34,059 bases of DNA. Source: Patescibacteria group bacterium (GTDB lineage Bacteria > Patescibacteriota > Minisyncoccia > Moranbacterales > SCTJ01). Numbering within the stretch: position 1 is the stretch's first letter; every line of letters starts with the position of its first letter. Positions 1 to 34,059 of the stretch are shown one piece after another. The translations under genes were made by a program, and so were the position numbers. The stretch covers positions 1 through 34,059 of the forward strand of contig SCTJ01000077.1 of the NCBI GenBank assembly GCA_004297805.1. The letters run 5' to 3'. Below the pieces are notes generated by a model. That model saw only the letters and a list, made by a program, of their open reading frames with translations. It had not been told where the DNA came from and ran no database searches.

Positions 1-1084
1 CATCGGTTGTGTTCAATAAGTATGAGATTGACCCAACCGAGGCCCAGCGCGAACCATACTCCCAAGAGAGTGTTCCGTCGGTGGTAGCTTTCAGGACATA
101 GCCATTCTCATCCGGATAGTCGATCGGCAAAGTATAGGTGATGTCACTGCCCTGATCACCGCCCTGGAAAATAGTGTAAAATATCGAGGTCGTTAAATCA
201 TTTTCGAGGATCCCAAAAGATCCATTGACCGATAGTTTCTGTCCCGGAGTGCCCGTCCCGATTCCAACATTGCCCAGGCTCGTGTCCACATATAACTGAT
301 CGGTATTCACCGCGAAGTCTCCAGTTGTGGAAAGATTAATGTTCAAATTGCTGCCGGCATTCGGCGTCAGCGTCAACGCACCACTAACGCTCCGGATATC
401 GCCCGAAGCATTGCCGCCATAAACGCTAAGATAATCGGCATTAGAATCGCCCACCAACATTGGCCCAGTCGCTGAAACAGTTCCATCTTCTTTGACAGAA
501 AATTTGTTGTTGCCACCCACCGACAGACCCAGCAAATATGAACCGCCAGCTGCGGAGGCTGGATTGATATAGACACTGGCATCTGGAATGGTTGTACCCG
601 TCGGTGCTCCAGTCAATCTGATGATTCCATCCCCATTAACGTTATTGGCGTTATAAGCCTGGGGTACGGCTCCGATCCTTTTGCGCGGATCAAAAGTTTC
701 CCAGGTGGTAGTACCGGAGTTATAGATTTCGACTTCCAAATAATAAGAGTCCGTGTCGAAATCCAAATCGAGCGTATTGCCAGTACCTGATCCCAGCAGT
801 ACCGAGAAGATTCCGCCCGTTACCGCAACGGGGTTACTATTGGCCGTGGTGTGAGTACCGGTCCAGAGCAAATTTCCGACAGTGAGTGCGTCATAAATAT
901 AGAAACGCATGTCATAGTTTCCATTTGGGATAGCGACATTAGCGGTATCGGTCAATTTGCCTTGATAGTTGATTTGCTTGTTAATCGCGGCACCAGTCAT
1001 CTGGGGCAACATCAAGAATAGACTGATCGTGATTATCAGGCTAAAAAATATTTTTGTGATGTTTTGTGTTTGTCTTTGGGACAT
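1..1084 (-). CDS. Secreted fibre/adhesin-like protein, N-terminal part (runs off the window)
   Basis: The reading frame is open from ATG at 1084 to the window edge, giving 361 codons without a stop. The first 33 residues form a signal peptide (basic start MSQRQTQNITK, hydrophobic stretch, then TGAA). The mature part begins INKQINYQGKLTD and is rich in Gly, Asn, Thr and Ser. Around residues 270-290 it has a GIGTGTPGQKLSVNG segment, the type of repeat seen in phage tail-fibre and large bacterial surface proteins. A GGGG stretch 4-7 bases before the ATG may act as a ribosome site. It lies 15 bases after the helix-turn-helix gene, probably in one transcript. The ligand and the C-terminal anchoring domain lie outside the window, so adhesin is inferred from style only. 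Confidence 0.75.
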   Translation of the reverse strand, partial: MSQRQTQNITKIFFSLIITISLFLMLPQMTGAAINKQINYQGKLTDTANVAIPNGNYDMRFYIYDALTVGNLLWTGTHTTANSNPVAVTGGIFSVLLGSGTGNTLDLDFDTDSYYLEVEIYNSGTTTWETFDPRKRIGAVPQAYNANNVNGDGIIRLTGAPTGTTIPDASVYINPASAAGGSYLLGLSVGGNNKFSVKEDGTVSATGPMLVGDSNADYLSVYGGNASGDIRSVSGALTLTPNAGSNLNINLSTTGDFAVNTDQLYVDTSLGNVGIGTGTPGQKLSVNGSFGILENDLTTSIFYTIFQGGDQGSDITYTLPIDYPDENGYVLKATTDGTLSWEYGSRWASVGSISYLLNTTD

Positions 1085-1099
1085 ATCCCCAACTTTTGA

Positions 1100-1519
1100 T
1101 TATTTTCCTTCCTCACTGCTAGCGTGAGACACGCCAAGTATCCTTTCTGAACTCACTTTCTCCACACTATTATTCAAACCGCTCACAACTTCTTGGTTAT
1201 TGCCTCCCGTTTTCCAGAAATTGGCCCAGATGTAATAGAAAACCAGAATGATAATGGCTGCATTAGCTGAGAATAGCGCTGCATAGAGAGCCTTGCGCGA
1301 ACCGTGCTTGATTGTCGTTTTCACATCAAAATGATCCCCGATAATCATATTGGGACGCATGAGCAACAAATAATCGTTTAACCAGGCCACGGTGGTATAC
1401 CATTTGCCGGCTATTTTCTCAGCTTTGATTTTTCCCTGACGGGCAAGCAAGCTTAGATACTCCTGGTCATAGGAGCAAAGTTTGCTTGCGTCGTTCATGG
1501 ATATATATCTTTTGCCCAT
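1100..1519 (-). CDS. Helix-turn-helix protein with C-terminal transmembrane segment
   Basis: The product is about 139 residues from ATG 1519; TTG at 1531 would add four residues and ATG 1498 would remove seven. Residues about 8-55 resemble an excisionase/MerR-type winged helix (MNDASKLCSYDQEYLSLL, then GKIKAEKIAGKWYTT), with a substrate-reading wing pattern. A hydrophobic helix (about residues 84-103, ANAAIIILVFYYIWANF) follows, and a polar tail ends in SSEEGK. This suggests a membrane-tethered DNA-binding protein. It is the first gene of a transcript that continues into the secreted protein at 1084. Dyad sequences between its promoter and its start could be its own operators. Function is not known; membrane-tethered control of a surface protein is inference. 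Confidence 0.6.
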   Translation of the reverse strand: MGKRYISMNDASKLCSYDQEYLSLLARQGKIKAEKIAGKWYTTVAWLNDYLLLMRPNMIIGDHFDVKTTIKHGSRKALYAALFSANAAIIILVFYYIWANFWKTGGNNQEVVSGLNNSVEKVSSERILGVSHASSEEGK

Positions 1520-1555
1520 TTCCCCTATCAAATGGTTAAAACCAACAAAAAAGGG

Positions 1556-1580
1556 CGATATCGGCCCAATATCGGCCGAA
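1556..1580. promoter_or_regulatory. Operator-like double dyad, copy 1
   Basis: Two overlapping imperfect palindromes (CGATATCGGCCC and CAATATCGGCCG) lie in the leader of the helix-turn-helix gene, about 37 bases before its start. A related copy is at 1785-1803. They look like repressor sites or a leader hairpin; the binding protein is unknown, and the adjacent helix-turn-helix protein is the obvious candidate. Confidence 0.4.
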
Positions 1581-1644
1581 CATCACCCAGAAGTCGTGCT
1601 AAAGTAGTCTCAAACTTGTGCTAAATCTGTTTCACTACACATCC

Positions 1645-1673
1645 ATTTTACCACGTTTTGAGGCACTTGTAAA
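1645..1673 (-). promoter_or_regulatory. Sigma-70-type promoter for the helix-turn-helix/secreted protein unit
   Basis: On the minus strand TTTACA (1673-1668) and TAAAAT (1650-1645) are separated by exactly 17 bases. Transcription should start near 1638, giving a leader of roughly 120 bases that contains the first dyad. Confidence 0.65.
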
Positions 1674-1690
1674 CCCCTTATGGCTAAATG

Positions 1691-1706
1691 TGGCTTATAA
1701 AAGCCA
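1691..1706. repeat. Perfect short hairpin upstream of the promoter
   Basis: TGGCTT-ATAA-AAGCCA forms a 6-bp perfect inverted repeat just upstream of the -35 element, where an activator or repressor site could lie. Confidence 0.3.
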
Positions 1707-1784
1707 ATTTCATGTACAAATCAGTTTAAGGTGTCCGTTCTAAAAAAACTAGCCCGATAAAAAACCGCTTTCTTTAGCACTTTA

Positions 1785-1803
1785 CCCGATATTGGCCCAT
1801 ATC
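1785..1803. promoter_or_regulatory. Operator-like dyad, copy 2
   Basis: CCGATATTGGCCCATATC matches, in inverted orientation and with changes, the 1556-1580 element. The distance of about 220 bases would allow looping. This is inferred from sequence similarity only. Confidence 0.3.
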
Positions 1804-1830
1804 AAAGAAAATGACGACCCCCGTGGGTCG
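1803..1830 (-). terminator. Terminator after the LytR_C gene
   Basis: On the minus strand a CGACCC/GGGTCG stem with a 4-base loop (1815-1830) is followed by TCATTTTCTTTGAT. The U tract is interrupted, so termination may be moderate. Confidence 0.5.
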
Positions 1831-1871
1831 CCTAACTTCCTGAATATTATGCCTTTTCTAAGCCATTAATA

Positions 1872-2558
1872 TCACTTTCCAACCATAATTACGATCTCAC
1901 TCGACTTTTCCTCGGTCGTAACGGCTGCTTTGACGGTGACTGTTGGGTATTTCGGACGCAAAACTGCCAACAAAGACTCGGCTTCCTTTTGTTTCTCGGA
2001 CAGATAATAGACCGTTAGACCCTGGTAACCACTCGCCTGGGCATTATCCGCCTTCGCCTTGGCATAGCCCCCCGCCACAACCAAATCCTTAACCTTGCCA
2101 GCTGCTCCGACCACCCCGCTACCATTCAAAACCAAGACTGAAAGGTTTTTTGGCTCAACCAAAGAATTTTTCGGCTGCTCAGACTCCGCTTTTGAGACAA
2201 CCGATTGTTCAACGACCTGGGGAGCTTCTTGAGAAGCATCTGATTCAGAATTGATCGAATCAATTGAAACCCTAACCGGTCCGTTTGCAGCCAAGCGCCA
2301 ATTTTGCCATCCGCGGTATCCCAAATAAACCACCATTGCTGCTAGCAATCCCAGCATAGTAAAGAAAAAGATCCGCTCAATGGTCAACATGACTAACTCC
2401 CGACGAGAACGACCATGCGTTTCCCCGGGGATAGGCTCCTCCACAACCTCATTGCCATCCAAAGGCGCAACTTGAAAACTATTGGCCTCCTCGGCACCTA
2501 TTTCTGATTCTTCGCTAGCCGCTGCTAAAGTGGTCTCTGGTGTCTCTAATTCAGGCAT
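1872..2558 (-). CDS. Membrane protein with extracellular LytR_C domain
   Basis: The 228-residue product has an acidic cytoplasmic N-terminus (about 1-52), a transmembrane helix (about residues 60-85, IFFFTMLGLLAAMVVYLGY), a polar linker, and from about residue 137 a LytR_C-type domain starting LSVLVLNGSGVVGAAGKVKDL and ending in a short beta strand (EIVIMVGK). In other bacteria this domain occurs at the C-terminus of LytR-CpsA-Psr wall-polymer ligases or alone behind a membrane anchor; here the catalytic LCP domain is absent. It lies 45 bases after the FemAB gene. A TATAAT at 2583-2578 could give it an extra promoter. A cell-envelope role is likely, but its exact job is unknown. Confidence 0.7.
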   Translation of the reverse strand: MPELETPETTLAAASEESEIGAEEANSFQVAPLDGNEVVEEPIPGETHGRSRRELVMLTIERIFFFTMLGLLAAMVVYLGYRGWQNWRLAANGPVRVSIDSINSESDASQEAPQVVEQSVVSKAESEQPKNSLVEPKNLSVLVLNGSGVVGAAGKVKDLVVAGGYAKAKADNAQASGYQGLTVYYLSEKQKEAESLLAVLRPKYPTVTVKAAVTTEEKSSEIVIMVGK

Positions 2559-2603
2559 AATATTTTTGTTCTTTATTATTATACACCCGAATTTTTAGGT
2601 GGG

Positions 2604-3710
2604 CTATTTTTTGAGTAGACTTTTGACCCGCTGGACGATCCGATAGAGTAGATAGCGCTTAGATTCGATAATGATGTCAAAACTGCCCGGAAAGACCACG
2701 GGCTTGGTATTAGCTGAAAATCCGGTTTTAAATTTTGTAATCCCCGCCCATCTGTCCAGGTTCATACTTGATTCACGTTTTACTTTCTCGGGATCATCAG
2801 GGATGGCAGCGACCCCTCCGAAATCATACCGTTCATATTCCGCGACTTTAGCATCCTGAATAGCTCGCCATTGCAATAAATACGGCGCCATCACATTGCG
2901 ATATTGATCATCTGAAGCGCCATGCAGATAGGTAGCCGTTTTTCCGTAAAATAACATCAAATTGGCTGCTACAACTTGGCCCTGATATTCGGCGACATAC
3001 AATTTTAGCATCCCTTTCGGTAGCATTTCCCACATCTTCCGATAATATTTCGCTGAGTGAGAAACAATCCCCTGTCTCTTGGACGTTATACCCACTAAAC
3101 GGATAAACTCATCTAAATAATCCATGGATGTTTTGTCACTTGGTTTTTGGTCTTGGTTAGCAATCGTTATGATAGAAATTCCGTGTCTTTGCGCCAGCCT
3201 CAAATTATAGCGGGTTTTGGGTTTCATCTCTGAGAGCAGTTGCTCCTCCGATTTAGCAATATCCACCACTAGAATCTCTTGGGGCTGCATATCATGGGGC
3301 GCCTTCACTATTTTGTGTTTTGCGCTTTTTTTTATTTGCCGCAGGGTTTCATTATTGGCTGGTTCAATCCGAATCCAGCCGATTTTTTCTTTTTTAGACA
3401 AATCTAGAAGTTCTGTTAGATAATTTTTTAATTTCGCATTGTCATTTTCAATTTTGACCCGCCTGCAACGATGTTGCGACTTCGGGCAGGGATTTTCATT
3501 TTGCGTTTCCACGATTGGTCCTCGCGGAACATAAAAATACTTTCCCACTAGGGGCAACTGGTGTTCTACAATGCTAGCGTGAAAATCGTGGTGCGCTAAA
3601 GAGAACGTTCTCCGCCCATAAGCCTCTTGAAATTTTCGCCACGCTTCCGATTGTAAAAACCCCCCGTCTGGAGAGTTACTCTGAACAAACTGTTCGGAAT
3701 TATTCAACAT
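2604..3710 (-). CDS. FemAB/FemX-family aminoacyltransferase (peptidoglycan bridge or similar)
   Basis: The 368-residue product resembles the FemAB family, which uses a double GNAT fold to move amino acids from aminoacyl-tRNA to lipid II or related acceptors. Visible features are an N-terminal GGFLQSEAWRKFQEA segment, YFYVPRGP near residues 59-65, IGWIRIEP near 110-117, the central SEMKPKTRYNLRLAQRHGI block, a GMLKLYVAEYQGQVVAANLMLFYGK strand pair (in parts), and a C-terminal WAGITKFKTGF. An insertion at residues 74-84 (Cys- and Arg-rich) is encoded by a palindromic element. No Shine-Dalgarno site is visible. It lies 33 bases after ruvA and before the LytR_C gene, in a cluster with the penicillin-binding protein, which supports a wall role. 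Confidence 0.75.
   Translation of the reverse strand: MLNNSEQFVQSNSPDGGFLQSEAWRKFQEAYGRRTFSLAHHDFHASIVEHQLPLVGKYFYVPRGPIVETQNENPCPKSQHRCRRVKIENDNAKLKNYLTELLDLSKKEKIGWIRIEPANNETLRQIKKSAKHKIVKAPHDMQPQEILVVDIAKSEEQLLSEMKPKTRYNLRLAQRHGISIITIANQDQKPSDKTSMDYLDEFIRLVGITSKRQGIVSHSAKYYRKMWEMLPKGMLKLYVAEYQGQVVAANLMLFYGKTATYLHGASDDQYRNVMAPYLLQWRAIQDAKVAEYERYDFGGVAAIPDDPEKVKRESSMNLDRWAGITKFKTGFSANTKPVVFPGSFDIIIESKRYLLYRIVQRVKSLLKK
3458..3491. repeat. Palindromic element inserted in frame in the FemAB gene
   Basis: CCTGC (3462-3466) pairs with GCAGG (3486-3490), and GCAAC-GAT-GTTGC (3465-3477) forms an inner hairpin. The element adds residues 74-84 (about PCPKSQHRCRR) between two conserved FemAB blocks. 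Its sequence resembles intergenic palindromes common in Patescibacteria; that comparison is from memory. Confidence 0.6.
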
Positions 3711-3743
3711 CCGTTCGTATTTAATTAGTATTTGCAGAGAATT

Positions 3744-4316
3744 CTATTTTTTCCCAAGACTCCTTAGGGCGGCTTTAACCCGCTCGCCCACATCAGTAAC
3801 GGATACCGGCACCTGTTTCAGTGCTTCACGGGCTTCCCCCACCGAATAACCCATGGCCGCCAAAGCCTCGATAGCATCGTTGTCTGCCAAGGCTTCACTG
3901 CGCTCGTGCGCCGGCAGGTCAGCCACCTTGTTTTGCAATTCCAAGATCACGCGCTCGGCTGTCTTTTTGCCTACCCCCGAGACGCGCGTCAAAACCGAAG
4001 GATCGTCATTGAGAATGGCCGTGCGAATTGTTTTTGGATCGGCAATAGCCAGGATTCCCATGCCCGCCTTGGGCCCGATGCCCGAAACTGAAATCAACAG
4101 TTCAAACATTTCCAATTCTTCCAGTGACAAAAAGCCATAGAGCGCTAGGGTATCCTCGCGCACATAGGTATGCGTGTAAATTTCCACGGATCCCAAGCCC
4201 GCCAGTTTGCCAAAAGCATATTGGGTCACGAAGACCTTATAGCCAACTCCACCCACGTTTACCACTGCATAGGAGTCACGCAAATATTCAACTGTTCCAG
4301 TAAGTTTGCCGATCAT
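3744..4316 (-). CDS. ruvA: Holliday junction DNA helicase subunit RuvA
   Basis: The 190-residue product is full length for RuvA, which binds four-way junctions as a tetramer and loads the RuvB motor. The N-terminal OB domain begins MIGKLTGTVEYL. Two helix-hairpin-helix motifs are visible: SGIGPKAGMGIL (about 79-90) and SGVGKKTAERVILEL (about 113-127). The C-terminal RuvB-binding domain (DAIEALAAMGYSVGEAREAL, about 147-166) is present. It starts 12 bases downstream of the penicillin-binding protein gene, so it is probably co-transcribed with it. ruvC and ruvB are in the same orientation but about 8 and 17 kb away, so the usual ruv cluster is split. Confidence 0.95.
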   Translation of the reverse strand: MIGKLTGTVEYLRDSYAVVNVGGVGYKVFVTQYAFGKLAGLGSVEIYTHTYVREDTLALYGFLSLEELEMFELLISVSGIGPKAGMGILAIADPKTIRTAILNDDPSVLTRVSGVGKKTAERVILELQNKVADLPAHERSEALADNDAIEALAAMGYSVGEAREALKQVPVSVTDVGERVKAALRSLGKK

Positions 4317-4328
4317 ATTTGCAGAACA

Positions 4329-6851
4329 CTAAAAAGATTCGCTGCCGCTGGCACTAGCCTTGTTGCCATTTTTATCTTCAACCTCCACCCTGACCGAGAT
4401 GGGCGCTGACCGCTCATCTTCGGGCACCGTATAAGAGGTCGAGCTAGTCGAAGCCACCTTCTTGCCATTCACAAATATCTCCACCGATTTAACCCCATAG
4501 GACGCGTTAACTTTGGCTGAAACAGAGATTTTGAAAGCTGCCGCATCAGCCACCGAAACGCTCAGCGACACACTTGGTAGGAATTTAGAGAAATCGTCTT
4601 TTTTGCATTCTTTCTCCGGTGGCGCACCCACCACAAAGTCTTTGCCCTTTTCTTTCTTATACCAATCTTTCACGCCCTTCTCCCAATTTTTGAACTGGGG
4701 ATCGCTCTCTGGTTTCTCCGGTGCTTCTCCCCGTGGATCGTCTTTTTTCACAAACCACAGAATAGTGTGCACATTGCCAAAATCTTTTTTGTCTCGTTCC
4801 TTTTCGGGACAATACTCGTTAGCCAAACAATACTCGTTATCCTCTTTAGGAATTTCACAAACTTTGACGTCTTTGGCGATATCCAATTTCCCTTCGAGTA
4901 CCGGCTTGTTCAGGTCCTTTTCCTCTTCATATTTTGGAAAGTGTTCCACTGCCGTATTGGCTAGTGCCTGATCCATATAGGCGCGCCAAATGGGTGCAGC
5001 CACGTTCACCCCATCTGCCCCCACTCGCATCGCCGAGTTGTTATTGTTGCCTGCCCACACACCCGTTACCAGAGAGGGAGTAAAGCCTACTGTCCAACCA
5101 TCGCGGAATTCATTGGTAGTTCCAGTCTTGGCCGCCATCGGACGATTGTCTGAACGCAGCGGACTATTGGCACCAAACACTGGCGCACGATAATCATTGG
5201 TTGAAAGAATGTGATCAACCATAGCGATATATTTTTCTTCCACCACTCTTTCACCAGCATCCGAGACATATTCCTCCAAAATCGTCCCCTTTGAATCTTC
5301 CACTTTCATGATCGCTACCTTCTTGTGTGCAATCCCTCCGGTGGCAAATGTTCCAAAAGCATTTACATGATCCAGGAGTTGGACTTCACCACCACCCAAC
5401 ACCAACGACAACCCATAGTCATCCGGCTTGTTCAGTCCATTCACAATCCCCATGCGCTTGGCAGTGGTGATTGAATCTTTGACCCCGGCCAAATAAAGCG
5501 TTTTAACCGCTGGAACATTAAGCGACTGTGCCAGCGCTTCTTTCATTTTGACTGGCCCGCGGAATTTTCCATCATAATCCTGCGGTTTGTAATCTTTTCC
5601 GGAATCAGTGGAGAAGTTGGTTTCCACATCATAGAGCAGTGTTTCCGGGGTATAGCCTTTTTGAAAGGCTGTCAGATAGACATAGGGCTTGAAAGACGAC
5701 CCCGGTTGCCGCGGACGAATAGTCACGTTCACCTGTCCATCAATTGATTTATCGAAATAGTCGCGCGACCCGACCATGGCCAGAATCTGTCCGGTCTTGG
5801 GATCCATGGACACTAGGGCGGCGTTGGAAGCATTCCAGTTCTTCTTGTTCTTCTCGCCCTGATCCTGAACGGCCTTCTCCGCAAACTGTTGCTTGTCCCA
5901 ATCGAGAGTAGTGTAGACCTTGAGACCTCCCTGCTCCACCGCCTGCTGGCCATATTTGGATTCCAAATATTCCTTAATATACATAACAAAATGAGGAGCA
6001 TCGATCTTCTCACGAAATGGTTGGATTTTACTAAGGACGTCGACTTGCTTGGCTTCCTCTGCCTGCTGCTCGGTGATGTATCCAGCCTTGGCCATCCGAT
6101 CGAGCGCCACTTCCTGACGAATTTTCAGTTCATCTGTGTGCGAACCAAAGGGTGACAGATAAGATGGAGCCTGTGGTAACGCGGCTAGCAAGGCTGCCTC
6201 ATCGAGCGTCAGCTCTTTGGCCGATTTTCCAAAAAAGGTCCTGGCCCCAGCTTCGACACCATAGGAGTTGGCGCCGTAGGGAATCTCGTTCAAGTACATT
6301 TCCAAGATTTCGTCCTTGGAAAATTTCAACTCGATTTCAATGGCCAAAATCAATTCCTTGATTTTACGCACCAAGCTCCGCTCTGAAGTGAGTAATGAAT
6401 TCTTTACGAACTGCTGAGTAATGGTCGACCCTCCCTGAGCCGCTTTTTGGTGCAAGACATCTTTAAGCGCTGCGCGAATGACCGAAGTCAGCTGCACGCC
6501 ATGATGCGAATAGAAATTCTGATCTTCCAGAGCGATAGTGGCGTAGCGCACCGTTTCGGCCATGTCAGCAAAAGGAACGATGGTCCTCTTTTCTTCGCCA
6601 TGCACTTCGTAGAGAATATGGTTTCCGGTGCGATCAAAAATCTTGGTCGATTCAATCACAAACCGCTGGTTGACCTTGCCGGGACTCGGCAGATCTTTGG
6701 CAAAATAGGCGAATACGCCCAACACAGCCAGCACGCCAGCAATCAAGCAGCCCAGAGCCACCTTTCCTAATATGCGAAGCCACCGTTTCCAGTCATTCTG
6801 GACAACATTTGGCTTGTTAGAGCGAACGAATGATTTGAATCGATTCAACAT
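4329..6851 (-). CDS. Class A penicillin-binding protein (PBP1A type) with C-terminal Ig-like domain
   Basis: The 840-residue bifunctional murein synthase has a transmembrane helix at about residues 28-51. The GT51 glycosyltransferase domain shows ALEDQNFYSHHGV (catalytic Glu109) and GGSTITQQF (140-148). The transpeptidase domain has the three penicillin-binding motifs: SSFK with nucleophile Ser385, SLN (443-445) and KTGT (575-578). A charged insert with four cysteines (665, 675, 681, 749) follows, then a C-terminal Ig/Big-like domain (about 760-840) with VKSVEIFVNGKKVAS. The promoter at 6866-6894 gives a leader of only about 8 bases. It heads a run with ruvA, FemAB and LytR_C. The Cys-rich tail could form disulfides outside the membrane. 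Confidence 0.92.
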   Translation of the reverse strand: MLNRFKSFVRSNKPNVVQNDWKRWLRILGKVALGCLIAGVLAVLGVFAYFAKDLPSPGKVNQRFVIESTKIFDRTGNHILYEVHGEEKRTIVPFADMAETVRYATIALEDQNFYSHHGVQLTSVIRAALKDVLHQKAAQGGSTITQQFVKNSLLTSERSLVRKIKELILAIEIELKFSKDEILEMYLNEIPYGANSYGVEAGARTFFGKSAKELTLDEAALLAALPQAPSYLSPFGSHTDELKIRQEVALDRMAKAGYITEQQAEEAKQVDVLSKIQPFREKIDAPHFVMYIKEYLESKYGQQAVEQGGLKVYTTLDWDKQQFAEKAVQDQGEKNKKNWNASNAALVSMDPKTGQILAMVGSRDYFDKSIDGQVNVTIRPRQPGSSFKPYVYLTAFQKGYTPETLLYDVETNFSTDSGKDYKPQDYDGKFRGPVKMKEALAQSLNVPAVKTLYLAGVKDSITTAKRMGIVNGLNKPDDYGLSLVLGGGEVQLLDHVNAFGTFATGGIAHKKVAIMKVEDSKGTILEEYVSDAGERVVEEKYIAMVDHILSTNDYRAPVFGANSPLRSDNRPMAAKTGTTNEFRDGWTVGFTPSLVTGVWAGNNNNSAMRVGADGVNVAAPIWRAYMDQALANTAVEHFPKYEEEKDLNKPVLEGKLDIAKDVKVCEIPKEDNEYCLANEYCPEKERDKKDFGNVHTILWFVKKDDPRGEAPEKPESDPQFKNWEKGVKDWYKKEKGKDFVVGAPPEKECKKDDFSKFLPSVSLSVSVADAAAFKISVSAKVNASYGVKSVEIFVNGKKVASTSSTSYTVPEDERSAPISVRVEVEDKNGNKASASGSESF

Positions 6852-6865
6852 AGAACGTATTGGCT

Positions 6866-6894
6866 ATTCTACTCTAGTTGCGACTCTTTTTCAA
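6866..6894 (-). promoter_or_regulatory. Promoter of the penicillin-binding protein operon
   Basis: TTGAAA (6894-6889) and TAGAAT (6871-6866) are 17 bases apart. The predicted start is near 6859, about 8 bases before the ATG, with no Shine-Dalgarno site. Confidence 0.65.
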
Positions 6895-6915
6895 GGCATC
6901 CAAAATGGCTGCTTT

Positions 6916-8736
6916 TTAAGCGCTGAGCGCATAATTACCCTTAATTCGCTCCCATATTTCCAAGGCATAGAAGTCTGGAGTGCGGATATCGCTGGTTTTA
7001 ATCAGACCAATCTTGGCTAGTTCGATTAGTGTATTCAGATTCACTCCTCCCACGAAGGCATATTTTTCTAATCCGGCCGCTTTGAGCTTTTCCAGGAGTA
7101 GGGCCTGCTCAAGATATACCGTGTCCTTACTTTTGGTTAAAACTGAAGAAGTCGAAGTAAAGTCAGCCCCGTCCGTAAAAAGTCGCCTGGCTCGATTGAT
7201 AGCCAGCTTAAGTTTCTTATTTGCTTCCGTCATAAAACTGTCCGGCGAGACTTTCCCTTGCCTTTTTCGTTCCTGGACAGCTTGAATAGCGCTGGCATAA
7301 AATGCTTTGATGCAATCAATATAAGTTCCCCCACTCATGCGCCGCATCATAGCTCGTATGTAGTGTGGATGTGGGACGGTTCTGAACCCGAAAGCACCTG
7401 AGGAGATAAGATCTTCCACCATTACCGCTCCGCCTTCGGAAAATACCACTGACCGACCACCACCAACTTTGCCGAACATCCGTAAAGAAACTTTTGACTT
7501 ATTTTCATGTTGAATGGCGTGGCCTTCTGTTTCATGTCCCAAAAGAGTCACAATAACCTCATCAACACTAGTAGCTTCCGAACCAGCTTTCACCACCCGC
7601 TGAGTTCCATCCATCCTCAGCGATTTATACTCGGGCCTAGCCGCAAATTGCCATTTCCCGTCTGGAGCTGGTCCGATTCTATCCTCTGTATAATTTTCTG
7701 GGCTTTCCGAGCTTAAAAGTCCGTAGTGCTCCAGCAGTTCTTCCTCCCAACTTTGAAATTGTTCCTTAGTGACATCTTTCTTAAATATCTTCTCAGGGTC
7801 CAATCCCTGTTCACGTATCTTGGCATCCTTATTAAGTTCGTTGTCGAGATACTCGCGATTCATCTTTTCCGCGTATTCCACTAGCTCCTGCCCGACTTGT
7901 CGCCGAACTCCCGCATCGTCATAGTCCGCCGTCGCCCCAAAAATAAATCTATCCATCCGAGAATAATTGCGTTCGAACTCGTCCAGCCCGCGAAACATCT
8001 TTGCCAAGGTGGCCTCTTCTGTAGTTAGCCCAGCTTCGCCAACTTGCCCAGCTAAATTACGTGTCATCACCCCGTATCCGAATTGTTCAGCCGTCATTTG
8101 GTTAGCACGGATGCGATACAGCCGTAAAATAACCTGCCGCGCTTTATCAAGGTTAGTCGACAAAGTCGCATTTTCTGCGCTCATTTTTCTCAATTTTTCA
8201 CGGAATGCTCGCAGGGACTGAATTTTTTCGAGTGATTTCTCTGGATTCAGCAGCAGGCTAACTCTTTCTGGACTGTGCACTTCTCCCTTGGTTAAGTTGG
8301 CGTCCTGATCTAGCTGTGCTGAAAGTTCTTTCAGTAGCTTCTCGTCTACAAAGGTTTCAGATCTTCCGGCTAAGGCGCTGCGCTTTTTGGCATCCGTTTT
8401 AGCGATTGCCTGCCGATTCGCACAAAGCTCCGCTTTAATGCTGGTCGTATCTTTTCCGTCCAATGTTATGCCACATGTCTCTATCAAATCTTGCCGACCT
8501 TTGTCGGTCAGGAAATATTCAGGATACAGGGTGGTGGTTATCACTAACATGTTATAGATTTTTTCCAGCTCTTCGCCCAGCCCATTTTCAAAATCCAAGA
8601 GTTCAGTTCGCTCCCGTTCACTGAGTTGCAAGGGTTTGGTTTCTCCGGATTCAATTTTCCGGAGTTCTTCAATCGGTTCGTCCAATCCCACGGATGGACG
8701 TTCAGGATAAAGACGGTTGAGTTTCTCGGGTTGCAT
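6916..8736 (-). CDS. Putative metallopeptidase, DUF1704 / tyrosine-carboxypeptidase-like (MATCAP type)
   Basis: The 606-residue product has no signal peptide or membrane segment, so it is probably cytoplasmic. Residues 401-406 are HETEGH, an HExxxH motif, and a Glu follows in SEGGAVMVED (Glu434). This layout, with a long helical N-terminal part and VDEVIVTLLG just before the motif, resembles the DUF1704/QEGLA family. The eukaryotic members of that family (MATCAP) remove C-terminal tyrosine from tubulin. The C-terminal part (about 538-583, with KDTVYLEQALLLEKLKAAG) is also of that style. A TATAAA -10 element 8 bases upstream of the ATG suggests near-leaderless expression. It lies downstream of the ATP-grasp/GNAT cluster across a palindrome-rich gap. 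The substrate is unknown, and the family call rests on motifs only. Confidence 0.6.
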   Translation of the reverse strand: MQPEKLNRLYPERPSVGLDEPIEELRKIESGETKPLQLSERERTELLDFENGLGEELEKIYNMLVITTTLYPEYFLTDKGRQDLIETCGITLDGKDTTSIKAELCANRQAIAKTDAKKRSALAGRSETFVDEKLLKELSAQLDQDANLTKGEVHSPERVSLLLNPEKSLEKIQSLRAFREKLRKMSAENATLSTNLDKARQVILRLYRIRANQMTAEQFGYGVMTRNLAGQVGEAGLTTEEATLAKMFRGLDEFERNYSRMDRFIFGATADYDDAGVRRQVGQELVEYAEKMNREYLDNELNKDAKIREQGLDPEKIFKKDVTKEQFQSWEEELLEHYGLLSSESPENYTEDRIGPAPDGKWQFAARPEYKSLRMDGTQRVVKAGSEATSVDEVIVTLLGHETEGHAIQHENKSKVSLRMFGKVGGGRSVVFSEGGAVMVEDLISSGAFGFRTVPHPHYIRAMMRRMSGGTYIDCIKAFYASAIQAVQERKRQGKVSPDSFMTEANKKLKLAINRARRLFTDGADFTSTSSVLTKSKDTVYLEQALLLEKLKAAGLEKYAFVGGVNLNTLIELAKIGLIKTSDIRTPDFYALEIWERIKGNYALSA

Positions 8737-8744
8737 ATCACCAT

Positions 8745-8750
8745 TTTATA
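8745..8750 (-). promoter_or_regulatory. -10 element of the metallopeptidase gene
   Basis: TATAAA on the minus strand lies 8 bases before the ATG at 8736. No good -35 is seen. The spacing predicts a leader of 0-2 bases. Confidence 0.45.
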
Positions 8751-8805
8751 CCCTTTGGCAATTTGTGGAAACCTTACCGAATAAAATCCGTCCGTACGAC
8801 CGAGG

Positions 8806-8925
8806 CGTAGGAAAATTGAACGGAGCGAGCGTGAAAAAAGTTTGTAATCGTAGCAAAGCGGAGACTGAACTTTTAGCGAGCGTAGTGAAAATTTTCCGCC
8901 GAGTGGAGTCAGGATCGGCGCTTTC
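8806..8925. repeat. Degenerate GAGCGAGCG-type intergenic repeat
   Basis: Loose units such as GAGCGAGCGTGAAAA, GTAGCAAAGCGGAGA and AGCGAGCGTAGTGAAAAT follow each other, alternating with AT-rich spacers. No gene is supported in this gap; a minus-strand frame across it is only the translated repeat. Confidence 0.4.
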
Positions 8926-8945
8926 CCTGCCTGCCGGCAGGCAGG
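8926..8945. repeat. Perfect 20-base palindrome
   Basis: CCTGCCTGCCGGCAGGCAGG is its own reverse complement. The same type of palindrome is dispersed in Patescibacteria genomes (recalled, not checked). Confidence 0.8.
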
Positions 8946-8950
8946 TTTCT

Positions 8951-8982
8951 GTCCACTTTCTTTGGCGCCAAAGAAAGTGGAC
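8951..8982. repeat. Perfect 32-base palindrome
   Basis: The arms GTCCACTTTCTTTGGC and GCCAAAGAAAGTGGAC are exact reverse complements with no spacer. It lies just after the GNAT stop codon but has no following T run on either strand, so it is not a classical terminator; a hairpin protecting the 3' end of the message is possible. Confidence 0.8.
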
Positions 8983-8990
8983 ATCTAAAT

Positions 8991-9455
8991 CTAGTTCGAA
9001 ATAATTTCCATCTGATGCTTGGCCTCACCATCGGAATAAGTGCCAATAATTTGATGTCCGGAAAAGCCCAGCCGTGAATAAAAAGATTCCAGCTGGTTAT
9101 TATCTCTAAAGTGCACGGTTATTTGTTTGATATTCTCATTTTTACTCACGATCGCTACCAGCTTTTCTATCAATACACGTGCGTATCCCTTCCCGCGCTG
9201 TGCTTCAGTCACTAGGAGCGTATTCAGATTGAATATTTCCGGATGCGTCTTGCTACAGCGCCCAAGTACGAAACCTGCAATTTTTCCGCTATCCTTGATA
9301 AGCAGACTCAGCGGCGATCGATTCTGGTCATTCAAAAAATTTTGGAAACTTTTTTTGCTCCATGGCGAAAGAGGAAAATTGTCGTTATACAATTTACAAA
9401 TATTATCTAGATCTTCCGCAAGGATGCCTCTAACTTTTACCGATTGTCTTGGCAT
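8991..9455 (-). CDS. GNAT-family N-acetyltransferase
   Basis: The 154-residue product is the usual size for a single GNAT domain, which transfers an acyl group from acyl-CoA to an amine. The N-terminal VRGILAEDLDNICKLYNDNF block, the central strand GKIAGFVLGR (about 57-66), the acetyl-CoA binding loop QRGKGYARVLIEKL (about 85-98) and a late NNQLESFYSRLGFSG block (about 119-133) are all present. It follows the cyanophycin-synthetase-like ATP-grasp gene by 26 bases and is probably its operon partner. The substrate is unknown; modification of the product of the ATP-grasp ligases is an inference from context. Confidence 0.8.
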   Translation of the reverse strand: MPRQSVKVRGILAEDLDNICKLYNDNFPLSPWSKKSFQNFLNDQNRSPLSLLIKDSGKIAGFVLGRCSKTHPEIFNLNTLLVTEAQRGKGYARVLIEKLVAIVSKNENIKQITVHFRDNNQLESFYSRLGFSGHQIIGTYSDGEAKHQMEIISN

Positions 9456-9481
9456 AAATTACACAGCGATGGCTGATAGCG

Positions 9482-10429
9482 CTATTGCGTTTTGAGAATG
9501 TAGTTGATGATATCGCGAACTACATCTCGGGTTTTGCCAAAATTTGGGTTGTAATGAATATAGATATCCGGCTTGCCGTTAATCTCTATGACATTAAACG
9601 ATTGCTTGCGTGGATCTTTGGTAATATCGTCGCACATCACGTCTATCCCCGAGAGCGTTCTTTCGACAAGCTTGGTCGCCCGGACGCATATCTTTTTGAT
9701 TTCAGGATTCACCAAAGCGGTGACATCCCGAAGCTCTCCGCCTTCAGCTAAAGATGAATTTTTTCGGATAAATACAGCTTGGTTTTTTTGAGGAATATCT
9801 TTCAGCCTGAATCCCTGTTCTCGCAGTACCGCCCGCAAAGCATTGTCGATCGGTGTTTTTTTCTTCATGTCTCTCTGTTTGGCCACAATCAGCTTGCTGA
9901 TATTGTCCCGCCCATTCCCCCAAACCCGTGGGGGAATCATCTCTAAGGCGCCGATTACTTTTTTATCCAAAACAGTCACTCGATACTCCTTGCCTTGAAT
10001 CATATTTTGCACAATCAGGCAGCTGAAATTTTTGAATTCTTGCTTCAGGGTCCGAATCGCCGCTGCACTATTTTTCACCATGGGGAAAATACCTTTGCTA
10101 TTTGAGCCGGCTGCGTCTTTGATGATAACTGGGAATTCAAAAGCTTTTAGGATCCGTTTGGCTTCTTTTTCGTTAAATGTTTTGCGATAGAAACTGGCCG
10201 TTTTCGGAGTAGCGATACCGTTCTCTTTTAAAATAAAATCAGTCAGATCTTTGAATCTGGTCAAGGCGCTGTCAGCCGTCAAACTACCAGCAATTTGAAA
10301 CTTGCGCGTTACCAATAGGCGCTTGCCTTTGATATCAATGTAAAAATATCCACGCTCAGGGACAATTTTCACAATCTTGCCTCCCATTTCCTTTACTATT
10401 CTCTCAATGACTGGCGGGTTTTTAATCAT
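9482..10429 (-). CDS. ATP-grasp ligase, cyanophycin-synthetase/GshF-like
   Basis: The 315-residue product is a stand-alone ATP-grasp domain of the carboxylate-amine ligase class. Visible blocks are FKDLTDFILKENGIATPKT (about 59-77), FPVIIKDAAGSNSKGI (about 118-133), the GKEYRVTVLDKKVIGALEM strand pair (about 166-184) followed by PPRVWGNGRDNISKLI, and the metal-binding end FNVIEINGKPDIYIHYNP (about 278-295, Glu and Asn of EIN). These match the central domain of cyanophycin synthetase and of bifunctional glutathione synthetases, but the Mur-ligase half of cyanophycin synthetase is missing. It starts 4 bases after the ligase-retropepsin gene, implying translational coupling. It probably joins an amino acid to a peptide or amine; the acceptor is unknown. 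Confidence 0.8.
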   Translation of the reverse strand: MIKNPPVIERIVKEMGGKIVKIVPERGYFYIDIKGKRLLVTRKFQIAGSLTADSALTRFKDLTDFILKENGIATPKTASFYRKTFNEKEAKRILKAFEFPVIIKDAAGSNSKGIFPMVKNSAAAIRTLKQEFKNFSCLIVQNMIQGKEYRVTVLDKKVIGALEMIPPRVWGNGRDNISKLIVAKQRDMKKKTPIDNALRAVLREQGFRLKDIPQKNQAVFIRKNSSLAEGGELRDVTALVNPEIKKICVRATKLVERTLSGIDVMCDDITKDPRKQSFNVIEINGKPDIYIHYNPNFGKTRDVVRDIINYILKTQ

Positions 10430-10433
10430 AAAC

Positions 10434-11840
10434 TTATTTCTTTACATCAATTAAGAAGCGTCCCAGATCCCGCTTGCCCACGATTACTGGATATTTAAGC
10501 TCTGACCGATTGATCAGCGAAACTTTAGTCACCAAGCTCACTCCCTCAATCAAGATGGTCATTTCTACCATTGGTCGATAGGTGAAGCCGTGCGCTGACC
10601 GCACAGGAATGGTAGAAACAATTTGCGGCACATCCTTGAAAACGTTCCAGCGCTCCTCCTTGGTCATGTCTTTCAATTTGTCATAAGGCAAGCTGCGCGC
10701 GTCAAAAGCTTCGATTGTTTCTGCCAAGCCCAGTGTGCGCGCTAGATCGGTATCGATGGCTGACCAGTCAGCCCCCGTATCAATCTTGGCTTCTACCTCA
10801 ACCTCGACTCCATTTTTTCCAGTCAGTTTTATTTTTTCCACGGTACTAATAATTTTTCGTCCAGAAATCCCTTCCAGTTCTTCTTCGATTTCTCCTCCGA
10901 ACAGGTCCATCCCCAAACGCACTCCGCGTTCTAGGGTTTTGATAGTGATGCCACGCACTCGCCGCAAACGCTCTTGCAATCCGGCTAGGTTAGCAATTTG
11001 AATTGAAAGTCCGGGACGCGCATTGAGTTCCAGAATTACTGGTCCTCGTTCTTTATCGATCGCCACATCTACCCCCAGAAATCCCAGCTTGGAAATTTCC
11101 TGAGTCCGCACTGCCAGTTGCAAAATATCTTTCCAGTATGGAATCTTGATTCCGGACAGAAGTAGTCGCGTGCCTGGCACATATTCAATAATCTTATTTT
11201 TCCCTTGGACAGCCGTGGTGGTCACGCCTGAGGCTAAGTCAATACCCACCCCAATCGCGCCTTGCTGCAAGTTCGCTTTACCTCCCGAATCTTTGGTTGG
11301 CAGACGGAGCATCGCCATCACCGGCACTTTGTTATAGACTACGACTCGAATGTCTGGAATGCCCTTGTAGGCATATGGTTTAAATAATTTTAACAATTGT
11401 AATCGCTCTTCAAAAAAAGCAATGTCCGGAGTATTAGATAGGGAGAAAGACCCGTCGATAATATTCCGAATGTGATTTTTCAAATCGTCGATGGTGACAA
11501 TTGAACCATCCGCCTTTACCCAAGCATCCTCTCGATTTTTTTTCTTGCCATAAACCACCAGAATGCCTTCGCCACCGAAGCCCCGATTGGGCTTGAGCGC
11601 AAAGCCACCTGGGAGGGTTGTCCAATCAAATTTATCCAGCGCTTCAGTAGAAGCGATCTTGGCAATCAACTTGGGCACGGCAATTTCGCCCTTGCCGAGT
11701 GCCCGTTTACTCATGATCTTGTCGTCAGCTAAACGTTTGGCACTGCGCGAATTGCAAGAACGAATGAAATTCAAATTCCTTGAATTCATTCCGAGAATCT
11801 TTTGGCTCTTCAAGAAAAACTCAAACATATTCATTCTCAT
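10434..11840 (-). CDS. Glutamate-ligase-like ATP-grasp enzyme fused to a retropepsin-like (RimK-associated) protease domain
   Basis: Residues about 10-315 match the alpha-L-glutamate ligase-like/sugar-transfer-associated ATP-grasp families: a long N-terminal helix with SRSAKRLADDKIMSKRAL, ATP-binding GGFALKPNRGFGGEGI (about 78-93), and metal-binding PVILELNARPGLSIQ (267-281). Residues about 330-468 form a small beta-rich domain with AKIDTGADWSAID (DTGAD at 354-358), the hallmark of aspartyl, retropepsin-type proteases and of the so-called ATP-dependent zinc protease family that accompanies RimK-like ligases. In most genomes these are two genes; here they are one 468-residue chain. ATGs at 11834 and 11828 are alternative starts. 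The leader is made of the GCGTAGAACG-type repeat. Confidence 0.82.
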   Translation of the reverse strand: MRMNMFEFFLKSQKILGMNSRNLNFIRSCNSRSAKRLADDKIMSKRALGKGEIAVPKLIAKIASTEALDKFDWTTLPGGFALKPNRGFGGEGILVVYGKKKNREDAWVKADGSIVTIDDLKNHIRNIIDGSFSLSNTPDIAFFEERLQLLKLFKPYAYKGIPDIRVVVYNKVPVMAMLRLPTKDSGGKANLQQGAIGVGIDLASGVTTTAVQGKNKIIEYVPGTRLLLSGIKIPYWKDILQLAVRTQEISKLGFLGVDVAIDKERGPVILELNARPGLSIQIANLAGLQERLRRVRGITIKTLERGVRLGMDLFGGEIEEELEGISGRKIISTVEKIKLTGKNGVEVEVEAKIDTGADWSAIDTDLARTLGLAETIEAFDARSLPYDKLKDMTKEERWNVFKDVPQIVSTIPVRSAHGFTYRPMVEMTILIEGVSLVTKVSLINRSELKYPVIVGKRDLGRFLIDVKK

Positions 11841-11855
11841 ATCGCAGAGCGTGGA

Positions 11856-11925
11856 ATATCCAGCGTTATGCGCTGTGAATTACACGTTTCGCGCTATGCG
11901 TTCTACGTTATGCGCTTTAACACTT
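11856..11925. repeat. GCGTAGAACG-type dispersed repeat between the 7TM and ligase genes
   Basis: On the minus strand, units such as AAGCGCATAACGTAGAACGC, ATAGCGCGAAACGTG and CAGCGCATAACGCTGG follow each other. The repeat supplies the last codons and stop of the 7TM gene and the leader of the ligase gene. Relatives are seen at 21970-22035, 29184-29243 and 33724-33768. Confidence 0.55.
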
Positions 11926-12556
11926 CCCGGAACCGCAAGTATTCCGACAGGCGCAGTCCAGTCCATTTGCCGAGGAGGATATTGATGGGCAAGGTGAGCA
12001 GGATCGCCCACGGATAAACAATAATAAATTCTTTGAGCATTTCCCAGCTGGCCAAATAATAGCCTACCGCTGAAATGATCATGGTTTCCAGGGCCAGTAT
12101 CAAAGCTGTCTGATTGCCTTTTTCAATTTGCGTGGCCACAAATTTTTCCACCAGTGTGATCATGATCAGTAACGGGAAAATAGAAACTGCCGCGAGTCCC
12201 GTGCGCTTCATGGCTCCGCCAGCTACTAACAGGGCCAGAATCACAAAGGCCACGATCGTCAAGGTAATGGCCACCCGTGGCAAATATAGAATCCTTAGTT
12301 TCCTAAGCAGCACGCGACTCACCATACCCACCAAAATAACTATCACAAACAAGGCAATGCCGTATTTGATGCCCGTCGCCAAGAAGGCAAAAGTGACAAT
12401 CAGCGGTGTATAAATACCAAAAGCTTTCATGCCCAAAACCTGCCGGAAAAAGGCAATCATGGTGGCAATGACCGGCAACACCAACAGGAGAGACACTGTT
12501 TCCAGTGGAACTCCTTGAGCCACAAAATACTCAATAATAGCGTGGGTTGAGTTCAT
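11903..12556 (-). CDS. 7TM membrane protein of the inactive-transglutaminase-associated family
   Basis: The 217-residue product is strongly hydrophobic, with about six to seven membrane helices. Key segments are LLLVLPVIATMIAFFRQVLGMKAFGIYTPLI (in two parts), YGIALFVIVILVGMVSRVLLRKLRILYLPR, and a final LILALETMIISAVGYYLASW. This matches the 7TM half of proteins in which a dead transglutaminase domain is fused to seven helices and which sit beside RimK-like ligases and a retropepsin-like protease. Here the extracytoplasmic transglutaminase half is missing, so the gene is reduced. Its last codons (KRIT and stop) come from a dispersed repeat. It follows ruvC by 33 bases and precedes the ligase-protease gene. 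The role of the family is not established. Confidence 0.75.
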   Translation of the reverse strand: MNSTHAIIEYFVAQGVPLETVSLLLVLPVIATMIAFFRQVLGMKAFGIYTPLIVTFAFLATGIKYGIALFVIVILVGMVSRVLLRKLRILYLPRVAITLTIVAFVILALLVAGGAMKRTGLAAVSIFPLLIMITLVEKFVATQIEKGNQTALILALETMIISAVGYYLASWEMLKEFIIVYPWAILLTLPINILLGKWTGLRLSEYLRFREVLKRIT

Positions 12557-12589
12557 ATTTATGGATAATTAGGATTAATATCCGATCGC

Positions 12590-13093
12590 TTATTTTCTAG
12601 ATTTGACGCCCCGCATGGTCCGGCTATTCAGGTGACACAAAGCAATCGCCAAGGCATCAGCCGTATCATCTGGCTTAGGAATCGAGGGTAGCTTCAAGAT
12701 ACTTTTGACCATAGCCTGCATTTGCTGCTTTTCTGCCCGGCCATAGCCTGTAATGGCTTGCTTCACTTGCAATGGAGTGTAGCCCGAAATTATAACCCCA
12801 TTTTGCTCAAGTGTCAAGAGTATGGCCCCGCGAGCCTGGCTCACGACCACAGCTGTTTTGACGTTATTTTGAAAGAAAATCTCTTCAATGGCCGCCTCGG
12901 CGGGACGATATTTCCGGATAATCCGGCCGAGGTCACTGGCAATTTCCGCTAGGCGCTCGGCATCAGAGCGCTTGGGTGAGGTGCTGATATGCCCAAAAGC
13001 CACGGGCTTGACGACGCCTTTTTTCTCTTCGACTACTGCCCAGCCAGTCGTAGCCGTGCCCGGATCAATGCCGAGGACCCTACAGGTTGTCAT
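12590..13093 (-). CDS. ruvC: Crossover junction endodeoxyribonuclease RuvC
   Basis: The enzyme cleaves Holliday junctions as a Mg-dependent dimer. From ATG 13093 the product is 167 residues and begins MTTCRVLGIDPGTATTGWAV, with the first catalytic Asp in IDPG. AAIEEIFFQNN carries the second acidic site and KPDDTADALAIALCH the C-terminal pair. An upstream ATG at 13120 exists, but 13093 fits the family N-terminus and leaves a 14-base overlap with the end of yebC. yebC-ruvC is a classical pairing; ruvA and ruvB are not adjacent here. Confidence 0.95.
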   Translation of the reverse strand: MTTCRVLGIDPGTATTGWAVVEEKKGVVKPVAFGHISTSPKRSDAERLAEIASDLGRIIRKYRPAEAAIEEIFFQNNVKTAVVVSQARGAILLTLEQNGVIISGYTPLQVKQAITGYGRAEKQQMQAMVKSILKLPSIPKPDDTADALAIALCHLNSRTMRGVKSRK

Positions 13094-13799
13094 AAATTTC
13101 TTGTACGTCATCCTGCTCATCCAAAGTTTCTAACAGTTTTTCATAATCAATCTGATCATCCTGACTCAAGGTTGTTTTTTGGAGTGGTATGAATCCTAAA
13201 CCAGCACCTTGAATCTCCATCCCGACTTTTTCCAAAGATTCTTTAACCTTCTGCAGCTCCTCTACTTTGGTATAAACCGTGAGTGTGCCCTCGGTATAGG
13301 CCGTGTCCTCCGCCCCAGCTTCAATAGCTTTCATTTCCAGTTCATACGGGTCGGCACCTTCCGCCACGGCAGCTGTGATAACGCCCACCTGTTTGAACAG
13401 AAAACTCACTGAACCGGCTGACACCAATTTTCCCCCAGCATTGTCCAAAATTAATTTCAATTCTCCAAGGGTTCGGTTTTTCTTGTCGGTCGCTGTTTTG
13501 ATGAGCATGGCCACTTGGCCTGGGCCATAGGCTTCATAGGTAATCTCCTCGATCAAATCCCCCTTGAGCTCGCCCGTTCCGCGTTTGATAGCGCGATCAA
13601 TATTTTCTTTGGGCATGTTGACGTAGCGTGCTTGCTCAATCGCCAACTTCAATTTGAAATTGGTTTCCGGTTTTCCGCCCCCGCCATCCCGCGCAGCAAT
13701 GCTGATTAGCTTGCCATATTTGGTGAAAATCTTCCCGCGTTTGGCGTCATTGATCCCTTTGCGATGTTTGATCCCTGCCCAATGTGAATGTCCTGACAT
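13080..13799 (-). CDS. yebC: YebC/PmpR-family DNA-binding or translation-associated protein
   Basis: The 239-residue product begins with the family signature MSGHSHWAGIKHRKG and then DAKRGKIFTKYGKLI. Further blocks are NFKLKLAIEQARYVNMPKENIDRAIKRG, the YEAYGPGQVAM segment and TDKKNRTLGELKLI. YebC proteins are known as transcription regulators and, in newer work on homologues, as factors that help ribosomes through proline-rich stretches. The end overlaps ruvC by 14 bases. The leader lies in a tandem-repeat region and shows no clear promoter. Confidence 0.95.
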   Translation of the reverse strand: MSGHSHWAGIKHRKGINDAKRGKIFTKYGKLISIAARDGGGGKPETNFKLKLAIEQARYVNMPKENIDRAIKRGTGELKGDLIEEITYEAYGPGQVAMLIKTATDKKNRTLGELKLILDNAGGKLVSAGSVSFLFKQVGVITAAVAEGADPYELEMKAIEAGAEDTAYTEGTLTVYTKVEELQKVKESLEKVGMEIQGAGLGFIPLQKTTLSQDDQIDYEKLLETLDEQDDVQEIYDNL

Positions 13800-13800
13800 A

Positions 13801-13895
13801 AATTTCCTGAATCCTGAATCCCGCAGCCCAAAACCTAAAAGATAAGTTGTGGATTACAGGTTGCAGGTTGTAAGTTACAGGCTAATACTATCACC
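13801..13895. repeat. Short tandem repeats upstream of yebC
   Basis: CCTGAAT occurs twice in tandem at 13807-13820, and a CAGGTTG-type unit is repeated between about 13855 and 13882 (ACAGGTTGCAGGTTG, then GTAAGTTACAGG). No gene or clear promoter is visible in the 120-base gap. Confidence 0.45.
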
Positions 13896-13920
13896 CCAAA
13901 ATATTAATTTCAATCTAAAA

Positions 13921-14664
13921 TCATTTAATTTCTTTTCCCGCTTTCCAGGCCAGTTCAAAAATCGGCTTGATGGATTCTGCCAATTCTTCAGATTCAATCA
14001 ATACGCTAAAGAGATCGTCTGACAGAGAGGTGATGGCCAATTTATTTCCATATAGCGCCAGGTCGAGACTAGTACTTCTCAATTCCGGCCAGACTCGCAT
14101 CTGCTGGCCGATTTTTTTGATCTCTTTCCCAATGGCAACTTCTTCGACTGAACCGGAAAAAAGATATCGAGCTTTTTGAGGATAGGCTCCCTTTTTGTAA
14201 TCATCTAGCCAACCCGCGAATGCTCCGGGGAAGTGTTTTTCCAACTTGGCATAAGAAGTGATATAGAAAGCTTCCGGGGCACGGCTGATCTCTTCAAAGA
14301 TATTCCAAACTCCCTCAGTGCTCTCCTGATAAGTTATCTTGGGTCTCCTTTTGCCCTTATTGCTCATCGTCCTGAGATACGGAAGCATTTCAAAAAATTC
14401 CTGGGCCGCGGTTTTTATTTTGTGAGCAATCACCCCTGGATCAATTGGTTGAAAGGTTTCAATTTTGGCTTCCGGGAGCTGACTCACAAAACCTCTCTTT
14501 TCCAATCCCTCCAGTAAAACATAGATTATTGATCGTTTAAGTCCGGAGATTTTGGCAATTTCCGTAACGGTGCCTCTGGATAGTTCCAACAAAGCCAGAT
14601 AAACTCTGGCCTCTTTATCGGTAAACCCCCCGTTTTCAAATAGTTTTAATAGGCTTTTGTCCAT
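13921..14664 (-). CDS. TrmB-family transcriptional regulator 1
   Basis: The 247-residue product has an N-terminal winged helix (about 1-70): GFTDKEARVYLALLEL, then TVTEIAKISGLKRSIIYVLLEGLEKRG, then FQPIDPGVIAH, the typical TrmB layout. The rest (about 100-247) looks like the PLD-fold-like effector domain of short TrmB proteins, containing YITSYAKLEKHF and LYGNKLAITSL. Its promoter places the start of transcription at or next to the ATG, and the sequence TTGAC-N8-GTCAA across the promoter could be its operator. It diverges from unit A. Sugar-binding residues cannot be assigned; the effector is unknown. Confidence 0.85.
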   Translation of the reverse strand: MDKSLLKLFENGGFTDKEARVYLALLELSRGTVTEIAKISGLKRSIIYVLLEGLEKRGFVSQLPEAKIETFQPIDPGVIAHKIKTAAQEFFEMLPYLRTMSNKGKRRPKITYQESTEGVWNIFEEISRAPEAFYITSYAKLEKHFPGAFAGWLDDYKKGAYPQKARYLFSGSVEEVAIGKEIKKIGQQMRVWPELRSTSLDLALYGNKLAITSLSDDLFSVLIESEELAESIKPIFELAWKAGKEIK

Positions 14665-14671
14665 GTCATCT

Positions 14672-14699
14672 ATATTACAGTTTGACCATTCTTTGTCAA
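14672..14699 (-). promoter_or_regulatory. Leaderless promoter of TrmB 1 with overlapping inverted repeat
   Basis: TTGACA (14699-14694), 16 bases, TAATAT (14677-14672), then 7 bases to the ATG at 14664. The -35 and spacer contain TTGAC-N8-GTCAA, a likely autoregulation site. Confidence 0.75.
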
Positions 14700-14767
14700 C
14701 AATTTTGATAAATTATTTATGCATGCCCTATTTTTACCATATATTATGAATTTATTTGTTTATTTTA

Positions 14768-14796
14768 TTGATTTTATATTCCAAAAGCACTAATAT
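14768..14796 (+). promoter_or_regulatory. Promoter of unit A
   Basis: TTGATT (14768-14773), 17 bases, TAATAT (14791-14796). The predicted start is near 14803, leaving a leader of about 47 bases. A strong AAAGGAGA site (14837-14844) precedes the first gene. Confidence 0.65.
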
Positions 14797-14849
14797 TCCC
14801 TGTTCTTTGAAAACTGGCCAAACATCACCCGTCACAAAAGGAGACAGAA

Positions 14850-15188
14850 ATGTTAAGCAACGGAGACCGAAGAGTTGTTGTGGATTTCATCTGGGCTGTC
14901 CTGGGTCCTGTCGCTGCCTTCATGGGCCGGCTACTGCTGTTCTTCGTATGTCTGTTTGCCTGGGTATCTCTTCTTCTGATTGTCTTATTTGGAGGGATAT
15001 TTGTCTTCGCCGCGACTCTCCTGGGATGGTGGAATCCGGCTGTTCCTGCGGTAGCCTGGATGCTCCGAGCTGACTATCGTCCGTGGGCCCTGGGAGCATC
15101 GGCTCTCTTCGCCATCACAGTATTTTTGATCGCGCAGAAACTCTGGCGCTACATACGAAGAAAGGACTTGCTATGGCTATGGCCGTGA
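14850..15188 (+). CDS. Small membrane protein, first gene of unit A
   Basis: The 112-residue product has about three to four membrane helices: residues about 13-30, 30-58 (LLLFFVCLFAWVSLLLIVLF) and 80-95 (GASALFAITVFLIAQ), ending in basic RYIRRKDLLWLWP. No family was recognised. AAAGGAGA lies 6 bases before the ATG. Its last 16 bases overlap the start of the XRE/sigma gene, so the two are probably translationally coupled. Codon choice is richer in G and C than in the minus-strand neighbours. Confidence 0.6.
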   Translation: MLSNGDRRVVVDFIWAVLGPVAAFMGRLLLFFVCLFAWVSLLLIVLFGGIFVFAATLLGWWNPAVPAVAWMLRADYRPWALGASALFAITVFLIAQKLWRYIRRKDLLWLWP

Positions 15189-15745
15189 GAGAAGCGCGCA
15201 TTGAAGCACGAGTCAAGAACAATGTTCTTTACCAGGCTATCTATGGCTTGGGGATTTCAGCAGCTGATTTCTGCCACCAGACCGGCTTCCCCCTGAACAA
15301 GCTGTACGCATTCATCTGTCTGAGATGTTCCCCCTACAGCAAGCGCGGCGGGTTCACTCCCCAGGCCGAGCAGCTGGCCAATCTGATTGGCATACCACCC
15401 GAGGAGCTCTTTCCTTGCTGGCTCTATCAGCTCGAAAAGACCAGAGCCTCGATGGAGATCTCCCTGAACGAACTGCCTCCGGGATTTAGACCGCTGCTTA
15501 TCGAGGAAGCGACCAGCCCAGAGCAAGAAGTAATCACCCGGGAGCTTGTCTCCAAACTACCCGATCTGCTGGGAAAACTGGAAGCGCGGCAGCAAACCAT
15601 TATCCGCCTCAGATTCGGCCTGGGAGGCGAGGAGCCCAAGACGCTCGAGGAGACGGGTAAGATTGTTAACCTTTCCCGTGAAAGAATCCGCGACATAGAG
15701 AAAAAGGCGCTCAGAAAACTCGAGCGAGTACTGCGTCGTCGCTAG
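15173..15745 (+). CDS. XRE helix-turn-helix protein with C-terminal sigma-70 region 4
   Basis: ATG 15173 was chosen because AAAGGA lies 6 bases upstream; the product is 190 residues. Residues about 10-80 form an XRE-type domain (RVKNNVLYQAIYGLGISAAD, then AEQLANLIGIPPEELFP). Residues about 128-190 are sigma region 4: EARQQTIIRLRFGLGG, TLEETGKIVNLSRERIRDIE, KKALRKLERVL. Region 2, which melts DNA and reads the -10, is absent. The same XRE plus region 4 arrangement is common in phages and prophages (recalled). It could redirect RNA polymerase by its flap contact or act as a repressor. It probably derives from a mobile element. Confidence 0.8.
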   Translation: MAMAVREARIEARVKNNVLYQAIYGLGISAADFCHQTGFPLNKLYAFICLRCSPYSKRGGFTPQAEQLANLIGIPPEELFPCWLYQLEKTRASMEISLNELPPGFRPLLIEEATSPEQEVITRELVSKLPDLLGKLEARQQTIIRLRFGLGGEEPKTLEETGKIVNLSRERIRDIEKKALRKLERVLRRR

Positions 15746-15756
15746 ACACTCAGCCA

Positions 15757-15790
15757 GGCCCCGGTTCGCAGCAGCGGATCGGGGCCTTCT
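15757..15790 (+). terminator. Terminator 1 of unit A
   Basis: GGCCCCG (15757-15763) pairs with CGGGGCC (15780-15786), followed by TTCT. The loop GTTCGCAGCAGCGGAT is nearly repeated in the terminator at 16268. The weak U tract may allow read-through to the next gene. Confidence 0.7.
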
Positions 15791-15815
15791 ATCCTAACCA
15801 AAAGAGGGAATGAAA

Positions 15816-16253
15816 ATGAAATGTCCGAGGTGCGGCAGTGAGAACCAGAACGATAACTTCTGCGGCCATTGCGCTAACCCACTCAAGGAGAAGTGTCCGG
15901 AGTGCGGCGAGCTGGAACCGATCGGCCGCGGAATGTGCCTGAAAAGAGTTAATGAGCTCGAAGCTGAGCTCATGAAAGAACTGAGTGCCGTACCATTTCC
16001 ACCAAGACTGCTCTATCCCACACTCGTGTTTTTCACCGGCTTCGTGGGACTCCTGTATCCCATGACCATCTGGTCAACCAATAACAAACTGCTGAATGCG
16101 ATCTCCATGTTCGGTGGCGGGATCACCATGGTACTCGGGATATTCTGGCTAAATCTCAGGTCCAGAAGAGCGGAGCAGCTTCGGAAAAAGATCGCAAAAA
16201 ATTTCTTCGCCCTCCACCCTGACTATCAGGGAATCCTGAGATTGCTGGAATAG
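15816..16253 (+). CDS. Zinc-ribbon membrane protein of unit A
   Basis: The 145-residue product starts MKCPRCGSENQNDNFCGHC. Numbered from the upstream ATG at 15810, Cys5, 8, 18 and 21 make one complete zinc ribbon; Cys29, 32 and 43 begin a second that lacks a clear fourth ligand. Two membrane helices follow (about 70-87 and 95-114), then a basic cytoplasmic tail. The ATG at 15816 was preferred to 15810 because it is correctly spaced from GAGGG (15804-15808). Zinc-ribbon plus membrane proteins in bacteria are often of unknown function. A similar gene closes unit B. Confidence 0.65.
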   Translation: MKCPRCGSENQNDNFCGHCANPLKEKCPECGELEPIGRGMCLKRVNELEAELMKELSAVPFPPRLLYPTLVFFTGFVGLLYPMTIWSTNNKLLNAISMFGGGITMVLGIFWLNLRSRRAEQLRKKIAKNFFALHPDYQGILRLLE

Positions 16254-16267
16254 CCATCAACACAATC

Positions 16268-16305
16268 GGCCCCGGTTCGCATCAGCGGATCAGGGCCTTC
16301 TTATT
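16268..16305 (+). terminator. Terminator 2 of unit A
   Basis: GGCCC (16268-16272) pairs with GGGCC (16293-16297), with the same GGTTCGCA(T/G)CAGCGGAT loop as terminator 1, then TTCTTATTCT. Confidence 0.65.
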
Positions 16306-16333
16306 CTAAAACAAGTTTTTGATTATTTTCTTG

Positions 16334-16365
16334 TTACACTTACCTCCGACCGGAGTCATGTGTAA
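16334..16365. repeat. Two-part palindrome at the 3' end of TrmB 2
   Basis: TTACAC/GTGTAA arms enclose CTCCG-AC-CGGAG. It follows the TrmB 2 stop codon on the minus strand. Without a T run it is a poor terminator; a 3'-end stabilising hairpin or a recombination site are alternatives. Confidence 0.45.
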
Positions 16366-16371
16366 TATAAA

Positions 16372-17109
16372 CTACCTGGTACTTTTCCAAAGATACTCGA
16401 AAATATTTTTGAATGCCTCAGCAATTTTTTCATTTTTAATTAGAACACCGGATGGATTTTTCTTATCGAAAGCTACTATAGAGAGCTTTGGGCCATATAT
16501 GTTAATTTCAATTCCCAGATCCTGAAATATTTTAACAAACTTCATTTCCCGCAGCAGCTCCTTTTCTCTCTTCACGTCTCTTCTTCCCTCCACACTTTCG
16601 GGCAGGATATTTTTTACCTTAACACCGTGCTTGATCCGGGATTTAAAATAATCTTTTTCAAAAAAGTCGCTCATGGAAGCATAGGCACTTTTGTAGTCAG
16701 TAATGGCGTAAATTACTTTTTGCTCATTGTCCCGCCACGAATCAGCATAGAGATTTTTGACTCCATCCAGTCCTTCAAAATATTTGATGTCCGAAAAAAG
16801 AGAATTGCCCTTGGATGATTTTATGTTCTTGGCCCAATCCAAAACATCTTCCGATTGTTTTTTGAATTCCTGTTCCCGACGTTTCACCCATTCCCGCAGT
16901 TCTTCTGCTGAAATCGGTTGGAAAAGCGTCCGGCTCTCCACTGTCAATTTCGAAACCAGCCCTTTGGCAATCAACTTCTCCAGAATGGGATAAAGTGTAG
17001 TCCGATTGATCAGCGTCTCTTTAGCAATCTGACTAATGGGCACATTTTCCAGCTTAAAAAGGGTCTCCAAAACCCGCTTCTCTCGCTCGTTTAGTTCAAA
17101 GTTGTCCAT
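16372..17109 (-). CDS. TrmB-family transcriptional regulator 2
   Basis: The 245-residue product shares the layout of regulator 1: a winged helix at about 1-70 (NEREKRVLETLFKLE, VPISQIAKETLINRTTLYPILEKLIAKG, LFQPISAEELREW), then an effector-type domain with KVIYAITDYKSAYASM and IYGPKLSIVAFDK. It is diverged from regulator 1 but clearly paralogous in outline. The promoter places transcription start at the ATG. Repeated TTGACA words upstream (GTGTTGACACATGTTGACA) may be an operator shared with the divergent promoter of unit B. Its effector is unknown. Confidence 0.82.
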   Translation of the reverse strand: MDNFELNEREKRVLETLFKLENVPISQIAKETLINRTTLYPILEKLIAKGLVSKLTVESRTLFQPISAEELREWVKRREQEFKKQSEDVLDWAKNIKSSKGNSLFSDIKYFEGLDGVKNLYADSWRDNEQKVIYAITDYKSAYASMSDFFEKDYFKSRIKHGVKVKNILPESVEGRRDVKREKELLREMKFVKIFQDLGIEINIYGPKLSIVAFDKKNPSGVLIKNEKIAEAFKNIFEYLWKSTR

Positions 17110-17115
17110 GGCCCC

Positions 17116-17144
17116 ACCTTAGCGCTGTTGTCAACATGTGTCAA
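17116..17144 (-). promoter_or_regulatory. Leaderless promoter of TrmB 2
   Basis: TTGACA (17144-17139), 17 bases, TAAGGT (17121-17116), then 6 bases to the ATG at 17109. A second TTGACA lies in the spacer. Confidence 0.65.
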
Positions 17145-17148
17145 CACT

Positions 17149-17177
17149 TTGACGATATCGCGTTCTCCTGTTATCCT
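17149..17177 (+). promoter_or_regulatory. Promoter of unit B
   Basis: TTGACG (17149-17154), 17 bases, TATCCT (17172-17177). The -35 lies a few bases from the TrmB 2 -35, so one regulator could control both. Confidence 0.55.
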
Positions 17178-17199
17178 CCCCCGTTCTGCAATAAGCGAC

Positions 17200-17214
17200 C
17201 GCTGTTTAACAATT
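17200..17214 (+). promoter_or_regulatory. boxA-like element in the unit B leader
   Basis: CGCTGTTTAACAATT matches the enterobacterial rRNA boxA (GCTCTTTAACA) at 10 of 11 positions. It lies between the predicted start of transcription and the ribosome site. Antitermination is inference. Confidence 0.3.
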
Positions 17215-17232
17215 AGCAAGAGGGGGGACGCA

Positions 17233-17610
17233 ATGGATACCAAGCAGGAATGGCTTCGATTGGAAAACGAAAAATTTGAACTTCGACTAAACGCAGTTCG
17301 TAAGTTTATCGGTGCAATTACGATAACCGTCTTCTACGTGATCGCCCTTGAACCTGAACTGCACCGGAGTGCTATCTTCCACATGTCAGCCGGAGCGTCG
17401 ATGGCTGTTGCCATCACATTAGTTGGGTATGCGATTGGGGATATCCGCAAACTACGGACACGACAACGGTCTGACAGCAAAGAAAAGGCGAAGCAGGACG
17501 CGGATGAACCCTTCATTCCCGAAAGCCTCAAAGATTCCTATATCGGAGGGGCTGCCCTTTTTCTTCTAGCAGAAGCACTCGATCTGCTTCTTCGGTGGCT
17601 AACCCACTGA
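17233..17610 (+). CDS. Small membrane protein, first gene of unit B
   Basis: The 125-residue product starts at ATG 17233 behind AGGGGGGA (17221-17228). A longer frame to 17128 would cross the promoter and is rejected. The sequence has an amphipathic start, then helices at about 23-40 and 52-70 (MSAGASMAVAITLVGYAIGD), a charged loop (RTRQRSDSKEKAKQDADEP) and a last helix at about 104-122. No family was recognised. Confidence 0.6.
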   Translation: MDTKQEWLRLENEKFELRLNAVRKFIGAITITVFYVIALEPELHRSAIFHMSAGASMAVAITLVGYAIGDIRKLRTRQRSDSKEKAKQDADEPFIPESLKDSYIGGAALFLLAEALDLLLRWLTH

Positions 17611-17653
17611 AGATAACCAATTAAGCCAGGCTAACGCCGAAAAGGAGAAAGCA

Positions 17654-17863
17654 ATGGACGCAAAAGAGAATCTTCTCTTGAAGACCAGTATCGCTCTGAG
17701 GGTTATCCTTATGGGATTTTGCCTTTGGGGCATACAAGACTGCGCAGGTAACCCCCTTGCGCTTCCGTTTTTCCTTCGGCTTTCACTCATGGCCATTTTC
17801 GGTCTGGGCTGGTTCCACTCATTTCGCGTGGCATTGCGAGATGTGAATAAGCTCTATCCGTAA
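17654..17863 (+). CDS. Small two-helix membrane protein of unit B
   Basis: The 69-residue product has an AAAGGAGA site with good spacing and two hydrophobic helices, about 9-27 and 38-58. It lies 43 bases after the previous gene and 15 bases before the zinc-ribbon gene. Unrecognised; it looks real because of its strong ribosome site and tight context. Confidence 0.55.
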   Translation: MDAKENLLLKTSIALRVILMGFCLWGIQDCAGNPLALPFFLRLSLMAIFGLGWFHSFRVALRDVNKLYP

Positions 17864-17878
17864 CAAAAGGAGGGTGCA

Positions 17879-18151
17879 ATGGCAAAGTGTCAGAAGTGCG
17901 GACAACGCGGTTACGACAACTTCTGTGCTAACTGCGGCGGGCGCATGCAGGACGATCCTTCATGCAACTGGTGTGGCAACAAGTTGCCAGAAGGTGCTGC
18001 GTTCTGCAATGGGTGCGGCCAAGAAAGGAAAGTGGCCCTAGAAAAGAAGCCCACATTCACGCAACATCAGCGGTTTCCGATCAGGATGGCGTGGGTTCTA
18101 TTCTTCATCATCTGCGCCATACGCATAGCCGTGGCCGCCCTAAAAAACTAG
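17879..18151 (+). CDS. Double zinc-ribbon protein with C-terminal membrane helix (unit B)
   Basis: The 90-residue product has eight cysteines in four CxxC pairs: 4/7, 16/19, 29/32 and 43/46. These would form two zinc ribbons of the kind found in many bacterial zinc-ribbon membrane proteins. A membrane helix lies at about 69-87 (AWVLFFIICAIRIAVAAL). AAAGGAGG precedes the ATG at ideal spacing. It corresponds in layout to the last gene of unit A. The partner or ligand is unknown. Confidence 0.7.
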   Translation: MAKCQKCGQRGYDNFCANCGGRMQDDPSCNWCGNKLPEGAAFCNGCGQERKVALEKKPTFTQHQRFPIRMAWVLFFIICAIRIAVAALKN

Positions 18152-18163
18152 ACGGACTACCTG

Positions 18164-18204
18164 GCCGGGCCTTGGGGAAACCCCCATCGCCCGGCTTTGT
18201 CTTT
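18164..18204 (+). terminator. Terminator of unit B
   Basis: GCCGGGC (18164-18170) pairs with GCCCGGC (18189-18195), with an inner GGGG/CCCC step, then TTTGTCTTTTC. It ends next to the stop codon of the convergent lamin-tail gene. Confidence 0.85.
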
Positions 18205-18205
18205 T

Positions 18206-20083
18206 CTAGAATAGCGTTGCAAAATTCAACGCTGGCTTAACACGAGATTGATTCGTAATACCGAAATCTAGATGAACAAACGAACTAAAAATATATTCCG
18301 CAAAAACCAAGCGATAATCTTTTTTGCTTCCCATTTCCGACTGCCCACCCCACATTTCTTCTGGTATTTCTTTGGTGTCGCTCTCACCCAAGACCGCTGA
18401 CTGATTATCTGACTCCGAAGCTACCGCGAGTAAACTAGATTCAGGCACAACTTTAACTGGCAAAGTATTTTTCCAAACCCACCCTAATTTAGTTTTCTCC
18501 AAAATTTCTCCCTCGGCCGCACTGTCGGACTTTTTGTCATAATTCATTTTGAAGGCCACTTTGCCATTAGGATAACGTAATTCGATCTTGGCTTTTTTAT
18601 TATTCAACGAAAATTTGGATAGCCCTCGAGTGATGGTAACAGTGGACTTGGATTTGAGAATAATTTTTTGAGCGATGGGATGATTGGTCAATTTTTTGTC
18701 CCCCACTGCAATGCTCCAGCCCTGAAGATTAATTTTCTTCTTGGAGTTATTGCGCAATGTAATGGTCTCAAAGTCTGCATCACTCCCTTTGGGATTCGGA
18801 ACTAGACTAATAATTTCCACGTCGTATTTGGGAAAATTTTCTACTTTAACTTCAAAATTTTTGGTTACCTCTTCGCTGCCGTTAAAAATCTCGACCGAGG
18901 CTTTATACTTTCCTTTCTTTTCATATTTATGATTAGTTTTTTGTTTATAACTTTTGTGCCCATCTCCGAAATTCCAGGTGATTTTAGTTTTGCCCTTCTT
19001 ATATTTTTTCACCTTAACCTCGAAATTGGCTGGGAGGTTTTTGAAAACGTCTTTGTCTTTTTTAATTTCAAAGTCCGGTGCGTCATCGAAAATATTTTCC
19101 TCGCCCGGCGTGAGGTATTTGCTCCAGCGCCATTTGGATCTGTCCAGTCCATATGAAACGCCCTCTGGCGAGTCTTTATATTCAATCATCGAAACCTCCT
19201 TGCCATTTGGGTCAATGAGATGAACACTGTCTGTCCCGGAATTGTTGAGTGCAAATTTGAAATCAGTCCGATAAATTGTCCTGAAGCCCTCTGGATCAAT
19301 TTTGCTTCCCCCAGCGAAAATAAAGCCGTCCCCAGCCGAACTATCTTTCAATTTCCAACCATCCAACTCAAACAGATCTAGGGAATCATTATAAATTTCA
19401 ATGAATTCATTTTTTTCTTCGTCTTCCTTAGGATTAGGCAAAATTTCATTAATCCTGAGCTTGTCGGTATAGACCTTGGGTTTTGGTTTTTCGGAATTTT
19501 TTCCTCCTGGGGTCCCACCTGGCACAAAACTTTCCTGCCAGTCACCAGCCGAATAATCCGCATTGTATTTTTTCTTTTCGATTGTCCGTCCATTATCACT
19601 TCCGCCCCACTCTGGCTGATACTGAAGATCAACGAAGAAAGTAGAGCATTTGTCCCGACTGACTCGAATTGTGTCGCCATCTGAAGATAAGCTAAATGTG
19701 CCGTCAAACAATTCACTGCTATTGTCTGAATAATCCGTTTCGAAATTGGCCGCTTTGTCCGCTAAGATAACAAATGCTCCCGGATCTACTGCTAAATCCC
19801 TATCAATCCCATGGCAATTAAGATAGTGGGTACCGTCTTTTCCCAGTGTCATTACCGATTCGTCAATCAAACCGAACGAGCTCTTGGGAATAGAAATGGC
19901 CGAAGAAGTAGGATTATATAGCTCAATCCAATCAGTGTGTCCCGTGTCAGTACCCTCCGGATTATACATAATTTCCGTGATGACCAAATCCTCGGCTGAA
20001 CTAAAAACAGGATCTCCCCAAAGGAAAAACCCCGCCGTCATCATCAGGAAAAACCAAAAAAGTTTTTGCTGTTTGTTTTTCAC
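18206..20083 (-). CDS. Secreted protein with lamin-tail domains and a PKD-like domain
   Basis: The 625-residue product starts with GTG at 20083. A signal peptide covers about residues 1-30 (FWFFLMMTAGFFLW, then SSAED). A first lamin-tail domain begins DLVITEIMYNPEG with DWIELYNPT; a second begins LRINEILPNPKEDEEKNEFIEIYN (in parts) near 208; a PKD-like segment with ITWNFGDGHKSY is near 370; a third lamin-tail-like block, VEIISLVPNPKGSDADFETITLRN (in parts), is near 430. Such proteins are found outside the cell, often bound to the surface or to nucleic acids and polymers. No sortase signal or late membrane helix was seen. A surface or extracellular role is likely; the ligand is unknown. Confidence 0.75.
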   Translation of the reverse strand: MKNKQQKLFWFFLMMTAGFFLWGDPVFSSAEDLVITEIMYNPEGTDTGHTDWIELYNPTSSAISIPKSSFGLIDESVMTLGKDGTHYLNCHGIDRDLAVDPGAFVILADKAANFETDYSDNSSELFDGTFSLSSDGDTIRVSRDKCSTFFVDLQYQPEWGGSDNGRTIEKKKYNADYSAGDWQESFVPGGTPGGKNSEKPKPKVYTDKLRINEILPNPKEDEEKNEFIEIYNDSLDLFELDGWKLKDSSAGDGFIFAGGSKIDPEGFRTIYRTDFKFALNNSGTDSVHLIDPNGKEVSMIEYKDSPEGVSYGLDRSKWRWSKYLTPGEENIFDDAPDFEIKKDKDVFKNLPANFEVKVKKYKKGKTKITWNFGDGHKSYKQKTNHKYEKKGKYKASVEIFNGSEEVTKNFEVKVENFPKYDVEIISLVPNPKGSDADFETITLRNNSKKKINLQGWSIAVGDKKLTNHPIAQKIILKSKSTVTITRGLSKFSLNNKKAKIELRYPNGKVAFKMNYDKKSDSAAEGEILEKTKLGWVWKNTLPVKVVPESSLLAVASESDNQSAVLGESDTKEIPEEMWGGQSEMGSKKDYRLVFAEYIFSSFVHLDFGITNQSRVKPALNFATLF

Positions 20084-20116
20084 CCGAATTTTCTTAGGAA
20101 AGCTATGTCGAGGACC

Positions 20117-20707
20117 CTAGGTCAGCTCTTCATGAATTTCCTTGCGCACCAATTCGCCTAGCTCATTCCGCTGATGGATGTTGATCTCCTTTTGCAATTC
20201 CATGATCATGTTCTTCACCTCATAGGGATCTGGGATGTTTAGCACGGTGAACCATTCATTCTCGCCGGCACTCTGCACCTGGATGCTGCCATAATTGAGC
20301 AGGGTGGGAAAAACTCCACTGACTTCTACGGTCACGTCCTGGACACGTTCAAACTTCACTTCGCTGATCCGACGCACAAACAAAGTTTTCTGATTGATAT
20401 TGATAATCTTGCGCTTCATAATAATCAGGACATCGAAATAGTTTTCGACCCACACAATCGCTGCATAGATCCAGATGAGCAAGCCAAGGGTGGTCACGAC
20501 GAACAGAAAAATCGTCTCGGCTTGCGGATTGTCACTCGAAGCCACCATGGTTGGCATAAACTGTAAGCTCGCCACCAACAGTCCCGCTATGACTATTACC
20601 GGAATAAATTGGACTAAAATATAAAACCAGTGCGGACGAATTACCAGCACAACATCATTGTGCTCCAGCGCTTCGTTAGAAATGAGTTTTTGAACAATAC
20701 TAACCAT
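20117..20707 (-). CDS. Bacterial PH-domain membrane protein (YdbS/YdbT-like)
   Basis: From ATG 20707 the product is 196 residues; GTG at 20719 would add four. Two membrane helices (about 28-52 and 72-95) precede a bacterial PH domain that begins NYFDVLIIMKRKIININQ and continues RRISEVKFERVQDVTVEV, NYGSIQVQSAG and FTVLNIPDPYEVKNMI. The C-terminal helix is polar. It follows the small membrane protein gene directly. Bacterial PH-domain proteins are envelope proteins with little known function. Confidence 0.75.
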   Translation of the reverse strand: MVSIVQKLISNEALEHNDVVLVIRPHWFYILVQFIPVIVIAGLLVASLQFMPTMVASSDNPQAETIFLFVVTTLGLLIWIYAAIVWVENYFDVLIIMKRKIININQKTLFVRRISEVKFERVQDVTVEVSGVFPTLLNYGSIQVQSAGENEWFTVLNIPDPYEVKNMIMELQKEINIHQRNELGELVRKEIHEELT

Positions 20708-20720
20708 TGAACTAGTCACA

Positions 20721-20945
20721 TTAAAAGAAGAACGTCCGCGAGAGTTGTTGCTTGTCGATCATCAGAAAAAAAATAAGATCAATGATGAAGAGAGCGCTAA
20801 AGCCCATAAAGAAGATAAGCAGCATAGTGTAAGCCTCAACCCCGTTCATGGCATAACGGGTAATATGAAAAGCCACAAAAGCGGCCGCAGCCAAAAACAT
20901 CAAGAAGATAACCACACAAGCAATATTGATCAACAACACTATCAT
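20721..20945 (-). CDS. Small two-helix membrane protein
   Basis: ATG 20945 (74 residues) was chosen because it lies just after the ruvB stop codon and 12 bases after a TATAAT; an upstream ATG at 21011 would lie inside ruvB. Two strong helices cover about 3-25 (VLLINIACVVIFLMFLAAAAF) and 41-63. No family was recognised. It may work with the following PH-domain protein. Confidence 0.55.
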   Translation of the reverse strand: MIVLLINIACVVIFLMFLAAAAFVAFHITRYAMNGVEAYTMLLIFFMGFSALFIIDLIFFLMIDKQQLSRTFFF

Positions 20946-20957
20946 TTTTTTGTTCCG

Positions 20958-20966
20958 ATTATACCA
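20958..20966 (-). promoter_or_regulatory. Extended -10 promoter overlapping the ruvB stop codon
   Basis: TGGTATAAT on the minus strand is an extended -10; its TATAAT contains the ruvB TAA stop. The predicted leader is about 5 bases. Confidence 0.5.
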
Positions 20967-21969
20967 ATTTCTCCTGGCGTTCCACTGGAAAGTCACAGCC
21001 CAAATGTGCATAACCCCTTTCCGTCACCATTCTACCACGCGGGGTACGCGAGAGAAAGCCTAGTTGCAACAAATATGGTTCATAGACGTCCTCGATAGTC
21101 TCCACTTCTTCCATAGTGGCTGCCGCGATTGTCGAAACGCCGACCGGCCCGCCATTGAACTTTTCAATCACGGTCCGTAGAATGTGACGATCAGTTGGTT
21201 CCAGACCCATCGCGTCAATATCCAACATTTTGAGCGCCTCTTCGGCCACGGCTTCGGTAATAAGGTCGTGTCCATGAATCTGAGCGTAGTCTCTGACGCG
21301 CTTTAAGATCCGATTGGCCACCCGTGGAGTTTGCCGACTGCTCTTGGCCACTCGTTTCGCCCCTCCCGGATCGGCTTTTACGTCCAAAATTCTGGCCGAT
21401 CGCTGAACAATCTGTTCAATTTCTGGTTCCTGATAAAATTCCAGTTTATATACCGCCCCGAATCGATTGCGTAGCGGATTGGAAATCGAACCCAAGCGTG
21501 TGGTAGCTCCAATGAGAGTAAACTTGGGCAGATCTAATTGGAGCGTACGCGCCGATGGACCCTTGCCAATAATAATATCCAGCTTGCGATCTTCCATAGC
21601 GGGATAAAGCACCTCTTCGATCAATTTGTTGAGTCGATGGATTTCATCAATGAACAAGATATCGCCATCTTGTAGATTGGTGAGAATCGAGCCTAAGTCG
21701 CCTACCCGTTCAATAGCTGGGCCCGAAGTGGTTTTGATGCCCACTCCCATTTCCCTAGCAATGATGTTAGCTAGCGTCGTCTTGCCGAGGCCGGCTGGTC
21801 CATAGAGCAGGACGTGTTCAATGGCCTCGCCGCGCTGTTTGGCCGCCTGAATCAAAATATCCAGGTTGCGCTTTACCTGCGCTTGACCCACATACTCGTC
21901 AAACCGCTGCGGGCGCAGGGTATTTTCAAAACTCAATTCTTCTGGTTGTTCCTGTGAATTGGTAATCAT
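20959..21969 (-). CDS. ruvB: Holliday junction branch migration ATPase RuvB
   Basis: RuvB is the hexameric motor of RuvABC. ATG 21969 (336 residues) was chosen; the frame extends to 22053, but that stretch is the dispersed repeat. The AAA+ domain shows GPAGLGKTT (57-65), the DEIH Walker B (108-111) and sensor GATTR (154-158), with an arginine-finger region PLRNRFG near 165-171. The winged-helix end has [21 protein letters not shown] (in two blocks). It starts its own transcript from a promoter that overlaps that of the divergent RNA gene. Confidence 0.95.
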
Positions 21970-22035
21970 AGTATTCGTGGAGCGTAAAACCTGAGACTTA
22001 GAGCGTATGGGTTGTGCCCTCTGCGCTACGCGCAT
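21970..22035. repeat. Diverged GCGTAGAACG-type repeat in the ruvB leader
   Basis: GTGGAGCGTAAAACC, TTAGAGCGTATGG and CTGCGCTACGCGCA resemble the units at 11856-11925 and 33724-33768. The match is loose. Confidence 0.35.
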
Positions 22036-22062
22036 TGTAACACCTGTTGACAAATTTTGGAA
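22034..22062 (-). promoter_or_regulatory. Promoter of ruvB
   Basis: TTCCAA (22062-22057), 17 bases, TACAAT (22039-22034), preceded by TGT as an extended -10. Transcription should start near 22027. Confidence 0.55.
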
Positions 22063-22075
22063 GCCGTGCTACACT
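22047..22075 (+). promoter_or_regulatory. Promoter of the candidate RNA gene
   Basis: TTGACA (22047-22052), 17 bases, TACACT (22070-22075). It overlaps the divergent ruvB promoter by 16 bases. Confidence 0.7.
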
Positions 22076-22081
22076 TGCTTG

Positions 22082-22421
22082 TCATTCAGTTTTTGGCTCA
22101 TTAAAGCGCGTTTTTGAATGGCACGCAGCGATCTGTAGACAGTTGGGGGCTTCTATCTTTTGTCCTCAATATCGGGAACATTTTGCCCAGATACGGGCGT
22201 TTTGGTACGCCCCGCACTGTTTCTTAGAGTGATTCGAGATTATCACACAACACTTATTTTGATTTGACTGTGATGAATCTTGTTCCTTAGTGGAGATAGT
22301 GCGGGGCACGCTAGAGCGTTCCTCGACATTGTTCCTTCCCCGGGATTCCTATGTTCTGGGATTTGTCTACAGATCACTGCGGGTGAGAAGATAGCGAGCG
22401 GACAGAACGGTCCGCTTTTTT
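22082..22421 (+). ncRNA. Candidate structured non-coding RNA, about 340 nt, family unassigned
   Basis: No convincing gene lies between ruvB and the gene ending at 22531, but the plus strand has a promoter, strong long-range base pairing and a classical terminator. 22125-22141 pairs with 22364-22380 (17 positions, one mismatch). 22209-22218 pairs perfectly with 22298-22307 (GCCCCGCACT/AGTGCGGGGC). An apical stem is formed by 22237-22247 and 22269-22280 with one bulge. Small hairpins are GCCC-AGATAC-GGGC (22185-22198) and a 5' CATTCA/TGAATG (22083-22120). A long rod with internal loops is 6S-RNA-like in outline, but no diagnostic sequence was found. Motifs of RNase P, tmRNA and SRP RNA were looked for by eye and not found. 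Confidence 0.65.
22398..22421 (+). terminator. Terminator of the candidate RNA
   Basis: GCGGAC (22398-22403), 6-base loop, GTCCGC (22410-22415), then six T. Confidence 0.9.
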
Positions 22422-22530
22422 CGTGCAAAAAATATTCACTCAACCGCGCATGAAAAAGTGGCGTGATTATTTAGTCCATTCCGCGTTTGGTCTTTTGATG
22501 CACAAGAAAGATAGGGCCAGCATTCGGGAA

Positions 22531-23619
22531 CTACACGCCTACTACTCTGTACGTCTCGCTATGCCAATCTATCGGCTCGGTATGGCCCCATTTGAGAAAG
22601 ACTCGATTATTAAGACCGTCAAATAAAACCTCGCTGACCGATGCATTGCCCGAGACAAAATAGGCGCCCAGGTGATAGCAGCGATTGCCTCCGTCGGGAG
22701 CGCTGCTCTTCATAACATCAATGACCTGGTCGGTTTGTTCCAAATGGACCAGAAAACGAACTAACCACTCCTCAGGGGTGATTCCACGCTCATGCTGATA
22801 TTTGGGCTGACTTTGAAGGTCCTGGAGATATTTTTTGGGATTCATCCGAATTCGATTGCCCAGTATAATATTCGGTTGCATCTCAGAACTAGGCTCCGTC
22901 AGAGTAACGAGGAAGCCCGGAAAAGTGCTTTTTTCGCTCAATAGTTGCTGCTTTGTTTTGCCTTGGTGTTTCTTTGGATCAAACCGCTTGGGAAAGTAAA
23001 CCAATCCTCCTGATCCCATCACCTTGTCGTTAGTATATCCCTCCCACATACTCAGTGGGGAATGACCTGGGTTGGTTTCACAATCATTGGGGAGTTTTAG
23101 CTGAGTCAGTTGTTCCTTTGGATCATCCTGATTGCGCTTAGCGGCAAAAAGCTTTCCGGCCTTGTGATGATCAAGCAATGTTTGCGCAACAGCGTCAGCA
23201 AGCTCTGGGAGTGATAAAGCGAAAGGGGTGACTTGCAGTTTCGTGAAACCTTGGCTTATTTTATCTTTGAGCTCGGGACGGGACATAATTTGGCGTATAA
23301 TCTGTCCTAGAGTCGGAAGAAAATATTTTTCGTCATCAATGCCGGTAATATAGCGTTCACCGGAGGGAAGCCTCTCCAAAATACCATTCTGAACAAGAAT
23401 TTGAACTTGTGATTCATATTGTTCCTTGAGGGTTTTGTGAGAAAATTCGGAAAAAGGCCACACCAATTCGACACTTAGTCTCTCAATTGAGGCTTTGAGC
23501 TCTTGGGAAAGCTCTTCAGCTTGGTCAACACTTTCGACTTTTAGCGCCTGATCAAATTGGGCCTTTTGAGTGAGGATTTGGGAGAAAAATTTGCCAAGCT
23601 CCGAACAATTCAATTCCAT
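22531..23619 (-). CDS. Unrecognised protein, 362 residues
   Basis: The start is taken at ATG 23619 because an extended -10 (TGGTATACT) lies 8 bases upstream; a further ATG at 23661 would lie before that promoter. The product has no signal peptide or membrane helix. The N-terminal third is helical and charged (QAEELSQELKASIERL). Segments of note are SGERYITGIDDEKYFLPTLG, HSPLSMWEGYTNDKVMGSGG and NRCYHLGAYFVSGN. No family could be assigned with confidence. The length, consistent codon use and promoter support a real gene. It lies between the candidate RNA and the pilus ATPase. Confidence 0.65.
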   Translation of the reverse strand: MELNCSELGKFFSQILTQKAQFDQALKVESVDQAEELSQELKASIERLSVELVWPFSEFSHKTLKEQYESQVQILVQNGILERLPSGERYITGIDDEKYFLPTLGQIIRQIMSRPELKDKISQGFTKLQVTPFALSLPELADAVAQTLLDHHKAGKLFAAKRNQDDPKEQLTQLKLPNDCETNPGHSPLSMWEGYTNDKVMGSGGLVYFPKRFDPKKHQGKTKQQLLSEKSTFPGFLVTLTEPSSEMQPNIILGNRIRMNPKKYLQDLQSQPKYQHERGITPEEWLVRFLVHLEQTDQVIDVMKSSAPDGGNRCYHLGAYFVSGNASVSEVLFDGLNNRVFLKWGHTEPIDWHSETYRVVGV

Positions 23620-23627
23620 ATGTCGCC

Positions 23628-23636
23628 AGTATACCA
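23628..23636 (-). promoter_or_regulatory. Extended -10 promoter of the 362-residue protein
   Basis: TGGTATACT on the minus strand, 8 bases before the ATG; predicted leader 0-2 bases. No matching -35 at standard spacing. Confidence 0.5.
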
Positions 23637-23720
23637 CAAAGTCATTTTCAACCTGCAGCACTCATCAAAAAAGCGCCCCTCAAACGGAACGCTTTTTCAA
23701 ATCCCAGTAGTATATTTGGG

Positions 23721-26700
23721 CTACTCCTCCGCCACGCGCTCCACTTCCTCGAGCGTTGTTTCGCCTTCCAAAACTTTGATGATTCCGTCTTGCAACATAG
23801 TGAGCATTCCCTTCTCAATCGCCTTTTCCTTGATTTGCATGGAAAGTTCACTGTGAGCAATCATTTCGCGAATTTCCCGATCGGCCACTAGCACTTCGCT
23901 GATCGTGGTACGCCCTTTGAAGCCCGTACCGTTACATTTTTCGCACCCCTTCGGTTGGTAGACATGCTCAGCGGATGGAATTTCAACTCCGGCTAGCGGA
24001 GAAACGGTCGCTAAAATGCGTTTTATTTTTTCAGCCTCCTCGGGTTTGGTGTCCCTGGCCTCACGGCACGAACAAAGTTTGCGCACCAAACGTTGGGCCA
24101 TGAAGGCATTGAAGGCGGTGGCCAAATCATCTGAGCGCACTCCCATATTAATGAGCCGCGGCACGGCGCCGGAGGCGTCATTAGTATGCAGCGTAGAAAG
24201 CACTAGGTGCCCGGTTAGGGCAGATTGCACAGCCACATTAGCCGTTTCGTCATCCCGGATTTCACCCACCATCATGATATCTGGATTTTGTCGGAGCAGC
24301 GCTCGGAGAGCCGTGGCAAAGGTGTAACCACCTTCTTCATTAGCCTGCGTTTGCAAGATGCCTGGCAGTTGATACTCAATTGGATCTTCAACCGTAATGA
24401 TTTTCACATCTGGATGATTGATGGTGCGCAACAAACTATAGAGCGTGGTGGTTTTTCCTGATCCAGTCGGACCAGTGTTGAGAAAAATGCCATTCGGTTT
24501 TTTGATCTCATGCAAAATCTTGTCGAGATTTTGTTTGCGAATTCCCAACTTTTCAATGTCGAGCGCTACGGCTGCCTGATTGAGCAAGCGCATTACCACC
24601 GTTTCTCCATAGCCTCCCAAAATAATAGACACGCGCACGTCCACCTTCTTCTCCATTATCTCTTCCACTGTATTTTCGATTTGGATGGAAAAGCGACTGT
24701 CTTTCACGCCTTCACGCGATTCCGTCCTGAGGCCGCTGAGCATCTTGATGCCGCCCAAAAAGGTGGGATATTCATTGAGTGGAATCGCAGCCACTTCTTG
24801 TAGCACGCCATCGATGCGCAACCGAATCTTCACTGCTGCTTCTTCTGGTTCAACATGAATATCGCCCGCTTTGAGGTGCAGTGCCGCCGCAATCACATAC
24901 CGCAGGGTGTCTTTTTGATTGGTCTCTCTGATAAACTTTGAAAGGTCTGCAAACGATCCGGTATGTCCCGCTACTTCATCAAAGTCTTTCTTCTGCACCA
25001 AAATATAGCGCGCCAATGTTTGATCCATCAACTTTTCATAGACATTCTCCAGAAAATCAGTTTGCCCAGTCACCCGCACCACCTCGTCAATTGAAGTGGT
25101 CCCATCCACAGCTTTTAAGATCCCGTCTTGCGTCATAGTGATCATGCCTTCCTCCAGGGCCTCCCGCGCAATGTCGCCCTCGCTCGCCATGTTTTCCACC
25201 AGCTTCACAATTGCATCGGTCATGGTGATTATTTCAAAAACACCAATGCGCCCCTTGTATCCAATCCCGTTACATTTAGGGCAGCCCTTGGGTCGATAAA
25301 GTTTGGTCACCTCTTTGGGCAACTCCAGCTTGGCCTTGGGAGAAATGAGAGCCAGCATACGCTTGATTGATTCCACTGTTTCTGGGGCTGGAACATATTC
25401 CTCGCGACAAAAGGTGCAGAGTTTGCGCACCAAGCGTTGCGCGATGAAAGCATTCACTGAAGGCGGCAACAAATTCGGCTTCACGCCCAACTCAATGAGG
25501 CGCGGCACGGTCGCGGCAGCACTATTGGTGTGAATGGTGGAAAGCACCAGGTGTCCCGTCAGTGCTGCATTCACTGCAATGTCAGCTGTTTCGTCATCCC
25601 GGATTTCACCCACCAGCACCACATCGGGGTCCTGTCGCACGATAGCTCTGAGGCCCTTGGCAAAAGTATAGTCCTTGCTTTTGGAAACCTCGGTTTGGGA
25701 AATGCCTTTGATTTGATATTCAATCGGATCTTCAATCGTAATAATTTTGACGTCCGCTGTATTCAATTTATTAATGATGGCATAGAGGGTAGTGGTTTTT
25801 CCTGATCCAGTCGGACCAGTATTTAAAATCATGCCGTTTGGCTTGTCCATCTGTCGCAGCAGCTCCTCGTAGGCCTTGCCACGAATTCCCAGCTTTTCCA
25901 TGTCCAAAAGCACATCCGCTTCATTCAAGAGGCGCATCACCACGCTTTCGCCGTGATTGCCAGGAATGACATTCACCCGGATATCGATTTTGTTATTTTC
26001 TAGTTCCACTGCAAAGTGACCATCTTGAGAAATTTTCCGGATGTTCAACTTCATTTTGCCCATCATCTTCACCCGATTGAGAATGAAGGTGTAGCTCTCC
26101 GAAGGCAACATTCCAATATCCTGCAGCACGCCGTCAATGCGATACCGCAAGCGCACTTCGCCTTCTTGCGGTTCAAAGTGAATGTCTGAGGCGCCCATCT
26201 TCACCGCCCCAGCCATAATAATATTCACCACTTGAGTGGTCGGTATTTCTCGAATCCGTTTCTTGAGTTCAACCAGATTGCCGAAGTTGCGATCAAACTC
26301 TTCTAAGTCGGCTCCGGAAAGTGACATCCGCAACATGTCTACGTTTTCAAGCAAGGGAGCGAACTTAAACTTGTTCCAAACTTTTTCTAGTGAGGAAACG
26401 GAAAAAACATAGAGCGTTGTTTGATAGCCCTCATCTTTTTTCAAGTGTTCCACAAATTCTTGGGTTCCCGGTGCATCTGGATTCACCACTCCAACCTTGA
26501 TGTTCTTGCCCCGACGCTGAAACACAGCCACGCTATATTTGTGCGAGTCCTCTTCAGAAATAGTTCGGATATCATCCGAACTCATCGGAAACAAATTGAG
26601 ATCAACATAAAACAAATCGTGTTCGCGCGCTAATTTAGAAGCTGCCACCTCCTCCTCAGCCTTGTTAAACTTGGTCAGAATTTTTTGCGTCGCGACTGAT

Positions 26701-26744
26701 TTGTCTGAATCTGTTTTTATTTTGCTTTTGATGACTTTAACCAT
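23721..26744 (-). CDS. Tandem GspE/PilB-type ATPase (two complete motor modules in one chain)
   Basis: The product is 1007 residues from ATG 26744, about twice the usual PilB length. After an N-terminal N1E-like domain (about 1-130), module 1 has GPTGSGKTTTLY (310-321), Asp box TIEDP (336-340), GEIRDDET (379-386), His box STIHTN and zinc cysteines 443/446 and 488/491. Module 2, without its own full N1E domain, has GPTGSGKTTTLY (758-769), TVEDP (784-788), GEIRDDET (827-834), STLHTN and cysteines 891/893 and 934/937, so its first pair is CxC. Both ATP sites look intact. The enzyme should power type IV pilus assembly at the inner face of the membrane. The promoter puts transcription start at ATG 26744, 18 bases inside the longest frame. 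No other pilus gene is in the window. Confidence 0.92.
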   Translation of the reverse strand: MVKVIKSKIKTDSDKSVATQKILTKFNKAEEEVAASKLAREHDLFYVDLNLFPMSSDDIRTISEEDSHKYSVAVFQRRGKNIKVGVVNPDAPGTQEFVEHLKKDEGYQTTLYVFSVSSLEKVWNKFKFAPLLENVDMLRMSLSGADLEEFDRNFGNLVELKKRIREIPTTQVVNIIMAGAVKMGASDIHFEPQEGEVRLRYRIDGVLQDIGMLPSESYTFILNRVKMMGKMKLNIRKISQDGHFAVELENNKIDIRVNVIPGNHGESVVMRLLNEADVLLDMEKLGIRGKAYEELLRQMDKPNGMILNTGPTGSGKTTTLYAIINKLNTADVKIITIEDPIEYQIKGISQTEVSKSKDYTFAKGLRAIVRQDPDVVLVGEIRDDETADIAVNAALTGHLVLSTIHTNSAAATVPRLIELGVKPNLLPPSVNAFIAQRLVRKLCTFCREEYVPAPETVESIKRMLALISPKAKLELPKEVTKLYRPKGCPKCNGIGYKGRIGVFEIITMTDAIVKLVENMASEGDIAREALEEGMITMTQDGILKAVDGTTSIDEVVRVTGQTDFLENVYEKLMDQTLARYILVQKKDFDEVAGHTGSFADLSKFIRETNQKDTLRYVIAAALHLKAGDIHVEPEEAAVKIRLRIDGVLQEVAAIPLNEYPTFLGGIKMLSGLRTESREGVKDSRFSIQIENTVEEIMEKKVDVRVSIILGGYGETVVMRLLNQAAVALDIEKLGIRKQNLDKILHEIKKPNGIFLNTGPTGSGKTTTLYSLLRTINHPDVKIITVEDPIEYQLPGILQTQANEEGGYTFATALRALLRQNPDIMMVGEIRDDETANVAVQSALTGHLVLSTLHTNDASGAVPRLINMGVRSDDLATAFNAFMAQRLVRKLCSCREARDTKPEEAEKIKRILATVSPLAGVEIPSAEHVYQPKGCEKCNGTGFKGRTTISEVLVADREIREMIAHSELSMQIKEKAIEKGMLTMLQDGIIKVLEGETTLEEVERVAEE

Positions 26745-26750
26745 GCTGCC

Positions 26751-26779
26751 ATTGTAGTCCATTTTGGCCTGAAGAGCAA
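26751..26779 (-). promoter_or_regulatory. Leaderless promoter of the tandem ATPase
   Basis: TTGCTC (26779-26774), 17 bases, TACAAT (26756-26751), then 6 bases to the ATG. Confidence 0.6.
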
Positions 26780-26805
26780 AAACGCCCTGCTAGGTGCCAG
26801 GACGC
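26778..26805 (-). terminator. Terminator of the DHH gene
   Basis: On the minus strand GCGTCCTG pairs with CAGGGCG (one G-U) and TTTTT follows. It touches the -35 of the next gene. Confidence 0.7.
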
Positions 26806-26831
26806 TCTCCACTAAAACAACTAGGAATAAG

Positions 26832-27968
26832 CTAGGCCGTTGCTTGACGCAGCCATTCTAGTGCCACATGAATAGCCTCTTCAGCCCGTCGGTTGTCAAA
26901 AGTAATGATTGCCAAATTGCGGCGCACTGTTCCACCCAAAGATGCCACTGCTTCTTTGGCTCGCTGCTCGTCAGTGAAAGCCAGCACCACTACCGAGCCG
27001 AGTGGTAGCTTGTCATAGGCCACCAAAAAAGTTTTACCTGAGGAATAGTTGTCGCGAATTTTTTCCAATACGAATGGGATGTCATCCGGAGTCGTGCGAC
27101 TTTGCACAAAATCCTCCAATGTTGCCACTGACCAGACCGCTTTTACATCTTCTTCCCAGGCCACCCTGAGCATAACCCGACCCCAGAGCTTTAATAAGTT
27201 TAGCGGCTGAGTTTTGTAGAGATAGCGGCTAATCTTTTGTTGATCGGCCCCGCGCTCCATCAAACGTGCCGCTAACTGTAATGATTTGGGAGTGGTGTTC
27301 TTGCGTTGGAAGCTTTCTGTGGCACTCATGAGCCCGGCCAGCAAACACTCGGCCACGCGTGCATCCATCACGTTAGGCTCTAACCGCTCCAGAACTTCCG
27401 CGACTGCCTCAGCTGTTGAGGAGGCCGTAATATTCACAAAATTAATTTGACCGAATTTTTCATTTTCTGCGTGATGGTCAATATTCACAATTGGAATTTC
27501 ATAGAAAATATCCGGACTTTCTTCAAAGATTTTACCAATTGATTCCTTGTCTGGAGAGTCTAAGACAATCAATAAATCGAATTTGAACTTGGCCGGAATA
27601 AAAGAAAAGTCGCGTGGGTCAATTGATCCGCGTTCCGGTGTAATAAGGATTTGCAATTCATTTTGCAATCTCTCCGTCCGCACATTGCCAATAGGATTGT
27701 GTTCGGTATTGAACGACAGCACAAAATCTTGGCTACCATAAATATTATCCACGACTCGTTCCGGAGCCGGTAGGAAAGCAAAGCGCTCCGCTTCCTTGAG
27801 CTCGTCAGTGAAAGCCACCGTGGCTAGCGAGCCGCGCTTAGCCAGCGCGTGCGCCATCGCCCAAGCTGACCCGATCGCATCACCGGAAGGATTTTGCGGC
27901 GTCAAAATTAGCACATGTTTCGCCTCGGCCAGACACTGCGTAAATTGTTGAATGGGTTCCAAAGACAT
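26832..27968 (-). CDS. DHH-family phosphoesterase-like protein with altered metal site
   Basis: From ATG 27968 the product is 378 residues; ATG 27998 would add ten. The family includes NrnA-type nano-RNases and c-di-NMP or pAp phosphatases. Counting from ATG 27998, the motif-I region reads TPQNPSGDAIGSAWAM (33-48) where active enzymes have HxxPDxDAxGS; the His and the first Asp are changed. DSPD (147-150) and the NIDHH signature (172-176, DHH) are kept. STAEAV (194-199) is normal, but the later TDTGxF site reads SATESF. The C-terminal DHHA1-like part is present, ending RRNLAIITFDNRRAEEAI. It may have lost or changed its catalysis. It has its own promoter with a leader of roughly 80-110 bases. 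Confidence 0.78.
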   Translation of the reverse strand: MSLEPIQQFTQCLAEAKHVLILTPQNPSGDAIGSAWAMAHALAKRGSLATVAFTDELKEAERFAFLPAPERVVDNIYGSQDFVLSFNTEHNPIGNVRTERLQNELQILITPERGSIDPRDFSFIPAKFKFDLLIVLDSPDKESIGKIFEESPDIFYEIPIVNIDHHAENEKFGQINFVNITASSTAEAVAEVLERLEPNVMDARVAECLLAGLMSATESFQRKNTTPKSLQLAARLMERGADQQKISRYLYKTQPLNLLKLWGRVMLRVAWEEDVKAVWSVATLEDFVQSRTTPDDIPFVLEKIRDNYSSGKTFLVAYDKLPLGSVVVLAFTDEQRAKEAVASLGGTVRRNLAIITFDNRRAEEAIHVALEWLRQATA

Positions 27969-28082
27969 CGCGACGACTGGACAAGTGCGCCTACTCATTT
28001 AGCGCGACCCGCCAACTAATAAAGAGGTTTTGAATTATGACTCCGGTTGAAGCTGCCTAACAGACCGTTAAATTGGTCCTTT

Positions 28083-28111
28083 AATGTAGCAAGCCGAGAC
28101 ATCAGTGTCAA
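28083..28111 (-). promoter_or_regulatory. Promoter of the DHH gene
   Basis: TTGACA (28111-28106), 17 bases, TACATT (28088-28083). It is divergent from the unit C promoter, with 32 bases between the two -35 elements. Confidence 0.7.
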
Positions 28112-28143
28112 CCCAAACAAACTCTTACGAGGATGCACTCCCA

Positions 28144-28172
28144 TTGACAAAAGTCTATTTTAGGTATATAAT
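28144..28172 (+). promoter_or_regulatory. Perfect consensus promoter of unit C
   Basis: TTGACA (28144-28149), exactly 17 bases, TATAAT (28167-28172). Transcription should start near 28179, giving a leader of about 98 bases with a CCCC-ATAAACT-GGGG hairpin just before the ribosome site. Confidence 0.85.
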
Positions 28173-28276
28173 ATATAGTTCTGTATCGCACTGTGTGCAA
28201 GCAGAGCTAAACTGTCTGTTCCTACTATAAGCAGCTCGACAGACCCCATAAACTGGGGAGAAAGGTACGGACGACC

Positions 28277-28888
28277 GTGAACGCAAAGAGAATGCTGGTT
28301 TTCCTGGCGCTGGTCGGAGTTATCCTGACCGGTGCGGTCGAAGCGCAGGCCGAATGGCCATGGCAGCGGCCCCGTTCGTGGGACAAGGGCTGGTACGACG
28401 ATGGGCACGGTAACCGGATCCGTCGCCAGCCAGTCTGGCAGGCGCCTCCCAGCCACCGGGGCGAACACTACCGGGGCTGTGGCCACGGCTTCATCGATGG
28501 CCACCAGAACTACTACATTCCAGCATCCACCCACGAGGAAGCACCAGGGTACTTGCTGGAAAGTCGTGATTTCCAGTGCTACGAGTACCGGATCGAGGAT
28601 GTTTGGCGGACCGCTGTCGATGGTACGCCTTATGTCTCGAGTATCCGGCGCCACGAGGTGAAAGTGCCATGCCAGTGCTACGTCAACTCAGGCTCGACCG
28701 CCCTATGCGTTCCGACTCTGGCCGCACGAGACTGGCACCCTGAGTACAGGGTCGAGTACCAACGCTGCGTCGGAACGGAGGTCCGAACGCAGACCGACTG
28801 GGCCTTGGATCAACGGGGTCGCCAGTACCCCAGGGGGCACCACCGAAACCACATCGATATCCCGTGCCAAATGGGCACGGACCGGTGA
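28277..28888 (+). CDS. Secreted Cys-rich protein of unknown family (unit C)
   Basis: The 203-residue product starts with GTG at 28277, which keeps the basic MNAKR start of a signal peptide (about 1-25, cleavage after AQA). GGGGAGAAAGG lies about 12 bases upstream. The mature part has seven cysteines (68, 101, 132, 134, 144, 164, 197), many Trp, Tyr, His and Arg, and a HYRGCGHGFIDGHQNYY segment. It is distinctly GC-richer than the neighbours. It is flanked by a perfect promoter and a terminator and stands alone against the main gene direction. No family was recognised. Disulfide-bonded extracellular or envelope function is inferred. Confidence 0.7.
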   Translation: MNAKRMLVFLALVGVILTGAVEAQAEWPWQRPRSWDKGWYDDGHGNRIRRQPVWQAPPSHRGEHYRGCGHGFIDGHQNYYIPASTHEEAPGYLLESRDFQCYEYRIEDVWRTAVDGTPYVSSIRRHEVKVPCQCYVNSGSTALCVPTLAARDWHPEYRVEYQRCVGTEVRTQTDWALDQRGRQYPRGHHRNHIDIPCQMGTDR

Positions 28889-28906
28889 GTCTGGTCGGAC
28901 TCACGA

Positions 28907-28946
28907 GAGCGGGACGGAAGGCTAACACAGCTTCCCCCGCTCTTTT
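28907..28946 (+). terminator. Terminator of unit C
   Basis: GAGCGGG (28907-28913) pairs with CCCGCTC (28936-28942), with an inner GGAAG/CTTCC, then TTTT. The T run doubles as the probable -35 of tsaE. Confidence 0.85.
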
Positions 28947-28971
28947 CAATTTCAACAAAGTCGACTATACA
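28943..28971 (+). promoter_or_regulatory. Probable promoter of tsaE
   Basis: TTTTCA (28943-28948), 17 bases, TATACA (28966-28971), then 8 bases to the ATG. No ribosome site is present, so translation would be leaderless or nearly so. Confidence 0.45.
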
Positions 28972-28979
28972 TAAAAGAT

Positions 28980-29444
28980 ATGCCAACCTTCTTGACCCAT
29001 AGCGCTAAAGAAACTCAAGCCCTCGGCCTGCTTCTGGCCAAGGAACTACGGGGCGGAGAAATTATCTGCCTGGATGGCGAACTAGGCGCTGGCAAAACCA
29101 CTTTTACCCAAGGCTTGCTCAAAGAACTTGGCATTAAAGGGCCCTATACTAGCCCAACATTTGTGATCATGAAACACTACGAACATGGAACGCCTAGCGT
29201 AAAGCGTAGAACGTTACGCACTCCACGTTCCACGTTCCACGATATTTATCACATCGATGCCTATCGGATTGGGCCAAGTGATTTGTTACAACTCGGTTGG
29301 TCAGAGATCACAACTGACCCACAAGCAGTGGTAATCGTTGAATGGTCTGATCGTATCAAAAAAATATTGCCCAAAAAATTATTGCGCATCAAATTTTCAT
29401 GGGTCGACGACAAAGAGCGCCGCTTAGAATTTTCTCAGAAATAA
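28980..29444 (+). CDS. tsaE: tRNA threonylcarbamoyladenosine biosynthesis ATPase TsaE, with in-frame insertion
   Basis: TsaE is the ATPase that works with TsaB-TsaD to make t6A37 of ANN-reading tRNAs. The 154-residue product has the P-loop GELGAGKTTFTQG (33-45), YTSPTFVIMKHY (56-67), IYHIDAYRIG (89-98) and VIVEWSDRI (118-126), all family blocks. Between YE (67-68) and IYHID lie about 20 extra residues (69-88), rich in Arg, Thr and Pro, encoded by a dispersed palindromic repeat. Other TsaE proteins have only a short linker there. The insertion sits before the conserved acidic YHxDxYR block and may be tolerated as a loop. Confidence 0.92.
   Translation: MPTFLTHSAKETQALGLLLAKELRGGEIICLDGELGAGKTTFTQGLLKELGIKGPYTSPTFVIMKHYEHGTPSVKRRTLRTPRSTFHDIYHIDAYRIGPSDLLQLGWSEITTDPQAVVIVEWSDRIKKILPKKLLRIKFSWVDDKERRLEFSQK
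29184..29243. repeat. GCGTAGAACG-type palindromic repeat inserted in frame in tsaE
   Basis: TGGAACG and CGTTCCA flank AGCGTAAAGCGTAGAACG and TTACGC, forming a long imperfect inverted repeat. It is 60 bases long (20 codons) and keeps the frame. The core GCGTAGAACG is shared with 33724-33768. Confidence 0.7.
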
Positions 29445-29445
29445 A

Positions 29446-29474
29446 TAATCCCGCCTTAGCGGGACTATTTTTTG
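29446..29474. terminator. Bidirectional terminator between tsaE and the HAM1-like gene
   Basis: CCCGC (29450-29454), loop CTTA, GCGGG (29459-29463) followed by ACTATTTTTT on the plus strand and ATTATTTATTT on the minus strand. Confidence 0.85.
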
Positions 29475-30056
29475 CTACTTGTTCTTAGACAGCCACTGCC
29501 CCATCTTTTGATATTGGTTGTGTGAATTGTAGTAGCGATCCCATCTTCTAATATCCTCTCCAGAGATCTCGGACAGCGCCAGATCATTGGGAATCATTTT
29601 GGGGATATAGATTCGCCAATAGTCAGACATGCATTTTCTTTTGACTGGACGAACTCTTTTGGCAATTTCCCCTCGATCCACAAACGTAAACGTTCTGTGT
29701 TTTTTGTTACTCAGCACTAATGCCACCGTCATCCGCCACTCGGCTTTACGATTTTTTTCGCCTTTCAATAATTTCATAATTCCGGACATGCCCACTGTTT
29801 TCAAAGAAAATTTGACGTGCGTCATGGGAAACCCATTCAAGGCTTCAATAAAAAATCCGCCATCCTCTACCATAAGGGGCTTTTTAATCAGGGCATAGGC
29901 TTGCTGGGCTTTTTCCAAAGCAATCTCGGCTGGATCTTCGTGTCGGCTCTCGACTAGCTCCATTTCTAGTTGAACTACTTCCAGTCCATATTTTTTGAGA
30001 GCCGCTTGCGCCCACTCCACCTTGGCTTTATTGGATGTAGCAAAAAATATTTTCAT
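29475..30056 (-). CDS. Divergent HAM1/RdgB-like nucleoside triphosphate pyrophosphatase
   Basis: The family hydrolyses dITP/XTP to monophosphates to keep damaged purines out of DNA. The 193-residue product starts MKIFFATSNKAKVEW, the usual substrate-binding TxNxxK start, and has LMVEDGGFFIEALNGFP (61-77) with the catalytic Asp65. The later family motifs are degraded: GFPG reads GFPM, the G(W/Y)GYDPIF block reads CMSDYWRIYIP, and the terminal SHR reads SHN. The specificity pocket is therefore probably altered. AAGGAG lies 7 bases upstream of the ATG. Its promoter and a leader hairpin lie at 30087-30155. Confidence 0.75.
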   Translation of the reverse strand: MKIFFATSNKAKVEWAQAALKKYGLEVVQLEMELVESRHEDPAEIALEKAQQAYALIKKPLMVEDGGFFIEALNGFPMTHVKFSLKTVGMSGIMKLLKGEKNRKAEWRMTVALVLSNKKHRTFTFVDRGEIAKRVRPVKRKCMSDYWRIYIPKMIPNDLALSEISGEDIRRWDRYYNSHNQYQKMGQWLSKNK

Positions 30057-30086
30057 AAAGAAACTCCTTATGCTTAGCGCTCAGTC

Positions 30087-30117
30087 GACCAATGATAGTA
30101 CCAATCAGCCATTGGTC
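30087..30117. repeat. Inverted repeat in the HAM1-like gene leader
   Basis: GACCAATG (30087-30094) and CATTGGTC (30110-30117) are perfect 8-base arms around 15 bases. In the transcript it lies a few bases after the predicted start; it could be an operator or leader hairpin. Confidence 0.5.
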
Positions 30118-30127
30118 CGTTATTTAG

Positions 30128-30155
30128 ATTATACGCCACCTTGCGACTTGAGCAA
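30128..30155 (-). promoter_or_regulatory. Promoter of the HAM1-like gene
   Basis: TTGCTC (30155-30150), 16 bases, TATAAT (30133-30128). Confidence 0.55.
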
Positions 30156-30186
30156 AACTAGCCTGGATGTTGCCCCCTGACCAGCC

Positions 30187-30215
30187 TTGCCAAAACCAAA
30201 TTCTCGTGATAAAAG
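30187..30215 (+). promoter_or_regulatory. Promoter of rpsT
   Basis: TTGCCA (30187-30192), 17 bases, TAAAAG (30210-30215), preceded by TGA as an extended -10. The leader of about 60 bases contains AAGCT/AGCTT inverted words near 30251-30270 and no clear ribosome site. Confidence 0.5.
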
Positions 30216-30283
30216 TAATAATGCTCAGGTAACCAAATAAATTTAGTGCTTTAAGCTTTTGGCTTTTAGCTTCGAACATTGTT

Positions 30284-30553
30284 ATGCCAATCAAAGAGTC
30301 CGCTCGAAAGTACATGCGGGTCACTACCGCCAAGACCGAGAAAAACCGGAAGGTCACAGGTGTGGTTAAAAACGCCATCAAAAAAACTCGGGAGGCTGTA
30401 AAAGCCGGCGACAAGGAAGCTGCCCGGAAATGGCTAGCGGTTGCCATGAAGTCCCTCGACAAGGCCAGTCAGAAGAAGATTGTGAAGAAGAACACAGCTG
30501 CTCGCAAGAAGTCACGCCTGAACAAAGCAGTCAAAGCCCTGTCTACCAAATAA
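30284..30553 (+). CDS. rpsT: 30S ribosomal protein S20
   Basis: The 89-residue, very basic product has the all-helical S20 pattern: MPIKESARKYMRVTTAKTEK, then NRKVTGVVKNAIKKTREAV, and the C-terminal KNTAARKKSRLNKAVKAL. S20 binds 16S rRNA early in small-subunit assembly. The gene is a single cistron with a strong bidirectional terminator. In E. coli S20 controls its own translation; the unusual leader here could allow the same, but this is inference. Confidence 0.95.
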   Translation: MPIKESARKYMRVTTAKTEKNRKVTGVVKNAIKKTREAVKAGDKEAARKWLAVAMKSLDKASQKKIVKKNTAARKKSRLNKAVKALSTK

Positions 30554-30570
30554 AACTCCGCGCTTACCAA

Positions 30571-30602
30571 AACAGTCCCGCCATGGCGGGACTGTTTTTT
30601 TG
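30571..30602. terminator. Strong bidirectional terminator between rpsT and holA
   Basis: ACAGTCCCGCC and a matching GGCGGGACTGT form a perfect palindromic stem with TTTTTT after it on the plus strand; on the minus strand TTTTGG follows. Confidence 0.9.
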
Positions 30603-30607
30603 AAGTT

Positions 30608-31627
30608 CTATTGGGCCATGATCAGTAGTTCCAGCGCTAGAGACAAATCCTGAATCTTGCCCATTTTGGCTTGAGTGTCGATTTCCGCCAGTTGTTGAAA
30701 TAACCTAGCAAGTTTTTTGAACCCCCACCTACGCACCTGTGGCAATCCCTTCTGCACCACAAAGGAGTGTAGCCCAGTCTTTTGGGAAATGATCATTGGG
30801 CTCTGAACGCCTTGCTCAGCCAATTCCGCTATTTTCAAAAGAGTCCTGAGCTGATAAACATACATCGCTAAAATTTCAAATGGATCACTGCCCGCTGCCA
30901 ACTGTTTGTGCAGCAAAGCAATGGCTTGTTTTTTGTCCCCTGCAGAAAGCGCTTCGATAGTTTGAAAAATATCAGCGGCCACGCGTCCTTGTACCAGCAT
31001 ATCAACATCTTGCACTGTCACTTCTCCCTGGCCTCGATAGGTGACTAGCTTTTCCGTTTCCGCCCGCAAGCGCGCCAGGTCATGTCCGCAAAGCGCCAAG
31101 AGCCGCGTCAATCCGGATTGAGAAAATTTGACTGCGGAATTAAATTTCTGGGCTTCTGCCATAACCCACTTTTCTAACTTGCTCCCGCTGAGCGCTTCAA
31201 ATAATTCGACTTTGGCTTGCGCCATCAGATATTTGATCAACTTGTTTTCTGCCGTCTTCTTCGCTGAGCCCTTCTGACTCTTTCGCTCCGCCTTTGGCTC
31301 GCCTTCCCGGAATAGCAAAAATTGCTCAGCGCTCTTGATAATCTCTGGATGGCCCATTAAAAATTCCAGCAGCTTCTCTTGCTCCTCGGGCGAACTGTTT
31401 GCCGAAAACCCCTGGACCACGACAAACCGTTTAGCAGAAAACAGCCCCTGTTCTCCCAAGGCGCGCTCAACGCTGGCCGCGCCTTGCATTTCATTTTCGC
31501 TAGTTTCGAAATCAAGCAAAACCAGCCCCGCAAGTTGGGACTGGTTTTTTTCCAAGTATTTACGTTTAAGCTCAACTACCTTCTCTCCCGAGCGAAACGT
31601 ATCTGGACCATAGAAGAAGAACAGCAT
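30608..31627 (-). CDS. holA: DNA polymerase III delta subunit
   Basis: HolA opens the sliding clamp in the clamp loader. ATG 31627 (339 residues) was chosen: the frame reaches 31720, but that part would overlap the DUF3048 gene, and MLFFFYGPDTFRSGEKV is the normal family start. Blocks seen are LFSAKRFVVVQGF, the SKLEKWVMAEAQKF linker, LLALCGHDLARLRAETEKL, and the C-terminal collar with DIFQTIEALSAGDKKQAIALL, FEILAMYVYQLRTLLKIAEL (in parts) and IDTQAKMGKIQDLSLALELL. It lies 22 bases after the DUF3048 gene. Confidence 0.9.
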   Translation of the reverse strand: MLFFFYGPDTFRSGEKVVELKRKYLEKNQSQLAGLVLLDFETSENEMQGAASVERALGEQGLFSAKRFVVVQGFSANSSPEEQEKLLEFLMGHPEIIKSAEQFLLFREGEPKAERKSQKGSAKKTAENKLIKYLMAQAKVELFEALSGSKLEKWVMAEAQKFNSAVKFSQSGLTRLLALCGHDLARLRAETEKLVTYRGQGEVTVQDVDMLVQGRVAADIFQTIEALSAGDKKQAIALLHKQLAAGSDPFEILAMYVYQLRTLLKIAELAEQGVQSPMIISQKTGLHSFVVQKGLPQVRRWGFKKLARLFQQLAEIDTQAKMGKIQDLSLALELLIMAQ

Positions 31628-31649
31628 ATCGAGCTTGTCTTTTGAACTG

Positions 31650-32816
31650 CTAGTTACCTGGCTGCCACTTATGATTCTGCCCGGGATCGATAATCTCAAC
31701 CCAGATCTGCCCTGGAACAAATTTTATTTCTTTGCCTGATGCATCTAGAAAGAGTAACTTGCTCTCGACACTTCCCTTGTCCTTTTTCCAAGTTCCACGG
31801 TATTGTTGACCGTTCATGTAATAATAGGCGTCGCCTGTATCTTTTTGGTCATACCATGGGTCGCCAATTTGAACATTCACATATTGTTCGCCTACTTTGA
31901 TAGGGGCTGCGTCAGCAATCAATACCGCAATGTTCTTGGGGGCCACCCGCTTACCGGTGTTGCGATCAGTGTCCGCCGTGTCTCCCCAGGTCCGCAAAAA
32001 TGTGTTGGACTCCCGATCGTAATCATATTCCGCCGCAAAAGGTCCCGCATAGGCCACCCGCAAATGACCACCCGTGGGCCGCTGATCCAGGGGGGCTTCG
32101 GCTTGGTGTGGATAGCCCACGAATTTGTTTTCCTGTCGATAACCAAACTTCTTGGCGCCCTCGATAATGGTGGCGAATTTAGAATAACCGGTATCCACCC
32201 CTCGATTCATGCCATCTTTTCTGAAACAATATTGCTCCGCCGACTTACCAGCATCGTTGTTACAATTCATATTATCAATCAATCCGGAATTGAGAACGTC
32301 TTTGAACTGTTCGATGTCAGCTCTGCCCCAATGAACATAAATTGCATCCAAACTCTTGGCAATATGCACGAAGTCATGCCGTGCACTCCGCAGAGATCCA
32401 ACTTCCTCCGGCGTAGCGCAAACATAAACACCCATGAGTCGCGTGATACTTCCATAGACAGCTTGCATTTCAAAAACCATGTCCGCCTCAGACAGACCGG
32501 CTAGTGGTCGTGCTGGAACATCGGCTGGTTGCATGAAAGCATACGGCCGCCGATTCCAATTTTCACATTGAACTCCGGAAATCGGACTTACTCCCTCCGC
32601 ATTTCCAACCGCCTCTAAAGGCTGCTCTTCTTGCGACACCTTGATTAGTTTGCCGCCTTTCTGTTGGCTAATTCGTTGCCACAAAAAATAAACTCCGCCG
32701 ATAACCAGTAACATACCCAGCCCGAGCAGGACGGCTTTGCGCTTGGTTTTGTCCGGCGCTGGTCCGCCAACTCGGCGGATTGAATTGGGTGACTGCATTG
32801 GATTGATTGATTCCAT
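31650..32816 (-). CDS. DUF3048-family membrane-anchored protein (YerB-like)
   Basis: The 388-residue product has a basic N-terminus, one membrane helix (about 27-45, AVLLGLGMLLVIGGVYFLW), then an extracellular part. The DUF3048 region shows NRRPYAFMQPADVPARPLAG, ADMVFEMQAVYGSITRLMGVY (in parts), VGSLRSARHDFVHIA and the late YVNVQIGDPWYDQ and PGQIWVEIIDPG. In Bacillus the relative YerB is a lipoprotein of unclear role; here a membrane helix replaces the lipobox. It is between mutM and holA, in the same direction. Confidence 0.85.
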   Translation of the reverse strand: MESINPMQSPNSIRRVGGPAPDKTKRKAVLLGLGMLLVIGGVYFLWQRISQQKGGKLIKVSQEEQPLEAVGNAEGVSPISGVQCENWNRRPYAFMQPADVPARPLAGLSEADMVFEMQAVYGSITRLMGVYVCATPEEVGSLRSARHDFVHIAKSLDAIYVHWGRADIEQFKDVLNSGLIDNMNCNNDAGKSAEQYCFRKDGMNRGVDTGYSKFATIIEGAKKFGYRQENKFVGYPHQAEAPLDQRPTGGHLRVAYAGPFAAEYDYDRESNTFLRTWGDTADTDRNTGKRVAPKNIAVLIADAAPIKVGEQYVNVQIGDPWYDQKDTGDAYYYMNGQQYRGTWKKDKGSVESKLLFLDASGKEIKFVPGQIWVEIIDPGQNHKWQPGN

Positions 32817-32862
32817 ACTTAAAATAAAAATATTACTTGCTTGTTAGCCTTGTCTTCTGATC

Positions 32863-33720
32863 CTAGCGTTGACACTGTGAACAAATAAACACGCTGCGCT
32901 GTCCCATTTGTAAACGCTTGATCATTGTAGCACATTTTGGACACTTTTTTCCAGCCTTGCGATACACCCTTAAAACCGTCTGGAATCGACCCGGAGCACC
33001 ACCGGTATCTCGATAGTCACTATCTGAAGTGCCGCGCATCTTTATGGCCTTGTTTAGTATCTTCCGCATAGCTTGCCAGACGACCCGCTGTTCAAGCGGC
33101 TTCAGCTGTCCCGCCAAGCGCCGTGGATCAACTTTAGCCTCGAATAGAATTTCGCTCCGATAGATATTCCCGATCCCGCTGATCACCGCCTGGTCCATAA
33201 GCACCAGGCCGATGGGACGCCCTGGCCGTTTCGCCAAGATATTCTGGAACTTGATCAATGTTAATTTGGGATCAAGCGCATCGATGCCCAGAGATTTTAT
33301 TTCCTTGAGCTCACCCACTTGCTTGGTATCCACCAAAACAATTTTGGCAAATTTACGCATGTCAGAAAACTCCATCTTTTTATTTTTTCCCAATTGCCAA
33401 GCGTGATGGACATACTTATTCACCCGATCATCAAAATATTTTTGAGCTTTGGATTTTGTATTCTGTTCTTTTATAAGCAGGTGCCCCGTCATCTTGAGAT
33501 GCAGATACAGAGTCTTGCCACCCGAGAGGTCAACAAAAATATTCTTGCCAATCCGGCGTGCGCCCAGAATTTTTCTGCCAATGATGGTTTTCTTGAACTT
33601 GGCTAGAGTCGAGTTCTTGATAGCCGATGGCCAGTCCGACCAAAAACTGGTGACCGTGTCGCCTTTGATTTTTTTATTCAAGTCGCTAATGACCGTTTGA
33701 ACTTCAGGTAATTCTGGCAT
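32863..33720 (-). CDS. mutM: Formamidopyrimidine-DNA glycosylase
   Basis: MutM/Fpg removes oxidised purines such as 8-oxoguanine and nicks the backbone. The 285-residue product starts MPELPEVQTV, with the catalytic Pro2 and Glu3. RRIGKN (55-60) carries the conserved Lys59, LYLHLKMTGHL (71-81) follows, and DQAVISGIGNIYRSEILF (176-193) is the helix-two-turn-helix block. The C-terminal zinc finger has Cys260, 263, 280 and 283. The N-terminal MutM/Nei ambiguity is resolved in favour of MutM by the SDSDYRDTGGAPG loop. It lies downstream of polA across a short repeat; both are repair genes. Confidence 0.95.
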   Translation of the reverse strand: MPELPEVQTVISDLNKKIKGDTVTSFWSDWPSAIKNSTLAKFKKTIIGRKILGARRIGKNIFVDLSGGKTLYLHLKMTGHLLIKEQNTKSKAQKYFDDRVNKYVHHAWQLGKNKKMEFSDMRKFAKIVLVDTKQVGELKEIKSLGIDALDPKLTLIKFQNILAKRPGRPIGLVLMDQAVISGIGNIYRSEILFEAKVDPRRLAGQLKPLEQRVVWQAMRKILNKAIKMRGTSDSDYRDTGGAPGRFQTVLRVYRKAGKKCPKCATMIKRLQMGQRSVFICSQCQR

Positions 33721-33723
33721 CTT

Positions 33724-33768
33724 CGTGAAACGTAGAACGCGAAGCGTAGAACGCTATGCGCCAAGCGC
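33724..33768. repeat. GCGTAGAACG-type repeat between polA and mutM
   Basis: GTGAAACGTAGAACGC, GAAGCGTAGAACGC and TATGCGCCAAGCGC are three near-tandem units. They fill the whole gap between the two genes. Confidence 0.6.
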
Positions 33769-33769
33769 T

Positions 33770-34059
33770 TTAAATTTCTCCCCAGCTGTCTCCGATTTTA
33801 ATATCCACAATCAGCGGAACACTTAAGCGGTAAACGTTCTCCATAATCTTTTTCGCTTCTTGCGCAAACTCCTCGGCTGCCTCCTTCTTCACCTCCCAGA
33901 TTATCTCGTCGTGAATTTGCAGGAGCATCTTGGCTTTTGAATTTTCGCCCAGCGCTTCATCAATTTTCACCATTGCCAGTTTCACAATATCCGCCGACAA
34001 ACCTTGAATCGGCATATTAATCGCCATCCGCTCAGCTGCATTCTGTACTTGAAAATTAG
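33770..34059 (-). CDS. polA: DNA polymerase I, C-terminal end (runs off the window)
   Basis: The frame is open to the window edge, so only the last 96 residues are seen. NAAERMAINMPIQG and SADIVKLAM are the finger-to-palm region of family A polymerases. LLQIHDEIIWEV is motif C with the catalytic Asp (usual form LQVHDE). The end, PLIVDIKIGDSWGEI, is the normal terminus. The gene continues upstream beyond 34059. Confidence 0.92.
   Translation of the reverse strand, partial: NFQVQNAAERMAINMPIQGLSADIVKLAMVKIDEALGENSKAKMLLQIHDEIIWEVKKEAAEEFAQEAKKIMENVYRLSVPLIVDIKIGDSWGEI

Follow-up and report, generated by a model that had tools for sequence, protein, structure and literature searches.

A rod-shaped RNA gene opposite ruvB with a fold conserved across Paceibacteria

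Patescibacteria make up a large part of bacterial diversity and have very small genomes. Two described RNAs come closest in shape to the RNA presented here, which we call the ruvB-opposite rod RNA: 6S RNA (SsrS, RF00013), which shares with it a rod form, paired ends, its own sigma-70 promoter and a single copy per genome, and the bacterial SRP RNA (4.5S, RF00169), which resembles it as a short rod with a tetraloop tip. In position, the counterparts are the small RNAs (csRNAs) found near ruvB in many streptococci (PMC4211561), the parallel drawn here being one of position. Loss of SRP in Parcubacteria has already been published (PMC4508563).

The window, that is, the whole stretch of 34,059 nucleotides analyzed, is contig C37 of a host genome of 1.4 Mb in 250 contigs. 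The original prediction, made from these letters alone, was of a structured RNA gene opposite ruvB, either a diverged 6S RNA or something new; it proposed an Rfam search and a covariation analysis of relatives, and named a conserved protein frame as evidence that would count against it. The features of the locus are collected in Table 1. Taken alone, TTGACA-N17-TACACT occurs at chance level (1 found versus 0.7 expected in shuffles). Near-consensus sigma-70-type promoters lie within 100 bases upstream of 60 of the 76 copies; shuffles give about 4 such cases and the opposite strand gives 8. A T-tract follows the 3' side of 38 of 74 copies (21 expected). Many class members from beyond the order have a P1 that extends into the flanking sequence as far as a T-tract, and there P1 may double as the terminator stem.

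Table 1. Features of the rod RNA locus and its neighbors in the window (dashes as strand: reverse)
Feature	Positions	Strand	Remarks
ruvB	20959..21969	-	predicted start ATG 21969; RuvB_N, lid and C domains; divergent neighbor, outside the RNA
Sigma-70-type promoter, TTGACA-17 bases-TACACT	22047-22052 + 22070-22075	+	predicted start near 22082
Predicted full transcript, ~340 nt	22082..22421	+	from promoter and terminator; one closed rod when folded
Conserved RNA core	22125..22380	+	covariance model R1: 127 bits, 4.6e-29; class model: 110 bits
P1 closing helix, 5' arm GCAGCGA T CTGTAGACA	22125..22141	+	partner 22364-22380
P2 hairpin, loop TTCTATCTTTT	22142..22170	+	stem covaries; loop almost invariant in Moranbacterales
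P3, 5' strand	22174..22179	+	partner 22331-22336; 5/5 modeled pairs covary
Conserved internal-loop region, 5' side TGCCCAGATACGG	22184..22196	+	AG, GG nearly invariant class-wide
P4 arm	22195..22322	+	tip 22208-22309, a ~102-nt expansion specific to this genome
10-bp perfect stem in P4 expansion	22209-22218 / 22298-22307	+	
Conserved internal-loop region, 3' side CCTCGACA	22321..22328	+	CCTC 95-100% (57 members)
P3, 3' strand	22331..22336	+	partner 22174-22179
P5 hairpin, 3' side	22339..22360	+	7/7 modeled pairs covary
P1 closing helix, 3' arm TGTCTACAG A TCACTGC	22364..22380	+	partner 22125-22141
Intrinsic terminator, 8-bp stem + six T	stem 22396-22417, T run 22416-22421	+	
376-aa gene of unknown family, between RNA and pilB	22531-23661	-	without any Pfam match
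pilB	23721..26762	-	two T2SSE domains; convergent neighbor past one inserted gene, outside the RNA

Folding of the + strand (22082-22425) yields -146.5 kcal/mol, against -97.8 +/- 4.6 in dinucleotide shuffles (z = -10.6; 0/100 as good), and the - strand folds more weakly (z -6.7). In P1, bases 22125-22131 and 22133-22141 pair with 22364-22372 and 22374-22380, leaving T22132/A22373 as the single mismatch in 17 positions. The original prediction had described this closing helix of 22125-22380, the promoter upstream and the terminator with six T downstream; each is present where it was placed, the promoter is conserved there in relatives, and covariation marks the lower stems as conserved structure. 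It had also pointed to a perfect 10-bp inner stem and an apical stem. Both are present, but neither belongs to the conserved core, because both lie in the ~102-nt expansion that replaces a UNCG-type tetraloop and are local additions; the closing helix is old.

Covariance model R1 was built from 19 relatives, and R2 is its refined version. Among 57 members across the class, 94.3% of partner cells pair, and changes on both sides are seen at 48 of the 53 pairs. The covariation score is 0.599 versus 0.215 when shuffled, with 0 of 500 shuffles reaching the real value, and sliding the partners abolishes the signal. This 57-member alignment was fitted to the model; sequence-only alignments carry the same signal (29/53 pairs in the order; 27/41 in 20 other class members). 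Counts from a further alignment, A5, were set aside because it contains five opposite-strand self-matches and the second copy of locus L200. G-U cells far outnumber A-C cells (400 versus 48), which identifies the + strand as the RNA and led us to reject a minus-strand RNA. A conserved reading frame was sought in the 76 cores, and no single frame was stop-free in more than 14 of them; a protein gene was rejected on this ground. The covariation, the strand-specific G-U pairs, the conserved promoter and the lack of a conserved frame bear out the predicted structured RNA gene opposite ruvB. Promoter conservation, the ruvB/pilB context and the absent frame make an RNA gene near certain, its transcription being predicted, and we regard the presence here of an RNA gene with a fold kept by evolution as practically assured. 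The gene and its fold are strongly supported; its transcription, partner and function are what we infer from them.

Turning to the individual elements, compensatory changes are found at 15 of the 16 P1 pairs (57 members), and the 9-bp P1 sequence CTGTAGRCA/TGYCTACAG is frequent in remote members too. The axis consists of P3 and P4, which are separated by a conserved asymmetric internal loop, CAGAU/CCUCG. As read from the alignments, the P1 sequence and this internal loop are conserved beyond the needs of pairing. Alignment A3 includes 20 members from the order, 18 of which have the P2 loop CTATCTTTT. The P2 helix is unformed in 17 of 57 class members, some of which pass almost straight from P1 to P3; P5 is likewise missing in some members. 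The P4 tip is a UNCG-type tetraloop in most other members, with long stems instead in several genomes.

When the locus was compared at the DNA level with 95 same-order genomes, roughly half of them had a match at E < 1e-3, and the matching sequence is split into two blocks (22133-22198 and 22317-22379). Most of the named records that contain the loop motif belong to Candidatus Moranbacteria/Moraniibacteriota, which points to Moranbacterales as the order and Paceibacteria (Parcubacteria) as the class; a few matches in other phyla (e.g. Clostridiaceae, Acidobacteria) have no ruvB context and were taken as chance. A scan of 384 Paceibacteria genomes with model R1 picks up the RNA in 136, nearly always as a single copy, with a second, overlapping match in two genomes. 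Under strict filters many class genomes have no match, so the RNA is perhaps neither universal nor essential. With R2 it was found in 31 of 380 genomes sampled across the phylum, 15 of the 31 lying outside the class. Certainty is lowest for the most distant matches, which score 30-39 bits. The nearest upstream divergent gene is ruvB in 70 of 76 loci, and ruvB is again upstream wherever the contig reaches in two families from other classes (f123, f153). Members of a further remote group have vanW-like and clpP genes in the vicinity of the RNA in place of ruvB, and a locus from another class (L200) bears two tandem copies (1286-1388 and 1501-1603) 3' of a VanW-like gene. Downstream, pilB is convergent in 58 of 76 loci, some loci being too short to show it. 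Most class members have no gene at the spot of the 376-aa inserted gene. The PilB encoded here has 1013 aa with its T2SSE domains in tandem, within the ~1000-1027 aa seen in Moranbacteria, versus ~555 aa in other Paceibacteria.

Overall, the best explanation, to which we give a probability of about 0.6, is a stand-alone non-coding RNA gene whose product acts in trans as an RNP scaffold. The rod RNA would then be a well-expressed, housekeeping-type RNA, probably protein-bound. Action in trans as an RNP scaffold is favored, on balance, by the sealed long helix, the favored sequence, the asymmetric internal loop, the insertion-tolerant tips, the strong promoter and the changing remote neighbors; the clpP and vanW-like neighbors and the tandem L200 copies argue for trans action in particular. 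In the mechanism we infer, at every step from sequence to function, housekeeping RNA polymerase would transcribe the gene from ~22082 to 22421, and P1 would seal the RNA ends together. The RNA would act in trans, most likely offering protein contacts at two sites, the conserved sequence of P1 and the CAGAU/CCUCG loop. The P4 tip, which tolerates insertions, would probably be solvent-exposed, and the invariant P2 loop would serve as a lineage-specific contact.

Several other readings were weighed against this one. Good folding is also seen in long inverted repeats, which might suggest an inverted-repeat element or folding artefact and no gene at all; covariation already contradicts this, and the recurrence of covariation and promoter across many families, the fixed position and the single copy per genome make it hardly credible. 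The loop motif was found in no viral contig, and a phage origin was likewise rejected. Points that weigh against a scaffold are the absence of P2 and P5 from some members and the near-fixed position beside ruvB within the class, which also suits a role in cis: an antisense transcript or transcription unit controlling ruvB, or an element terminating or silencing read-through from pilB to ruvB. The convergent pilB fits such a role, and a read-through transcript, if any, would be complementary to the RNA. However, the predicted transcript does not overlap the predicted ruvB coding start, an antisense role has no need of compensatory changes, and remote members have other neighbors; we consider the cis role unlikely. 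Also improbable is a base-pairing small RNA using the exposed P2 loop UUCUAUCUUUU as its seed. The loop is unpaired in the ensemble and almost invariant in Moranbacterales while the P2 stem covaries, but other orders lack P2 or have a different loop, and its complement is not enriched in ~459 kb of neighboring DNA (5 chance-like sites), for which reason the seed was set aside.

The rod shape, paired ends and strong promoter would also suit a second 6S RNA, or a diverged one, trapping RNA polymerase by open-promoter mimicry, and a vacancy exists for one, no 6S having been found in Moranbacterales with RF00013 or, among the genomes listed, with R3, a Paceibacteria 6S model. Weak RF00013 matches do occur in three class genomes, which share the motif GCACCCACCUGG or GACACCCACCUGG. 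These matches represent a diverged Paceibacteria 6S RNA (GGGAG..CUUAUAU ... GUGCGGGCACCCACCUGG) below the Rfam cut-off (L101:1501-1649, L102:1501-1653, L103:1501-1636). R3, built from these three 6S-like copies, detects such an RNA in 136 of the 384 genomes of the class, some weak matches possibly being false given only three sequences. Both RNAs are present at different places in at least 42 class genomes (45 counting extra R2 matches), and the genomes with the strongest co-occurrence (G103, G104, G172, G155, G341) should by themselves suffice against 6S identity. Neither the window, its relatives nor the permissive scans gave an RF00013 match to the rod RNA, and the large central bulge is missing. 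At class level we therefore reject a diverged 6S RNA, a part of the original prediction that the co-occurrence and missing bulge leave unsupported; within Moranbacterales, where no 6S was seen, a 6S-like role keeps a small probability, and we think it doubtful as a reading of this locus. A trans-acting scaffold remains the preferred reading; more tentatively, the rod RNA might be an ancient Patescibacteria housekeeping RNP RNA that predates the class split, was lost in some lineages and has a molecular function not known in other bacteria.

As to its standing, Rfam 15 at the gathering threshold gave no family in the window or in 16 relatives, in keeping with the prediction of something new. 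Permissive scans of the window core, locus L027 and seven further loci returned chance or terminator matches only, the low-score matches in L027 lying mostly at the terminator hairpin and being taken as chance. No report of the RNA was found in the literature searched, a body whose coverage ends short of subscription journals, preprints and large candidate lists (e.g. PMC8040213). The novelty thus lies in the RNA family, and a new function, though possible, is unproven. Models R1 and R2 provide a concrete, searchable family missing from Rfam 15, and this family offers a testable way into Patescibacteria biology. Many tiny genomes that have shed SRP in Parcubacteria still keep this RNA under a strong promoter, so it must repay its cost.

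In comparison with the known systems, none of the 384 class genomes has a match to SRP RNA (RF00169), and none of 28 order genomes has an Ffh match above the cut-off, three weak partial matches being all that was seen, in agreement with the published loss in Parcubacteria (PMC4508563). The absence of RF00169 from 384/384 genomes had raised the reading that the rod RNA is the missing SRP RNA; this was rejected, as the order lacks Ffh as well and no SRP-like motif was seen. Nor does RF00169 match the rod RNA. Unlike 6S RNA, the rod RNA has no large central single-stranded bulge, the unpaired bases next to P1 having medians of 3 on the 5' side and 5 on the 3' side; it has no Rfam match, and it coexists with a 6S-like RNA. 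Among housekeeping RNAs, the genome also has RNase P RNA and tmRNA, both encoded at other loci (L104, L107).
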